This document shows, one piece after another, positions 1 through 64,000 of a DNA stretch of 64,000 nucleotides. A program made the translations under genes and the position numbers. Origin of the DNA: Methanospirillaceae archaeon. Its GTDB lineage: Archaea; Halobacteriota; Methanomicrobia; Methanomicrobiales; Methanospirillaceae. The stretch spans positions 62,001-126,000 of the forward strand of contig JAFGOM010000109.1 in NCBI GenBank assembly GCA_016926505.1, given 5' to 3'. The notes under the pieces were generated by a model that saw nothing but the letters and a program-made list of their open reading frames with translations, had not been told where the DNA came from and did no database searches. The stretch's first letter is position 1; every line of letters begins with the position of its first letter.

Positions 1-1
1 A

Positions 2-2809
2 CAGACAAAAAACATTGCCGGATCAGATACAAAGACCAAATCTGACTACATTACCGTCACTGAGCCGGTACCCCTGCCGGTGGCCGGTTTTGTTGGAGAT
101 CCGAGGAACGGTTCGTCGCCCCTGACAGTTATCTTTACTGATCTCTCTACCGGCAATCCTGATTCCTGGGAGTGGTCTTTTGGTGACAGTGGGACATCAA
201 CTGAACAGAACCCGGTTCATGTGTACCAGACTGCCGGGACGTTTACCGTCACCCTGACAGTGACAAATGCTGCAGGGATGGCAACAAAGATAGAAGAGAA
301 CTATATTACGGTCGTCAGCCTGCCTGATCCTCCGCATGCTGCCTTCTCGCTTGATCCCAAAAGTGGCAATGCACCGCTCCTCGTCAGATTTACCGATCTC
401 TCGACCGGTGAAGCTATCTCATCATGGTTCTGGAACTTTGGCGATGGTCAGACTTCATCTGAACAAAACCCGGTGCATACCTACACCAGTGCCGGGACCT
501 TTGATGTCAGTCTGACGGTGACAAATCCCGGTGGTTCTGATACCGCCCTACAGAGTGGTTGCGTTACGGTCGGTCCTGAGTATCAAATCCCGGTGGCTGA
601 CTTTACCGGGAGTCCCACCATGGGAATGGCCCCGCTTACCGTTTCATTTACTGATCTCTCGCTTAATAATCCCTTAGAATGGGTGTGGGACTTTGGCGAC
701 GAAACAACATCGCTCGAACAGAATCCGCTTCATGTCTATACACAACCCGGGACCTATAGTGTAGATCTGTTTGTCTCAAATCCGGCTGGTATGGATCATA
801 AGATTATTGCCGGATACATAACCGTCCTCTCACCGGTTGAGATCCCGGATGCAGAGTTTAGTGCAGCACCTCGGAGTGGATATGCTCCTCTCGCGGTATA
901 TTTTACGGATCAGTCAACCGGAGATCCTGAAACCTGGCAATGGGACTTTGGTGATGGTTCAGTCTCAACCGAACGAAACCCGTCATATGTCTACACTGAA
1001 GAGGGAATGTATACGGTTTCGTTGACAGTAGCGAACAGTGCCGGCCAGTCAGAGGAGATAAAGAATAATTACATCATTGTTGAACCGGAACCAATCCCGG
1101 TTCAGGCTGCGTTTATCGGTGAACCACGGTATGGAAATGCGCCGCTTACCGTTCAATTCACGGATCTCTCTACCGGCGGACCCGAGTCCTGGCTCTGGAG
1201 TTTTGGAGACGGTACAACATCAACGGAACGAAATCCGGTTCATGTATACAAAGAACCGGGGATTTATACGGTATATCTGACCGTGATGCGGGGATCTGAT
1301 CGCTCTACCGAGATTCAGTCTGAATATATTACCGTCTATCCTGGAGGAGAACCCCCGGTAGCAGACTTTATCGGAACACCAACGGCTGGTAATATTCCCC
1401 TGCATGTTCAGTTTACCGACATTTCGCTGAATGAACCGGAATTTTGGTCATGGAACTTTGGCGACGGGCAGACCTCACAGTCACGAAATCCAACTCATAT
1501 ATTCCAGGCAGAAGGATCCTACACCATAACGCTCTCTGTCAGGAATGCATGGGGTGAATCAACCGAGATTAAGAGGGATTACATCGCTGCAAAGGGCATC
1601 CCGCAGCATGATCCTGCTACCTTTTATGGTGAGATAACGGTTTACGGGGATCCGGGACCGATAGGGTCTATTATAGAAGTCCGTGGTCCGGGGATAAAAA
1701 CCGGTATTGAAGGAAACCCGATAACCATCACCAACGCCGGTGTCTATGGTCTGGTAAACCGATTAAAGGCAGCAGGAGAGATAAAACCCGGTGAGCCGGT
1801 TACGTTCTGGGTACGGTTACCTGGAACAGATGAATGGATACAGGCAGAGTGTTATGAGATTTATGGGAGTGATGAGGGATGGATGTCCAGTTATCCGTTT
1901 ATTCCCGGGAAAGATACCTATCTCACGTTACGGATAGGAGAATCTCCGATCCCCCCGATGCCGGTTCTTCCCAATGAGTTCTATGGTGATGTTACCTATA
2001 ACGGAGCACCGCTTGTTCCCGGATCACTCATTGTCGTCCGTGGACAGGATGTACGGGAAGGTGTCCGTGGCAATCCGCTCCTTGTCACTGAACCGGGCAG
2101 GTATGGAATCGCGACCTTACAGAAACTGGTTGCCCAGGGTGATATCGGGGAAGGGACACCGCTGACATTCTGGATAATTCCTGCCGGTTCTGCAAAAGAG
2201 ATACAGGCAGAGTGTTACGCTCCCCGGGATCGATACCGTGACAAACCCCGTGAATCTCCTGATGATACTCCTGATATTATCCCTGCCGATACGACAGCAG
2301 AATTTGATTCGTCTCTCCAGTATGATGATAATATTAATGCTGACAAACGTCGTGACAAGACGCCGCGGTGGACAAAAACACATCCCTATCATGAAGGATA
2401 TCTTACCCAGTTGGATCTCCGTGCCGGTTCAAGTACACCGGCAGCACCGGTGCTCCCTGCAACCTTTAGTGGTACGGTAAGCTGGGAAGGAAAACCACTG
2501 CCGGTCGGTTCAATCATTACTGCCGAGGGTTCAGGAATCATATCCGGTGTTGAAGGTAATCCGGTAGAAGTAAAACAGGCCGGTATCTATGGTGATATAA
2601 TAAAACTGACCGTTCAGGGAGACATCAGGAAAGATACTCCGGTTTCGTTTACCCTCTATAACAGTGAAACCGGTGCAGTACAGAATGCAGAATGCAGAAA
2701 CCAGGAGTTCGGAAGTGGCTGGTCAGCAACGTATCCGTTTGTATCCGGAACCGATACGACTCTTGATATCAGGTTTAATTCCGGGCCGATACCTGCAGGA
2801 ACAACATAA
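2..2809 (+). CDS. PKD-repeat cell-surface protein, 5' end outside the window
   Basis: The frame is open to the left edge, so the GTG at 80 is internal and at least 935 residues are encoded. Six PKD domains of about 85 residues follow one another, each with the W-x-F/W-x-F-G-D core and an alternating P-L-x-V-x-F-T-D strand; the upstream residues look like the end of a seventh. The C-terminal third carries three copies of another module of roughly 120 residues, each opening with F-x-G-x-V/I and containing G-(I/V)-x-G-N-P and G-x-Y-G. PKD domains are beta-sandwich spacers common in surface proteins of Methanomicrobia. No membrane anchor or sorting signal is visible at the C-terminus, so attachment is unknown. 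An acidic Asp-rich linker near residues 740-780 precedes the last repeat. Confidence 0.9.
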   Translation, partial: QTKNIAGSDTKTKSDYITVTEPVPLPVAGFVGDPRNGSSPLTVIFTDLSTGNPDSWEWSFGDSGTSTEQNPVHVYQTAGTFTVTLTVTNAAGMATKIEENYITVVSLPDPPHAAFSLDPKSGNAPLLVRFTDLSTGEAISSWFWNFGDGQTSSEQNPVHTYTSAGTFDVSLTVTNPGGSDTALQSGCVTVGPEYQIPVADFTGSPTMGMAPLTVSFTDLSLNNPLEWVWDFGDETTSLEQNPLHVYTQPGTYSVDLFVSNPAGMDHKIIAGYITVLSPVEIPDAEFSAAPRSGYAPLAVYFTDQSTGDPETWQWDFGDGSVSTERNPSYVYTEEGMYTVSLTVANSAGQSEEIKNNYIIVEPEPIPVQAAFIGEPRYGNAPLTVQFTDLSTGGPESWLWSFGDGTTSTERNPVHVYKEPGIYTVYLTVMRGSDRSTEIQSEYITVYPGGEPPVADFIGTPTAGNIPLHVQFTDISLNEPEFWSWNFGDGQTSQSRNPTHIFQAEGSYTITLSVRNAWGESTEIKRDYIAAKGIPQHDPATFYGEITVYGDPGPIGSIIEVRGPGIKTGIEGNPITITNAGVYGLVNRLKAAGEIKPGEPVTFWVRLPGTDEWIQAECYEIYGSDEGWMSSYPFIPGKDTYLTLRIGESPIPPMPVLPNEFYGDVTYNGAPLVPGSLIVVRGQDVREGVRGNPLLVTEPGRYGIATLQKLVAQGDIGEGTPLTFWIIPAGSAKEIQAECYAPRDRYRDKPRESPDDTPDIIPADTTAEFDSSLQYDDNINADKRRDKTPRWTKTHPYHEGYLTQLDLRAGSSTPAAPVLPATFSGTVSWEGKPLPVGSIITAEGSGIISGVEGNPVEVKQAGIYGDIIKLTVQGDIRKDTPVSFTLYNSETGAVQNAECRNQEFGSGWSATYPFVSGTDTTLDIRFNSGPIPAGTT

Positions 2810-2810
2810 C

Positions 2811-2820
2811 TTTTTTTTTT
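2811..2820 (+). terminator. poly-T transcription stop after the PKD gene
   Basis: Ten consecutive T begin two bases after the stop codon of the PKD gene. Archaeal RNA polymerase terminates at such oligo-dT tracts, with or without the FttA factor encoded later in this window. No stem precedes the tract. Confidence 0.6.
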
Positions 2821-2963
2821 GCAACCGGTATCAGATTGCCTGATACGATTATTTACGAAAAGTCCTGCCACGATGGTATTTAGTGTTCTGATTCGTGAAT
2901 TATCAGGGAAAGATAATCTCGTGAATTGGTCATGGCTGCAAAACATTTAACTCGTAAAGTAAT

Positions 2964-3035
2964 GATATATAACGGTTCAAAGTCATCAACTGATGATTAA
3001 TGAAGGAGGATATTATTCCTTCCTGAATGAGGTGA
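2964..3035 (+). promoter_or_regulatory. Promoter and structured leader of the ribosomal protein operon
   Basis: A TATA-like gatatataa lies at 2964-2972, predicting a start near 2990-2997. The leader holds TGATGA (2991-2996) and CTGA (3023-3026), the sequences of box C and box D, around a hairpin with arms GAAGGA (3002-3007) and TCCTTC (3017-3022). The Shine-Dalgarno GAGGTGA (3029-3035) precedes the ATG at 3040. L7Ae binds C/D-type kink-turns and is known to regulate its own leader in Sulfolobus, so an autoregulatory element is possible. The bases flanking the two boxes do not form a clean canonical kink-turn by eye. Confidence 0.5.
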
Positions 3036-3039
3036 AATT

Positions 3040-3405
3040 ATGGCAAGTTATGTAACTTTTGAAGTTCCGGAAGAAATCCAGAATAAAGCCCTTGAAGCGG
3101 TAGAAGCTGCGCGTGAAACCGGTAAGATAAAAAAGGGTGCTAATGAGGCAACAAAGGCCATAGAACGTGGAGTGGCCCAACTTGTGATTATTGGTTCAGA
3201 TGTTGAACCTGCAGAGATTGTAATGCATCTTGGTCCCCTCTGTGATGAGAAGCAGATACCATACGTCTTTATCAAACAACAGAATGATGTAGGTGCTGCG
3301 TGTGGTCTGGAGGTAGGATCCGCTGCTGCAGCAATAGTCAAACCTGGAAAAGCAAAAGATCTTATTGATTCTATTGCAACCCAGATAACATCACTGAGAG
3401 CGTGA
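3040..3405 (+). CDS. rpl7ae: Ribosomal protein L7Ae
   Basis: This 121-residue protein is archaeal L7Ae, a kink-turn RNA-binding protein of the large ribosomal subunit that also serves box C/D and H/ACA sRNPs and RNase P. The family core is visible: K-K-G-A-N-E-x-T-K near residue 31 for RNA contact, the L-V-I-I-G-S-D-V-x-P strand near 50, and the G-x-A-x-G-L-E-V-G loop. Length is normal. It is the first gene of a tight operon with S28e, L24e and NDK; the S28e start lies 4 bases after its stop. A strong GAGGTGA supports this start. Confidence 0.97.
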
Positions 3406-3409
3406 ACCA

Positions 3410-3616
3410 ATGTCTGATGCAAGTCCGGCTGAAGTTATCGAGGTGATTGGGGCAACCGGTATGCATGGTGAAGCCATGCAGGTAAAATGCCGCATCCTTG
3501 ACGGTTCAAACAAGGGTCGCATCATAACCAGGAATACCGTCGGCCCTATTCGTGAAGGTGATATTCTGATGCTGCTGGAGACCGAACGCGAAGCAAAGAA
3601 ACTTTCAAGGCGGTAA
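3410..3616 (+). CDS. rps28e: Ribosomal protein S28e
   Basis: The 68-residue product is the small-subunit OB-fold protein S28e, found in archaea and eukaryotes. Diagnostic features are V-I-G-x-T-G-M-H-G-E, C-R-I-L-D-G-x-N-K-G-R, N-T-x-G-P-I-R-E-G-D and the basic end. The last residues, E-A-K-K-L-S-R-R, are typical. It sits second in the L7Ae operon, and the next start codon follows its stop by two bases, so translation is probably coupled. Confidence 0.97.
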
Positions 3617-3618
3617 CA

Positions 3619-3810
3619 ATGGCAGATGTGTATACCTGTTCATTTTGTGGAAAAGAAATCGAGCCCGGAACCGGTAAGATGTTTGTACGGCTTAATGGAA
3701 CCGTGTTTTATTTCTGCAGCACAAAATGCCAGAAAAATTTCAATCTTAAACGCATTCCTCGACGGATTAGATGGACTGTTGCAGGCAGGAAAGCTGCCGG
3801 AAAGGAATGA
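3619..3810 (+). CDS. rpl24e: Ribosomal protein L24e
   Basis: This 63-residue zinc-ribbon protein of the large subunit has the four metal ligands in the order C-x2-C at residues 7-10 and C-x3-C at 32-36, with the F-C-S-x-K-C-x-K-N-F signature. The C-terminal R-I-P-R-R-I-R-W-T is the usual rRNA-contacting end. The gene lies between S28e and NDK with only a few bases on either side, as in many euryarchaea. Confidence 0.96.
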
Positions 3811-3816
3811 GCTGGT

Positions 3817-4266
3817 ATGGAAAGAACCTTCCTGATGATTAAACCCGATGGTGTTCAGCGGGGACTAATTGGAGAGATAATTTCACGGTTTGAGCGAAAA
3901 GGTCTCAAATTGGTTGCAGGGAAGTTTGAAGTACTATCAGAAGAGCGTGTTATGGCTCACTATGCGGAACATGTGAATAAACCCTTTTTTTTGGGATTGA
4001 AACGATATATCACAAGCGGTCCGTGTTTTCTCTTTGTCTTTGAAGGAAAAGATATCGTGAGAATAACCAGGGAGATGATCGGAGCGACAAATCCTGCAGA
4101 GTCATCCCCGGGTACAATCAGGGGAGATTATGCACTCGAGATCGGAATGAATGTTATTCATGGCTCAGATTCCCCGGAGACTGCCAGTCGGGAGATTGCG
4201 ATTCATTTTACACCCGACGAGATCTCGTCCTATGTTCGTATTGATGAACCGTATCTCTACGAATAA
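3817..4266 (+). CDS. ndk: Nucleoside diphosphate kinase
   Basis: NDK transfers the gamma phosphate between NTPs and NDPs through a phospho-histidine. The 149-residue product has the normal length, the N-terminal [13 protein letters not shown] motif, the Kpn-loop region and the active-site N-V-I-H-G-S-D-S near residue 118, where H is the phosphorylated residue. It closes the L7Ae operon. In many archaea infB comes next; here a TPR gene follows after a T-rich stretch, so the operon probably ends here. Confidence 0.96.
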
Positions 4267-4354
4267 TCTTTTTTCTCCTGATCCATTCCCGTTTGAATAA
4301 CCTCTTTTAAGATATCAGATAATATATACCACTGATTGTCACGAGGCAGCCTTT

Positions 4355-5152
4355 ATGCAGAGGAAAATTGAGAAAGAGATGGCTTTACGATGGAGGAAGC
4401 ACCCGTGGTTACGATCACACCGGTTGCTTGTTGTATCTCTTTTTTTTCTTCTCGTACTCAGTATACCTATTGTTCTATGGAATTCGCAGGATCAAAAAGA
4501 CTGGGAATCAGAAGGACTGCAGTATTATGAGACCGGACAGTACTCAGAAGCGATAGCTGCGTATGAACGGGCGATTGTGGCACATCCTGATAGCGCAGTA
4601 TTGTATTATCAGAAAGGATTAGCCCTGATGCAACAGGTCAGGTATGATGATGCGGTTGATGCATTTACCTCGGCAATCCGGATTGATCCTGAAATGGAGC
4701 ATGCCTATTACCAGAAAGGGAGAGCATGTTATCTTATGAATAATTATGATGAGGCAGTGCGCTCCTTTTATAAGGCAATTGTATTAAACGAGGGAAAACC
4801 TGATTACTGGTATAACCGTGGACTTGCACTCCTTGGACGAAACCAGGCTGATATGGCCATTAAACACTTTGATAAGGCACTTTTGTTGGATCCTGGAAAG
4901 GAAGAGTACTGGAAAGCACGGGGTGAAGCATATTGCATCGAGGGTGATTACACCGAAGCCCTCTCCTCATATGAGCATGCCCTCCTGATTCAATCAAGGG
5001 ATGCTGAAGCCTGGCTTGCGAAGGCGCGAATCCAGGAGGTTCTGGGTCTGTCTGAAGAAGCATCACTATCAGTTCAGTATGCAGAGTTGTTGTACCGTCA
5101 GATGGCCCGGGAAATTCAGAATAAGATACCAAGAACACTTGCATTGGGTTAA
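4355..5152 (+). CDS. Membrane-anchored TPR protein
   Basis: The 265-residue protein has a basic N-terminus, one hydrophobic segment at about residues 26-42 (a signal anchor), then about five tetratricopeptide repeats of 34 residues with the W/Y-x2-G and A-x2-x-Y/F-x-x-A-I/L pattern. TPR superhelices bind partner proteins. The topology suggests an extracytoplasmic repeat domain tethered to the membrane. It has its own short promoter region after ndk. The partner is unknown. A T-run after the stop (about 5158-5165) faces the convergent kinase gene. Confidence 0.85.
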   Translation: MQRKIEKEMALRWRKHPWLRSHRLLVVSLFFLLVLSIPIVLWNSQDQKDWESEGLQYYETGQYSEAIAAYERAIVAHPDSAVLYYQKGLALMQQVRYDDAVDAFTSAIRIDPEMEHAYYQKGRACYLMNNYDEAVRSFYKAIVLNEGKPDYWYNRGLALLGRNQADMAIKHFDKALLLDPGKEEYWKARGEAYCIEGDYTEALSSYEHALLIQSRDAEAWLAKARIQEVLGLSEEASLSVQYAELLYRQMAREIQNKIPRTLALG

Positions 5153-5211
5153 TCCCGTTTTTTTTATGAAACAGGGTATTGCAAAAAAAGGAACCAAAGG
5201 GTAGGGCTGCC

Positions 5212-8124
5212 CTATGGATGAACAATCCGGTAGGTATCCTGTGGGGCCACAATCTCAAACCAGGCGCCCTTACCCGGAATACCTCTCTCACTGATCGTTA
5301 ATCCTGTAATTGAGAGTATCTCCCGGGATAAAAACAGGCCATAACCGGTATTTTTCCCGTAACCATGATCAAAGATCAGGTTCTTCTCCTTTTCTTCTAT
5401 TCCTACCCCGTCATCGGCATAGATGAGAATGATGGTATTAATGTCCTCCTTTATTGAGAAAGTGATAGTGGAAATATCTCCTGCATGCATGAGTGAGTTG
5501 GAGATTAGGTTGGCAAATACCTTCTCAAGCAGAGGATCAGCATAAATCTCGATATTGTGTAAGGAAGGAGAGTAAGATACCAGATCTGTTTTTAGTTCTT
5601 TTATTATGGAATCTAATTTTTCTCCCAGATTCTGCCACTGAGGTGTTTTTACACCGATATCCTGATACTCCTTGGTAAAGATAATCTGGTCCCTGATGGT
5701 ATGTGTGGCATCTAACTGTTTTTGAATGTATTTATCCATTTGTTCATCGGTATTCTTCTTCTTTAAGAGATCCAGGTATGCCAGAGAGATAGTAATCTGG
5801 TTGAGAATATCATGCCGCGTGATACTTGATAAGAGGTTTAATTTTTTATTGGTCTGCATCAGAGCATCCTCTGCCCGTCTTCTGTCAGTGCTGTCAGATG
5901 CAAGGAAAAGAACTGCATCTTTTTCCCCCCACATGATAGGGACCATGGCAATCTCAAACCATTTCATCGTACCCTGAGCATCAAATATTCTAAAAGACCG
6001 AATTACTGAGGTATCTGACTGATGGAGATGACAGTCCTGCAGGAATTCTGTGAATGAGATCCTGTCATCAGAGATGATATAACTGACAATATCTTCACCT
6101 TCCAGGTGTGATACCGGCATCTGAAACAATGAACAGGATTTTGGATTTGCAAAGACGATGATGGTTCCCTGGATAACAAGAATACCTTCCCCGGCATTGT
6201 TGACAAGCAGACGATTCTTCTCTTCACTTTCACGCAGTGCTTCTTCTGCCTCTTTGCGTAAGGTAATATCCCGTGCGATTGTCATTACGAGATTTTTTTC
6301 ATGTATCCTGATTGGATATGTCATAATCTCGGTATAGACCTGTTTGCCATCCTTCCGGGTGATGATAACTTCATCAGGCCCGGTTCCTTTACCCAGTGCA
6401 TTACGGGCAAATAAAACGGCAGTTTTGGTGATATGAAATGAGGCTAAAAGTCCCATGGTAAAGAGGTTATTTCCCTCGAGATCTCTTTTTGTATAGCCGG
6501 TAAGTTCAGTTGACGCCCTGTTTGAATCGACAAAGTTACCTTTAATATCGGTTACAAAGTATGCTTCAGGAGCATACTCAAAGAGTATCTTTAACCGCTC
6601 TTCAGAGTAACGAATCTCTTCTTCAGCCTTTTTCCTATCGGTGATATTCGTAAGAACAACGGTTACAGCCCGTACAACCTCATCATTTTCATCACTGACA
6701 GGGGTGAATCGTCGTATGTATATATCCTCATTCCAGGTGAATTCATCCTGAAATGGTCTTTTATTGGCAAAGACAGAGATTATTGCATCTTCAAAAACCT
6801 GCTGATCTGCGTGTCCCAGAAAAACACGGATTCGTTTCTCAAGATATCCCGTTGCAATATCTCCCAGTTTCTGCTGATGAAATGAATTCATGTAGATGTA
6901 ACAGAATTCATCATCAACCATAAAGATAGAATCTCCTGTCGATTCTATTACACTATGATAATTCGCCTGCGTTGTCTTTAATGATGAGATGGTACTCCGC
7001 TGACTGGTAATATCACAGAAGCTCCAGATCCTTCCGATTATGGTGCCTCCGACCCGTTGAGGCTGTGTAAACCGTTCAAATACCCTGCCATCAACAAATT
7101 CGAGAACATCAAAACTTTTTTGTGTTGGATTCTCCCGCAGAAAATGTATCTTCTCAATAAAGTCATTCCGGTTTATCAGTTGATCTTCTATGTATGCAAG
7201 AAGAACTTCTTCATCCCGTTCATTGATGATAGTATCAGGAACAAACCACATCTCAAGAAATTTCTGGTTATAACTGACAATGTTTCCAGAGAGATCTGCA
7301 ACAAAAATACCATCTGTGATTGACTCAAGCGTTGCAGCAAGAAGGGAGGCACTGCGGGTAACATTCTCTTCAAGCCTGACGCGGTCAGTTATATCGGTTG
7401 AGAGAACGGTAACTGCCAGTGCCTGTTCACCGGTTTCATACTTTACCGGAATAAATTTTCTGAGATAAATTCTTTCATCTTCTTCGTATTCATCGATATA
7501 GAGTTCTCCGGTATTCAGAACCCGGGTCAGTGCACTCTGAAATTTTTTTGTCTGTTCAGGATTATGGAAATCACGATATAATCGAGATTCATACGGGGTA
7601 TCTTTGAGGGCCAGACGAATCCGATGAGGTGTGTTGATATAGAGATACCGTGCATGCCGGTCAACCATGTATATTGAATCTTCAGTTGCCTCAACGATTG
7701 TCCGGTAGTTTGTATCAGATGAATACAGAGCTTCTTCAGCCTGTTTTTTTGATATCACCTGGAGAATAAAATTTTTTAACCGGATATTCTCGAGTGAAAT
7801 ATTCTGGTCTTCACTAAAAAAAAAGTCAATACCTGTCTTTAATGCTTTTAGAATATTTTCCGTTTCTTCTCTTCCTATGGCGATAATAACAGGTTTTGTG
7901 GGTACATGACGTTTGAGCCGGTCGGCATACTCGATTGCATTCATCCGATCCATCAGAAACGGACAGAGGATAACATCAAAAACAACAGACTGCAGAATTT
8001 TTAATGAATCCTTAGGAGAACGGGATGGTGTCACCTCAGTTTTTACTCCGGATTCGGTAAATATCTTAAGATATTGAGAAAAATGCTCTATCTCACCGAT
8101 AAGCAGGATAGCAATCTGTACCAG
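5212..8124 (-). CDS. Multi-PAS histidine kinase with N-terminal pseudo-receiver
   Basis: The first GTG/ATG-type start is the GTG at 8034, but the frame stays open to 8136 and the added residues complete a receiver-like fold (A-I-L-L-I-G-E at its start). A CTG at 8124 sits 6 bases after GAGGGGGT (8138-8131), giving about 970 residues. The receiver lacks the acidic pocket, and the phospho-acceptor Asp is replaced by Cys (F-D-V-I-L-C-P). About five PAS domains follow, then a kinase core with R-H-D-I-L-N-Q as the H box, N-L-I-S-N-S as the N box, D-D-G-V-G-I and G-Y-G-L-F-L. No membrane segment is seen, so it is a cytoplasmic sensor. The ligand is unknown and no response regulator is adjacent. Confidence 0.9.
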   Translation of the reverse strand: MVQIAILLIGEIEHFSQYLKIFTESGVKTEVTPSRSPKDSLKILQSVVFDVILCPFLMDRMNAIEYADRLKRHVPTKPVIIAIGREETENILKALKTGIDFFFSEDQNISLENIRLKNFILQVISKKQAEEALYSSDTNYRTIVEATEDSIYMVDRHARYLYINTPHRIRLALKDTPYESRLYRDFHNPEQTKKFQSALTRVLNTGELYIDEYEEDERIYLRKFIPVKYETGEQALAVTVLSTDITDRVRLEENVTRSASLLAATLESITDGIFVADLSGNIVSYNQKFLEMWFVPDTIINERDEEVLLAYIEDQLINRNDFIEKIHFLRENPTQKSFDVLEFVDGRVFERFTQPQRVGGTIIGRIWSFCDITSQRSTISSLKTTQANYHSVIESTGDSIFMVDDEFCYIYMNSFHQQKLGDIATGYLEKRIRVFLGHADQQVFEDAIISVFANKRPFQDEFTWNEDIYIRRFTPVSDENDEVVRAVTVVLTNITDRKKAEEEIRYSEERLKILFEYAPEAYFVTDIKGNFVDSNRASTELTGYTKRDLEGNNLFTMGLLASFHITKTAVLFARNALGKGTGPDEVIITRKDGKQVYTEIMTYPIRIHEKNLVMTIARDITLRKEAEEALRESEEKNRLLVNNAGEGILVIQGTIIVFANPKSCSLFQMPVSHLEGEDIVSYIISDDRISFTEFLQDCHLHQSDTSVIRSFRIFDAQGTMKWFEIAMVPIMWGEKDAVLFLASDSTDRRRAEDALMQTNKKLNLLSSITRHDILNQITISLAYLDLLKKKNTDEQMDKYIQKQLDATHTIRDQIIFTKEYQDIGVKTPQWQNLGEKLDSIIKELKTDLVSYSPSLHNIEIYADPLLEKVFANLISNSLMHAGDISTITFSIKEDINTIILIYADDGVGIEEKEKNLIFDHGYGKNTGYGLFLSREILSITGLTISERGIPGKGAWFEIVAPQDTYRIVHP

Positions 8125-8136
8125 GAAAAGACCCCC

Positions 8137-8363
8137 TCATATCTAAGTGGTGTAGTTCATTATTAATACGTAGTCCTGATGAATTTAATCTTCTCTGATT
8201 CATGGGTATGGAAAAAAACCCTGTGATTTTGTGGTTATCTCTCTTTAAAAAACGTGAATATACAATACCTGATATCTTTTCTATGGTGGGTTTCATGTGC
8301 GGATAATCTAAATATTGTCTTTTTTGAAGTATGGGGTTTATGGATAGCAGGTATCGTATTAAA
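8137..8363. other. Intergenic region between phosphorylase and kinase genes
   Basis: This stretch lies downstream of the phosphorylase gene and upstream of the kinase, both on the minus strand. It is AT-rich and presumably carries the kinase promoter, but no single TATA box stands out. A minus-strand open frame through it (8093-8428) has a composition unlike its neighbours and overlaps the phosphorylase end, so I do not call it. Confidence 0.5.
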
Positions 8364-9038
8364 TCACGAAAGAAATGAAATAATTGACTGGATGATTTTG
8401 TCGGTTTGTTCCTGGTTTTTTTGTGCATGACTCACGATGAGATCATATGAGATCTCTTCTTTTGTTATTCCGTTTGCGTAATTATCTACGGTGCATACTG
8501 ATGCAAAGGGAATTTCCAGTTCATTTGCAAGTGTAGCTTCGCTTGAGATTGTCATACCGATTATGTCTGCACTGGTTGCATACGATGCTATCTCGGCTTT
8601 TGTCTCTATCCGGGGTCCCGGCACCTGGATATATCTGCCATTACTGATAGCGCCCGGTATCAGGTTTGAGAGGGTATCTTTTAGTCTCTGGTTAATACCA
8701 GGCATAATATGAAAGATACGATGATTAAAGAAACTGGGGATAGCAGCGGTTGAGAGATAATCATCAGGGATTACCGTACTTCCCGGAGCGATTGTCAGAT
8801 GAAGCGATCCGGCAGATCCGATGGAAATGATAGTATCAACCCCTGATATTGCCAAAGCAGCGATATGAGACCGGAAATTTATGACATGCGGAGGTCTGTT
8901 GCGCTGATGTCTCTGTAAGAGAATGACATCATCACGATAGAAGAGATCAGATGATCCATAGGGTGTATCAACGGTCCGGCTTTGGTATGATGAGATATCA
9001 GAATGCAGTATTGAAGTTCCCCCGATTATTCCAAGCAT
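8364..9038 (-). CDS. Methylthioadenosine phosphorylase family enzyme, probably methylthioinosine-type
   Basis: The 224-residue product belongs to the PNP/MTAP family, which cleaves purine nucleosides with phosphate. It starts with G-I-I-G-G-T-S (phosphate loop), has R-H in L-L-Q-R-H near residue 44, H-V-I-N-F-R-S near 51 and G-M-T-I-S-S-E near 161. At the base-specificity loop it reads T-V-D-N-Y-A-N-G (183-190): the two Asp of true adenine-specific MTAP are Asn186 and Ala188, the pattern of 6-oxopurine enzymes such as MTIP and PNP. This suggests methylthioinosine or a related 6-oxo nucleoside as substrate, after deamination by a separate enzyme. It is slightly short but lacks no core motif. 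Confidence 0.88.
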   Translation of the reverse strand: MLGIIGGTSILHSDISSYQSRTVDTPYGSSDLFYRDDVILLQRHQRNRPPHVINFRSHIAALAISGVDTIISIGSAGSLHLTIAPGSTVIPDDYLSTAAIPSFFNHRIFHIMPGINQRLKDTLSNLIPGAISNGRYIQVPGPRIETKAEIASYATSADIIGMTISSEATLANELEIPFASVCTVDNYANGITKEEISYDLIVSHAQKNQEQTDKIIQSIISFLS

Positions 9039-9491
9039 TCATACCTATCTCACCTGAAACCAGAAAAAATCACTGGATCTTCGAGTTTAATTTTTTTCTG
9101 CCATGGATAAATGAGAACAATCGGCCTGGTTCCCATGAACATGGAATGGTAATGATATGAGAGAAATAGTGAGCAGGATGTCAATACTCACGGGTTATAT
9201 TGATGATATAAGATGTATTGCTATCATTTTCAGTATTCAACCGGTGATTTTTCTTGCATACCTTTTTTTAAGAATCCGGGGAATGCGAATCTTGTTCCTG
9301 GATTAAATCCGTTCTTCTGTATCTTTTCTGTTCATTATCGAGTACCTGCTGATATAAAGGTTTAATGATTTTCCTTAAAGATATTTCGTTTCTTTTGATC
9401 CCGTATTATTATTTGAAGAAAAATAAAATTATGTAAAAAGAATAAAAGGAAATACCTTAATAGTTCGTCTTCCTATTATGTTTGGTGCTTT
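9039..9491. other. Intergenic region upstream of the cobalt transporter genes
   Basis: This 450-base AT-rich stretch separates the divergent phosphorylase and cbiM genes and must hold both promoters. A TATA-like ccttaata near 9453-9460 lies about 35 bases before the cbiM ATG. A 49-codon frame (9157-9306, plus) encodes a hydrophobic peptide but has no good ribosome site. No riboswitch fold, repeat or RNA gene was recognised. Confidence 0.45.
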
Positions 9492-10130
9492 ATGCATATT
9501 CCAGACGCATTTATTCCATTACCTCAGGCAGCAGTCTATTGGATTATTGCCTTGATATTTCTCGCATTGGCAGTGAAATGGGCGAGATCTGAGATGAATG
9601 AGGATAAGATCCCCATGATTGCGGTTCTTGCAGCAGGTATTTTTGCCCTGCAAAGTTTTAACCTCCCGGTCTCCATGGGAACGAGCGGGCATCTCGTCGG
9701 CGGGGCACTTGCGGCAATAGTCCTTGGTTCACCCTTTGCTGCGGTTTTTATCCTTACTCTTGTTCTGATTGTCCAGGCGATTATTTTTGGAGACGGAGGG
9801 ATAACCACTCTCGGTGCCAACATCATCAATATGGGTGTCATCGGTGGATTTGTCGGATTTTACTCCTACAAAGGGATCCTGAAGGCAATAAAGAACCCAT
9901 TTGTTTCTGCCGGGATAGCAGCATGGTTGGCATGTTTTATCCCTGCCCTTGCATGTGCTGTTGAGATGGCTATCGCAGGGACATTCCCGCTTGCCCCGGG
10001 ACTTGTTGCGATGGGTCTCTATCATGCCATTATCGGAGTGATAGAAGGTATCGTCACGGGAATTGTCATCTATGTTCTCTACAGGGCCCGGCCGGATCTG
10101 GTTGATTCTTCAGTGCGAGGTGCAGCATGA
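9492..10130 (+). CDS. cbiM: Cobalt ECF transporter substrate-binding membrane subunit CbiM
   Basis: CbiM is the substrate-specific membrane component of the CbiMNQO energy-coupling-factor importer. The N-terminus M-H-I-P-D is diagnostic: the N-terminal amine and His2 bind the metal. Several hydrophobic helices follow, with the conserved S-G-H-L-V-G-G segment near residue 65, F-G-D-G-G-I-T-T-L-G-A-N near 101 and N-M-G-V-I-G-G. Length (212) is normal. It overlaps the next gene by 4 bases. Cobalt would feed cobamide synthesis, needed by methanogen methyltransferases. A nickel-specific NikM is the alternative, and sequence by eye cannot fully separate the two. Confidence 0.93.
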   Translation: MHIPDAFIPLPQAAVYWIIALIFLALAVKWARSEMNEDKIPMIAVLAAGIFALQSFNLPVSMGTSGHLVGGALAAIVLGSPFAAVFILTLVLIVQAIIFGDGGITTLGANIINMGVIGGFVGFYSYKGILKAIKNPFVSAGIAAWLACFIPALACAVEMAIAGTFPLAPGLVAMGLYHAIIGVIEGIVTGIVIYVLYRARPDLVDSSVRGAA

Positions 10131-10477
10131 CACTTGATAATAAAACTTTTATTCTTGCTGGTGTTATCGTTGCTATCCTTATCGGCGTGGTTGCGGTATT
10201 TATGGCATCAGGAGATCCGGATGGTCTTGAGAGTTCTGCTCTCGTGGTATCAGGGCAGAAAGACCTGGCCGGACTTTCTCCTGAAGAAGGCGATCCTGAA
10301 ATAGTAGGAACCGGAACCTTTGCATATGAATCTCCCCTGCCTGATTATTCCTTACCTGCCATGGATGGTGCCACCGGTGGTCTCATCGCCATTGTTGTGG
10401 GGATAATTCTAACCCTGGTTGTGGTGATAGGTGCTACGTATCTCGTTGTAATGGGAAAAGGAAATAGTAAAGCATAG
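10127..10477 (+). CDS. CbiN-like (PDGLE-domain) auxiliary subunit of the cobalt transporter
   Basis: The 116-residue protein has two membrane helices (about residues 9-27 and 84-108) separated by an extracytoplasmic loop. P-D-G-L-E at about residue 31 is the signature of the PDGLE domain, which accompanies or replaces CbiN/NikN and stimulates metal loading by CbiM. The start overlaps the cbiM stop as ATGA, so the two are translationally coupled. Confidence 0.85.
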   Translation: MTLDNKTFILAGVIVAILIGVVAVFMASGDPDGLESSALVVSGQKDLAGLSPEEGDPEIVGTGTFAYESPLPDYSLPAMDGATGGLIAIVVGIILTLVVVIGATYLVVMGKGNSKA

Positions 10478-10729
10478 GTTTTCATTCCTATTTTTCGAGT
10501 TGTTTCTCTTTTTTTCTTCATTTCATCCTACGAATCAGTAATTCGTATTAATTTATCATGATAAAGACCAATAGGTACTCATGAAGTATCAATACGATTC
10601 ATCAGGGAAGATGGGTTTATTCAATCATACTGATGGAAACAGAGAAAAACCTAATCATTTACAACATTCCTGATATAAAAGCCATGAAATACGTTCAATT
10701 TATCTCTGCATCATTCCGGGAGAAAACCG
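10478..10729. promoter_or_regulatory. Intergenic region between cbiN and cbiO with an inverted repeat
   Basis: Pyrimidine-rich tracts just after the stop codon could terminate the cbiMN transcript. A perfect inverted repeat TACGAAT-CAGTA-ATTCGTA lies at 10529-10547. A TATA-like tgatataaaag near 10672-10682 could start cbiO transcription. The sequence ATACGAT at 10592-10598 matches an arm of the palindrome upstream of nikR. A separate promoter here would let cbiOQ be regulated apart from cbiMN. Confidence 0.4.
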
Positions 10730-11566
10730 ATGCATATTATCGAGACTATTGATCTCTGCCATACCTATAAGGGCAATATTTCTGCCTTAAAAAATGTTAC
10801 CTTTATTGCACCGAGAAATACCCGTATTGCCATAATCGGTCCAAACGGTGCTGGAAAGAGTACCCTTTTTAAGCATTTAAACGGGGTGTTAAAACCAACA
10901 AGCGGAACCGTTTTAGTGAGAGGAGAACCGATAACAAAAGAGAATATCAAAGAAGTCAGGAAGACAGTCGGCCTCGTATTTCAGAATCCGGACGATCAGA
11001 TTTTTTCTCCAACGGTGGAGCAGGATGTGGCATTTGGCCCGATGAATCTTGGTCTCTCAGAAGATATCGTACAGCATCGTGTCTCTGAAGCGTTAAAATT
11101 CCTTGGGTTAGAGGATTACCGGACCCGGGTTCCTCATCATTTGTCAGGCGGGGAAAAGAAACGTGTTGCCATGGCAGGTATTATTGCTATGGAACCCCAG
11201 GTCCTTATCCTGGATGAACCTACAGCAGGACTCGATCCGCAGGGAATCAGGGATGTAGTCCGTTATATCAGGGAATTTTCAGTTAAATACGGTATGACGA
11301 TTATCTTCTCAACCCATAGCATCTCTTTGGTTGCAGAACTCGCTGAGTATATCTATGTTATTAATAACGGTTCTTTTGTTGCAAAAGGAACGGTTCCTGA
11401 AATTTTTTCCCGGCATGAGCTGTTACAGAGCGTCAGGCTGGATATTCCTGTTCTTCCAAAACTCATCAGATCACTGCAGGATCATGGTGTTGATATCGGG
11501 ATGGCATATACCTATAAAGAATCAGAGGCTGCTTTTCTAGAGGCATTTGGAAAAGTAAATGATTGA
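10730..11566 (+). CDS. cbiO: Energy-coupling factor ATPase CbiO
   Basis: This ABC ATPase powers the cobalt importer. All motifs are present: Walker A G-P-N-G-A-G-K-S-T near residue 36, Q-loop in F-Q-N-P-D-D-Q, signature L-S-G-G-E-K-K-R-V near 138, Walker B V-L-I-L-D-E-P-T-A-G-L-D near 158 and the switch His in S-T-H-S. The F-Q-N-P-D-D-Q form is typical of CbiO/EcfA. Length is 278. The cbiQ start lies 8 bases inside its end. Confidence 0.95.
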   Translation: MHIIETIDLCHTYKGNISALKNVTFIAPRNTRIAIIGPNGAGKSTLFKHLNGVLKPTSGTVLVRGEPITKENIKEVRKTVGLVFQNPDDQIFSPTVEQDVAFGPMNLGLSEDIVQHRVSEALKFLGLEDYRTRVPHHLSGGEKKRVAMAGIIAMEPQVLILDEPTAGLDPQGIRDVVRYIREFSVKYGMTIIFSTHSISLVAELAEYIYVINNGSFVAKGTVPEIFSRHELLQSVRLDIPVLPKLIRSLQDHGVDIGMAYTYKESEAAFLEAFGKVND

Positions 11567-12383
11567 AGAATTGTTTGACCTCGAAGAGGTAACGAACCTG
11601 AACAGTTATCTCCATTCTTTGGATGCACGGGTTAAATTAATTGTTTTTTTAGCAGTAATCGTCGCAATGGTAGGAGTACCGTACTCACCGGTTGTGTATG
11701 AAGTCGCAGCGGTTTTTTTCCTTTTTTTTGTGTTTTTCTGGATCAGTTCAACAATTCCGGTAAAGGTATACATACACCGCCTCATCTTTGCCCTGCCGTT
11801 TGGATTTTTGATATCAGGGGTTCAGATTTTTTTTACCAATAAATATTATACCGAATACCATACTCTGGTAACTCTCCCGTTTGGGATAACTATTTTTGCA
11901 GAATCGGTTCAGTTTGCATCAATTCTACTCCTGAAGTTCTTTATATGTTACTCGTATATTGTTCTGCTTTCTTCAACAACAACGCTTCAGGATCTGCTGG
12001 AGGCCGCCGGGAGAATGAAAGTCCCTGCAGAACTGATTCTTTCACTCGGTATGATGATCCGGTACCTGTTTGTCTTTGGTGCGATGTACTGCAAAGTAAT
12101 TGATTCCTTGCAAACCCGTCTTTTTAACCCGTTTGACAGGTCTCTTCCCTATAAATACCGGATCTCAAATATGGGTTATATGATGGGATCCATGTTTATC
12201 AGGGCTTTGGAACAGGGTGAGAGGACCTATGTCAGTATGCAGTGCAGGGGATATGGCAGGGATAGTTTTATCTATATAAAGGAAAAAGACCTGCTATTTC
12301 ATGAATGGTTTTTTTTATCGGTCTGTCTCTGTGTTATCGTGATTGTTCCGGTAATCTGCTGGTATTATCCCGGTATATGGTAA
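11559..12383 (+). CDS. cbiQ: Energy-coupling factor transmembrane protein CbiQ
   Basis: CbiQ is the T-component that links CbiM to the ATPase. The 274-residue product has an N-terminal D-A-R-V-K-L motif near residue 22, four or five hydrophobic helices, and the coupling-helix signatures A-A-G-R-M-K-V-P and Q-C-R-G-Y-G-R near 215-228, which contact CbiO. It overlaps cbiO and ends the transporter locus. A T-rich stretch at about 12399-12432 separates it from the convergent CheB gene. Confidence 0.92.
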   Translation: MIEELFDLEEVTNLNSYLHSLDARVKLIVFLAVIVAMVGVPYSPVVYEVAAVFFLFFVFFWISSTIPVKVYIHRLIFALPFGFLISGVQIFFTNKYYTEYHTLVTLPFGITIFAESVQFASILLLKFFICYSYIVLLSSTTTLQDLLEAAGRMKVPAELILSLGMMIRYLFVFGAMYCKVIDSLQTRLFNPFDRSLPYKYRISNMGYMMGSMFIRALEQGERTYVSMQCRGYGRDSFIYIKEKDLLFHEWFFLSVCLCVIVIVPVICWYYPGIW

Positions 12384-12522
12384 CGGGATTTGAGGTCTCT
12401 CTCTTTTTTAAAATTACGTTTTCTTTTTCCTGTCGGTCTGCACGAAAACTTTATTTTCCAAAACAAAGAACACTCATAAAATTATGATAAGTCAAGTCTG
12501 AACGTCTCTTTTGGATCGGTTT

Positions 12523-13086
12523 TTAACGGAATAATAAGAGTTTTTCCCGAATTTTTTCTGGTTTTAGGATATTATGGACTGCTCCGGTGTCTATTGCTGA
12601 CTGTGGCATGGTTGCAATTGGAGCAGTTTGTGGATCCTGGGCGATAGTAATTCCTTTGAGTGCATGAATATGCTGAATCCCTTTTGTCCCGTCATGTCCC
12701 ATACCGGTTAAAATAATGCCGACAATCTGTTGGTACATATTTTCCCGGATAGAGAGCATGGTACAGTCAACAGCAGGGCAGACAGCGTGAACACGGGTGG
12801 TAACAGAGAGATCAATAATTTTGTTCTCGTTTATCATACACTGGGCTCCCGTCGGTGCGACAAGGATTTGGGAATCCTGGGGGGTATCTCCTGCTTTGGC
12901 TACGGAGACGGTCATATCAGTGCATGCCTGCAGGTGAGTGCAGAGGGAATGAGTAAAACTGGCCGGTATATGCTGGACAATTATGATAGATGCCCGTAAT
13001 TTTGGCATTGAATGAAAAATTGTCCTGAGTATCTGGGGACCCCCGGTCGAAGAACCAATAATGATAAGGGTTTTAAATGTCTGCAT
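12523..13086 (-). CDS. Stand-alone CheB-type protein-glutamate methylesterase
   Basis: The 187-residue protein is a complete CheB catalytic domain without the usual N-terminal receiver. The catalytic triad is visible: Ser13 in G-S-S-T-G-G, His39 in V-Q-H-I-P-A-S-F-T and Asp132 in T-G-M-G-H-D-G. CheB removes methyl groups from, or deamidates, glutamates of chemoreceptors. Here it follows a histidine kinase and a separate response regulator (6 bases between stop and start), so the receiver may act in trans. No chemoreceptor, CheA or CheR gene lies within the window. Confidence 0.92.
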   Translation of the reverse strand: MQTFKTLIIIGSSTGGPQILRTIFHSMPKLRASIIIVQHIPASFTHSLCTHLQACTDMTVSVAKAGDTPQDSQILVAPTGAQCMINENKIIDLSVTTRVHAVCPAVDCTMLSIRENMYQQIVGIILTGMGHDGTKGIQHIHALKGITIAQDPQTAPIATMPQSAIDTGAVHNILKPEKIREKLLLFR

Positions 13087-13092
13087 ATCTGG

Positions 13093-13488
13093 TCAGGGTT
13101 CTAGAAAATCAAGAGCAAATCTGACTTTTTCTGCGAGATGTTCCTGCTCAAATGGTTTAACCAGATAATCAAATACGTACTCCTGTACCGATATCATCTT
13201 CTGGTCAGGTACAAGGCGGGCTGTCAGCATCAGGATAATGATATCATGAAAAAGGTCATTTTTTATGATCTCAGTGATGGTGTCCCATCCATCCAGTTTT
13301 GGCATCATTAAATCGAGAAGGATTACTCCTCGAAACCCGGCCTTCAGGTGATGAATGCATTCATAACCGCTTTCTGCAGCTATTACCGGGATATGTTCAT
13401 CTTTTAAGGTCTCCATGACGGCAATACGGATATGGGCATCATCATCAACGATCATTACCTGATAACCAGCAGGAATTGTATCTTCCAT
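13093..13488 (-). CDS. Single-domain response regulator
   Basis: A 131-residue receiver domain with the full active site: D-D-D at residues 15-17, the phospho-acceptor Asp in L-L-D-L-M-M-P near 58, T in M-L-T-A-R, and the conserved Lys in Y-L-V-K-P-F. There is no output domain, so it signals by protein contact. It lies between the upstream kinase (15 bases) and the downstream CheB domain on one apparent transcript. It could regulate CheB in trans, or relay to another partner. Confidence 0.93.
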   Translation of the reverse strand: MEDTIPAGYQVMIVDDDAHIRIAVMETLKDEHIPVIAAESGYECIHHLKAGFRGVILLDLMMPKLDGWDTITEIIKNDLFHDIIILMLTARLVPDQKMISVQEYVFDYLVKPFEQEHLAEKVRFALDFLEP

Positions 13489-13503
13489 AAAAACACCGTA
13501 ATT

Positions 13504-15150
13504 TTACGAATTATCTCCTTTATCTGCTAACAGAGATTGCGGAGTAGTCAGAGGCAGACGAACCGTAACGATGGTTCCTAATCCTGGTCCATCACTGGCA
13601 ATATGAATTGAACCATGATAGATATGAATGATCCGTTTCGCAATTGACAGGCCGAGTCCGTATGAATCCCTTTCATGGCGTGATTTATCGGCCATGTAAA
13701 AATCATCGAAAATATGGGTTAAATCTTCTTTCTGAATACCAATTCCATAATCCCGAACAGATATCCCGATGCTTTCATCATCGGGAAGTATGGTTGCAGT
13801 GATCTCTATCGTTCCACTGATATATGAGTATTTAACGGCGTTATCAATGATCCGTTCAAATATTGCCTCAAAATGTAATGGAGATATCCCGATGGTAATT
13901 TCGGGCGAAATAATGTTCTGTATCTCAATACTCTTCTGGTAGATAAGATAGGAATGATTGGTAATAATGTTTTCAATGGTATCATGTAATCCAAGCGGGA
14001 TGATATCAGACTGAGAATAAAGGGTGTTATCCTGAGCAAGGGTGAGAATATGGTTGACAAACTGGGTTATTGACTGGACATCGGATATTGCGATATCAAG
14101 AAGATTCTGACACTGGGGATCACGGATTCGTCTCCGTACGAGAGGAAGGATAGCATGGAGGGGGGTAAGGGGAGTTCTGATATCATGACCAATCTGGATG
14201 ATGAACTCATCTTTCTGATTCAGTAATACCTCGATCTGTTTTGTTCGTGAATTAATGCGTTGCTCAAGATCCCGATTCATATCAAGTAATTGTGTCCGAA
14301 GTGCCTCCAATTCCCTGTTCTTCTCTTCAAATTCATTGGTATACCTGACGAGTGACTGTTTGTAAATTTCGCTTTGCGTCTTGTCATGGATGAATCCAAA
14401 GAAACGCGGATTTCTTGCATCATGATTCCATCTCTTACCGATAAGCTCAAAATATTGTTTATCCTGTCTATTCTTCCCATACGTAACTCCTCGTATCAAA
14501 AAAGGGTTATTTTCACTTTTATTCTCATCAGGTTTAAGAAGAAACATCTGGTCAGATGCAGGGATAGATGGGATGAGATCCTGTAATGAGAGAGCATTGT
14601 TTCGGGGATAGAGCCTGGTAACCAGATAAAATGTTTCAGATCCCAATAATATATCAAGAATGGGGTCATAAACCCAGAACCCTGCACTATCTGATATGGG
14701 GGTGAATTCTGTAATTTCCCTCTCCGGGGTGAGCAATGCATCTATCCATGATTTCGTAATATCAAAAATACAGCCTTCATAGGTTACTCCTTTTGTGCCT
14801 GCCGTATCTTCCTTATTTCCTCTTGCATGAAATGAGAGTAAACCAATAAAAAAGGAACCATCTTTTTTCTTAATACAGGCTGGAAATTCTTGCACCTCTC
14901 TGTTTTGTTTCAGTGTTTCTGTAAAAATGTTCCATTCGTCCTGAAATACGAAAAGACTTCCAAGAAGATCACCCTGTATCGAATGAAAAGAATCAATAGC
15001 CAGATCTCTGACCGCAGCAGGATTATGTAACGTAATAAAAAGATCATTATCAGTCTGCAGATAGATATCATGCATGTGGGTTGCGGGAAAGGAAAGGAGA
15101 TTCCCGTCATCTTTATCCCGGTCATTCTTATAGACAGTTTGTTTTGACAT
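13504..15150 (-). CDS. Cytoplasmic sensor histidine kinase
   Basis: The 548-residue kinase has two weak PAS-like N-terminal regions, a coiled coil at about residues 275-315, then HisKA with the H box G-H-D-I-R-T-P-L-T-P and an HATPase domain with N box I-I-D-N-A-V-K-Y-S, G1 D-Y-G-I-G-I and G2 Y-G-L-G-L-S-I-A-K. No membrane span is seen. It is the first gene of the kinase, receiver and CheB operon on the minus strand. The signal it senses is not evident. Confidence 0.92.
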   Translation of the reverse strand: MSKQTVYKNDRDKDDGNLLSFPATHMHDIYLQTDNDLFITLHNPAAVRDLAIDSFHSIQGDLLGSLFVFQDEWNIFTETLKQNREVQEFPACIKKKDGSFFIGLLSFHARGNKEDTAGTKGVTYEGCIFDITKSWIDALLTPEREITEFTPISDSAGFWVYDPILDILLGSETFYLVTRLYPRNNALSLQDLIPSIPASDQMFLLKPDENKSENNPFLIRGVTYGKNRQDKQYFELIGKRWNHDARNPRFFGFIHDKTQSEIYKQSLVRYTNEFEEKNRELEALRTQLLDMNRDLEQRINSRTKQIEVLLNQKDEFIIQIGHDIRTPLTPLHAILPLVRRRIRDPQCQNLLDIAISDVQSITQFVNHILTLAQDNTLYSQSDIIPLGLHDTIENIITNHSYLIYQKSIEIQNIISPEITIGISPLHFEAIFERIIDNAVKYSYISGTIEITATILPDDESIGISVRDYGIGIQKEDLTHIFDDFYMADKSRHERDSYGLGLSIAKRIIHIYHGSIHIASDGPGLGTIVTVRLPLTTPQSLLADKGDNS

Positions 15151-15469
15151 GTTCTCCTATCTATCATGAGTACTGATTCAGGGGAATTACGTTCAACTGA
15201 AAATATCTCATGTCTCTATCGATTGTTTATTTTTTGGGCGATGATGTACTCTATCGGGAATGATATCGATTTTAAAACTCATATCCCAAAAACGGATAAT
15301 ATGGATATATTCAGCAGTACAGAGGGAAAAATCCATCGCATGAAATGATTTCTTTATTTAAATTGTGGTTATCCGATCTCCTTTTTTTTGTATTGCCGGG
15401 AAGTAGCCCCGGGAAAAAGATAATCGTGTTGGCAGCACAATATTTTTGTGCTGTTTCCTTCATCAATGA
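15151..15469. other. Intergenic region upstream of the kinase operon
   Basis: The 319 bases lie between the kinase start and the stop of a TPR gene on the same strand. They are AT-rich and contain T-runs at 15379-15390. A 60-codon plus-strand frame (15166-15348) has no ribosome site or recognisable features and is not called. No repeat or RNA gene is apparent. Confidence 0.45.
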
Positions 15470-16156
15470 TTAAATCTCTCTTCTGCACATAAATGCAAGG
15501 CCAAAACCGATTGCAATGAGAGGACAGAATAACCATATTCCTGATTTCGGGGTATCTTCCGGGATTTGGGAGGAATAAAGATGATCTCTCGCGTGTTTCA
15601 GGTTTATCTGCGCATCCACTGAATCCGGAGAGAGGGAGAGTGCCATCTGTGATGCTTCTTCTTCTTCTTTATATCTTTTTAATGAGCCAAAAGCAGAACC
15701 CCTGATTATCCAGGTCTCGAGTATCATCGGGTCGTTTCGTATCGCTTCATCTGTTATCTGTAATACTGCTTCGTTGTCTCCTGCGAGAAGATACAGGTTT
15801 GCGATGACTGTAAGCAACGAAGGATTCCCGGGATCTAGTTCTAATGCTGTATTTACAGCCCTGATGGCCTCCTGGTAGTTCCCTGTCTCTGTATAGATCC
15901 CGGCACGGGTTACATGAGCAAGGGTAAAGTTCGGTGTGATGGTAAGCGCCTGGTCAATCATCTGGAGCGCACCGGTGTAATTTCCCTCATGAGCAAGATC
16001 AACACCCTTGTTATAGTATGCAATTGCATCAAAGGTATCATTCTTTTCATCCGAAACAACGTGAGAAACGAGACCGGTGATAATGATGAGCAGAAGAAGG
16101 ATTCTTGCCTGAGTGATACCTGTCCTGCAGGAAAAAGGTCCGTGATTATGCCACAT
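15470..16156 (-). CDS. TPR protein with N- and C-terminal membrane segments
   Basis: The 228-residue protein has an N-terminal hydrophobic signal (about residues 17-35), about four TPR units between 45 and 190 with the Y-N-K-G and A-x-x-A-L pattern, and a second hydrophobic helix at about 207-222 before R-R. It is therefore probably a TPR domain outside the membrane held at its C-terminus. It resembles the other TPR proteins of the window in build. Its function is unknown. Confidence 0.8.
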   Translation of the reverse strand: MWHNHGPFSCRTGITQARILLLLIIITGLVSHVVSDEKNDTFDAIAYYNKGVDLAHEGNYTGALQMIDQALTITPNFTLAHVTRAGIYTETGNYQEAIRAVNTALELDPGNPSLLTVIANLYLLAGDNEAVLQITDEAIRNDPMILETWIIRGSAFGSLKRYKEEEEASQMALSLSPDSVDAQINLKHARDHLYSSQIPEDTPKSGIWLFCPLIAIGFGLAFMCRREI

Positions 16157-16210
16157 TGTGGCATATACTTCACCTTTTTTTCTATTATCTCTATCTGTGT
16201 GAAGAGATTA

Positions 16211-16669
16211 CTAGTCTTCGAGAGGGATTGTTGTTAATTTTACTGATTCAACACCTTTCTGTGCCATAAGATGTTCTGATACCCTCTTTATCTTGATTGC
16301 ATCGCCCCGGAGGAGGAGAACTTCAACACAACGATTATGGGTAACGTGCGAATGAAGTGATGCCTGAATGATATCAAGATGTTCATGCTGAATCTCGGTA
16401 ATCGCGGACATGAGTCCACGCTGATGGTGGTCGTACACGATGGTGATGACCCCCTGCCTCTGACCTGACAGGTCAGACATCCACTTATGATACCTGATGT
16501 ATGATCTGATAGCATCCCTTATCCCTTCAGAACGTGAAGAGTATCCCCGGGAATGGAGTATCTCATCAAAACTTTCCAGGAGATGGGATGGTAACGAGAC
16601 ACCAATTCTTGATAGTTCATTTTCCTGTTCTTCTGATTCTGACATGGAACTCTTATTGAGGAATGTCAT
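16211..16669 (-). CDS. nikR: Nickel-responsive transcriptional regulator NikR
   Basis: NikR is a ribbon-helix-helix repressor with a nickel-binding ACT-like domain. The N-terminal R-I-G-V-S-L-P strand and helices of the RHH domain are followed by the nickel site: His in I-Q-H-E-H and the cluster S-L-H-S-H-V-x5-C-V-E-V, which aligns with His87, His89 and Cys95 of the E. coli protein. The ATG at 16645 is an alternative start eight residues in. A perfect palindrome sits just upstream, suggesting autoregulation. Nickel matters here for hydrogenases and factor F430. Confidence 0.94.
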   Translation of the reverse strand: MTFLNKSSMSESEEQENELSRIGVSLPSHLLESFDEILHSRGYSSRSEGIRDAIRSYIRYHKWMSDLSGQRQGVITIVYDHHQRGLMSAITEIQHEHLDIIQASLHSHVTHNRCVEVLLLRGDAIKIKRVSEHLMAQKGVESVKLTTIPLED

Positions 16670-16688
16670 ATGTAATACTATTTACCCG

Positions 16689-16716
16689 TTATCGTATAAT
16701 TATTATGATACGATAA
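16689..16716 (-). promoter_or_regulatory. Palindromic operator candidate in the nikR promoter
   Basis: Arms TTATCGTAT and ATACGATAA flank a 10-base spacer, spanning 28 bases and overlapping the TATA-like TAATTATA of the minus-strand promoter, 20 bases before the nikR ATG. The overall span equals that of the E. coli NikR site (GTATGA-N16-TCATAC), although the half-site bases differ. Binding by NikR is an inference. Confidence 0.55.
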
Positions 16717-16940
16717 TATCCGGATAAACAACTCACGAAATCAAAATTTTTTAAAAAATACGTTTAATATCTGTCTGGATGGTTCTTATGTTAAGCGATT
16801 CATACCCGTTGCCGGACAACAACCCGAGGCTGATGCGGGGGATGATCTCTCTCTCACAATTATTCCCTGATGCCATCGGTATAAGCAATAAAAGAAACCG
16901 GTATTCAATTATATTTTATCTTATTTATAAAAACATATCT

Positions 16941-18026
16941 TCACAATTGGTACGTACAGCGGCATCTGCCGATTACGATGGCAATCACGAGACAAACCCC
17001 TGAAAATACTAAAAAACTAACCGGTATTGAGTATTGATTTGCAATGATTCCCCCTAATGCCGGGAATGTCATCATCCCGAGATAACTCATGGTAGTAAGC
17101 ATCCCCATTGCCAGTCCTGTTCGCTGAATGGTTCCTGCAAGATACCCCATCTGTGCAATGTATGCAATGCCTGCGATAAGGCCAATGACCGGGATCATGA
17201 TCGCACTAAAAGGGATTAGAATAAGAGCAAAGGCGCTCAGTATTGCTGATACTCTGATCATGCGTAAGGGCCGTAACGGGATTCGCGGGGCAATCAGGGA
17301 AGCAATAATGGTTGCAATATTCATCAGGGCAAGTTTTGTACCAAGTACCAGCGGACTGTCATTGGTGTATGCGCCATATAATGACTGTACCACGCCGGTT
17401 ATTCCAAGTATGACAATAACTGAGGACCATAACGGCCATTCATCACGAATTAATTGAATTATCTCAGAGTGTGATGATACCGGGTCAGACTGAGTGATTG
17501 CCGGTAACCAGTCGTCATGAATCAATCTTGTAAAAAGGCAGGACAGGCTGCAAAGGATAGCAAATAGTAAAAGACCGGGATAATCATCTCCGGTTACTGA
17601 GGATACTACCCCTGTTATGATAAGACCCGACAAAAGACCTGCATTGAGTAATGCCATGTAGGTTCCTGAAAGACTGATATGATTCTTTTGCCTGTTTATG
17701 ATGGTCAGTGTGGCAGTAACAAAGATACCTGCGAAAACCCCCTCAATGATCCGCGCAATGAAAAATACCGATGGAGTGGGAAAGAAGAACATACAAAATC
17801 CGGTCACTGCACTGATAAGAAGCGAATATCTGATAAGTGCCCGGATATCAAATCGTTCGGTCAGAAACCCGGCTGGAAGGGTTGCTATTACCGCACCAAG
17901 GAAGTATGCAGAGAAGATAAAAGACTGGATCTGCACATTTGGGTCGATCTCAGGAAGAAGAGGAACCGGCGCATTTGAGAGCGCCATGATGGAAAAAATT
18001 CCAAGGAAAATGATCCAAAACCGCAT
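16941..18026 (-). CDS. Major facilitator superfamily transporter
   Basis: The 361-residue protein has about 11-12 hydrophobic helices. The N-half shows the MFS loop-2 region G-F-L-T-E-R-F-D-I-R. It is shorter than usual for the superfamily (about 400), with very short loops. It lies 10 bases downstream of fttA on the same strand, so it may be co-transcribed. The substrate cannot be inferred; drug or metabolite export is typical of such small MFS proteins. Confidence 0.85.
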   Translation of the reverse strand: MRFWIIFLGIFSIMALSNAPVPLLPEIDPNVQIQSFIFSAYFLGAVIATLPAGFLTERFDIRALIRYSLLISAVTGFCMFFFPTPSVFFIARIIEGVFAGIFVTATLTIINRQKNHISLSGTYMALLNAGLLSGLIITGVVSSVTGDDYPGLLLFAILCSLSCLFTRLIHDDWLPAITQSDPVSSHSEIIQLIRDEWPLWSSVIVILGITGVVQSLYGAYTNDSPLVLGTKLALMNIATIIASLIAPRIPLRPLRMIRVSAILSAFALILIPFSAIMIPVIGLIAGIAYIAQMGYLAGTIQRTGLAMGMLTTMSYLGMMTFPALGGIIANQYSIPVSFLVFSGVCLVIAIVIGRCRCTYQL

Positions 18027-18036
18027 ATGTCATCAT

Positions 18037-19926
18037 CTAAGCCATGCGGTATGTCTCCAGATTCATTGGTGACTGGGTCTGAATATGGTATTTTTTATAT
18101 ATTGAACTGGCGAGATCGATTGTTTTGTTCTCATCACCATGGATGGTAAATATCTTCTCAGGTCTGGGTTGCATGTGTGAGACAAAACTCATCAGCTGTC
18201 GGCGGTCGGAATGACCTGAAAACCCGTCTATCGTCACGCATTCAAGATTGATAATGATACTCTCCCTGTTACCAACCGGAACCTCCCGCCATCCTTTCTG
18301 AATCCTCCTTCCAAGGGTTCCCTCTGCCTGGTAACCGACAAAAATGAGAGCATTGCGTTCATCAGGTGATAATGCCCGTAAATATTCCATGACCGGTCCT
18401 CCGTTGAGCATTCCACTCGTGGTGAGAACGACACAGGGTTCTCCATTTATCACCTTCTCACGTTTTTCCTGCGAATCTACCTGCTCAAAACAGTCAGAGA
18501 GAAATGGATTCAGTCCTTCTTTAAAGATTAAATTACGTAAGTCAGAATTGAGATATTCAGGATACGTTGTATGGATGGCTGTAGCCTCTTTAATCATACC
18601 ATCAAGGTATACCTTCATGGGTGGAATCTTCTCTTTCCGAATTCCTTCCTCAATCGCAAGCATCACTTCCTGGCTTCTGCCTACTGCAAAGGTTGGAATG
18701 ATAACCTTTCCGCCACGTTCCAGGACCGTTTTAAGGGTTTCATAGAGTTTTTCTTCTGCTTCCTGCCGGGAAGGCTGAATATCCTTTGATCCCCCATACG
18801 TACTCTCCATAAAGACTGCTTCAAGCCTGGGAAAATGGTTTACAGCTGAATTAAAGAGCCGGCTCTTCCCATAGAGGAGATCCCCGGTAAAGGCAATATT
18901 GTACTGTCCGTCCCCGATATGGAAATGGGCAATTGCAGAACCAAGGATATGACCGGCATTGTGGAACGTCAGTTTAATATCAGGGGCAATGTCAGTCACG
19001 CTGCTGTAATTCAGCGTAATGGCATGTTTGATAAACATCTTTACCTCCTGGGATGAGTAGGGAATCTGATTCCCCTCTTTATTCATGACATCAAGGTAAT
19101 CCAGTTGAAGCATCACTGCGAGATCCCGTGTCGGTGGAGTGCAGTAGACCGGTCCCTCGTACCCGTATTTATAGAGGAGGGGTACAAGTGCACAATGATC
19201 AAGATGGGCATGGGTAATGACTACTGCATCCAGCTGAGAGAGGGGACTGACTTCAGGGACATACAGATACGGTGTTGCAGATGCGTTGTCCGGTTTTTCT
19301 CCACAGTCGATAAGAACCCTGCTTTCTGGAGTGGACAATAAAAATGAGGCACGGCCTACTTCCCGGCAGCAACCAAGGGTGGTAACACGAATCCACTGAT
19401 CTTTTGCGGTGACGTCCCGGTGAATTTTTCTTCCGATTGTGCGAAGGAGATCTTTTCGTTCCTGTTGAAAAGCTCTTAAATACTGACGTATCTGTTTGAC
19501 AGTTACACTCTCGATAGGAGGTGTCCGGACTGCTTTAGGTGTCCATCCGATCTCTTTGGTAATATCCCGTAACGTAGATCCGTTTTTACCGATAACAACC
19601 CCTGGTTTTTCTGCTTCAATCAGAACTTCACCGGTGTCTGCTTCAAAAAATATATCGGTTATCCCGGCATTCTCTCCAACAACCCGTTTAATAGCAGCCG
19701 AAGCCCGTTCCGGATCTTCAAGGATTGTCGGACGGACAACAATACGTTTTCGCAGGTCACGCGCAAGGATACGGATAAGATCCGCCTGGTCAGCAAATGC
19801 CTTCGGGTCATCTGTGTAAAGAACCAGTTCCGGTCCTTCAAATTCGACAGATGATACGGTAATTCCAGCCGGAATCTTTTTATTGATCTTGGCGTGGAGC
19901 TCTTTTAATCTCTCATCAATTAACAT
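18037..19926 (-). CDS. fttA: FttA / aCPSF1, archaeal transcription termination ribonuclease
   Basis: The 629-residue protein is the archaeal CPSF73-like nuclease that cleaves nascent RNA and terminates transcription. Two N-terminal KH domains (about residues 1-145, with V-I-G-K-N-G-S) precede a metallo-beta-lactamase domain with H-A-H-L-D-H and the Zn-binding G-H-I-L-G-S-A, a beta-CASP insert, and the C-terminal G-F-S-G-H-S-D and T-I-H-G-D motifs. Length is typical. It follows psmB closely, a neighbourhood seen in other methanogens. The many oligo-T tracts after genes in this window fit its known preference for U-rich RNA. Confidence 0.95.
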
Positions 19927-19966
19927 ACAATCGTCCTAAAAAAGAAAAATAGTAAGATCTAACGTG

Positions 19967-20599
19967 TCAGTTTAAAACAACAGCAGATATCTCTTCCGGT
20001 GAAAACTCCCTGTATTCTTCTTTGGTGATGGTCACCAGTGCAATCCCCTCCCCTGATCCTGCATCTCTTCGCATGGCTGCGTTTAGCGCCCTGATGGCGA
20101 GTTGTATTGCCTCATCTCTCTTTATCCCTTCATAAAACCGGTCTTCCAGAACTCCGTATGCCATGGGTGAACCGGAACCCGTGGCAACAATATCCACTTC
20201 CGGTGAGGCACCTCCGATCGCATCGACAGAATAGACCGATGGTCCGGTCTCATCGCAACCCCCGACAAGAAGTTGCACATAATAAGGTGCCAGTCTGCTG
20301 CCATGCAGGATGTTGGAGAGGAGCGTCGCACCAGAAGAGACACTCATGGGACGTCCCCTCCTGATGGCAAAGAGATTTGCTTCTACCGTCATAATCCGTG
20401 TCAATTGCTGGGCATCTCCAACCCCTCCCGCTGTAGTCATGCCCATCCAGTTGTTTATCTGGTAAATCTTCTTTGCACGTTTGCTGGCGATAAGGGATCC
20501 CATCGTGGCCCGTTTCTCGGTAGCGAGAACAATTCCCCCGTCAAATATAATGCCAACGGTTGTTGTTCCTGCCATTATTGAAGTATCACAGTCTTTCAT
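19967..20599 (-). CDS. psmB: Proteasome beta subunit
   Basis: This is the catalytic subunit of the archaeal 20S proteasome. A short propeptide ends in I-M-A-G, and the mature N-terminus T-T-T-V-G-I supplies the catalytic Thr. The conserved Lys lies in T-E-K-R-A, and G-S-G-S-P-M-A-Y-G is present. The ATG at 20599 has AGGTG five bases upstream and is preferred to the GTG at 20605. fttA follows on the same strand after 40 bases. The alpha subunit is not in the window. Confidence 0.96.
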   Translation of the reverse strand: MKDCDTSIMAGTTTVGIIFDGGIVLATEKRATMGSLIASKRAKKIYQINNWMGMTTAGGVGDAQQLTRIMTVEANLFAIRRGRPMSVSSGATLLSNILHGSRLAPYYVQLLVGGCDETGPSVYSVDAIGGASPEVDIVATGSGSPMAYGVLEDRFYEGIKRDEAIQLAIRALNAAMRRDAGSGEGIALVTITKEEYREFSPEEISAVVLN

Positions 20600-20675
20600 G
20601 TACACACCTGAAGCGATAAGAAAAAGTTGTAGATAGGGTGTCTATATCTATGTTTGAATAACCAATTTAAAATGG

Positions 20676-21509
20676 TTACTGATATCTGGCATCAAGAAGT
20701 ACCCTGATTAACTCCCGGTCAAAAAGCATACTTTTAAGCCTGTTGTCTCCGTTAATTACCGGTAACTGGTCTACTCTTGCACGTTTCATCTTTAAAGCAC
20801 ATTCACTCACTTCTGCATTTGCCGGAACCATTACCACATTCTTGATCATTGCCGTTTTGACCGGACGATTGGGAAGCTGAACCCGTGATATCCCGTAACT
20901 GATGGTATGGACATCCCTGATACTTTCCCATGTCCATTCGTCATCATCTGTTCCGGTCGTTGAGAAGTCTGAATGTTCCACTGAATCCTCTATCATTGCA
21001 TGCCTGATAAGGTCACGTTCTGAGATAATGCCCTGCAACTTGCTCTCTTTGTTCAGGATCGGGATGGCCTCAAATCCTGATATCTCCATGATCCTTCCAA
21101 CCAAAGGAAGCGGGGTCTCTTCCCAGATGGCAAACGTATGGGATGTATAGATCTCCTGTATCTCTTCTTCAATCCTGAGTCGTGCAATTGCGAGGATAAG
21201 ATCTGCAATACTGATGAGACCAACGAGTTTTTCATTCTCAAGAACCGGAAGTCTCCTGACCTGATTGGTATACATCATGTCTGCAGCCTGTCCGATGGAT
21301 GCATCAGAATGTATCGTGAGAGGATTCGGGGTCATTAAAAGCGCAAGCTGGTTCTCTTCAGGTTTCTGCAGGAGATCTTTTCTGGTGATAATTCCTACAA
21401 GAAATCCTTCTTTTAAGACCGGAACTCCGCTAATTCCGGTCCTCTTTAACATTTTTAAGACTTCATCCCTGTTTCCGGGTATCTCACAGGTGACAACATC
21501 TGTTGTCAT
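20676..21509 (-). CDS. Four-CBS-domain protein
   Basis: The 277-residue protein consists of two CBS pairs (Bateman modules) without any enzyme domain. Each repeat has the V-x-x-x-A-x-x-M/L pattern and the G-I-I-T-R-K-D-L or equivalent strand-helix end (G-L-I-S-I-A-D-L, G-I-I-S-E-R-D-L). An acidic stretch near residues 185-195 separates the pairs. CBS pairs bind adenosyl ligands such as AMP, ATP or SAM. It is co-oriented with the UspA gene upstream, so a shared energy-sensing role is possible but unproven. Confidence 0.9.
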   Translation of the reverse strand: MTTDVVTCEIPGNRDEVLKMLKRTGISGVPVLKEGFLVGIITRKDLLQKPEENQLALLMTPNPLTIHSDASIGQAADMMYTNQVRRLPVLENEKLVGLISIADLILAIARLRIEEEIQEIYTSHTFAIWEETPLPLVGRIMEISGFEAIPILNKESKLQGIISERDLIRHAMIEDSVEHSDFSTTGTDDDEWTWESIRDVHTISYGISRVQLPNRPVKTAMIKNVVMVPANAEVSECALKMKRARVDQLPVINGDNRLKSMLFDRELIRVLLDARYQ

Positions 21510-21535
21510 ATAGTCAGATACTCTTGGGATATCGG

Positions 21536-21964
21536 TTATACTCTCACCACCAGAACCGACTTTGAGTAGTGTTCAATTACAAAAGAACTGACACTACCGA
21601 GTAACAGGCGGTCGACATTACTCTTGCCCTGAGACCCCACGACAATCAGATCTGCAGATATCTTTTCGGCGGTATTAATGATGGCATTTCCTGCATGTCC
21701 CTGCTCAAAATGAGTAGTGACAGTGACTCCTTTCTTCTCTGCGATATCGGTAATCTTCTCAAGAATGGTGTTACCCTCCCGTTTCAGGATGCTGTACATC
21801 ATCTCAAGATTACTATCAATCGGAACATCCACAAAGAGACCGGTCTCAACAACATAGATAGCATGCAGATCTGCCTTGTACGCACGTGCATGTTCCACTG
21901 CTGCCAGAAAAGCATTCTCACTGATCTGTGATCCATCTATCGCAACAAGAATGGTATTATACAT
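21536..21964 (-). CDS. Universal stress protein UspA family
   Basis: The 142-residue Rossmann-like protein opens with I-L-V-A-I-D-G-S and carries the ATP-binding motif V-G-S-Q-G-K-S-x8-G-S-V-S at its C-terminal end, so it is an ATP-binding type. ATG 21964 follows GGGGGA by four bases and is preferred to the upstream TTG. It sits between the amidohydrolase (18 bases away) and the CBS protein. The family is linked to stress and energy status. Confidence 0.92.
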   Translation of the reverse strand: MYNTILVAIDGSQISENAFLAAVEHARAYKADLHAIYVVETGLFVDVPIDSNLEMMYSILKREGNTILEKITDIAEKKGVTVTTHFEQGHAGNAIINTAEKISADLIVVGSQGKSNVDRLLLGSVSSFVIEHYSKSVLVVRV

Positions 21965-21982
21965 GTATTCCCCCAAAAATGC

Positions 21983-23032
21983 TTAGAAATGTTTGTTTAC
22001 TCCATTAATAATTATTCTGCGAATTGTCTCTTTTCCCCCTCTCTTTACGACGGTTGAGCACATATCGCGGGAGTAAATGAGATTGGTCCCGCAGATATCG
22101 TGCACTGTGAGATTTGCAGGTTTCCCTTTGTCGATAAAAAAATTATCAGAGAGAAGCCGGGATCCATTGACGGCAGCCTGTAAGAGGTCATGTGCATCAA
22201 TGTGATACCGCGTATGGATATATGCCATCTCAGAAAACAGGTCAGGTTGTACAACCATGACGTTATCAGTGCCAAGCATAAGTGTTATTCCCTCGTCAAG
22301 AAGTGACTGGATAGGGGGGTGTTTCTCATCTGCGACGCCGAGATATGCATTTGAGCGTGCACAGACCACGACCGGGATCTTTGCATCGGCAATGCCCGAG
22401 ATCTGTTTCCGTGTCAGATGAGTGCCATGGATCAGAAGATCCGGGTCAGTGGCAACTGCAGCATCCACATCAAACGGATCCTGTTCCCCGGCATGAAACG
22501 CAAGAATTTTTTTGGATTCTTTTATGTATGAGACAATCTCCTGGTAATTTTCACAATCCCGGGTACTGCTGATACCTGCCCCGTCACTTACCTGTTCTCC
22601 TCCATCCCGTCCCAGAATGATAGAATGGCAGGAAAGATGTGTCAGAGCTTCTTTAAGGAGTGATACACCTTTTTTACCACCTTCCCTGAAGTCTGCAAAT
22701 CCGGTTACAGCGCTTTTCTGCATCTCCTGTACAGACTGCCGCATGGCGCGAACCAGAGTAGTATCCGGGGTGGTTTGCAGGATCCGATGTTTCAATCCGT
22801 CCGGTGGGGTGAATATCTCAGTCAGTGAACCGGTAAAGGGGAGATCCATCGCTACCGTATCGGCCAGATGGGTATGTGCATTAAAGAATGCAGGCAGGAT
22901 CCAGGTATCAGGAACTTTCTTTTCGTCTTCGATGGCAGTGATAATACCCTGAGTCATGATGATGGATACGGTTCTCTCCTCAAGCGCTTCTCCAAGGAGC
23001 GCATGGCCTGATATGATCTCTGCATCAGACAT
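21983..23032 (-). CDS. Amidohydrolase-family deaminase/hydrolase
   Basis: The 349-residue protein has a TIM-barrel metal-hydrolase pattern: N-A-H-T-H-L (His53, His55) after strand 1, A-F-H-A-G-E, L-I-H-G-T-H, and the metal/catalytic Asp in L-G-T-D-N. This order matches the cytosine deaminase/ATZ-TRZ group (COG0402). It is shorter than the 5'-deoxyadenosine deaminase DadD (about 420 residues). A nucleoside or base deaminase would complement the 6-oxopurine phosphorylase at 8.4 kb, but the substrate is not determined. It is divergent from the Sec61-beta gene. Confidence 0.8.
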   Translation of the reverse strand: MSDAEIISGHALLGEALEERTVSIIMTQGIITAIEDEKKVPDTWILPAFFNAHTHLADTVAMDLPFTGSLTEIFTPPDGLKHRILQTTPDTTLVRAMRQSVQEMQKSAVTGFADFREGGKKGVSLLKEALTHLSCHSIILGRDGGEQVSDGAGISSTRDCENYQEIVSYIKESKKILAFHAGEQDPFDVDAAVATDPDLLIHGTHLTRKQISGIADAKIPVVVCARSNAYLGVADEKHPPIQSLLDEGITLMLGTDNVMVVQPDLFSEMAYIHTRYHIDAHDLLQAAVNGSRLLSDNFFIDKGKPANLTVHDICGTNLIYSRDMCSTVVKRGGKETIRRIIINGVNKHF

Positions 23033-23081
23033 AATGATCCATACAACTTTGCTTTATATAGGCTGAAAGAGAATATAATGT

Positions 23082-23255
23082 ATGGCAAAAAAGAAGAGTG
23101 GCAGGCTGATATCCTCAGCGGGTCTTGTTAATTATTATGACAGTGAGGACCGCAGGGCCATTCATGTGAGCCCGTATGCCGTTATCGGAGTCGCTGTCTG
23201 TATCGGTCTCATCATTATTGTTATGAATCTCCTGTTCTCACATCCTGTGGCATAA
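23082..23255 (+). CDS. Protein translocase subunit Sec61-beta (archaeal SecG)
   Basis: This 57-residue gene encodes a basic start M-A-K-K-K-S-G-R-L, the conserved S-S-A-G-L-V-x-Y-Y segment, the R-A-I-H-V-S-P motif, and one membrane helix (about residues 32-52) near the C-terminus. This is the archaeal Sec61-beta layout. It is a tail-anchored part of the SecYE channel. A TATA-like ctttatata at 23052-23060 lies about 25 bases before the ATG, so the mRNA is probably leaderless. It is convergent with cofE. Confidence 0.93.
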   Translation: MAKKKSGRLISSAGLVNYYDSEDRRAIHVSPYAVIGVAVCIGLIIIVMNLLFSHPVA

Positions 23256-23290
23256 CCCGGGTTGCAGGTATTTCTCACGAAAGCCGGGAA

Positions 23291-24052
23291 TTAGTTCTCT
23301 TTTTTCCCGAGAGCATTTCTGATGAGATCTTCCTCCTTATTGAAGTATAAGTTGTCATGTCCCTGCCATTTCGGGCAATTCCGAAAGATTACTGCGGGAA
23401 TACCTGCATGGCTCTCACCCATGACAAAATTTGCAAATCCAGCAATCTCGTCAACAACAGCCTCCTCAGTTATCTCCAGTCTTTTTCCAAAAAGGTCGGT
23501 ATCTCCCCTAAAATCACGGATAGCAACAATTCCGCTCCATCCAATAGCATTTCCGGTCTGACCCCTGCGAAAAGCCCGTCCACAGGTATCGGTGATGATA
23601 ACACTGCAACAGGAACCACAGCAGGTGTGAATTGCGTCTCGGATCTCAGCCGCTTCCCTCATTGGATCCTTTGGAAGGAGGATAACCTTTCCTTCCTCGA
23701 TATTACTCGCATCGATCCCTGCCCTTACTCCGATATGACCGCATGAGATCTCTGAAAGAATAAAAGGGTAGGTGAGAAGAAGGTCAACAGAGTTATCAAG
23801 GACAACCTGGATAAAACAGGGATTTTCACCCGTTTTTTCTGCGATCCGAATGGCCTGAACTGAAGGTTGTACCTGATCCAACCTTTTTGTATAACCTTTT
23901 GCCTTTCCGATGATAGTTGTGGCGATAACGAGAATATCATCATCAAGAATTTCTATCCTGTCACAGATTAAACGGGCGATATCATCTCCTTCCTGAATCA
24001 GGGGAAGACCGGCAATACCGGTAACCTGGATAGGTTTTGCATTTTCTGTCAT
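23291..24052 (-). CDS. cofE: Coenzyme F420:L-glutamate ligase
   Basis: CofE adds glutamates to F420-0 using GTP. Family hallmarks are G-L-P-L-I-x-E-G-D-D near the start, I-I-G-K-A-K-G near residue 47, G-I-D-A-S-N near 114, I-T-D-T-x-G-R-x-F-R-R-G near 155 and A-G-F-A-N-F-V-M-G-E. An ATG at 24112 would add 20 residues, but the homologous region begins just after the ATG at 24052, which gives 253 residues, the family length. F420 is the hydride carrier of methanogenesis. The gene is divergent from a membrane protein. Confidence 0.92.
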   Translation of the reverse strand: MTENAKPIQVTGIAGLPLIQEGDDIARLICDRIEILDDDILVIATTIIGKAKGYTKRLDQVQPSVQAIRIAEKTGENPCFIQVVLDNSVDLLLTYPFILSEISCGHIGVRAGIDASNIEEGKVILLPKDPMREAAEIRDAIHTCCGSCCSVIITDTCGRAFRRGQTGNAIGWSGIVAIRDFRGDTDLFGKRLEITEEAVVDEIAGFANFVMGESHAGIPAVIFRNCPKWQGHDNLYFNKEEDLIRNALGKKEN

Positions 24053-24203
24053 AAAATCGACTTTTATATGCCGTACTGGAACTGACAACTGCATTAATGT
24101 TTCGTTTTTCACTTACCTTTTATGGGAAAGATGATAACTGAGTATCACGATGAGAGCCGGGAGGAACTGTACCCTTTCATGCTGTGTGCAGGAGGCCGTT
24201 TCT

Positions 24204-25118
24204 ATGACAAAAGATATGCTCTGGCCCCCTGACAGGAAGGTATGGGTACGCTTCTTTATTCTGACCCTCTTTATCAGTGGTTCCCTGTTCTCCTCATTTG
24301 ATCCGACCCTTCTTCCCGGGTATGATCCGGGTAATCCTGACAGTCTGCCGGATTCGATCACAAATCCCGTGATGATATCATCTCATGCGGAAGAGATGAT
24401 GCTTGCAGGAACTGTGATAATCCTGGTAATTCTCATTCTGCTTTTTTTTAAGTCAGTTTTATCTTTTGTTTTTGTTGATGTTATTGTGGACAGAAAAACC
24501 GGTATTGTCTCCCGGTTCTGGTCTCATTTAGGAAGAGGTCTGCAGTATTTTGGAATCTATCTTCTGGCCCTCATTTTTGCAGTTCTCATAATCTTTCTCT
24601 CTGCATTTTTCATTCTGGTACCTGCCTTAATCGAAAATCAGGGTCAGTTTCTTTCTATTCTGGATACATTTTTCACCTATTTCATGGTATCACTTCTCTG
24701 CCTGTTTCCGGTCTGGGTTTTTCTCATTGGTATGTATGATTTTATCGTTCCTGTCATGATAACTGACAATTGTTCAATCATTTTCGCATACAAAACGGTA
24801 TTCTCTCTGCTGATGGTAAATAAAAAAAGGATTTTTTGGTATCTTCTCATACGGGTTACCGGTGCCCTGGCGGTTGCAGGATTCATCTTTTTCTTTAGTC
24901 TTTTTTTGGTATCGCTCTTCTCTTCCCTGTTCTCATTTTTTTCTATACCCGGTCTTTTTTATGCATTCTGTAGCATGGGCAGTCTTATTTTTTTATCAGT
25001 CCTTATCCTGACACCTGCGACAACCTTTTTTCGTCTTTTCTCACTCCTTTTTCTCTCTTCCCTTGATCCCCGGTATGGGAGATCGGTAAGCCCCGGTATG
25101 CCGGGTATTCAGGAATGA
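24204..25118 (+). CDS. Multi-spanning membrane protein, unknown function
   Basis: The ATG at 24204 has AGGAGG eight bases upstream and is preferred to the one at 24150. The 304-residue protein has a first hydrophobic segment at about 13-27, a periplasmic-type loop, then five strongly hydrophobic regions rich in Phe, Leu and Ile. Its build resembles the membrane half of the PAS fusion at 37.9 kb. Such archaeal membrane proteins have no assigned role. It shares a divergent promoter region with cofE. Confidence 0.75.
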   Translation: MTKDMLWPPDRKVWVRFFILTLFISGSLFSSFDPTLLPGYDPGNPDSLPDSITNPVMISSHAEEMMLAGTVIILVILILLFFKSVLSFVFVDVIVDRKTGIVSRFWSHLGRGLQYFGIYLLALIFAVLIIFLSAFFILVPALIENQGQFLSILDTFFTYFMVSLLCLFPVWVFLIGMYDFIVPVMITDNCSIIFAYKTVFSLLMVNKKRIFWYLLIRVTGALAVAGFIFFFSLFLVSLFSSLFSFFSIPGLFYAFCSMGSLIFLSVLILTPATTFFRLFSLLFLSSLDPRYGRSVSPGMPGIQE

Positions 25119-25244
25119 AGTGGTATCGATTAATCGCCTGATATATGCGCGGCTATAACCGAAAACACTTCATAATTGTGATTACAGAAAGATTCACACG
25201 ACACCATATGGCTGATATCCTGTAAAAGGGGGTATAATAGGATC

Positions 25245-25745
25245 ATGAAAAGTACCATAAAGACTGTTATTATCGTCTCTCTCCTCATCAGCTTGTGTGT
25301 ACCGGGTATACCTGCTGCGATGATAAAGAATTCAGGTCTCCCTGACTATAGTGCAATCCCGTTTACCATGAAGGCAGAGCCGTCTGGTAACTTTACAAAA
25401 GCTCCTGAACCGTCAACTCATTTTACCACCATCAGCTATCCTGAGTATTACGATGAGATTATTGCACGGGCACGGGCAGCATCCGGGATAGATCCATCAT
25501 ATGACGGGGAATATGCGCAAGGCAGTGTCTTTGTACGGTTTACTGCAACATTACAGGAAGGAAATGACAGGATCTCGGAAGATGCGACATCAGTCTATTA
25601 TAATCCTCGGGATGCCGGAAAGTCGTTTCAGGATTACTGGGATGATCCTGCCCGAATTACCAGATTCGACGATGCCACCTACCTCTCCGGTTATATCAGG
25701 AAGTTCTCAAAATCATTCCAGTATCAGTCAGGTATAATCCTGTAG
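25245..25745 (+). CDS. Secreted protein of unknown function
   Basis: A 166-residue protein with a Sec signal peptide (K-rich start, hydrophobic core about 7-22, cleavage near A-A). The mature part is polar, with Tyr- and Asp-rich segments (Y-P-E-Y-Y-D, D-Y-W-D-D-P) and no Cys. I recognise no family. It precedes polyphosphate kinase by 70 bases on the same strand, but a link is not supported. Confidence 0.7.
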   Translation: MKSTIKTVIIVSLLISLCVPGIPAAMIKNSGLPDYSAIPFTMKAEPSGNFTKAPEPSTHFTTISYPEYYDEIIARARAASGIDPSYDGEYAQGSVFVRFTATLQEGNDRISEDATSVYYNPRDAGKSFQDYWDDPARITRFDDATYLSGYIRKFSKSFQYQSGIIL

Positions 25746-25814
25746 GCAGGATATCTGTTAATCGGGAATATAAAAACCAGTATCTCTTTACCTAAAAACG
25801 CACAGTATGGTACT

Positions 25815-27983
25815 ATGGATAGTGATACAAATACTCCGGATTATTCAGGGAATACCGATGTATCAGAGTTACCAGATCTATCCGACCCGGCTCTTTTTAT
25901 TAATCGGGAATTATCATGGATAGAATTTAACCGCCATGTTCTCGATGAGGCGAAAGATACCAGTCATCCTCTTCTTGAACGGGTCAAATTCCTCTCAATA
26001 TTTGCAAATAACCTTGATGAATTTTTTATGGTCCGGGTATCCGGTCTTCACCGGCAGGTTAAGGAAGGTGTCCTCAAGGCCCCTGCTGATGGGTTAACCC
26101 CGAATCAACAACTCGATGCGATTTATTCTCTTCTCAATCCATTAATGGAAGAACTCGCCCGGGTCTGGTTTTTTGACCTCGTTCCTGCTTTATCAGAAGC
26201 TGGAATTCATATTCATCACTATGAAGATCTTTCTTATGCTGATAAGAAACGATTGCGTGAATTTTTTATTACTGATATATTTCCTGTGCTTACCCCCCTT
26301 GCTTTTGATAAATCGCATCCCTTCCCTTTTATATCGAATCTATCTCTCAATCTCGCCATCATTGTGAAGGACCGCGAAGAGGATGAAGAGCATTTTGCAC
26401 GGGTCAAGATTCCGACAAGCCTCTTCTCCCGTCTGATAAAAATCCCTAAAAACACTGTCGGATCCGGCAGTCTCACATCAGAGCGGATGGATCTCGTCTT
26501 TATCGAGGATGTTATTTCGGCAAACATCGATCTTCTCTTTCCTGGGATGGAGGTCTTCGCATCGTATCCTTTTCGGATAACACGGGATGCAGATATCGAG
26601 ATCGAAGAGGACGAAGCAGACGATCTTATTACTGCCATTGAAGAGTATGTGGGAAGACGCCAGATGGGAACTCCGGTTCGAATAGAGGTATCAGACCGCA
26701 TGGATCATTCGGTCTGTCTTATGATGGGAGAGAAACTGGCAAAATCACCGCACATGTTCTATATGATGCAGGCACCGGTGGGAATGGCAGATGTAATGTG
26801 TCTGTATAATCTTGACAGGCCGGATCTTAAGGATACTCCCTTTGTTCCCTCGTTACCTGCCCGGTTCGAGAATGAGAAGAAGTTGTTTACCATCATCAGG
26901 GCGAAAGATACGATTCTCTTTCATCCGTATGAGAGTTTTCAGCCGGTTGTCAGTTTTCTTCAGCAGGCTGCCCGGGATCCCGATGTTCTTGCGATAAAGA
27001 TGACGTTATACCGGACCGGTGTTGATTCTCCCATTGTTCGGGCGCTTCTTGATGCCCGGGAACATAAAAAGGCAGTATCTGTTATTGTCGAATTAAAAGC
27101 CCGTTTTGATGAGGAGAATAATATCGGGTGGGCACGTGCCCTGGAACACGCCGGTGTTCATGTTGTGTATGGTCTGATGGGACTAAAGGTCCATGCAAAA
27201 CTGTGCATGGTTGTTCGTCGCGAACGGGAAGGTATTGTCAGGTACGTGCATATGAGTTCTGGAAATTATAACTCGTTTACCAGTAGAATCTATACCGACA
27301 TCGGACTTTTTACCGCAAATGACGAGATAGCTTCTGATGTTTCAAACCTTTTCAATCAACTGACCGGTTACTCCCGTTTTACTGCCTACAATCACCTTAT
27401 GGTTGCACCAAAAAAGATCAGAAGAGGCATCCTCGGACTAATCGGGAGGGAGATAACGAGGCAGAAAGAGTATGGGGATGGAAAGATCATCATAAAGATT
27501 AATGCACTTCAGGATCGGGAAATTATCCAGGAACTGTATCGTGCTTCTCAGGCAGGAGTAGATATCCAGCTCCAGGTGCGGGGTATCTGTTGTCTCCGGC
27601 CGGGGATTCCAAACATATCTGAAAAAATTACGGTTAATACCATAGTTGGAAGATTTCTTGAACATTCCCGGATCTATTATTTCCACAACGGTGGTGATCC
27701 TGTTCTCTTACTTGGGAGTGCAGATATGATGCCACGAAACTTAAACCGGCGTATCGAAGTCCTCTTTCCTGTTCTTGATCCGGCAATCAAGGATATTATT
27801 ATCAGACAATTGTTACCGGTTCACCTGAATGATACCGTTAAATCACGGTATCTGTGCTCTGATGGTACATACAAACGGACGGTTATTGAAAAAGATGAAG
27901 AACAGATACATGCCCAGCTCTGGATGCTTGAGAACCGTGGGATCTGGAACAATGCTGTGCCTGAGGAAGAGTCTGGAACCTGA
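25815..27983 (+). CDS. ppk: Polyphosphate kinase 1
   Basis: PPK1 makes polyphosphate from ATP. The N domain motif N-R-E-L-S-W-I-E-F-N and F-x-x-I-F-A-N-N-L-D-E-F-F near residues 33-75 are present, as are the catalytic-domain signatures K-M-T-L-Y-R-T, V-E-L-K-A-R-F-D-E-x-N-N and G-L-K-V-H-A-K, in which the His is the autophosphorylated residue. The second phospholipase-D-like half follows with N-L-N-R-R-I-E at the end. Length 722 is normal. The downstream HD-domain gene may act on the same polymer. Confidence 0.96.
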   Translation: MDSDTNTPDYSGNTDVSELPDLSDPALFINRELSWIEFNRHVLDEAKDTSHPLLERVKFLSIFANNLDEFFMVRVSGLHRQVKEGVLKAPADGLTPNQQLDAIYSLLNPLMEELARVWFFDLVPALSEAGIHIHHYEDLSYADKKRLREFFITDIFPVLTPLAFDKSHPFPFISNLSLNLAIIVKDREEDEEHFARVKIPTSLFSRLIKIPKNTVGSGSLTSERMDLVFIEDVISANIDLLFPGMEVFASYPFRITRDADIEIEEDEADDLITAIEEYVGRRQMGTPVRIEVSDRMDHSVCLMMGEKLAKSPHMFYMMQAPVGMADVMCLYNLDRPDLKDTPFVPSLPARFENEKKLFTIIRAKDTILFHPYESFQPVVSFLQQAARDPDVLAIKMTLYRTGVDSPIVRALLDAREHKKAVSVIVELKARFDEENNIGWARALEHAGVHVVYGLMGLKVHAKLCMVVRREREGIVRYVHMSSGNYNSFTSRIYTDIGLFTANDEIASDVSNLFNQLTGYSRFTAYNHLMVAPKKIRRGILGLIGREITRQKEYGDGKIIIKINALQDREIIQELYRASQAGVDIQLQVRGICCLRPGIPNISEKITVNTIVGRFLEHSRIYYFHNGGDPVLLLGSADMMPRNLNRRIEVLFPVLDPAIKDIIIRQLLPVHLNDTVKSRYLCSDGTYKRTVIEKDEEQIHAQLWMLENRGIWNNAVPEEESGT

Positions 27984-28189
27984 AAATTCTAATGGAATGT
28001 CCGGATTATATCAGGAGAAATGTCTTTTTTTCAGGGAATACCTGAAAATTCTGCTTTTCTTTTTAAAAAAACAAAAGATTCCATGTTCGCCGGCATCAGC
28101 AGAAGTGGCGGAAAAATTCATCATCATGCGATGGTTTCATCCTCTACAAAAAGAAAATGCAGACATCAATTCCTGACAGGAGAATAGAG

Positions 28190-28858
28190 ATGAAAAACAG
28201 GATATGGAGACAGATAGAAGAACTGGCAACCCGGTATGATACCTTCGGATATACGGTTATCCATGAAAAACAGGTTTGCCTGCTCGCTTCCATGCTGTTT
28301 GATGATTGCAGAGCGGTTCACGGGCTCGGACAACATGAGAGAGATCTTCTTTGTATTGCTGCCCTCCTTCATGATACCGGCCTTTCTCTCGGGCAGACCG
28401 GCCATCATAAAAAAAGCAGGGATATTATCAGGAGAGAACTGGCAGGTATGGTCCCTGATAATGATATCGGGATTATTGCTGCTGTTGCCCGGTATCATCG
28501 GAAAGTACTTCCCAAAAGTGACCATGCAGAGATTGTACCATTACATGAAAAAGACCGGTACCGGGTGAATGTACTTTCATCACTGTTACGAATTGCAGAT
28601 GGTCTGGATTATAGTCATTCCTCTTCGGTTACCAGGATCAGATGTATCTGCCAAAAAGAGCAGATCAATATTGTATGCATGAGCAGTGAAACCACTGATC
28701 TCTCTCTCGATCTGCAACGTGCCCGGGAGAAGTCGGATCTGGCCCGGATCATCTTTGAAAGAGAGATTGTGATAACCGGTACGAATAACCTCATCCCCAA
28801 CGAAAACATTCCTGACAGAGACCCTTACCTGGATAAGCAGATGGTAACCGGGAGATGA
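28190..28858 (+). CDS. HD-domain phosphohydrolase, Ppx C-terminal-like
   Basis: ATG 28190 has AGGAGA six bases upstream and is chosen over the ATG at 28157. The 222-residue protein is an HD domain with L-L-H-D-T-G, an earlier metal His in V-I-H-E-K-Q, and later A-R-Y-H-R-K and R-I-A-D-G-L-D-Y-S. The last motif and the overall layout match the HD module at the C-terminus of exopolyphosphatase/GppA. Encoded after ppk, it may hydrolyse polyphosphate or a nucleotide. It is two bases before ruvC. Confidence 0.8.
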   Translation: MKNRIWRQIEELATRYDTFGYTVIHEKQVCLLASMLFDDCRAVHGLGQHERDLLCIAALLHDTGLSLGQTGHHKKSRDIIRRELAGMVPDNDIGIIAAVARYHRKVLPKSDHAEIVPLHEKDRYRVNVLSSLLRIADGLDYSHSSSVTRIRCICQKEQINIVCMSSETTDLSLDLQRAREKSDLARIIFEREIVITGTNNLIPNENIPDRDPYLDKQMVTGR

Positions 28859-28859
28859 G

Positions 28860-29348
28860 ATGAGGATCCTCGGTATCGATCCCGGGTATGCGATTGTCGG
28901 ATATGGTGTCGTGGACGCTTCTTTAAAAAAAGAGATGACATTATGCACCTATGGGTGCATCAGGACAGGAAAAGAAGATCCGGCCCATATCAGACTGCAA
29001 TCAATCTATCATGCCATGATGGAACTTATAACCCGGTCAGAACCATATTGTATGGCAATAGAACAATTATTCTTCTCACGGAATACCACTACAGCCCTTC
29101 AGGTAAGCGAAGCCAGAGGAGTGATTCTTCTCGCTGCTGCAGAATGCAGTCTTGGTGTTTTTGAGTATCGTCCGAACCAGATTAAACAGGCAGTAACCGG
29201 ATCAGGCAATGCAGATAAGAAGCAGGTACAGAAGATGATTACACGGCTGCTGGGAATGTCTGCAGTTCCACGACCTGATGATGCTGCAGATGCCCTTGCG
29301 ACAGCCGTATGTCATCTTCACTATACGCAGCGTGATCTGTTACAATGA
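28860..29348 (+). CDS. ruvC: Holliday junction endonuclease RuvC
   Basis: RuvC cuts Holliday junctions symmetrically. The 162-residue protein has all four catalytic acids: Asp7 in G-I-D-P-G, Glu68 in A-I-E-Q-L-F-F, and Asp141 and Asp144 in D-D-A-A-D-A-L-A. F-F-S-R-N-T and the Q-V-S-E-A-R-G motif are also typical. Archaea normally use Hjc, so a bacterial RuvC is notable. It overlaps ruvA by 4 bases. Confidence 0.96.
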   Translation: MRILGIDPGYAIVGYGVVDASLKKEMTLCTYGCIRTGKEDPAHIRLQSIYHAMMELITRSEPYCMAIEQLFFSRNTTTALQVSEARGVILLAAAECSLGVFEYRPNQIKQAVTGSGNADKKQVQKMITRLLGMSAVPRPDDAADALATAVCHLHYTQRDLLQ

Positions 29349-29944
29349 TAGCTCATATTCATGGTCCGGTAACCCAGTGCGGTTCTGAATGGATTGTAAT
29401 TGATGTTAGCGGGGTTGGGTACCGGGTGTATGTTACCCAAAACGTCTTGCAATCGGTATCACCAGACAATGATCTGTTCCTGTATACGTCACTGGTTGTC
29501 AGGGAGGATTCAATGACATTATATGGATTTCTCTCGTTTATTGAACTTGAGATGTTTTTACTCCTTATTCGTGTCTCCCGTGTCGGACCTGCCCTCGCAA
29601 TGAGGATCATCGGTTTAATCCCCCCTGAAAAGATTGCTCTTGCGATAATTACCGGGGATGAGAAGGAACTTGTCCGTGTTCCCGGAATTGGATCCAAGAG
29701 TGCCCAGCGACTGATACTGGAACTTGGTGATATCATGAAAGAGCGTTTTCGTGCGTGTAAGGCAGAGCGTAAACCGTCTTCCCACAATGATGCAATTCTT
29801 GGTCTGATAGCACTGGGATTCAGTGAAGATATCTCAAGAAATGCCGTTTCGCAGGTTTTTGTCTCTGAAACGGGGGATACTACTGCAGAGATATTAACGC
29901 AGGCACTTCATATTATCAGGAAAAAAGGAACAGAAGTGAAATGA
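29345..29944 (+). CDS. ruvA: Holliday junction branch migration protein RuvA
   Basis: RuvA binds the four-way junction as a tetramer and loads RuvB. The 199-residue protein has the OB domain (G-x-G-Y-R-V near residue 25), tandem helix-hairpin-helix motifs (R-V-G-P-A-L-A and V-P-G-I-G-S-K-S-A-Q-R-L), and the flexible C-terminal domain III that contacts RuvB. Length matches bacterial RuvA. The order ruvC-ruvA-ruvB is a common bacterial one. Confidence 0.96.
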   Translation: MIAHIHGPVTQCGSEWIVIDVSGVGYRVYVTQNVLQSVSPDNDLFLYTSLVVREDSMTLYGFLSFIELEMFLLLIRVSRVGPALAMRIIGLIPPEKIALAIITGDEKELVRVPGIGSKSAQRLILELGDIMKERFRACKAERKPSSHNDAILGLIALGFSEDISRNAVSQVFVSETGDTTAEILTQALHIIRKKGTEVK

Positions 29945-29953
29945 TTACCATGC

Positions 29954-30994
29954 ATGACCAACGATAGAGGAGGAGGAAAGGTTTTGGAGATTCCGGATGA
30001 ATCCCGGCAGCGGACATTATCAAAAAGAGAGGATAATGATGAGTCTCTCGAGGTGATACGACCTGCATCATTGAAGGATTTTATCGGACAGGAAAAGATA
30101 AAAGAACCTCTTCGTATTGCAATAGCCGCAGCACAAAAACGAAACGAATCTCTTGACCATATCCTTTTGTCAGGACCTCCGGGTCTTGGAAAGACCACAC
30201 TCGCCCATATTATTGCCGGGGAGATGCATGCCGGGATAGAATCAACTACCGGTCCCATTCTTGAACGACCCGGCGATCTCGCAGCAATGCTCACCCCGTT
30301 ACTACCTACAGACATTCTTTTTATTGATGAGATACATCGAATTCCCGTGATTGTTGAGGAGATATTATATCCAGCCATGGAGGATTATGCAATTGATGTT
30401 ATGATTGGAGAAGGCCCGTCTGCCCGATCTGTCCGGCTGGATCTGAAACGGTTCACGCTTATCGGTGCTACCACAAAAACCGGTCTGTTAGGTGCACCAT
30501 TCAGGGACAGGTTCGGTATTATCTTCAGGTTGGATCTGTATGATATCTCTGATCTGACACAAATCATTCAGCGGAGTGCCAGAATTCTCAAGCTGGATAT
30601 CTCTCTGGAAGCATCCCTTGAGATAGCAAAAAGAAGCAGGGGAACTCCGCGAATCGCAAACCGGTTGTTACACCGTGTACGGGATTTTGGTCTTATCCGG
30701 GGTGACGGCAGTATCACCGTACCGATTGCACAATGGGCATTAGATACCCTTGGAATCGATAAGATGGGTCTCGATGAGTTGGATAGGAAGATTTTATCAC
30801 TAATCGCGTTTGATTTTTCCGGGGGTCCGGTAGGGTTAAAGACCATCGCAATTGCGGTTGGCGAGGAGTCACGGACAATCGAGGATGTATATGAACCACA
30901 TCTCATCAGAATCGGGTTTATGAAACGGACTCAGAAGGGGAGGATGACCACTCCTGCAGCCCGTGCCCACCTCATTGATTCCGGAAATAAATGA
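29954..30994 (+). CDS. ruvB: Holliday junction DNA helicase RuvB
   Basis: This AAA+ motor drives branch migration. The 346-residue product has the bacterial RuvB layout: R-P-x-S-L-x-D-F-I-G-Q near residue 36, Walker [10 protein letters not shown], Walker B F-I-D-E-I-H-R, sensor 1 G-A-T-T-K-T-G, the arginine-finger region F-R-D-R-F-G, and a C-terminal winged helix with R-T-x-x-G-R. It is the last gene of the ruv operon. T-runs near 31110 lie before the convergent surface-protein gene. Confidence 0.96.
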
Positions 30995-31117
30995 GATCCG
31001 GTAAAACTTCTGAGATAAAGCTTCTTTCCCGAAGACACATATCCTTCCTGCCCCTTCTGAAATGGTTTATCCGGGGGTCAGGAATTTGCAGGGCAACTCT
31101 TTTGATATGACTTTTTT

Positions 31118-32554
31118 TTACAGAGATTCAAATAATTCGACAAGATCAGCAAGATCAAACCGGTTATTCCTGTTATAATCATACAGGGTGCTGTTTGCAC
31201 TGCTCCGAAACGCTTCATACCCGGTAAAGAGCAGAACAATATCATGGAGATCCAGTCTTTTGTTGTTGTTTAAATCCTCGTATATACCGTCTGCATTAAT
31301 ATCTCCGACAGTCCGGTTCAGGGCAGATTCAAAGTGTTCAGGATATACAAATGAACTGGTGTAAGATAACTCTGCTGACCTGGTTTCACAGGGGACATAT
31401 GATGATGTCTGGGCACTGATCCGGGATACGCCGATCATGTCCATGGATCCGATTGCTTCTTCATAGCCTCTCAAATCTCCTTCTGCAGTCGGATCGGCAA
31501 AGATACAGGATCCTGATCCCGCCTCTTCCGAATTGGCCGTTCCTCCTGCTACAACTACCTCTTTTGCGGTTATCGTTCCACTCTGTGATTCATTGGATGC
31601 AAAGGAAAATATCCAGTCAGTTTCAATGCCTCCGTCAAACCTGAGATCCCGGGTCTGATTCAGTTCTCCGCCGGTCGCTCTTAATTCTCCTTCATATACT
31701 TTCCATCCCTGTTGTTCTGCATGCCCGACCGTCTCTTCTCTATACGATTCCTGTCGATGGGAGGTATCGGTGATGGTTGTTCCTATAGCTGAACTCTGGT
31801 CTGTTATCTGTATCTGTCCGCCCCCTCCGGTCAGGATCTGATCAACAAAGGATATCAGTCCTGAAGTAAGGGTATATCCACTTCCCCGGGTCCGGGTAAC
31901 TCCGTCATACGTCTGGTAGGTATATCCGGTTGTGACCGTTCCTTCTGCAAATTCCTTCCCTGAAGCCGTATCAGGTTCTACGTGAACCGAGTATTCCAGT
32001 GCGGGATCCCCGGTTCCTTCAAACCGAACCGCTCCGTGGGATGAATATGAAATCGAGGTAACGCCCATAAGGGCACTTCCGGCATGGATTGTTTCATCTC
32101 TGGTATCAGTAATAGATTCATCCGCTCCAAGAATGCAGGATACACCCGTTTCATCTGACTGGTTTACTGCATGGGAAAGAGAGATCCCCTCTGATGCCAT
32201 GAGTGTTCCTCCGGTTCCGTTACTCTCAAAGGTGAGAATTTTATTTGAGATGATATTGTCGGTTGTCAGTGGAACCATTCCTGACTGATATGCAAGTGTT
32301 TTTGTCTCTACCAGATGGCCGTTGTTTGTTTTTGTTGATTCCTGATAGGATCCGCTTCCTGGAGATGGTCCAAAAGATTGATACATGCCAACCAGATTTG
32401 TCTCTTCAATAACCGGACCGATGGTATCGATGTATGAATATGATGAGAATGAAGATGCGGTAACAGATATGGGGGATACGGCTGTCAGTGTCACGACTCC
32501 CAGTATCACCCAAAAAAAATGCATTTTTTCTGATAATAATACATAATCTGCCAT
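31118..32554 (-). CDS. Secreted protein with C-terminal EF-hand/dockerin-like repeats
   Basis: The 478-residue protein has a signal peptide or anchor (about residues 10-28), a long Ser/Thr/Gly-rich beta-type region with no Cys pattern, and a C-terminal pair of calcium loops: D-I-N-A-D-G-I-Y-E-D-L-N-N-N-K-R-L-D-L-H-D followed by D-Y-N-R-N-N-R-F-D-L-A-D-L. These loops resemble type I dockerin or archaeal surface EF-hand repeats. It is likely exported and calcium-binding. The large central domain is not recognised. Confidence 0.75.
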   Translation of the reverse strand: MADYVLLSEKMHFFWVILGVVTLTAVSPISVTASSFSSYSYIDTIGPVIEETNLVGMYQSFGPSPGSGSYQESTKTNNGHLVETKTLAYQSGMVPLTTDNIISNKILTFESNGTGGTLMASEGISLSHAVNQSDETGVSCILGADESITDTRDETIHAGSALMGVTSISYSSHGAVRFEGTGDPALEYSVHVEPDTASGKEFAEGTVTTGYTYQTYDGVTRTRGSGYTLTSGLISFVDQILTGGGGQIQITDQSSAIGTTITDTSHRQESYREETVGHAEQQGWKVYEGELRATGGELNQTRDLRFDGGIETDWIFSFASNESQSGTITAKEVVVAGGTANSEEAGSGSCIFADPTAEGDLRGYEEAIGSMDMIGVSRISAQTSSYVPCETRSAELSYTSSFVYPEHFESALNRTVGDINADGIYEDLNNNKRLDLHDIVLLFTGYEAFRSSANSTLYDYNRNNRFDLADLVELFESL

Positions 32555-32774
32555 TATCGGTATGTATGTATTGAAAAACTAGTATAAAAGAGGTTGCATA
32601 ATTCCATAGTAAGGATATTATGAATGTTAGAATGGTATTATCTGAAATAATCATAAACCGGTATGTCTCCGGGATTACCGGAAAAAGGGATACGGTGAAC
32701 GAAGCCTGATCTTTATACGGTTGTCGGATTTATTGGTTGCATTGGTTGAGATATTACGTTTATCTCTCTGATGA

Positions 32775-33665
32775 CTACAGTTGCAGATAGAACATCTCTG
32801 CCATGTGATGCGGATAATATCGTTTCTTTGCCTCTTTTAATCCTTTCATTCCCATATCACTCTCCCTGTTAATATAGGTATATCTTAAAGAGAGAATTTC
32901 AGCAGTTTTCTGGTTTATCTTTTTGTATATCCCTTCACAATCAGGAAGCCCCTTCTCGAAATGAACAACTGCAGTTGTTTCGTTTAACTCTTCAAATATT
33001 GCGATTCCCGTGATGATGCCCCGTGTTCTGATTGCTATTCCCTGCAATCCGAGCGTAGACCAATGTTGCATTGCACAGGTGATTGCTTCTTTTTCATGCA
33101 AAAGAATCTCATATTTGTCGCACTCCCGCCACTGACACCAGGCAACGAGGAACTCTTTTATCTCCTCCTGATTCCGGGACGAGAGATACTCTGTTTCCGG
33201 CTGACATTTTTTCTCAAATCTGTTAATCTGTTTTCTGATTGTTACATATTGTTTTCCTGGTAAGGTAGAAAGATTATGAGAGAGGTACACATAATCAAAA
33301 AAATCCCGATCCGGCAGAAAGAGACGATCCGGGTAGAGCCCTTGTATCCATTCAAGCTGACCGGTATCAAATATCAGCAGGGGTTTTTTCTCCCCTGACT
33401 GTATTGCAAGAGTTAGTACCGCATCGAGTAATTCAGGGTCACGGGGTCCGATGGGAGCCCGGTATGAGGTATAATCCTTCGTGCTACCCCTGATGATGAT
33501 ACTGTCTCTGATATGTGCAAATGAATAATGTCCATAATTTTGCCAGCAAAAGAGCGTACAGAAGGTGTTCTCACTATGACAAACCGGGTATTTCAGATAG
33601 ACAGAATCAAATAATGGTTTGTCCTCGATGGTAATGGGTTTAAAGTCTGTTAAAGTAAGATGCAT
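32775..33665 (-). CDS. DUF2156 (GNAT-like) protein
   Basis: The 296-residue protein matches the DUF2156 family, whose fold is two fused GNAT-like halves as in the C-terminal domain of lysyl-phosphatidylglycerol synthase. Recognisable segments are F-C-T-L-F-C-W-Q-N-Y-G near 36, R-K-Q-I-N-R-F-E near 145, and the end Y-I-N-R-E-S-D-M-G-x-x-G-L-x-x-A-K-x-x-Y. There is no membrane segment. A soluble aminoacyl- or acyl-transfer role is possible. It is divergent from the glycoside-hydrolase-like gene. Confidence 0.8.
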   Translation of the reverse strand: MHLTLTDFKPITIEDKPLFDSVYLKYPVCHSENTFCTLFCWQNYGHYSFAHIRDSIIIRGSTKDYTSYRAPIGPRDPELLDAVLTLAIQSGEKKPLLIFDTGQLEWIQGLYPDRLFLPDRDFFDYVYLSHNLSTLPGKQYVTIRKQINRFEKKCQPETEYLSSRNQEEIKEFLVAWCQWRECDKYEILLHEKEAITCAMQHWSTLGLQGIAIRTRGIITGIAIFEELNETTAVVHFEKGLPDCEGIYKKINQKTAEILSLRYTYINRESDMGMKGLKEAKKRYYPHHMAEMFYLQL

Positions 33666-33778
33666 GGTATCCCGAGTAAGAAGGATTTTTCTGGGTTTTG
33701 TGCCGAATATCTCATTTCTGAATGCCCGTAATCACTGATACCGGCAAGTTCTTAATTGATTAAACGCATTGGACCTGT

Positions 33779-34909
33779 ATGCATAAAAGGAGAGTGAATC
33801 GATATCTCATTATCGGAATAATTATAATTCTCTTTGCGATTTCTGTTTCCGGTTCAGGTCTGTTTCCTGCCGATGAATCTACGTTACTCCCTCCCGGTGC
33901 AGGGAGTATGTATCATGGAGTATATGCTCCGGAAACTGATTCCCTGATTGAATCGCGGGTCTCTTTGGAGAGTATCAGATCGTATGAGGAAGCAGTCTTA
34001 AAACCGGTTGCATGGACTCTTTTGTATAATAATTGGGCAGATGATCCTGTCTTTTTACCGGATCAGGTTAATCTGATCCAGGAGGCAGGGATAGTGCCGT
34101 ATATTAAGATTGCAATTCCCGTTGAGCACAAAAACGGAGAGGACCCGCTCGTAACCTGGCAGGAACTGGTTTCAGGTGTTCATGATGAGAGTATCCGGGA
34201 GTGGGGCAGGGATGCTGCATCAGTTCATTATCCCCTGATTGTTGAATTGTCTTTATCTGAATTGTTTTTTGAGTCTTTTCGCATTGAACATGATAAAGAA
34301 GAGAGTATTAATCCCATCCTGTACCGGGATGTATACAAACGTATTATTACCCTGACAGAAGAAGAAGGAGCTCATAATATAATCTGGGTATTCCCGATGA
34401 ACATTACCGATACACCAGGATCTCCTGATAACCTGGCACAATATTATCCCGGAGATGAGTATATCGATTGGATGGGTGTCTCGGTGTATGGTGCACGTAT
34501 CCCCGGGCATTTGACAGCTCCATCTTTTTCTGACACGTTTGATGAGAAATACCAGGAGATATCTGCGATTAATCAGAATAAACCGGTTATTGTATCAGAG
34601 TTTGGATCCATAGATGATAAACCCGATCTGGACCAGGTATCATGGGCCCGGGATGCACTACGAAATCTGACTGGTTACCGGTGGCCAAGGGTTATCGGTT
34701 TTGGATGGATGAATGCAGATGCAGGGGTTTTTGAAGAAGACGGGCATTTTGATCTGCGGGTAGAGGATAATGATGAATTACGGGGAGTATTTGTTCAATA
34801 TGTGGGATTAAATGATTTTATTCTCGGGACTCCTGATATCCGCGGAGAGGGTGTTCGTGTAAAGGAGAGCCTTGATTATTCTCCTGATGAAATTCTTGGT
34901 CCGGTATAA
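33779..34909 (+). CDS. Secreted GH26-like glycoside hydrolase-type protein
   Basis: The 376-residue protein has a signal anchor (about 9-26) and a barrel-like region. P-V-I-V-S-E-F-G-S near residue 268 places a Glu where GH26-type enzymes have the nucleophile, and I-G-F-G-W-M-N, D-W-M-G-V-S-V-Y-G also fit that fold. The acid/base segment that normally reads H-E-M/x-N is not clear here (V-E-L-S-L-S-E-L), so activity on beta-glycans is uncertain. It may be a carbohydrate-binding relative. Confidence 0.65.
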   Translation: MHKRRVNRYLIIGIIIILFAISVSGSGLFPADESTLLPPGAGSMYHGVYAPETDSLIESRVSLESIRSYEEAVLKPVAWTLLYNNWADDPVFLPDQVNLIQEAGIVPYIKIAIPVEHKNGEDPLVTWQELVSGVHDESIREWGRDAASVHYPLIVELSLSELFFESFRIEHDKEESINPILYRDVYKRIITLTEEEGAHNIIWVFPMNITDTPGSPDNLAQYYPGDEYIDWMGVSVYGARIPGHLTAPSFSDTFDEKYQEISAINQNKPVIVSEFGSIDDKPDLDQVSWARDALRNLTGYRWPRVIGFGWMNADAGVFEEDGHFDLRVEDNDELRGVFVQYVGLNDFILGTPDIRGEGVRVKESLDYSPDEILGPV

Positions 34910-35244
34910 TCAACCATTTTTCTCCCCATCGTTTGAGTGTTCTCTTCCTGATAGAGACGTATCCGGGATCGGGGACTTTTTCTTTCACCTGAATTGTGCC
35001 ATTAATCAGTTTTCTTCAGTCACGGGTGTCAGTACCATACAATAAAAAAAATGGAGATATGGTATCCCGGATACCGTTGTATACAGTTGGCATACGCAAA
35101 GATGTACCAATAAAATTTAGGAATCATTTATAGATATTATTAAAATTTACAGATTTAAATGCAAAATAATGCGGCAGCCTAAATGTTAGCACAATATATA
35201 AATAAAATAACGCCATATACAGTGTTGTCAGGGAGGGAATACCA
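34910..35244. promoter_or_regulatory. Intergenic region with promoter of the next secreted gene
   Basis: The stretch is AT-rich. A TATA-like aatatataaata around 35193-35204 lies about 45 bases before the ATG at 35245, where an AGGGAGG (35231-35237) serves as ribosome site. The earlier part holds T-runs that may end the upstream transcript. No repeats or RNA genes were seen. Confidence 0.45.
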
Positions 35245-35709
35245 ATGAACCCGTGTCATGATTGTATGCAAAATCCGGTCTTGAACCGGAAGTGCACCGT
35301 TATGATACTGGTAAGTTTTTTTCTGTTCTGTATCCCGGCCGTCACAACCGGGGCTTCCATTGTTGTTGAAGAAGCACTTCTGCAGACTGATACCAATATG
35401 CTTTTTATGCAGGATTTTATTACCGGATCGATTACCGTGAGTAATCTCCTCCCGGTAGAGACGACGGTTCAGATAACCCTTAATGCATGTTCAACTTCAG
35501 GAGACCTCATTCCGGTGGGTACACAGGTAGTATCCCTGCCTGTCGAGGGAAGAGAGCGGACAAGCATCGTCTTCTCTCCGCAAAATGCAGGGTTCAGACC
35601 AGGGGAGTATATCTTTCTCGCGACTGCCCTGCCATCTGACGCCATCAATAAGAGTGACGAGGGCGATATTGCCTTTGTGAATCAGAGAGAGATATTTAAC
35701 ATCGTGTAA
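35245..35709 (+). CDS. Secreted beta-sandwich-like protein, unknown
   Basis: A 154-residue protein with a Cys-containing N-terminus, a hydrophobic signal core (about 20-36), and a mature part of alternating strands (I-T-V-S-N-L-L-P, V-Q-I-T-L-N, F-R-P-G-E-Y-I-F-L-A) like a CARDB/Ig-type domain. It may be a single extracellular beta-sandwich. No enzyme motif is present. It stands alone with its own promoter. Confidence 0.7.
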   Translation: MNPCHDCMQNPVLNRKCTVMILVSFFLFCIPAVTTGASIVVEEALLQTDTNMLFMQDFITGSITVSNLLPVETTVQITLNACSTSGDLIPVGTQVVSLPVEGRERTSIVFSPQNAGFRPGEYIFLATALPSDAINKSDEGDIAFVNQREIFNIV

Positions 35710-36054
35710 ACCCTATCTCTTGCATTTCTCAGGATAATCCTATTATTTTCTTTTTATCTCCATGCCCGGGTATCCTTATTTTTTTTGTCATGAAGAACTG
35801 ATTCTGTGTTTCATTCGTCAGACCTGCCGGAATATGAGATTGGGGGAAAAAACCGGGAGTTCCTGCAGCATGGAGAAAGCATATATAAAATTATGATGCT
35901 TCCATCTTTTTTTCCCATTGACCTGTTTGTAATATCAAATCTTTAGGCATTTATTTTCAGAGAAAATTTTTTGTTATTTTTGAAAAATTGTTTTTATATG
36001 ACTGTAAATCAGAAAAAATTACCGGTAATTATCTCAAGTTAAATAGTGAAAAAA
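35710..36054. other. Intergenic region between convergent genes
   Basis: The 345 bases separate the convergent secreted protein and subtilase genes. They contain several T-runs suited to termination and a TATA-like catatataaaa at 35880-35890 with no gene following it. The final 120 bases are very AT-rich. I see no coding or structured RNA signal. Confidence 0.4.
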
Positions 36055-37929
36055 TTATGAGGTTAATATCCCGGAAGAGTCGGAATACAGCCAGTATCCA
36101 TGATACGGAAATACAGATACACCGGGATCGAATGTAAGACAGGTATTCTCAATTAAATCAGAGTAACGCTGGTTCACTGCATCGTATCCGATCAGGAATC
36201 GCCAGATGTTTTGTATTGATGAAAAAGCAGTACAACTTGTTTTTGTTGATGTCCCGTAATATCCAACCGCTTCCCAGCCTGCATGAATCTGGCGGGTTGG
36301 CAGTGTTTGTGGATCTCTCTCAAAGAAGAGACGGATGGTGTGAGGATTTTCTGAGAATATCCAGTACCCCTGCAGGGGAACTATCTTCTCATCACTTTTC
36401 ACAGCCCTCCATTGGTTATCCGTATATGTGAGCAGTGAATGTCCGTTTGTTACAACATTGGAAAAGATGATGGCAGTATCCTGGCCGGGTTGTAATACTT
36501 TCGGAACTGATATAAAGTTCCATCCCCCGGACAGAAAAAGATCTCCGTAATCAGGATTGACAGGACCTAGTGCCGTAACCGCTTTTGAGAGATTCAGTCG
36601 TCCTCCGGTTTTTGTGTATCCGACAAGATCAGGAGATGTATCGACGGTATTGCAGATGGCATCAGTGATCTTCTGGTTTGAACAGTCCGGACAGATTGCT
36701 TTGAGGATTGCAACGCTACCTGATACAAACGGGACCGCCATTGAGGTTCCTGACATGTAGGTATATCCTGATCCTGCTGTTTGTAGGGTTGTACTGTAGA
36801 TATCGACACCCGGAGCGGCAAGATCTACTGAGATGATTCCGTAATTCGATGACGGGGCAAGTGTTCCCTGGTTATTGATGGATCCTACCGAGATGATATT
36901 GGGGCAGGTAAATGAGGCAGGATAATAGGGGGTTGCATCAATGTTACAATGATTATTACCTGCTGCACAGATGAATAACAGGGGTGATGATGAAATTGTG
37001 TCATATAACGCCTGGCTGTAACTGTCTGTTACAAAGGAGCAACTGATGATCTCTGCATCGTTCTCCTGTGCCCAGGTTATCGCTGACAGGACCCCTGATA
37101 TTGTTCCGGCTCCTCCTCCATTCAGAAACCGAACCGTCATTATTCTGGTTTCCCAGTTGATACCACAAACACCGAGCTGGTTATTCCCGACAGCTCCGAT
37201 GATCCCGGCACAATGAGTACCATGACCGTTTAAATCCATCGGAATATAATCATTATCGATAACATCGTATCCATGCGTTCCCCGCAGGGGATCAGTCCAG
37301 AGATTCGGGATTAAATCCGGATGTGTCAGATCAACTCCTGAATCAAGGAGGGCTATTACCACCTGTTCTTTCGAACCGGTAGATATATCCCAGGCATCCG
37401 GAGCACTGACATCACACCCCCTCATTCCGGGAATACCATTGATTATCTGACCGGTATTGGAAAGACCCCACTGGAGCGTGAAGTCAGGGTCATTGGGAAG
37501 GACTGCTGCATATACATAGTAATTGGGTTCTGCGTAAACCACCCCTGGTTGTTGTTCATAACGTGAGACTGCTTGTGGTACTGAGACCGTATCAGGTATG
37601 GAGAGGAGGTACAGTCCGGAAATGCCTGCCGGTGTATAATCAAGGAGTGTATCTGCTCCTGCTATGATGTTTTCCGGAGAGAATGTAATGGTATCAGAAG
37701 TTCCGGTATACATCCTCGTGTCATACTGAACAATGATCTCCCCCGGCACATAGGATTCACGGTCATTCACAGAGAGATTGTCTGCGGTAATTCCGGTGAG
37801 AAAAGACTCCTTTCCATCAGCAGAAACCGTCATGCATACGATAACGGAGACACTTACCACAATCATGATGGAAATGATGGGATTGACAGGTATTTTTCTG
37901 CCAATTTTCGTGTGTTTTTTTTGTTTCAT
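36055..37929 (-). CDS. Secreted subtilisin-like serine protease
   Basis: The 624-residue protease has a signal peptide (hydrophobic about 18-36), a propeptide ending near residue 140, and a subtilase domain with Asp196 (L-L-D-S-G-V-D), His236 (N-G-H-G-T-H), the oxyanion Asn in A-A-G-N-N, and Ser396 (S-G-T-S-M-A-V-P). The last 155 residues form another domain with G-G-W-N-F-I-S-V-P, L-Q-G-Y-W-I and H-G-Y-W-L-Y, also found in the small secreted protein at 54.3 kb. It lies just after the PAS membrane gene (4 bases). Confidence 0.93.
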   Translation of the reverse strand: MKQKKHTKIGRKIPVNPIISIMIVVSVSVIVCMTVSADGKESFLTGITADNLSVNDRESYVPGEIIVQYDTRMYTGTSDTITFSPENIIAGADTLLDYTPAGISGLYLLSIPDTVSVPQAVSRYEQQPGVVYAEPNYYVYAAVLPNDPDFTLQWGLSNTGQIINGIPGMRGCDVSAPDAWDISTGSKEQVVIALLDSGVDLTHPDLIPNLWTDPLRGTHGYDVIDNDYIPMDLNGHGTHCAGIIGAVGNNQLGVCGINWETRIMTVRFLNGGGAGTISGVLSAITWAQENDAEIISCSFVTDSYSQALYDTISSSPLLFICAAGNNHCNIDATPYYPASFTCPNIISVGSINNQGTLAPSSNYGIISVDLAAPGVDIYSTTLQTAGSGYTYMSGTSMAVPFVSGSVAILKAICPDCSNQKITDAICNTVDTSPDLVGYTKTGGRLNLSKAVTALGPVNPDYGDLFLSGGWNFISVPKVLQPGQDTAIIFSNVVTNGHSLLTYTDNQWRAVKSDEKIVPLQGYWIFSENPHTIRLFFERDPQTLPTRQIHAGWEAVGYYGTSTKTSCTAFSSIQNIWRFLIGYDAVNQRYSDLIENTCLTFDPGVSVFPYHGYWLYSDSSGILTS

Positions 37930-37933
37930 GGCT

Positions 37934-39265
37934 TTAATCCTGTTCTAACCTGATGCTGGTGAGGGTTTTGTGAAAAGGCCCGGTAACGGTATGGGCGATA
38001 CTCTCTTCATCCCTGTACAGGAGCGTGATATACAGTTGATTCATGATATAGGTGCCCAGAATAAAGATAATAATTCCAATGGTAATAAATACAACACTAC
38101 CCAGAAGAATGATAGTGACAAGACCTGAAGCAGATGATACGGCAAGAGCCGTGGCGGGATCCATCGATATCATGATATCACCATTCTTCCAGCTGTTAAT
38201 AAAGATAAGATAGACGATTCCCGGAATTAAGAGAACTGCAAAGTATATGATGCCGACAACACCGATTGCACGGGTCTTTTTAAAAACTTCATATGAGCGG
38301 ATTATTGCATAAAGGACGTTATTCTTCTCGCATATAAGGACGGTAACAACAAAATAGGTGAATAAAAAGAAGAAAGAGCCGAATATGGCACAGACAAGAA
38401 GACCGATATCTTCAGCATATTCTGATGCGGTGACCATAACCAGAGCAAAAACCATCATAATTCCGGCCCATAGTGCTATTGATAGCGAGCAGGGACGAAG
38501 TGAAGATATCGTATCTGCGAGTGATTCTTTTTTTGCATGCATCGCTGCCCATCCTGCATGGATGATACCTGCCTTTAAAAAATAATAGAACAGGTATGAG
38601 ATATATAACAATAGCAGTTCAACCGGACCAACCCCCTTATCTGAATGAATCAGATTATCAAGGTACCCGGTAGATAACAGGATTCCTGCATACAGACCGA
38701 AGAGGATTGAAAAGAAGACAGGAATATGGAATAAATGCTTGTTTTTCAGGAGTAAGAGGAACGATTCCCAGATCTCCCTTCTGTTTGCCGAGATTGCACT
38801 GGCAAGATACATGGGTGTGGACCGAATCTCCCTGATACGGGTTATATCCTCGAGTGTTCCTGATATCTTTTCCGGCTCCCCTTCACGGGTATACCGGGTG
38901 ATATCCCCCCTCATGAGGACCCAGATATATCCCCCCTCCCCTGATCTGAGACGAAACTCAATGAGCATCTCTTCTGCATCTTCTCTCTCTACCTGAAGAA
39001 ATGCTTCCCATATTCTTTCCTGCTCTTCCGGATGAACATAGGTTCCGATAAATTCGGTCAGGGAGAGAGACCCGGCATCAAAATTTCCAAGAATAAAACT
39101 GATATGATGATCCAGGACGAGTCTTTTATCTGCAACGTTCATCTCCCAGCATCCAAGCCCGGAACTCCAGAGTGCGGCACTGATATGAGATGAACCGTTT
39201 TTTGTAGATGAGTTTTCGGTATCTGTCAATACAGGTCCGGCAGACTGTTGTTCATCATCACTCAT
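37934..39265 (-). CDS. PAS domain fused to a multi-spanning membrane domain
   Basis: Residues 30-150 form a PAS_3/PAC fold (W-E-M-N-V-A-D, Y-I-W-V-L-M-R-G-D, G-T-L-E-D-I-T) and residues 185-420 hold about six membrane helices with no kinase, cyclase or receiver part. The membrane half resembles integral membrane families of unknown function found in archaea. The PAS domain sits on the N-terminal, presumably cytoplasmic, side. A sensor controlling a channel or transporter-like body is a possible reading. It is followed after 4 bases by the subtilase. Confidence 0.75.
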   Translation of the reverse strand: MSDDEQQSAGPVLTDTENSSTKNGSSHISAALWSSGLGCWEMNVADKRLVLDHHISFILGNFDAGSLSLTEFIGTYVHPEEQERIWEAFLQVEREDAEEMLIEFRLRSGEGGYIWVLMRGDITRYTREGEPEKISGTLEDITRIREIRSTPMYLASAISANRREIWESFLLLLKNKHLFHIPVFFSILFGLYAGILLSTGYLDNLIHSDKGVGPVELLLLYISYLFYYFLKAGIIHAGWAAMHAKKESLADTISSLRPCSLSIALWAGIMMVFALVMVTASEYAEDIGLLVCAIFGSFFFLFTYFVVTVLICEKNNVLYAIIRSYEVFKKTRAIGVVGIIYFAVLLIPGIVYLIFINSWKNGDIMISMDPATALAVSSASGLVTIILLGSVVFITIGIIIFILGTYIMNQLYITLLYRDEESIAHTVTGPFHKTLTSIRLEQD

Positions 39266-39364
39266 AGTATTACATACACCCTGAACCTATAGATAACAAT
39301 TTCTCTTTTATTCTTTCACGTCAGGCCAGATTACTTATATGGTAGAAGATTGATATAAAGCGAT

Positions 39365-39946
39365 ATGGATCAGCGTAATCAGTTTGGGGGTATGGAACAT
39401 GAAGCACGACGCCAGATTCGCATCTTTAAAACGATGAATCAGAGAATAACAGAGCAGGAGCGACTTATACGATTGATTGAACAGGAGACGGTAATCCCTG
39501 AAATGGCTCAGGATCTTGCAAAAAAGGCGTTGCATGCGGATCTTTTCGGGAACAAAAAGACTCTTCTAGAACACCTGTATAATGTCATCTCGCTTGAATC
39601 ATCCCTGCTGGTAGAACTCGATATCGAATTTACGTACATCATCATCGAGAAGAAGTTCCTTGAGATTGATACCTGTTCATTATGGTTACATGATGAGAAT
39701 ATCCTGCTGCCTGCTGAGATCGGTGTAAAATTCGGTGAGCAAATCAGTGGAACCAGTCCGGTTCATGCACCAGGCCGGATTGTTGAATTTTACAAGGAAG
39801 CGGAAAAGAGGTTTGACCGGGAACTTCCGGGAAACCTGCAGAGATGTTCTCTCCTTGTACTGGAAGAGAAGTATCCCCAGTCATCATATCATATCACGAT
39901 CCGGCTTCCTGCATCAATATTAAATGAATATACCATCGAGTTGTAA
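39365..39946 (+). CDS. Protein of unknown function, 193 residues
   Basis: The product is soluble, with a charged helical N-terminal third (residues 10-75, Q/E/R-rich) and a C-terminal beta-rich part (S-L-W-L-H-D-E-N, S-S-Y-H-I-T-I-R-L-P). I recognise no family. The gene is divergent from the PAS membrane gene and convergent with the receiver-PAS gene, whose stop codon is two bases away. The promoter ttatatgg at about 39334 is close to the ATG. Confidence 0.65.
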   Translation: MDQRNQFGGMEHEARRQIRIFKTMNQRITEQERLIRLIEQETVIPEMAQDLAKKALHADLFGNKKTLLEHLYNVISLESSLLVELDIEFTYIIIEKKFLEIDTCSLWLHDENILLPAEIGVKFGEQISGTSPVHAPGRIVEFYKEAEKRFDRELPGNLQRCSLLVLEEKYPQSSYHITIRLPASILNEYTIEL

Positions 39947-39947
39947 T

Positions 39948-41012
39948 CTACTCCATTTCCGGCTCTTTTAAATCAGAGAGAATTCGTACTACTTCTCCAC
40001 AATAAAGTGAGATCTTTCGGAAACGGTAGTTGTCCTCCGGGGAAGCGAGAAACTGAATCTCACGTAACCGGTTGATAAGGTCGGAAAGAAAGTATTGAGG
40101 AATCATATCAGTATCTTCCCCTGCTGTATCCCGGCGGTTATAGGCTATGGGAAGAAGAAGAACAGAGATGTAACTGAGGGTGTTGTTAAAAATCAGCGGC
40201 TGCATCTCCATGGTAATTTCATTATTTCTCCCCTGAAAGGTATGGGTTCCGGTTACGCTGATACGCCTGCCTTTCTGCAATGCAGCCTGGTTCCGGTTGT
40301 ATGTTGCCTGCATAAAATCCGGGAACTGCCGGATAGAAAGATTGTTGGTGCTGGTATCTGCAATGCCTGTCTTGTACAGAAAGTTCTTACCTGCTTTATT
40401 CGAAAATACCAGTAACCCGGCAGTATCGAAGAGAAAAACCGGGTACCTGATGGCAGATAAAATCCATCCTGAATACGTTTTGGGATCAACTCCCCTTTCT
40501 GACAGAACAGGAACAACTGCCTTCTCCTGATCCTCTGCCGTGTTGTTTCTCTCCGGTAGTACAGCACTCTCTTTTCTTGTTTGCCGGGAAACGGTAGTGT
40601 CAGCAGGTCTCTGTTCTCTGACCCCGGCGGCAGCATTGTAGATCTTGTGTTTATGGATGGTCATCTCGATATTGCTGTACAGTTCCTTTTCTTTAAAGGG
40701 CTTGATGAGGTAACCAAAGGGTCCGGATTCAACTGCTCTCTTTATTGTCTCATCATCTGAGTGGGCAGTCAGATAGATTATCGGAATATTATAGAGTGCG
40801 TATATCTCTTTTGCAGCCTCGATTCCATCTTTCTCTCCCTGAATCCTGATATCCATAAGAATGAGATCCGGTTTTTCATCCCGTGCCATTGCAATGGCTT
40901 CCTCGGCATCAAAAGCATTTCCTGCTACATCATATCCCAGTTCACGAAGGGTCTTCTCGAGTACTATTGAGTTGACAGCCTCATCCTCAACGGTTAAAAT
41001 CTTTTTTGGCAT
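39948..41012 (-). CDS. Response regulator with PAS domain
   Basis: A receiver (residues 1-125) with E-D-E, phospho-acceptor Asp in L-I-L-M-D-I-R, T-A-H and L-I-K-P-F is followed by a basic linker and a PAS domain (about 175-300). No DNA-binding or catalytic output is present. It begins three bases after the stop of the larger kinase on the same strand, so the two probably act together. The PAS domain may be the output or a second input. Confidence 0.9.
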   Translation of the reverse strand: MPKKILTVEDEAVNSIVLEKTLRELGYDVAGNAFDAEEAIAMARDEKPDLILMDIRIQGEKDGIEAAKEIYALYNIPIIYLTAHSDDETIKRAVESGPFGYLIKPFKEKELYSNIEMTIHKHKIYNAAAGVREQRPADTTVSRQTRKESAVLPERNNTAEDQEKAVVPVLSERGVDPKTYSGWILSAIRYPVFLFDTAGLLVFSNKAGKNFLYKTGIADTSTNNLSIRQFPDFMQATYNRNQAALQKGRRISVTGTHTFQGRNNEITMEMQPLIFNNTLSYISVLLLPIAYNRRDTAGEDTDMIPQYFLSDLINRLREIQFLASPEDNYRFRKISLYCGEVVRILSDLKEPEME

Positions 41013-41014
41013 GG

Positions 41015-43297
41015 TTATCCTCGTGTTTTTTTGGGGAATGATACCGTGATGGTGGTTCCCCCCGTCCCCTCAATGGATACATTCCCTTTTAACTGTCGTG
41101 AAAGCCGCCGCAATAACTCCATTCCCAGGGATTTCTTTTTCTGTACCGCGGTTACATCGTCAAGGCCGACTCCGTTATCTGCGATCTTCATGATGTAGGA
41201 GTCATTATTTTGTTTAAATCGGATTCTGATAGTTTTGTCTGTACCGCCCTCCGGGAATGCATGTTTTACTGCATTGGTTATGGTCTCGTTTAAGATAAGA
41301 CCGCAGGGGATACAGGTATCGATATCAAGATAGATGTCAGGATCACAATCAACATCAAAGGAGATGGCAGTGGTGATACCGGTGTATTCCTGGCTTAAAT
41401 AATCCACAAGGTCCTCTATATACGATTTCATATTAATGTTTGCGATATTTGAGGCATTGTATAATTTTTCATGAATGGATGCCATTGAGTATACCTGGTT
41501 CCGGCAGTTCTGGATAATCTCAGTGATATCCTGATCCCCTTCGGCATACAGTTGTAATTTTAGTATTCCTGATATTATCTGGAGATTGTTCTTAACCCGG
41601 TGATGTACTTCCTTTAACAGCAGTTCCTTCTCCCGGAGCGACGCAATCGTCTGCTGTTCATAGATGATACGATCTGTTATATCTGAATACAAAAGAAAGA
41701 GTTCCTTTCCATGAAGAGAACTGGCACGAAACAGGTATGCTTCCCGCCATCTCGTCTTATTCCCGTTAGAAAAAGGGATTTTTGGAAGGAATTTTGGTTT
41801 CCCGTCCTCTATGATTGCTTTTCCTGCTTCCCGCAATGATTGTGCAGACGGGTTGGTAAAGATATCAAAAAAACTCATGCCAATCAGTTCATTCCGGGTT
41901 TTATTTTCCATCTTCTCTGCCGAGGTATTGAGATCCAGCAGGACCAAATCTTTCTTCTCTTCATCAACAGAAAAGATAGCTGCCCCGCTGTTCATGTGAG
42001 AGAAGAGTAGTTTCAGCCTCTTCTCGCTGATATGCAGGGAATCGTGCAGTTGCTTCTCTTTTGTGTTATCAAAGATAAATCCTTCAAGGGAAGAGAGGCT
42101 GCCATCGGGATCATAAACCCCCCTTCCCTGTTCCATGACCGAGTGTATCTTCCCACTTCGGGACTGAATGCGATATGTCAGTTTAAACTGTGATTTTCCG
42201 GCAATGGCATCATCGATGATCGTCATGATACGATCCCGGTCTTTTTCGTGGATAAGATTCCCATAGGTAACCGTATGGATCAGTTCATCTGAAGAATAAC
42301 CGGTGAGGGCGAGGCACCCGTCACTGACGAAATGCATGGTTCGTTTCGGATCGTGACTACAGGAGTAGGCCATTCCCGGGAGATTTCCAAGAAGAGTGGA
42401 CATTTTTCGTTCGCTCTCAACGAGGGCATTCTCTTTCTGCCATTCGACAATATGACTTGCCATCTGCACGATGGTACTCTCAAGATGGTAGGTAATATCT
42501 GATTGAATATGATATCCTTCCTCATTGGTTGCAAGATGTACCAGGCCGACTGGTGCATCATGGTGAATGATGGGATAGAAAATTTCTGCAGCGTGTTTTA
42601 CGTCAGTTAGATTGAGATCGTTTTTTTTATCCCTGTCATTATTCCCCATACGGTAGACCGGGACCTTGTCCTTCATGAGCCGGGTTATGGTAGCAATAAA
42701 ACCGGCCTGATTCTCTTTTGCCTGATATTCTTTCCCAAATCCGTTGTTGTATGCGAGATGAAGGGCTTTTTTCGTTGAGTTATTGAGATATATCGCTCCG
42801 CTCGTCATCCCGGTTATCTCGATGCATGCCCGGGTACATGCAGAGAGGATGATGTCACGCTCCTTTACACTGGTGCAGGTGATAGCGAGATCCCGCTGAA
42901 TGCGTAATACTTTTTCAGCACGGGAGTGTTCTACTGCAAGGGTTATCTTGTTTGCAAGATCGGCAAAGGCAACGCCGGGGACTGCATCTTTCTGGACATA
43001 AAAACTAACTCCGAGGTTTAAGGCCTGTACAACCATCTCCTCCCGGTCCTTGATGGTAAAGAGGATAAAGGGAATTGTGTATCCCCTTTCGCGGATGATC
43101 CGCAGCAGGTCAAATCCGGTATATTGTGGCATTGCATAATCAGAGACGATTGCATCGTAATCATGGGTAGAGAGCATGGTAAGAGCATTATCGACGGAAT
43201 TTGATGTATCTACCTCCAGGTTGTGCTTTGTTTTTAAGATGTGCCTGGCTATCTCAAGAATGGCATCATCGTCATCGACCAGTAATACATGTGTCAT
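41015..43297 (-). CDS. Hybrid sensor kinase: receiver, GAF, PAS and HisKA_2 kinase
   Basis: The 760-residue protein starts with a complete receiver (D-D-D-D, phospho-acceptor Asp in A-I-V-S-D-Y, K in V-Q-K-D), then a GAF-like domain (about 130-285), two PAS domains (about 295-420 and 425-545) and a HisKA_2/HATPase core with H-H-R-V-K-N-N-L-Q-I as H box, N-E-T-I-T-N-A-V-K-H and D-N-G-V-G-L. The receiver lacks the usual L-x-K-P. It is cytoplasmic and forms an operon with the receiver-PAS protein. Confidence 0.92.
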   Translation of the reverse strand: MTHVLLVDDDDAILEIARHILKTKHNLEVDTSNSVDNALTMLSTHDYDAIVSDYAMPQYTGFDLLRIIRERGYTIPFILFTIKDREEMVVQALNLGVSFYVQKDAVPGVAFADLANKITLAVEHSRAEKVLRIQRDLAITCTSVKERDIILSACTRACIEITGMTSGAIYLNNSTKKALHLAYNNGFGKEYQAKENQAGFIATITRLMKDKVPVYRMGNNDRDKKNDLNLTDVKHAAEIFYPIIHHDAPVGLVHLATNEEGYHIQSDITYHLESTIVQMASHIVEWQKENALVESERKMSTLLGNLPGMAYSCSHDPKRTMHFVSDGCLALTGYSSDELIHTVTYGNLIHEKDRDRIMTIIDDAIAGKSQFKLTYRIQSRSGKIHSVMEQGRGVYDPDGSLSSLEGFIFDNTKEKQLHDSLHISEKRLKLLFSHMNSGAAIFSVDEEKKDLVLLDLNTSAEKMENKTRNELIGMSFFDIFTNPSAQSLREAGKAIIEDGKPKFLPKIPFSNGNKTRWREAYLFRASSLHGKELFLLYSDITDRIIYEQQTIASLREKELLLKEVHHRVKNNLQIISGILKLQLYAEGDQDITEIIQNCRNQVYSMASIHEKLYNASNIANINMKSYIEDLVDYLSQEYTGITTAISFDVDCDPDIYLDIDTCIPCGLILNETITNAVKHAFPEGGTDKTIRIRFKQNNDSYIMKIADNGVGLDDVTAVQKKKSLGMELLRRLSRQLKGNVSIEGTGGTTITVSFPKKTRG

Positions 43298-43655
43298 TTT
43301 TTCTCCGTATGAAAAACAGGATTATCTTTAAAAAAATGGAACTATCATTGCAATTGTACTGTGGTAACATAATACAAAATCTTGTTTCCAGTCTCATTAT
43401 TTAGCCTAAATGAAGAAATATCAGGATTTATTGAAGAATTAATATAATCATTGGATATACTTTTTGTATGACAAATTGGATTTTCCATCTCAAACAATCC
43501 CTGATAATTATAGTGCTTTAAACGATCTAAGGTAATAATTTTTAAGTTCTCTCCCCGAAAAGGGAAAATTTATCAGAATTTCAATATCCTTCAGATGTTG
43601 TCTGGTAAAGTACTTCTCTCTTATTTTTTTATGTAACCGTTTATCATACTTTCAA
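43298..43655. other. AT-rich intergenic region between cheW-like and kinase genes
   Basis: The 358 bases are strongly AT-rich and contain the kinase promoter. A 47-codon minus-strand frame at 43508-43651 with a charged, plausible composition follows the CheW stop but has no standard start codon; it may be a gene remnant. No repeats or RNA genes were seen. Confidence 0.4.
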
Positions 43656-44219
43656 TTACAACGATTTCAGTAACCCGGCAACACTGATCCAGAGGACAAG
43701 GTCGGTCTTTTCGGACCCGTTCTCAATAACTTTCTTCTTGATAATGCCGGTTATCTGTTCCTTTTCGCCACCACTCTGCATCGATTTCTCTATCTGGCTC
43801 TTCTGGTAGGTTGATACGGCAAGAACATCGTCCACGATGACCCCGATCTTTGACCGGGTAATCCTGTTATCAAGAACGATAATACGGGAATCTGTCATCT
43901 TATTGGAAGAACGATTTTTTCCGGATGAAATTCCAAGTATCCGCTTGATATCAATGATGGTGGTAATCTCCCCCCTGAGATCGATGATTCCCTTAATACA
44001 TGCAGAGGTATTTGGTAACTTGGTGATACTGGTGTATTCTACGACCTCTTTTACTTCAAAGAGATTAAAGGCATACAGATCCGACTCCAGAAGAAACTCA
44101 ACCACCTGGACCGATTCTTCAGTCTGGTTCTCATTGCCCTCTGGCAGACTTATTTGCATCTTTTGCCTTGCCTCTTCTAACAGGCTGTTCATTTCATCAA
44201 GAAGGACATGATGAACCAT
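43656..44219 (-). CDS. CheW-like coupling protein
   Basis: The 187-residue protein has a helical N-terminus (about 1-32) followed by a CheW domain: V-V-E-F-L-L-E-S-D-L-Y-A-F, V-K-E-V-V-E-Y, I-K-G-I-I-D-L-R-G-E, V-D-D-V. CheW joins CheA-type kinases to receptors. No cheA or receptor gene is adjacent; the next genes downstream are a HisKA_2 kinase and a receiver-PAS protein. It may serve a chemosensory array encoded elsewhere. Confidence 0.9.
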   Translation of the reverse strand: MVHHVLLDEMNSLLEEARQKMQISLPEGNENQTEESVQVVEFLLESDLYAFNLFEVKEVVEYTSITKLPNTSACIKGIIDLRGEITTIIDIKRILGISSGKNRSSNKMTDSRIIVLDNRITRSKIGVIVDDVLAVSTYQKSQIEKSMQSGGEKEQITGIIKKKVIENGSEKTDLVLWISVAGLLKSL

Positions 44220-44397
44220 ATATCAACTCTTTGTTCTTCGATTATATGAAATTGTTTACGTTTCGATGGCTTTTTCCTGATAATACAATACTGGGCGAAG
44301 AATGAGTTCCAAAAAAGTATCGTGTCAGGATAATCCGATACTTTTTCGTTTCATGATTATCTGGATGGAACAGGAAAAAGGGGGAGATACAAAGATA

Positions 44398-45681
44398 TTA
44401 TGAGCAGAAAACACATCTGCTCAGTTTTATCTGTCGCATAACGATATTATTTTCCTCGTCCAGTTCGAGGACACCGGTACAGGGATCGGGACAGGGATCG
44501 ATGACCGCGATAATGTAATACGTTCCAAACGGATAGGAATCAGGTATCGGGAGTTTTAAGGTCTCTGTCAGTTGTTCTCCCGGACAGATAGATCCCGCAT
44601 TCCACTGCCCGATTACGAGTGCGTTATTATCATACTGCGAAACACGGGAGATGTAGTACATAACAACAACATCATCAGCACAGATATTCCCCTGGTTGCC
44701 GATGGTGTTCGTTACGGTTATCGTCCCACCTGCGTTGGCGCAATCAGGGACTGAAAACTGCTGATGAAAGAGATCCGGTAAGGGAGCATCAGGGCTGTAC
44801 CTGATATAGATCTGTTGCGGGCTGACCCAGGTATAATCACGAAAACCGGTAATGCCGATTGCGTCAAGGCTTGCAGTAAGGTAATAGTATCCGGGTGTGA
44901 TACGATCCGGGATCTTCATTACTTTCTGGATAGTCCGGGACTCTCCGGGCATTACCCGCATCTCATTCCAGTCCCCGAGATACTTCTCTTTTGGAGCGCT
45001 GACCGGATTTTTCGAGAGATAGTAGGTAATCCGGGTTACCGGGATCATGCTGCTCATTCCGTTATACAGAGTTGCAATCGGGGTATAGCCCTCCCCGATA
45101 AATCCTGCAGGTTCATACAAAACATCCGATAGGATGAGTGTCCCGGGCATGGAAGCAGGAGAGACAGGAACCGGAGGGGCAGAAGTGGGAAACGGAGATA
45201 TATATCCACTCGTTTGTGCTGCCTGTACTGTGATCGGATTATTATTATACCAGATATTATTGGTTCGTATCTCATAGGGAAGTGCCTGTTCTTCATCGAT
45301 ATATTTGAAAAGATAGTATGTTCCCGGTTGAACTGTCAGGGGAAGATTAACAAAGATCCGGGCAGTAATCTTCTCTCCTTTTTCGAGCCCCTCGATCTCC
45401 TGTGACCCTATCTGAACAGATCTGCTATCCAGCTCAGTATCAGGAGAAAAGTAGTACGTAACCGTAAAAGGACCGGTACCCGAGTTCCCCTCATTGATGA
45501 GTTTATCAGTGATAGTAAGTGCAGATCCCTGAGTTACGGTGGTTGGAATATCGGTCCCGAGACTTGTGATATCGGTAACCTGGCTCTGATAGCTGGTCTG
45601 ACCGATAGCTCCTGATACCGGGAGGATTCCCCCGTATATCAGGCAGAGGAGCACAATAGAGAATATCATCAGATACTTCAT
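44398..45681 (-). CDS. Secreted CARDB-domain protein
   Basis: The 427-residue protein has a signal peptide (about 1-24) and three repeats of a CARDB-like beta-sandwich, each with T-V-T/T-I-T-N, Y-Y-L/F-S and a P-G-x-Y-Y-L or G-T-Y-Y-I turn. The C-terminus is Cys-containing (C-P-D-P-C, S-R-C-V-F-C). Such domains are adhesion modules outside the cell. No membrane anchor follows. The TPR protein at 52.9 kb carries the same kind of repeats. Confidence 0.82.
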   Translation of the reverse strand: MKYLMIFSIVLLCLIYGGILPVSGAIGQTSYQSQVTDITSLGTDIPTTVTQGSALTITDKLINEGNSGTGPFTVTYYFSPDTELDSRSVQIGSQEIEGLEKGEKITARIFVNLPLTVQPGTYYLFKYIDEEQALPYEIRTNNIWYNNNPITVQAAQTSGYISPFPTSAPPVPVSPASMPGTLILSDVLYEPAGFIGEGYTPIATLYNGMSSMIPVTRITYYLSKNPVSAPKEKYLGDWNEMRVMPGESRTIQKVMKIPDRITPGYYYLTASLDAIGITGFRDYTWVSPQQIYIRYSPDAPLPDLFHQQFSVPDCANAGGTITVTNTIGNQGNICADDVVVMYYISRVSQYDNNALVIGQWNAGSICPGEQLTETLKLPIPDSYPFGTYYIIAVIDPCPDPCTGVLELDEENNIVMRQIKLSRCVFCS

Positions 45682-45919
45682 AAGAGAGTCTTTTTGAGTT
45701 ACACCAGATATAGTTTCTGGAGATGTGGGAAGGAACGGTGATCGGTCTCTTTGTATCAGAAAAAATATCTGTCTTTCATTTCTTTATCTTTCCAGACAAT
45801 AACTCCTGTATCGATAATACCTTCATGTATCATCCGGCAGATATCACCCTGAAAAAAGAGAACCGAATCGTGAGAATGGAAATACTTACCATTTCACAAG
45901 TGTAATCTCTTCATACGAC

Positions 45920-46501
45920 ATGTATATCAATAAAGAAGTTCTCCGTGATCAACTCCGGGAACGGCGCTGTTCTCTCTCCCGTATGGAACGCAGCGCTTAT
46001 AGTGAATCCATCTGCACTACTGCATTATCCTGTATGAATGGTAATGAGACCGTCATGACGTACGTGGCCAAAGAGCTCGAGGTTGGTACTATCCCCCTCA
46101 TTAAGGAGTTATTGAGCCGGATGGTTCCCATTATCGTCCCTATCATCATCCCAAGGGATAAAAGCCTGAAGCTCTCGTATGTAAAGGATATTTCTGACCT
46201 GGTTCCCAGCACATTTCAGGTACCGGAACCGGTCGGAAAAGAGATCCCGGCAGCTTCAGAAGATATTACAACGGCATTTATCCCCATGCTCGGATTTGAC
46301 CGGAACGGAACGCGTCTTGGTTACGGTGCCGGTTATTTTGATCGTTTTCTCTCGCGGAACCGGCATATAAAAAAGATAGGTCTTGCCTTTTCCTGTCAGG
46401 AGATGGTTTTCCTTCCGGTATACCGGAATGATATCGGTATGGATATGGTGATTACTGAAAAAGAGATCATAATTCCTGGTAAGCGGCACTCATGGCGTTG
46501 A
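45920..46501 (+). CDS. 5-formyltetrahydrofolate cyclo-ligase family protein
   Basis: The 193-residue protein has the family signature G-x-R-L-G-Y-G-A-G-Y-F-D-R-F-L near residue 133, the N-terminal L-R-x-Q-L-R-E-R-R motif and the P-E-P region. In bacteria the enzyme turns 5-formyl-THF into methenyl-THF with ATP. Methanogens use tetrahydromethanopterin, so the role in this archaeon is unclear. The gene overlaps the start of cdc48 by 10 bases and is probably co-transcribed. Confidence 0.88.
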   Translation: MYINKEVLRDQLRERRCSLSRMERSAYSESICTTALSCMNGNETVMTYVAKELEVGTIPLIKELLSRMVPIIVPIIIPRDKSLKLSYVKDISDLVPSTFQVPEPVGKEIPAASEDITTAFIPMLGFDRNGTRLGYGAGYFDRFLSRNRHIKKIGLAFSCQEMVFLPVYRNDIGMDMVITEKEIIIPGKRHSWR

Positions 46502-48888
46502 ATTCTGTGACCCTGGTAGTAATTGCTGCTTCGCATACTGACAGCGGGAAAGGGATAGCCCGTCTCGATCAAAATACCATGCGAACTCTTAATCTTGTTA
46601 ATGGTGATTGTATCGATATCAGGGGTCATAAGAATATTCCTGCTATCGTCTGGAATACAGAAAATAATGCCCGGAAAAAAACTGAAATAGCGATAGACGA
46701 AGAGACCCGTTCGAATGCGGGCTGTGGCATCGGTGACAGGGTAATTATCAGAAAAACACGAATATTTGAGGCAGAAAAGATAACATTCCAACCGGTTACC
46801 GATATACATCTTAACCACCCTGAACCATATATCTCGAAAAAGGTACGGGGAAGACCGGTGATATCCGGACAGACGATTCAGATTGATCTTCTTGGAACAA
46901 CTATCCCATTTATCGTCACCCGCGTTGATCCCCATGGGGTAGGAATCGTCTCCTCCAAAACGAAGATAGATGTTATTTTAGAACCTCAGCCTCCCGTTGT
47001 ATTGCCCGATGATCATCATACCATTCATTATGAGGATATTGGAGGATTATCACGGGAGATAAGTCTAATCAGAGAGATAGTTGAGATACCCCTGACATAT
47101 CCTGATGTCTTTACCCGGATTGGAATCGATCCTCCCAAGGGTGTTTTATTATATGGGCCTCCCGGGACCGGGAAGACGTTGCTTGCCCGTGCCGTGGCAG
47201 GCGAGGTTGATGCTTTCTTCTGTACCCTCTCAGGACCGGAAGTAATGAGCAGATATTATGGAGATTCTGAAAAACGGATACGGGATATCTTTGAGGAAGC
47301 AGAAAAAAAAGCGCCATCAATCATTTTTATCGATGAAATAGATTCGATTGCACCAAAAAGGCTCGAGACGTTCGGCGAGGTGGAACGTCGGGTAACTGCA
47401 CAACTGCTTACCATGATGGACGGACTCTCAAAAAGGGGTCAGGTGGTGGTCATTGCAGCAACGAACATACCTGATGCGATAGATCCGGCTTTACGAAGGG
47501 GAGGCCGGTTTGATCGTGAGATTGAGATTGGCATTCCTGATAAAGGAGGCCGGTTAGAGATATATCGTGTCCATTCCAAAAAAATGCCACTCTCTGAGGA
47601 CGTGATACTTGAAGACTGGGCAGAGACAAGTTATGGATTTGTCGGCGCAGATATCGCCCTTCATTGCAAAGAAGCTGCAATGCATGCTATCAGGGGACAG
47701 ATTACTGCCTCTGCCGGCATGACCGGTATCGCTGATACCCGGATACAGGATCTCATGATCCATGCTGCTGACTTTGCAGCAGCCAGGCGTATCGTCGAAC
47801 CGTCCGGGATGCGGGAACTCACCGTTGAAATTCCGGATATTTCGTGGGAGCAGGTAGCAGGACTATCCAGGGTAAAGCAAGAGATTGTAAAGATTATTGA
47901 ATGGCCATTGCAGATGCCGGATCTCTACTCTGCCCTTCATCTTTCGCCTCCCAAAGGGTTGCTGCTCTACGGTCCCCCTGGTGTCGGAAAGACATTACTG
48001 GTAAAAGCCATTGCAAACCGGACGCAGAAAAACTTCATCTCAATAAAAGGACCCGAACTTCTCTCACGGCTTGTCGGCGAATCTGAACAGAAGGTTCGTG
48101 AGGCATTCAGAAAGGCGAGGCAGGCTGCGCCCAGTATTATATTTTTTGACGAGATTGATTCCCTTGTTCACCGGAGGGGATCAGATCTTCTTTCCCGGGT
48201 GACCGAGAGTGTTTTATCCCAGATCCTGACCGAGATAGACGGGATAGAGGAGTTATCTGATGTAATGGTCATCGCTGCCACAAACCGCCCTGATATTTTG
48301 GATCCTGCGATTTTACGGGCAGGACGTATAGAAAAACATATCTATATACCCCCACCGGGTGGAAAAGAACGAAGAGAAATTCTTACCCTGTATCTCTCTG
48401 ATATACAGGAATTCATCTCCCCTGATGTTTCGATTCCAGAGATTGCTGAATTGATGCGGTTTTACGTTGGTGCAGATATTGAGGCTTTTGTCAGGGAATT
48501 AAAAGTAGCAGGCCTTTCTGATTATATAAAACAGGAGGGAGAGAGTGAGATCTCCCCCCCGCACCTTCCGGTTCTCATCTATCCTCATCATGTAAAAAAA
48601 GTGCTTGAAGCCGGGAAAGGAACACTCGATGATCATTCTTTAGAACTTCTTGAGCAGAAAGGATGGGGACTGCTCTATCCTCAGGCGATACAGGATATAC
48701 TCAACCATGCGGTCTCGGTAATCAATATTGCAGAAGAGTTAGGCAGAGAAAGACATGATCCGGATCTCAGGGAGATTTTAGGTACCCTTCGGGAATCTGT
48801 ATTCTGGGGCAGGGATGATATTCCTGCCATAGAAGCAATGGCAAATCGGGTTCTCTTGTTATGTAACCGGTATACCGGAGATTCCTGA
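46492..48888 (+). CDS. CDC48/VCP-type AAA+ ATPase
   Basis: The 798-residue protein has the CDC48 N domain (about 1-165), D1 with Walker A G-P-P-G-T-G-K-T (222-229) and Walker B I-F-I-D-E-I-D-S, and D2 with G-P-P-G-V-G-K-T and I-F-F-D-E-I-D-S. The arginine fingers lie in R-x-G-R-F-D-R (D1) and R-x-G-R-I-E-K (D2); the latter departs from the usual F-D. An extra C-terminal part of about 100 residues is present. The protein unfolds substrates, possibly for the proteasome encoded at 20 kb. Confidence 0.93.
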
Positions 48889-49640
48889 CAATGAAATCCA
48901 TCTGTATCATAATTCTGAAATAGTGTTGATACAGCCAGTACTATCCTGAAACACTGATAGACAGGCTGTGCAACAAAATACCCTGCCTGTGATAATCACC
49001 TCACAAGAACGGGTTGAATGAACCGGATTTCTGCGAAAATGCAGATGATATCCCGGCACTATCAGGAGCGCGTCGGCATTTCTTATGTTCTTTCTTTTCC
49101 CGGGATTGTATGTTATCTCTGAAAATAGGTTTTCATTGTTTAATCGATTAAGAGGACAGGATAGCATACATTCTTCAATTGGGATACAGAAGTCAGGTAG
49201 CGGGATTACTTTTATCCCGGCGCATTAATCTGATACAGATAAAAAAACCGGTCAAAAAGATATTCTCTCCTAACCGCCTTGATGAATTTGAAGAGATGGA
49301 AGAAGATATTTGTACAGAACCATACCAACCATAATGAGTAACCGGGATGAGATGGTTAAAAATACCGGAAGGTGTTTTAACAACTATCTCGGGACGGAAG
49401 GGAAAAATTTTCAGGTAATACCAAAGACGCGGGAATACGCTTTTTCGGTATATTTTCTGAATTACTGATTGCGGGATGAATGAATCAAAGGATACTCTCA
49501 GAAAAATCACGATAAGAAGAATCTCCTGATTCACCTGATTGCCGGACTAAAATTCCAAATGATTGAATATTGGAACCTTTCCCTGATGATGGAAAAGGGG
49601 GAGTTTACCGCAGTCAGAGTGTACTGAAAGGGAACCCTTA
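48889..49640. pseudogene. Region of decayed coding sequence
   Basis: No intact gene lies in these 750 bases. Several short plus-strand frames look protein-like but are broken by stops and frame changes: 49152-49334 (60 codons, ends E-E-M-E-E-D-I-C-T), a short one opening at about 49348, and one near 49525-49625. They end just before the small open frame at 49641. The minus-strand frames of 86 and 113 codons show no features. A GGGAT/ATCCC hairpin lies at 49201-49217. A degraded gene or mobile-element remnant is likely. Confidence 0.35.
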
Positions 49641-49778
49641 ATGAACAGAAGGATCACAATAATGATGCGCTTTATGCAGAAGTTTCGAAACACGTATATG
49701 AATAGAAGTATCATTCAGAACCTGACAGAAAAAAGTCAGTCATGGAATGATGAATTGGTAGGGATCTTAAAGGAATGA
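49641..49778 (+). CDS. Possible small protein coupled to the Hsp20-like gene
   Basis: A 45-codon frame begins at ATG 49641 and its TGA overlaps the start codon of the next gene as ATGA, the arrangement of translationally coupled genes. The peptide is polar and probably helical (R-S-I-I-Q-N-L-T-E-K). The ribosome site is weak and the frame follows decayed sequence, so it may be the tail of a broken gene. Confidence 0.3.
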   Translation: MNRRITIMMRFMQKFRNTYMNRSIIQNLTEKSQSWNDELVGILKE

Positions 49779-50257
49779 ACAAAAAAAAGCCTGATGAGTT
49801 TACCAGCATTGATGAATTGATTCGTCATATCATTGCACATACCCTTGGCAATACCTCTATCCAGCCTGGAATGATAGGGGTTAATGTAATCATCGCAGGA
49901 GGTGGGAATCCTCCTTTCTCTGGAAAACCGGGTTCATCTTCACCAGATGATGTAACCAATCCTCATATTGAGCTATGTGAGACTGAATCAGATCTCCTGG
50001 TTACGGTCGAACTTCCCGGTCTGGAGCGGGATCATATCAAGGCAATCGTTCGTGATACCACTCTCTTTATTATCGGATTTGATGGTGTTCGAAGATTTCA
50101 GGGATCTATCGATATACCCCTGGTACATCCTGATACCTGTATTCAGAATATTCAGAACGGAGTATTGGAACTCCATTATAAACTGGCTGAAAAACCGGAT
50201 CCCGATCAACCGGAAAAAGATGCTGAAACATCTGATTCATCTGAGGTACCGGTATAG
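49775..50257 (+). CDS. Hsp20/GvpH-like protein
   Basis: The 160-residue protein has a helical N-terminus (D-E-F-T-S-I-D-E-L-I-R-H-I-I), a Gly/Pro linker and an alpha-crystallin-type domain (about 65-140) with L-L-V-T-V-E-L-P-G and the G-V-L-E-L strand. This order is found in small heat-shock proteins and in gas-vesicle GvpH proteins. No gvp gene is nearby, so a chaperone-like role is the safer call. The C-terminus is acidic. Confidence 0.7.
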   Translation: MNKKKPDEFTSIDELIRHIIAHTLGNTSIQPGMIGVNVIIAGGGNPPFSGKPGSSSPDDVTNPHIELCETESDLLVTVELPGLERDHIKAIVRDTTLFIIGFDGVRRFQGSIDIPLVHPDTCIQNIQNGVLELHYKLAEKPDPDQPEKDAETSDSSEVPV

Positions 50258-50497
50258 ATACGATCCTCTTTTTTCTTTCTCAATTCTCCTGTAAAATTCA
50301 ACAAATCGATTTCTCTATCGATATACCGGTAAGATGAACAATCAATTATCTTCTTTGTATCCGCCATAGAGGATCTTTGATACGGATTGATCTGCTGATT
50401 CACAAAAAATTATATATCGTATCTGGATATCTCTCTTTCTCTCTCAATTCTGGTGCCATAAACCGGGATGATACCTGCATATTGAGGTGTGCTATGC

Positions 50498-50505
50498 TAT
50501 ATATC
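50498..50505 (+). promoter_or_regulatory. TATA box of nifB
   Basis: The sequence ctatatat lies with its centre 25 bases before the ATG at 50526, the standard archaeal distance from TATA box to transcription start. The nifB-type mRNA is therefore probably leaderless. This also argues against the in-frame GTG at 50487, which lies upstream of the TATA box. Confidence 0.65.
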
Positions 50506-50525
50506 ATCTTCACCAAATAGTATTC

Positions 50526-51434
50526 ATGGAAGATGATGGCTATCGCATTGCTAATGTAGAGGGAAATGAAGTAAAATGGGATCCTGACCAGATCCGAAAG
50601 ATCAGTGAACATCCCTGCTACAGTGAAAAAGCAAGCCATAGTTTTGGGAGGGCACATCTCCCGGTTGCTCCTCATTGCAATATCCAGTGTAATTATTGTA
50701 TCAGGAAATTTGATTGTGTCAATGAGAGCAGGCCGGGAGTTACGAGTGAGATACTGACACCTGACAGGGCCATGCAACTCGTTGAGAATATCCTCTCCCA
50801 ATATCACTATATCAAAGTCATCGGGATTGCCGGTCCGGGGGAGCCCCTTGCAAACGAAGAGACATTCGAGACATTCAACCGGGTTCATGAGAAGTATCCT
50901 CATCTCATTCTCTGCGTCAGTTCTAACGGACTCTTACTGCCTGAAAGTATTGATCGCCTGGAACAGGCAGGAGTAACGAATATCACCGTCACCATGAATG
51001 CTCTCGACCCGGAAGTGGCAGCCAAAATCTATAGTTATATCGATTACGGGGGCCGTCGGATTTATGCCGGAAAAGAGATGGGAAAGATACTTATTGATCA
51101 GCAGAAAAAAGGAATACTACTTGCAGTACAGAAAAGGATGCTTATCAAAGTAAACACCGTGTTTATCCCTGGTATTAATGAAGATGAGATCGTCGCAATC
51201 GCAAAGTGGGCAGGAGAATCAGGTGTTTTTACCCACAATATCATACCCCTGATTGCACAGGCAAAATTTGCCAGCATAACCCCTCCCACAATGGAAGAGA
51301 AACTGGCAAAGCAGAAAGAATGTGAACCATACATTAAACAGATGTCACACTGTCAGCGTTGTCGTGCTGATGCGATTGGGTGTCTTGGCAAAGATATCCA
51401 GTCCTGTCTGGGCAGTTGTTCGTCACAGAAGTGA
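50526..51434 (+). CDS. nifB: NifB-type radical SAM protein
   Basis: The 302-residue protein has the radical SAM motif C-N-I-Q-C-N-Y-C-I near residue 45 and NifB features: H-P-C-Y at the start, A-G-P-G-E-P-L-A, I-P-G-I-N, and the C-terminal cluster-binding C-x2-C-R-A-D-A-x-G-C-L-G. NifB builds NifB-co (an 8Fe-9S carbide cluster) for nitrogenase. It lacks the C-terminal NafY-like domain, as is usual in methanogens. No other nif gene is in the window, so nitrogenase genes must lie elsewhere, or the protein has another role. Confidence 0.9.
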   Translation: MEDDGYRIANVEGNEVKWDPDQIRKISEHPCYSEKASHSFGRAHLPVAPHCNIQCNYCIRKFDCVNESRPGVTSEILTPDRAMQLVENILSQYHYIKVIGIAGPGEPLANEETFETFNRVHEKYPHLILCVSSNGLLLPESIDRLEQAGVTNITVTMNALDPEVAAKIYSYIDYGGRRIYAGKEMGKILIDQQKKGILLAVQKRMLIKVNTVFIPGINEDEIVAIAKWAGESGVFTHNIIPLIAQAKFASITPPTMEEKLAKQKECEPYIKQMSHCQRCRADAIGCLGKDIQSCLGSCSSQK

Positions 51435-51476
51435 TATCCGGGTTTAACCCGGTATATTGGATTTATTACAGCAGGA

Positions 51477-52835
51477 TTGATACAAATGTTCTTCAAAAGA
51501 AGGATTTTATTGCTCTGTATCATCTTCTGTACTTTTTTACTCATGAATGGTATCCCTGCTGATGTGATATCGGATCGGTTAATTACTGAAAATGATTTTA
51601 TTCTCTCTCAAAACCCGTTGAACACTACCGCGTGGGAATACCGTGCTCTCATCTTCTTTAATGCAGGTGATTATCCGGATGCCATCAATGCTACCCAGAA
51701 AGCACTCTCCTTACAACCCGATTCGGAATTTGCATGGCATATCCTTGGAACATCATGGGGTAACCTTGGATATTATGACCGGGCAAATGAGGCTTTCGAT
51801 AAATCCCTTGCTCTCGGTCAGGCAGATGCCGGACAATGGAATAAAAAAGGCGTGGCACTGAGCAAACTGAACCGGTATACTGATGCAATTGCTTCGTTTC
51901 ACAAGGCAGTCAGCCTCGATCCACGTTATGCAACTGCCTGGAATAATCTTGGTGTTACTCAGTTTAATCATGGTGAATATGATGCTGCTCTTGCCTCTTT
52001 TGATCGTGCCCACCAGATAGATCCCGATGAATTGTTATTCCTCACGAATAAAGCACAGACATACCGCTTTAAAGGAGATATCAATGCAGCAGAAGATACC
52101 ATTAAAATAATCACCGCAAAAGATCCCCTGTGTATCCCGGGGATGTTTATCAGCGGAGATGTTGCTTTCCTAAAAGAGAACTATGATTATGCTTATACCC
52201 AATATACCAACGGACTTCGAACATTACAGAAAGGTACAGCATGGTACTTTACCGGAGATACAAAGACAAGGATAACAAAGGATATGGATCCGGTTACTTC
52301 GTACTATGAATCCCTGGCAGAAAATATCAATTTCACCGAATCATGGGATAAAACCACCATTATTGATTATAAATTACACCGTTATTCAGATACCCTGGTG
52401 TCATATGACCAGTTGCTGGTAATTGAACCTGATTATGATATTGCAAAGAAAAACCAGGCAATATCTGCCTTGCATTCCGGAAGGTACGAGACTGCCCGGA
52501 CATTATTATCTCAGGTAATAAAAGACAACCAGACAGATCCTTCTCTTATTGCCGGACTAGCCCTTGCAACTGCACACCAGGGAGACTATCTTGGATCTCT
52601 GGAGATAATGAAACATGCTGTTTTAGCAGATCCGGATTCCGGGTATATCTGGGGAATAAAAGGCGACATTTATGCCCTCTATGCCCAATATGATGATGCA
52701 ATTGAGTCGTATGAAAAATCACTGGCTTTAGAGAATAACAATGACATCAGGTTCTCTTTAAGTGAAGTTCTTTTTCAGAAAGGGGATTATGCCGGTTCAG
52801 TGATACATCATATCAGGGGTTGTATCGGCATATAA
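51477..52835 (+). CDS. Secreted TPR protein
   Basis: A 452-residue protein with an N-terminal signal (about 6-21) followed by about ten TPR-like repeats over most of its length (W-x-x-L-G-x-x-x-x-x-x-G pattern, e.g. A-W-N-N-L-G-V-T-Q-F-N). A less regular insert lies at about 235-300. It probably scaffolds other exported or membrane proteins. The gene follows nifB by 43 bases on the same strand without an evident functional link. Confidence 0.82.
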   Translation: MIQMFFKRRILLLCIIFCTFLLMNGIPADVISDRLITENDFILSQNPLNTTAWEYRALIFFNAGDYPDAINATQKALSLQPDSEFAWHILGTSWGNLGYYDRANEAFDKSLALGQADAGQWNKKGVALSKLNRYTDAIASFHKAVSLDPRYATAWNNLGVTQFNHGEYDAALASFDRAHQIDPDELLFLTNKAQTYRFKGDINAAEDTIKIITAKDPLCIPGMFISGDVAFLKENYDYAYTQYTNGLRTLQKGTAWYFTGDTKTRITKDMDPVTSYYESLAENINFTESWDKTTIIDYKLHRYSDTLVSYDQLLVIEPDYDIAKKNQAISALHSGRYETARTLLSQVIKDNQTDPSLIAGLALATAHQGDYLGSLEIMKHAVLADPDSGYIWGIKGDIYALYAQYDDAIESYEKSLALENNNDIRFSLSEVLFQKGDYAGSVIHHIRGCIGI

Positions 52836-52931
52836 ACCGGATTTTATTCTTTGTAATACCAATTCATAAGGTATTTTTCGGCACTTTGGAATTATGATTG
52901 ATATCAGGCCGCCGTAAAGTAAAATAGAAAA

Positions 52932-54263
52932 TTATCCATAATACCGTTTTATGATGATCCGATTCCCGAACAGAACGTTGTTTTTCTCAACACTCTCAGC
53001 AATGGCATCGTTCTCATCAAGAACCATGCAGAGATAGTAAATCCCTTTTGTCAGTGTTTTTGGAATCTCAACAAGTGCTATTCCGTCACTCTGCATGCCG
53101 GGAGAGAGAGGTTCAACGCTTCCTGATCCAAGCAGGATATCATTCTCCTCATCAAAAATCAGATTATCAGAGATATACAGGTTTGCAGTGGCAGATGGTG
53201 CCGGATCTGATCCCTGATTCCGTACAGATGTCTCGACTGTGATCGTATCGCCGGCGGTTGCAATGGATGGATGGGATATATCAACGACGATCAGATCCGG
53301 CCCGCCGACACTCTCGGTGTATGTATCAGCGACTTCCAGGGGGGAATAGTGTGCTCCGTATGCCTGTAACTGTTCATTGAATCCTAATATTGTTATCGGA
53401 GCCGTTGATGAGCGGGAGTTATTGTTTTCACTGATCTCCATCACGGTATTGGTTGGATCTGCGATTGCACCAACATAATAATCACCGGGAGATACATGGG
53501 GTATTTTCAGGGATCCGGTAAAAAATTCTCTCTCTCCGATAGGAATATTTTTAAAGAACCGGAATCCTATCGGGATATCTTCAGGAGTTATCCGGTTGTC
53601 AGGGGAGAGGTAATACGTCAGGTAGAAACTCCCTGAATCTGCCTTTCCGGTGTTTGATATCTCAGTCTCGGTCAGTATTCCTGGTATTGATGAACCCCTC
53701 ACCGCTTTCATCGTATCGATTCTCAGGTCCGGTCCGTTGGGATCGGGATGCTTTGAGAGGTCTATCTTCTCCTCTGTCTCAAATGGTTCTTTCTCTTCTT
53801 CTTTCCCGGGTCTTGCCGGGAGAACCGGTTCATAAATAATATCAGCCAGGTCACCGATCTTTTTCCGGTAGAGATCTCCTCCTGTAGGATCTATCTCTTC
53901 TGAGGTCTCTATAGAAGTTTTTCCTGCTTCAGCGAGTCCCATGCGGTTAAATATCCGGCCCAGATTGTCCCAGGCTGCTGCATTTCCGGGATCGAGTTCA
54001 AGAACGTTCGCAAAAGCAACAAGGGCTTTTTCATCCTCACCGATAAGCATGGATTTAACACCATATTCGAACCAGAAATCAGGATTATTCATATGGAACG
54101 GCACAACTCCGAATATCTCCTGATTAAGATCTGAAATGGATTCCATCTCTTCAGGTTCTGCTGCAAAGACAGGTATGATGAGGAGGGTTGTGATGAGCAT
54201 CAGAGAAAAGATTCCAATAATTTCCTTTTTGTGTGCGGTATAGACAGGTATATGTATATTCAT
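52932..54263 (-). CDS. Secreted TPR plus CARDB protein
   Basis: The 443-residue protein has a signal anchor (about 15-34), a TPR pair (about 60-135, A-W-D-N-L-G-R-I-F), an acidic linker and two CARDB domains (about 178-295 and 325-440) with L-T-Y-Y-L-S-P-D, P-G-D-Y-Y-V and G-I-Y-Y-L. The combination links protein-binding and adhesion modules outside the membrane. It is convergent with the preceding TPR gene. Confidence 0.82.
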   Translation of the reverse strand: MNIHIPVYTAHKKEIIGIFSLMLITTLLIIPVFAAEPEEMESISDLNQEIFGVVPFHMNNPDFWFEYGVKSMLIGEDEKALVAFANVLELDPGNAAAWDNLGRIFNRMGLAEAGKTSIETSEEIDPTGGDLYRKKIGDLADIIYEPVLPARPGKEEEKEPFETEEKIDLSKHPDPNGPDLRIDTMKAVRGSSIPGILTETEISNTGKADSGSFYLTYYLSPDNRITPEDIPIGFRFFKNIPIGEREFFTGSLKIPHVSPGDYYVGAIADPTNTVMEISENNNSRSSTAPITILGFNEQLQAYGAHYSPLEVADTYTESVGGPDLIVVDISHPSIATAGDTITVETSVRNQGSDPAPSATANLYISDNLIFDEENDILLGSGSVEPLSPGMQSDGIALVEIPKTLTKGIYYLCMVLDENDAIAESVEKNNVLFGNRIIIKRYYG

Positions 54264-54338
54264 CCGGCTGACTCCCTGGTACTATCTATTAACTGGTACA
54301 TCAATTGAGGTTTGTGTCATTAAAAAGAGAGCGATAGG

Positions 54339-55019
54339 TTATGCAGTAAGAGCTGCATACATACATGATTCATTAACAAGACACCAATATCCCTGCATTG
54401 GTGTAAGATAGGTCTTATCTGAGTGTTCCCCATCCCCTCCGTTCAGGATTGCAGGGAGAGATGACTGCGTCTTTGCATCAAATCCGATAATCTCGATCCA
54501 TGATTTTTTGGCTGATAATAGTGCATCACGTGCGGTCGCAGGGGTTATTGAAGCAAAACCGATTGCATTCCATCCTGGTTTGAGATCACGCAGGGGTGGA
54601 GTGGATAGTGGATCGTTGGAATAGGAAAGGGTGATCGTTGCAGGTTTTGCTGAATAAACCCAGTAGCCGTTTAAGGGGGATATTTTGTCTGATTCTTTAA
54701 GAGTTTTCCAGGCCCCGAATGTTGTATCATCTGATTCATATGCCCAGATGGAACGACCATCGGAATTGAGCATATGAAAGATCGCTGCTGTGTTCTCACC
54801 GGAAGCGAGACGCTTCGGTACCGATACAAAATTCCATCCACCCTCGAGTATCATTATATCGGTATTTTTTGATGCATTGGTATCCTCCTTAATTTCCTGT
54901 GAATCGGTAGCGCCAGCTGTAATATCATCAGCAATGACAGGGATTATCGTCATAAAGACAAGGAGGGCGATTGTCAATACCGGTACTGAACCTTTTCCAT
55001 ATCGCTTTTTTTGTATCAT
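54339..55019 (-). CDS. Small secreted protein with a GWN-SVP domain
   Basis: The 226-residue protein has a signal peptide (about 12-30) and one domain with G-G-W-N-F-V-S-V-P, L-N-G-Y-W-V-Y, L-K-P-G-W-N-A-I-G-F and M-Q-G-Y-W-C. It aligns along its length with the C-terminal domain of the subtilase at 36.1 kb. The domain is a tandem repeat: each half has G-W-N near its start and G-Y-W near its end. The function is unknown; substrate binding or surface attachment is likely. It overlaps the zinc-ribbon gene by 4 bases. Confidence 0.8.
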   Translation of the reverse strand: MIQKKRYGKGSVPVLTIALLVFMTIIPVIADDITAGATDSQEIKEDTNASKNTDIMILEGGWNFVSVPKRLASGENTAAIFHMLNSDGRSIWAYESDDTTFGAWKTLKESDKISPLNGYWVYSAKPATITLSYSNDPLSTPPLRDLKPGWNAIGFASITPATARDALLSAKKSWIEIIGFDAKTQSSLPAILNGGDGEHSDKTYLTPMQGYWCLVNESCMYAALTA

Positions 55020-55204
55020 TTATGAATATCCGGGATAAAAATCGTTTTTTTATTTGTTTTCTTTTCAGAAACAAGATCATGGAAGGGATCCTTTGCACCA
55101 TCTGAAAACCATTCAAAACCACAGGAAGAACAAAAGATAGCCCGGACTTCATCGTTTTTCTGAATGTACATCAAATCCTCATTACATCTGGGACATTTAT
55201 GCAT
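55016..55204 (-). CDS. Zinc-ribbon small protein
   Basis: This 62-residue protein has C-P-R-C (residues 4-7) and C-S-S-C (25-28) knuckles of a zinc ribbon, then a charged Lys-rich tail. It has no membrane segment. Its stop overlaps the start of the secreted GWN-SVP gene as ATGA, so the two are translationally coupled. Such ribbons occur in small regulators or RNA-binding proteins; the role here is unknown. Confidence 0.75.
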   Translation of the reverse strand: MHKCPRCNEDLMYIQKNDEVRAIFCSSCGFEWFSDGAKDPFHDLVSEKKTNKKTIFIPDIHK

Positions 55205-55446
55205 GTGACACCCCGCTCTTTTTTGTATTGATATACTTTGTATAAAATAGGTATAATCTTTTGTATACCATTTGTAAACAGTCCTGCCTCATAGGATCAG
55301 TAGTGAATTATCAGAATAAGGGATCAAGAGGCATCCTGTTATCAGTTTTTCTTACAATAGATTAAGAAATTACTTTCATATGCATTATTAAAATATTCTG
55401 AATATAAAAAATATATAGCAACATATAATTTATTACTTAAAAGTAT
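55205..55446. promoter_or_regulatory. Intergenic region upstream of the zinc-ribbon gene
   Basis: Very AT-rich. It lies downstream of the XerA-type gene and upstream of the zinc-ribbon gene, both on the minus strand. TATA-like stretches around 55230-55262, including several TATAC/GTATA copies, could be the zinc-ribbon promoter. No dif-like site was recognised by eye. Confidence 0.4.
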
Positions 55447-56352
55447 CTATTTGCCCAGGGGAAAGTGTTCCCGGTATACCTGTCTGCGTTCATCAAGGTC
55501 GGTGTGAAGATAGACCTCTGTCGTTCGTATTGATGTGTGGCCAAGATTTTCCTGAACTACCCGCAGGTTTTTTGATCTTCGATACAGTTCACTGGCATAA
55601 CTATGGCGTATCGTATGAGGGGTTATCCCGGGAGGGGCATACATCGTAAAAATGTGCTGAACGGTTCGTGGGGAGAGTGGTTTGTCCTGCTGCCCGATAA
55701 AAACCGGACCAAACAATCTCTTCCCGATAAATTGGTCCAGTTCAGCCAGCGTTTCTGTATCTATAAAAACCACGCGGATTTTACCGCCTTTTCCTACAAT
55801 GCGTATTGTCTGCTCTTCAAAATCAATATCCTGTATCTGTATGGCACAGAGTTCAGAAACCCTGACCCCGGTAGCATAGATGGTTTGAAAAATTAACCGA
55901 TCCCGGGGATCTTTGATGGTTGAAAGGAGCCGGATGACCTGGCTGTGTTTGAGATATGTGATCTCATGGTGTTTCACTTTTGGACGATCAAAACCGGGAA
56001 CCGGATTTGCCAAAACGATCTCCTGCATGGAAAGAAACCGGTAAAATGAGCTGAGGGTGGAGAGGATCCGGTTCAATGTGGTAGATCGGTAGGAAAAAAC
56101 GGAGGTAAGAAAGGTCATATATTCGCTGATCTCTTTTGAGCTGATACAAACATCGGCCTGTAACCGAAGTGTCTCTCCGTCCTTCCATGCGGTTTTAAGG
56201 TCATTTTTATCGTTTGTACGGGACAACCAGATATAATGTCCAAACCTGACCAGAGTCTGTTCATAACTTGCAAGGGTTTTGGAAGAATAATTCCTCATCC
56301 GGAGATACTGGATATACCGGGGAATCCATTCTGAAAAATATTCATATCCCAT
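55447..56352 (-). CDS. Tyrosine recombinase, XerA/XerC type
   Basis: The 301-residue protein has a SAM-like N-terminal DNA-binding domain (Y-L-R-M-R-N-Y-S-S-K-T-L) and a catalytic domain with the Arg in A-T-G-V-R-V-S-E-L, H-x-x-R in T-P-H-T-I-R-H-S-Y-A, the Lys in G-K-G-G-K, the second His in L-G-H-T-S-I and the nucleophile Tyr in T-E-V-Y-L-H-T. Length matches XerA, which resolves chromosome dimers in archaea. No phage or integron genes flank it, so a housekeeping Xer role is likely. Confidence 0.92.
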   Translation of the reverse strand: MGYEYFSEWIPRYIQYLRMRNYSSKTLASYEQTLVRFGHYIWLSRTNDKNDLKTAWKDGETLRLQADVCISSKEISEYMTFLTSVFSYRSTTLNRILSTLSSFYRFLSMQEIVLANPVPGFDRPKVKHHEITYLKHSQVIRLLSTIKDPRDRLIFQTIYATGVRVSELCAIQIQDIDFEEQTIRIVGKGGKIRVVFIDTETLAELDQFIGKRLFGPVFIGQQDKPLSPRTVQHIFTMYAPPGITPHTIRHSYASELYRRSKNLRVVQENLGHTSIRTTEVYLHTDLDERRQVYREHFPLGK

Positions 56353-56485
56353 AGTATATCTGGATCGGACTTATATTTGAACATTTGCGCAGAATACCTA
56401 TTCTGCGCAATACCAGAAAGATACGGATCAGGGTATCTGAAAAAGCAGTTCTCTTAATTATTGGACAATCTTTGTTGATGGATGA

Positions 56486-57148
56486 ATGGTCATGAGTTAT
56501 ACCCGATTCATCGCATATATCACCCACGAGATCAAATCATACTATGACAAGACGATGCGTTCACATGATCCAACAAAGTATCACAAGTTCAAGAAGGTAG
56601 ATGGGGCTTCCTATGAAAAGGTTAACCAGTTCTTACGAAAAAGAACATTTATCACTGCAAGAGAGTGGGCGATCTCCCGGCTCTGTGCAGATTTTCAGAC
56701 TTCATCAGGTTCTGAGATGACATTTATCGGTCAGCATTTGCCAGAACTCGTTCCGTTTATGACTGATACCTATACCCCGCAGGCAGTTAACCAGGCGCGG
56801 CATTCCTTTAAAAAGAAGGTCAATAAATCCGGTGCTACCTTTTTATACGGTGCCATGTGTGGATTTTACACTCCTGAAGAACTTGATGATCTCCTTTTTC
56901 AGGCCAGTGAAGTGGCACGGTTCCTTCTTGAAGTTGAGAGTACTGATCTGAATGTTGATGAAGAGATTGAGATAGAGGATAGGGTAACTGATATCATGAG
57001 ACAGGTCGCTGAGACATCGGCCCGGCTGCTTTCTGTTCGTGAGGAACAGCAAAGGGAGAAGAGACAGAAAGCCATGCAAAAAAAAGGAAATGATACAGAA
57101 GCTACTATCACAGACGGACAGTTGGATGGTGAAGAAGATGTCTGTTAA
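56486..57148 (+). CDS. DUF5806-like archaeal protein
   Basis: The 220-residue soluble protein is mostly helical, with K-K-V-D-G-A-S-Y-E-K-V-N and A-R-E-W-A-I-S-R-L-C-A-D-F as the most distinctive parts, and a charged coiled-coil C-terminus (residues 175-205). It resembles a euryarchaeal family known as DUF5806. Its end overlaps the glmM start by 11 bases, so the two are coupled. The function is unknown; the second ATG (56492) is an equally good start. Confidence 0.65.
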   Translation: MVMSYTRFIAYITHEIKSYYDKTMRSHDPTKYHKFKKVDGASYEKVNQFLRKRTFITAREWAISRLCADFQTSSGSEMTFIGQHLPELVPFMTDTYTPQAVNQARHSFKKKVNKSGATFLYGAMCGFYTPEELDDLLFQASEVARFLLEVESTDLNVDEEIEIEDRVTDIMRQVAETSARLLSVREEQQREKRQKAMQKKGNDTEATITDGQLDGEEDVC

Positions 57149-58520
57149 ACAGGAAAAACAACTATTTGGAACGAACGGTATCAGGGGGATAATCGGCAGG
57201 GATATGACTCCGGAACTGGCACACCGCATGGGATTGGCTGTTGGAACCATGCGTCCCGGAATCATCGCAGTCGGAAGGGATACAAGGACATCAGGTCCTT
57301 CCCTTGTTGCAGCAGTTACATCAGGATTACTGGCAACAGGATGTACAGTTGTTGACTGTGGTATCGTTCCGATTCCTGCATTGCAGTTCTCAATACGGGA
57401 TCTGTATGATGCCGGGATTATGATAACCGCTTCTCATAATCCTCCTGAATATAATGGTATTAAGGTAATTGATGGGGACGGGACTGAGATGGGTGATGAA
57501 GAAGCCATCAGGCTCGAATATATGATATTTCATCTCGATTATAACCCGGTCTCGTGGCAAATGATGGGTACAATCAGGCAGGATACCGGGGTAGCAGATA
57601 GGTACGTAAAAGCCATTGTAGAATCATTCCCCCAAGCAATCGGTTCAGGGATAAAAGTAGCGATCGATGCAGGTTCCGGTGCTGCATATCAGACAACCGC
57701 CCGAATTTTAAAAGAACTTGGTTCTGAGGTACTGACATTAAATACCCGGCCTGATGGAACATTTCCTGCGAGAAATCCTGAACCTGATAAAGGAAACCTG
57801 ATGCCACTTGCTGAACTGGTAACTCAGGTTCAGGCATCATTTGGAGTAGCTCATGACGGTGATGCAGACCGTGCCGTTTTTGTTGATGACAAAGGAGAAT
57901 ATGTCGAAGAAAATCAGGAATTTGCCCTGATAGAGGATGTAATTTGTGGCAGAAATGAAAAACCGGGAATTATTGTCACCCCGGTCAGTACCTCACGTCT
58001 TGCAGATCATGTTGCATCCCGCCATCATTGTTCGGTCTATTATACGCCGGTTGGTAGTATCTATGTTGCACGGACCATGCGATCCCTTTTGCAGGAAGGA
58101 AAAACCGTAATTTTTGGGGGAGAAGGGAATGGGGGTCTTATTTATCCACAGCACCAGTTCTGCCGGGATGGCGGAATGACCGCCGCAATGATGCTATTTC
58201 TGGTATCTTCCCGGAAAAAACCGGTATCTGAACTCCTCCTGGATCTTCCTTCTTCCTCAATGATAAAAAAGAAGGTTCATACTCCGGAAACAAAACGGTT
58301 GCTTTCTTTTATTCTGGATCAGTATCGTCATGAAAAAAATATTACCATTGACGGAATACGTATCGAAAGAGATGATTCCTGGGCATTAATCCGCCCTTCC
58401 GGTACTGAGCCGTTTGTCAGGGTGTATGTTGAAGCGTTTCATAACAAGACAGCCTTATCTTTTTGGGAAGAGATACAGTCAGTAATAATAAAAGTAATCC
58501 CCGATTGTGTAATAACCTGA
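57138..58520 (+). CDS. glmM: Phosphoglucosamine/phosphohexose mutase
   Basis: The 460-residue enzyme of the alpha-D-phosphohexomutase family has G-T-N-G-I-R-G near the start, the phospho-serine loop T-A-S-H-N-P, the metal loop D-G-D-A-D-R, the sugar loop G-G-E-G-N-G-G and the phosphate loop R-P-S-G-T-E-P. The GEGNGG form agrees with glucosamine/mannose specificity. ATG 57138 has GGTGA six bases upstream; longer forms in frame are not needed. It supplies GlcN-1-P for surface glycans. Confidence 0.9.
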   Translation: MSVKQEKQLFGTNGIRGIIGRDMTPELAHRMGLAVGTMRPGIIAVGRDTRTSGPSLVAAVTSGLLATGCTVVDCGIVPIPALQFSIRDLYDAGIMITASHNPPEYNGIKVIDGDGTEMGDEEAIRLEYMIFHLDYNPVSWQMMGTIRQDTGVADRYVKAIVESFPQAIGSGIKVAIDAGSGAAYQTTARILKELGSEVLTLNTRPDGTFPARNPEPDKGNLMPLAELVTQVQASFGVAHDGDADRAVFVDDKGEYVEENQEFALIEDVICGRNEKPGIIVTPVSTSRLADHVASRHHCSVYYTPVGSIYVARTMRSLLQEGKTVIFGGEGNGGLIYPQHQFCRDGGMTAAMMLFLVSSRKKPVSELLLDLPSSSMIKKKVHTPETKRLLSFILDQYRHEKNITIDGIRIERDDSWALIRPSGTEPFVRVYVEAFHNKTALSFWEEIQSVIIKVIPDCVIT

Positions 58521-58615
58521 TCTCTTTTCATGAATAATCTCCTTTTTTGTTTTGCTGTAACTCAGTTTATCTGACTCGGACATAGCGATATGTATAAATA
58601 TTAAACCATATATTG

Positions 58616-59629
58616 CTATAAATCTCTCTTCCGGTGACGTAACGTATCAGATAAGAGAGGGGTTTGAAGAATCCATTCCTTTTCTTCCTGAAATGATGCA
58701 ATAAATCCTTCGATCTGTGATTCAATGACTGACTGGTGTATCGAGTGATATACAACAGTAAGAATTCTTTTAATCAGATGATCTGACAGGATACACCGGT
58801 TTTTACTCATCTCATAGTCATGAGGATCGACACCTGATATTATCAGGGGAATCAGAAAACTGTCTATCATGGCTATCTTGTTTATATTAGCAAAATCCTG
58901 TGCAAGTCCCCATTTCCCTTTTGAGAGGATAGAAATATCAGGATCAAGAAATGCACCAATCAGATTAACATTACATAAACCGGTAAGTATAGCATACCCA
59001 AATCCCAGTATGGTCTGAATAAGTTCTTTGAAAACCGGTTCGGATGTCTCATCCTGCTGGTAACGCGTCATATTGATGTACCGTACCAGGATCTCGTAAT
59101 ACATATCAGTAACAAGTCGTTCTATCCGCCGGATCTCATCCATAGTGATGAGAAACGAGATCTCATGCAGGCTCTGATGAAGGATATCAAGTTCTCCGGA
59201 ATATAAAAACCCCCTTTCAATCTGGTTATCCCATTTCTCAATTGTCAGTATCCTGTTCTTTGTGATATGTTTTACCATAATGACTGCATTTGTAAAAGGG
59301 GGTGTGTTCTTCTGATACTCCTGCAGACTGTGATCAACCTGATGATGAAAGGGTCTTACTGTCGCAATCGGGGTTCCATCAGATTTAAAGAACGTAATTG
59401 TTATTCCTGCTTCAATAAGTGATGAAATTGCTGTTGTCTGGATGGTGTGCCCGCCAAGAATGAGCAGGTGATGAAGATCCCGATAGAGGAGTACCGATTC
59501 ATGTCCTTTTCTATGAATAATGAGACTTCGGGGTGTAGCCTTGATATGTGACCCGTAACCTGCGATGACATGCCATCCTGCCCTTAGCGCTTCAATTTTC
59601 TGATAATTTTTCTTCTGTGAATCTGAAAT
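58616..59629 (-). CDS. Solitary Cas1 homologue with degenerate active site
   Basis: The only ATG-started frame (from 59278) is N-terminally truncated; the frame remains open to 59635 and the extra 117 residues are a normal Cas1 beta domain (A-G-Y-G-S-H-I-K-A-T, L-I-L-G-G-H-T-I-Q-T-T, F-F-K-S-D-G-T-P). The C-terminal helical domain has I-E-R (Glu170), L-G-F-G-Y-A-I-L-T-G, F-L-D-P-D-I and Q-D-F-A-N. The catalytic His is Ser236, the first Asp is kept (Asp245) and the second acidic residue is Asn248. ATT 59629 lies four bases after GGGGTGATC (59642-59634); no ATG, GTG or TTG is available. No cas2, cas4 or repeat array is near. It is either a non-integrase Cas1 or a decaying relic. Confidence 0.85.
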   Translation of the reverse strand: MSDSQKKNYQKIEALRAGWHVIAGYGSHIKATPRSLIIHRKGHESVLLYRDLHHLLILGGHTIQTTAISSLIEAGITITFFKSDGTPIATVRPFHHQVDHSLQEYQKNTPPFTNAVIMVKHITKNRILTIEKWDNQIERGFLYSGELDILHQSLHEISFLITMDEIRRIERLVTDMYYEILVRYINMTRYQQDETSEPVFKELIQTILGFGYAILTGLCNVNLIGAFLDPDISILSKGKWGLAQDFANINKIAMIDSFLIPLIISGVDPHDYEMSKNRCILSDHLIKRILTVVYHSIHQSVIESQIEGFIASFQEEKEWILQTPLLSDTLRHRKRDL

Positions 59630-59765
59630 ATCAGATCACCCCATTTTTCTGTACTATATGACGGGATTGGTTTTATCTCTCGTTGTTTCCGTTCTGCTGT
59701 TTTGGATAGGTATTTCCTGATTGGTATCCGAAAATAATGAATACTCAGCCATTTAATAAAAAATC

Positions 59766-59981
59766 ATGTTACAGGAACGGTACATTTACGCATATCTCTC
59801 TGGAGCATCATTTATTTTTGCATGTATCTTTCTCTATCTGGGCTTTACCAGTGAAAAACCAGAAGATTTGATGAATATGATGATCGGTGCATTAATCTGC
59901 CTGATACTAACCGGACTCTCGGTTTTATTTCTCATTACCAGTTCAAAAAGACAACGCCAGGAGAAAATTACCAAAATTTAA
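59766..59981 (+). CDS. Small two-helix membrane protein
   Basis: A 71-residue protein with two hydrophobic helices (about 9-26 and 38-57) joined by a short charged turn (S-E-K-P-E-D), ending in a basic tail (K-R-Q-R-Q-E-K). It is divergent from the cas1 gene. A TATA-like tttaataaaa (59752-59761) lies only a few bases before the ATG, so the start may need revision. Its function is unknown. Confidence 0.55.
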   Translation: MLQERYIYAYLSGASFIFACIFLYLGFTSEKPEDLMNMMIGALICLILTGLSVLFLITSSKRQRQEKITKI

Positions 59982-60056
59982 AAATTTCGAAAATAAAAAC
60001 CGGGTTTAGTTATCGGTCTTCTCTTTTTTTTGTCATTTCCGATATTTTTCTCTCTA

Positions 60057-60099
60057 ATATCGTTTGATATCCTCAAATATCATTTGATATCGTTTGAGG
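60057..60099. repeat. Nested direct and inverted repeats downstream of groEL
   Basis: The sequence atatcgtttga occurs at 60057-60067 and 60088-60098. CCTCAAA (60071-60077) and TTTGAGG (60093-60099) form an inverted pair around the smaller palindrome ATATCA-TT-TGATAT (60077-60090). The block lies 80 bases after the groEL stop, between convergent genes. It could be a protein-binding site or part of a terminator. Confidence 0.55.
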
Positions 60100-60177
60100 A
60101 GAATAAACCATCAGAAACGTAGTGTGAGCGAAAAAGCAATAAAAAAGAGATTGTTTTCTTGAAGTATAAAAAAAAGA

Positions 60178-61794
<1,617 letters not shown>

Positions 61795-61799
61795 TCACA

Positions 61800-62072
61800 T
61801 TATTCATATTTGGCAACGATATTCTTAAACTCAACAATAACAAACTCTTCCTTCTCAAAATCGACCTCTTCCTGGCTGTATCCTCCGTAAATAATACGGT
61901 CGCCGGGTTTGAGAGGGAGCGGTTTGCCGTCTTCAAAGGTTCCTACTGCAATAACATCACCCTGCTTTTTCTTCTCTTTAGCAGATTCCGGGATGTAAAT
62001 TCCACCTTTAGTCTTTTCCGGTTCTTTGTATGGTTTAATTAAAACACGTTCGCCAATAGGCTGGATTTTCAT
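61800..62072 (-). CDS. groES: Co-chaperonin GroES
   Basis: The 90-residue lid protein has R-V-L-I-K-P, the mobile loop (K-T-K-G-G-I-Y-I-P) and G-D-V-I-A-V-G, P-G-D-R-I-I-Y-G. ATG 62072 follows AGGTGA by five bases and is preferred to the GTG at 62081. It is the first gene of the groESL operon. A TATA-like TATATATAGAAG lies at 62132-62121 on the minus strand. Confidence 0.94.
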   Translation of the reverse strand: MKIQPIGERVLIKPYKEPEKTKGGIYIPESAKEKKKQGDVIAVGTFEDGKPLPLKPGDRIIYGGYSQEEVDFEKEEFVIVEFKNIVAKYE

Positions 62073-62120
62073 ACTGATCACCTAAAGTTCTTTTCTGAAC
62101 CATCATATTATTGATTATTA

Positions 62121-62189
62121 CTTCTATATATACATTATTCAAAAAAATAGAAATCATATCTACATAATTGAAATGATCTCTTTATATTA
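62121..62189. promoter_or_regulatory. Divergent promoters of groES and the winged-helix gene
   Basis: A minus-strand TATA box lies at 62121-62132 and a plus-strand one (tttatatta) at 62181-62189. Between them are imperfect direct repeats gaaatcat (62150-62157) and gaaatgat (62170-62177), 20 bases apart, about two helical turns. They could be binding sites for the adjacent regulator, which would then control groESL and itself. Confidence 0.4.
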
Positions 62190-62240
62190 TGTCAGACATA
62201 CAAAGATAGGTACAGATTAAAAACAAAATTACCGGTGACT

Positions 62241-62660
62241 ATGATGATTCAACGTATCATTTTACGTAAACTCCCCCGTTCAACCCGAAATGATATTCTG
62301 ACAGATACCTACTGGTTGTGCGATTCCCTGGGGCTTTCTGCAGGTCGTGATACCGAGAATATCTCATCCCGGATAATCTTTGAACTCCTCTCAAAATATC
62401 ATGATATTTCCGGTGTTCCTGCAGAGCAGCTTGCATCAGGAATCGGGATATCACAGGCCCGCATTAATCATCATATTCGGAATCTCGCCCTTATCGGGAT
62501 GGTATACCGGAAAAAAAAGAAGATCTGTATCAGGGGTGGCAGCATGCAGGAAGCGGTATCCCAACTACGCAAAGATGCAGATCGTATCTTTGATGAACTG
62601 GAGTCAGCGGCAATAGCAATCGATGAATATATGGATATACAGGATTGTGAAAAGAGATAA
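62241..62660 (+). CDS. Winged-helix DNA-binding regulator
   Basis: The 139-residue protein has a winged-helix core (about residues 45-95) with A-S-G-I-G-I-S-Q-A-R-I-N-H-H-I-R-N-L as the recognition helix and a K-K-K-K-I-C-I wing, then a helical C-terminus for dimerisation. It resembles ArsR/TrmB-like archaeal regulators. ATG 62241 or 62244 follows GGTGA; the GTG at 62235 is within the ribosome site. Its divergent place next to groES suggests a role in stress control, which is inferred. Confidence 0.75.
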   Translation: MMIQRIILRKLPRSTRNDILTDTYWLCDSLGLSAGRDTENISSRIIFELLSKYHDISGVPAEQLASGIGISQARINHHIRNLALIGMVYRKKKKICIRGGSMQEAVSQLRKDADRIFDELESAAIAIDEYMDIQDCEKR

Positions 62661-62969
62661 GGAGACAATTTTTGTGTCATCATTTAGCGTCACAGTAATC
62701 TGATGAAGATCAGATAACCCGGGTTTTAACGTAATGCCCTCCTTAATGCTCTTATCACAATATAACCGATTCAGAAATCAAAATTTCTCTCAATTAAAGG
62801 GAAGGTGAGATACCGAATCGGTGTCAATCTGAACACCAGGTGCTGCGCGGGAAGGTAAATCGGATTGTAGGCGGCATAATCTGATACCTATCTAAAGCAC
62901 CATGTCATTATTATCTGGTATGATCTGTTCCGGTTTTTTTTATCTTTATCATTCGTTTTTTCTCTCATT
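62661..62969. other. Intergenic region with possible RNA hairpins
   Basis: No open frame is credible in this gap between convergent genes. The part at about 62800-62880 is more GC-rich than its surroundings and can form small stems (ACCGA-A-TCGGT and GGTGT-N8-ACACC in succession). It may be a small RNA or just terminator structure. No tRNA features were found. Confidence 0.3.
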
Positions 62970-63473
62970 TCAGATAAGCTGTAATTCCTTGAATAACTCA
63001 AAAATCCGTTCTGTATGACTCCCTTTCCAGAATATTTTCTGGCATGAAGGGCAGAATGTACAGTCTTTCTGACTGATATATTCTGGTATCCGACTCGCAT
63101 AGTCACTATCTGCTGTCAAAGGGATAAGTACAGTATTGCAGAGTGAACACCGGGTAAATAATCGAATATCTTTTAGAAGAGAACGTGCATGAAGGATCTG
63201 TATCTGTTCCTGTATCGATCCTGAACCGATAAAAATACCATCTATACCGGCACGCCTGGCAAGTTCACGATCTCCGGTTAGCAGGATTCTTTCCTCTTCC
63301 TTTGCGATCTTCAACAGGAAAGAGTCTTCTCCTGGATTGCCTTCCCCAAGTGTTGTTGCACTTTTTGTATCAAATCCTAAAAAACGGAGATACCGTGTCA
63401 GAGTGCCGAGCATCCGGTCAGTTAAAAAACGAGTGGGAGGTGTATTTATTTCCAGGAGATTTTCCGATATCAT
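62970..63473 (-). CDS. Mut7-C RNase-like protein with zinc ribbon
   Basis: The 167-residue protein has a PIN-like fold: F-L-T-D-R-M-L-G-T-L-T-R-Y-L-R-F-L-G-F-D near residue 16, then L-L-T-G-D-R-E-L near 64 with conserved acids, followed by a zinc ribbon C-S-L-C and C-P-S-C. This is the Mut7-C family (COG1656). RNase activity is expected but not proven. It overlaps the upstream radical SAM gene by 4 bases. Confidence 0.85.
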   Translation of the reverse strand: MISENLLEINTPPTRFLTDRMLGTLTRYLRFLGFDTKSATTLGEGNPGEDSFLLKIAKEEERILLTGDRELARRAGIDGIFIGSGSIQEQIQILHARSLLKDIRLFTRCSLCNTVLIPLTADSDYASRIPEYISQKDCTFCPSCQKIFWKGSHTERIFELFKELQLI

Positions 63474-64000
63474 CTGATGATAATGGGAATTTTTTCATCA
63501 CAAACTTTGCAGGATGTATCAGCAAGCCCGGTTATCTCGGTATGATAACCGGATCTTTTAATGAGAAGAGAACCACAGGATGGACAGTAGGTGTGTTCAT
63601 ACGGGTGATTTACCACGTTACCGATATAAGGAAATCGCAGACCCCGTTCCTTTGCGCGATGATATATCTTCTCAAGAAGAGCAATTGGTGTCGGCAAACG
63701 ATCCCTCATCTGGTAATCCGGATGAAACCGGGTAAAGTGCATGGGAACATCAGGTCCCAGTTCTTTGATTACCCAGTTAATAAGATTCTCTATCTCATCC
63801 ATTGAGTCATTTAACCCAGGAATGATGAGCGTGACTGTCTCTATATGCATTCCTGATTCATATGCCAGCCGTGTTGCATCAAGTACCGGTTGTAACCTGG
63901 CACCGCAGACTCTGCGGTAAAATGAATCTGAAAAAGCCTTGATATCAACTCTGAAGACATCAAGAATACCTGACAGTCCTTGTAACGCTTCTTCGGTAAG
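63470..64000 (-). CDS. AmrS-like radical SAM protein, 5' end outside the window
   Basis: The frame is open to the right edge, so the ATG at 63850 is internal. The visible 176 residues are the C-terminal part of a pyruvate-formate-lyase-activase-like radical SAM protein: I-L-D-V-F-R-V-D-I-K-A-F, I-P-G-L-N-D, M-H-F-T-R-F-H-P-D-Y and Y-I-G-N-V. A C-P-S-C-G and C-K-V-C ribbon ends it. This matches the AmmeMemoRadiSam-system enzyme. The SAM-cluster cysteines lie outside the window. Confidence 0.78.
   Translation of the reverse strand, partial: LTEEALQGLSGILDVFRVDIKAFSDSFYRRVCGARLQPVLDATRLAYESGMHIETVTLIIPGLNDSMDEIENLINWVIKELGPDVPMHFTRFHPDYQMRDRLPTPIALLEKIYHRAKERGLRFPYIGNVVNHPYEHTYCPSCGSLLIKRSGYHTEITGLADTSCKVCDEKIPIIIR

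Follow-up and report, generated by a model that had tools for sequence, protein, structure and literature searches.

A Cas1-solo group 1 gene with a substituted active site and a putative ATT start codon in a Methanospirillaceae archaeon

Cas1 is the hallmark integrase of CRISPR, in which it relies on Glu, His and Asp metal ligands and works with Cas2 at the array. Some cas1 genes stand alone, and those known as Cas1-solo group 1 are reportedly described by Makarova et al. (2013). In the parts of Krupovic et al. (2014, PMC4046053) available to us, group 1 is exclusive to Methanomicrobiales, shows no evidence of horizontal transfer and has a full active site in no member, a description repeated in PMC9939771. 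According to the same source, all four catalytic residues are present in casposases (Cas1-solo group 2), which reside in mobile elements alongside PolB (PMC4046053). Here we analyse a cas1 gene on the minus strand of a 64,000-nt stretch of a Methanospirillaceae genome (the window). It shares with group 1, as described in the available text, a stand-alone position, a Methanomicrobiales host, vertical inheritance and an incomplete catalytic set (E-S-D-N), and the main finding is therefore already known in kind; the window copy differs in that it lacks a standard start codon and that its arginine motif is reversed (DETSEP). The Cas1-solo lineage that the original prediction had suggested, and the idea that selection maintains a Cas1 fold which no longer integrates, were right and are both already covered by the available parts of PMC4046053. 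The start, the DETSEP motif, the order-wide scale and the selection data go beyond the description of group 1 given there, and order-wide core status, recurrent non-standard starts and charge reversal are useful additions to a known family.

The minus strand from 59635 to 58616 reads as an uninterrupted frame of 339 codons. Its first ATG lies at 59278, with no ATG, GTG or TTG upstream in frame, and the 119 codons preceding that ATG supply the rest of the Cas1 N-terminal beta domain. The translated frame matches Pfam Cas_Cas1 over nearly the entire profile (residues 23-293, profile positions 2-279 of 283, E=4.6e-30), exceeds the cut-off of NCBIfam TIGR00287 and matches Cas1 alone among the PADLOC models, which bears out the claim that a full-length Cas1 continues past the first ATG. 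GC contents at codon positions 1, 2 and 3 are 0.53, 0.40 and 0.36 in the extension and 0.49, 0.29 and 0.40 in the remainder, coding-like in both halves. Profile alignment of the window protein to A. fulgidus Cas1 (4n06) gives E=3e-32. Its AlphaFold model (pLDDT 82.8, pTM 0.75) was built from only seven sequences, namely the window protein and six relatives, and the closest PDB structures are those of Cas1 or casposases, so that the structure check proposed for 58616-59635 returned a predicted Cas1 fold. On the strength of the open frame, the profile matches, the order-wide orthologues and the predicted fold, we annotate a cas1-solo (group 1) coding sequence of 337 amino acids plus stop at 58616..59629 (minus strand), counted from a proposed ATT.

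Residues are numbered here over the 339 codons, so that E170, S236, D245 and N248 of the original prediction, counted from ATT 59629, become E172, S238, D247 and N250. All four fall on the catalytic positions of Cas1 in the profile alignment to 4n06. As predicted, the Glu (E172, 59120..59122; E. coli E141) and one Asp (D247, 58895..58897; E. coli D218) are kept, the His has become Ser (S238, 58922..58924; E. coli H208) and the second acid Asn (N250, 58886..58888; E. coli D221; all minus strand), leaving two of the three metal ligands replaced. Across the order, the Glu position is mostly His and otherwise S, Y, F, A, Q, N, D or E; the His position is occupied by H, S, N, R, T, K, F, Y or A; and the last catalytic position holds D, E, N or A. 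The sole unchanging catalytic position is D247, invariant in 57 alignable rows. While the metal ligands drift freely, about 40 other positions are fixed across the family, with near-invariance at W21, G26, H30, H56, H63, E148, R170, M178-E181 (MYYE) and C281; selection therefore does not preserve the metal chemistry. Orthologues with intact His and Asp and an ATG start, named beforehand as a sign of error or decay confined to this genome, turned up only to a degree. A standard start is the rule among orthologues, and H and D/E are retained in many of them, but the catalytic Glu is missing from most, and a single compared row (L064, E-H-D-E) carries a suitable residue, acid or His, at each of the four positions. 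The E-S-D-N pattern of the window is close to the DNDN and ENDN of a Methanospirillum-like genus (g12, which we take to be Methanospirillum), where the His is lost too and the last position is likewise Asn, and the tree groups the window copy with this clade (support 98/88). The altered site, being common to the sister clade, is therefore inherited and no fresh accident.

A contig scan gave six relatives, with Methanoregula, Methanolinea and Methanoregulaceae among the names, none of them above about 39% identity. An orthologue is present in 58 of 61 relatives, and a search with a 41-row profile found the gene in 194 of 199 Methanomicrobiales genomes, including 131 of the 132 of good quality. 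The one good-quality genome without it (G084) represents an assembly gap or a true loss. In a phylum-level sample, scores range from 326 to 470 bits for the 58 order members; the best other match reaches 159 bits and is the only one outside the order with an E-value below 1e-40. The proposed search of relatives for the same locus revealed shared synteny. Phosphoglucomutase (37 loci), DUF5806 (35) and acylphosphatase (35) genes recur downstream of the orthologues, and the window retains the first two, as a convergent glmM-like phosphoglucomutase/phosphomannomutase gene (57138..58520, plus strand, start inferred) and a DUF5806 gene (56486..57148, plus strand). Because the genes flanking cas1-solo loci are mostly convergent or divergent, operon neighbours give no clue to a partner. 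The window gene is almost certainly a syntenic orthologue within the order-wide family, so that the Cas1 described as hidden was hidden in its start codon alone and not as a gene. Its host order, its synteny, the gap in scores and the state of its active site together point to membership in Cas1-solo group 1, as a single-copy, vertically inherited gene at its ancestral locus beside glmM and DUF5806. With casposases (6opm), the window gene has in common a Cas1 fold outside CRISPR, but it occupies a fixed chromosomal locus and lacks the full set of four catalytic residues. The named neighbour clusters at orthologue loci are not of the PolB/HNH kind.

The source genome, a draft in 121 contigs, encodes a single Cas1. 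Neither Cas2 nor DevR/Cas7 was found in the whole genome, and another contig carries a weak, short Cas4/RecB-like frame (L141, G000:C5:13821-14165; 144 amino acids, E=1.2e-5). The search for arrays covered the window and found no CRISPR-like direct repeats in its 64,000 nt, in agreement with the earlier statement that no cas2 or array is nearby and with the separation of group 1 from both. Like the CRISPR-associated Cas1 proteins of A. fulgidus (4n06) and T. maritima (4xtk), with which it can be aligned over most of its length, the window protein has a two-domain fold; unlike them, it is acidic, has lost metal ligands (S238, N250) and has no Cas2 in its genome or array in the window. A degraded remnant of a lost CRISPR-Cas system would fit the lack of other cas adaptation genes in the genome, but the same locus and sequence family recur throughout the order, and synteny and family score refute this origin, leaving it a negligible probability.

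For most close orthologue pairs, dN/dS lies between 0.08 and 0.2, and three higher values (0.21-0.46) are confined to very close genomes within one genus. The dN/dS check thus shows, on close pairs of relatives, that the family is under purifying selection, and this, together with an altered site inherited with the sister clade, disfavours the very recent relic that had also been considered. A genus-level search for congeners of the source genome found none. Relative to glmM, the divergence of the window copy falls inside the family range, and its end branch is among the longest of the tree.

The window copy departs from the family at 5 of 40 near-invariant columns (R195D, R196E, D204E, N207Q and G235S), more than any other row. 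All five departures lie within 195-235 (chance 1.9e-4) and four of them within 195-207 (2.7e-4). Where the order has RRTxRP, the window reads DETSEP (residues 195-200; 59036..59053, minus strand), so that the sister-clade RRTSRP is converted into a local charge reversal that includes position 199, Arg in 81% of the family and Glu here. The region also carries a one-codon in-frame insertion, and a downstream D..N has become E..Q with unchanged spacing, a pair of conservative changes. The T, S and P of the motif still line up with those of the sister clade, and a compensated local frameshift at 195-200 was rejected on that ground. Judged from the alignment, the changes across 195-235 look like a local change under selection, not scattered decay. 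The same evidence bears on the possibility that, in this one genome, a core gene has recently turned into a pseudogene, its start lost and its conserved residues going, with no stop yet acquired. Such decay would account for the missing ATG, GTG or TTG at just the right place, for the record number of departures and for the long branch; moreover, a frame of 339-codon length stays open in 20% of neutral simulations at 0.05 substitutions per site and in 4% at 0.1, and an open frame may therefore persist through recent decay. We nevertheless consider a pseudogene unlikely, since the departures are clustered, two of them conservative and accompanied by an insertion that keeps the frame, 35 of the 40 invariant columns are retained, there is no stop or frameshift, few frames would survive the longer decay, and the ATT discussed below is placed by a Shine-Dalgarno match.

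In the profile alignment, DETSEP corresponds to the Cas1 region R..RPP.DPvN, which, to judge from Cas1 biology, probably faces DNA. The family as a whole is acidic (median pI 6.2, net charge -5; window protein pI 6.5, net charge -4), in comparison with pI 8.1-9.1 for four Cas1-like frames at other matches in genomes of the same order, a small control. As to the DNA-binding protein that the original prediction had considered, the low net charge and the reversed arginine loop would argue against DNA binding of the canonical Cas1 type. They also weigh on the idea that nuclease or integrase activity persists through an active site rebuilt around E172 and D247. The invariance of D247, the retention of E172 and the His, His and Asp/Glu of many orthologues, which could bind metal, are compatible with such a site, but from genus to genus the metal-ligand positions change freely, two of the ligands are missing from the window copy, which also has acids in place of three arginines of the adjacent motif, and the family is more acidic than the Cas1-like frames, all of which makes a rebuilt site very unlikely.

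The description of the start region in the original prediction was accurate: no ATG, GTG or TTG lies in the extension, an ATT is present at 59629, and the ATG at 59644 (minus strand) is followed by GGG and then an in-frame TGA. The proposed ATT start (59627..59629, minus strand) lies 4 nt downstream of a Shine-Dalgarno-like GGTGATC (59634..59640, minus strand), a 7-nt match to AGGAGGTGATC. Only 3 of the 2817 ATT sites in the window, this one included, have a 7-nt match so placed, and strong Shine-Dalgarno sequences are seen at few window genes. The spacing between GGTGATC and ATT resembles that in the P. abyssi aEF1A mRNA, GGAGGUGAUUUAAAUG (PMC6237735), a paper that also mentions aIF1 as a factor discriminating against starts of the non-canonical kind. 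An alternative ATT without a Shine-Dalgarno sequence (59594..59596, minus strand) occurs 7 codons before the conserved Trp, at the position of most orthologue starts. Within 12 codons of that Trp, 56 of 57 compared orthologues have an ATG, GTG or TTG and the window has none; the usual start lies 3-12 codons before the Trp, and ATT 59629 18 codons before it. In the search of relatives for the same start, nearly all compared orthologues proved to start in the standard way, and several genomes of genus g8 have no good standard start. In three of these (L098, L105 and L114) none is within reach, and two with identical sequences (L102 and L104) have just a GTG, upstream of an AAAGGAG..ATC arrangement; all five carry a Shine-Dalgarno-like AAGGAG or GAGGAG followed by a candidate ATC. 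The g8 genes with this candidate have dN/dS of 0.08-0.13, and genes without a good standard start are therefore functional. ATT 59629 best explains the missing start codon; translation of the window gene from an ATT is probable, and non-standard initiation, as read from these sequences, seems to have had two or more separate origins. It is quite unlikely that a base error near the start masks an ordinary start codon in an otherwise normal gene: the draft state of the assembly and the standard starts of nearly all compared orthologues would speak for such an error, but none is obvious, the Shine-Dalgarno sequence fits together with the ATT as one site, the lack of a good standard start recurs independently in several genomes of genus g8, and the residue changes would be left unexplained.

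Taken together, our results favour, with a probability of roughly 0.6, an AUU-started, non-catalytic Cas1-fold housekeeping protein encoded at the ancestral Cas1-solo locus. The 337-amino-acid protein would be translated from AUU 59629, positioned by the GGTGATC sequence, and the weak start codon would hold its level low. With two of its three metal ligands missing, the protein would be unable to carry out metal-dependent Cas1 chemistry. Its fold would have been retained for a housekeeping task that is neither enzymatic nor tied to CRISPR, in which the protein most likely binds or scaffolds by way of the conserved N-terminal-domain surface and the MYYE and RR..D..N helices. That this role is related to nucleic acids, as opposed to other binding, has in our view slightly less than even odds. 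A more ambitious reading, doubtful as a whole, would see in group 1 a (near-)essential, non-catalytic housekeeping protein of the entire order that is under the control of an upstream element of its own, is kept at a low level by AUU or AUC starts in at least two lineages and, in the genus of the window, has had its arginine motif selected to become acidic as DNA gave way to a different ligand. An inactive copy of the hallmark CRISPR integrase at a fixed place throughout an order suggests recruitment of the fold for another job, and, the gene being universal in the order, its role should be accessible by knocking it out in a single cultured member. The AUU and AUC candidates offer natural test cases for archaeal non-AUG initiation.

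Roughly half of 73 cas1-solo loci (L122, L049, L055, L046, L074 and others), across several families and with differing divergent neighbours, share a conserved upstream element, AAACGATGNATTNATGTA, which lies 70-100 nt ahead of the codon for the conserved Trp. In two genomes with a perfect copy of this 15-mer, its sole perfect match is at the cas1-solo gene. The element is absent from the window and from the Methanospirillum-like clade. A scan for bacterial-type promoters, which does not apply to archaea, found no more than expected by chance. Divergent from the window gene and upstream of it lies a 71-amino-acid frame with hydrophobic stretches (59766-59981, plus strand) that has no match in Pfam, NCBIfam or PADLOC. 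Elsewhere in the window, 55447-56352 (minus strand) encodes a tyrosine recombinase of the phage integrase family (E=5e-34), possibly an archaeal Xer protein, and frames at 60178-62081 (minus strand) resemble, by sequence, bacterial-type GroEL and GroES in an archaeon.
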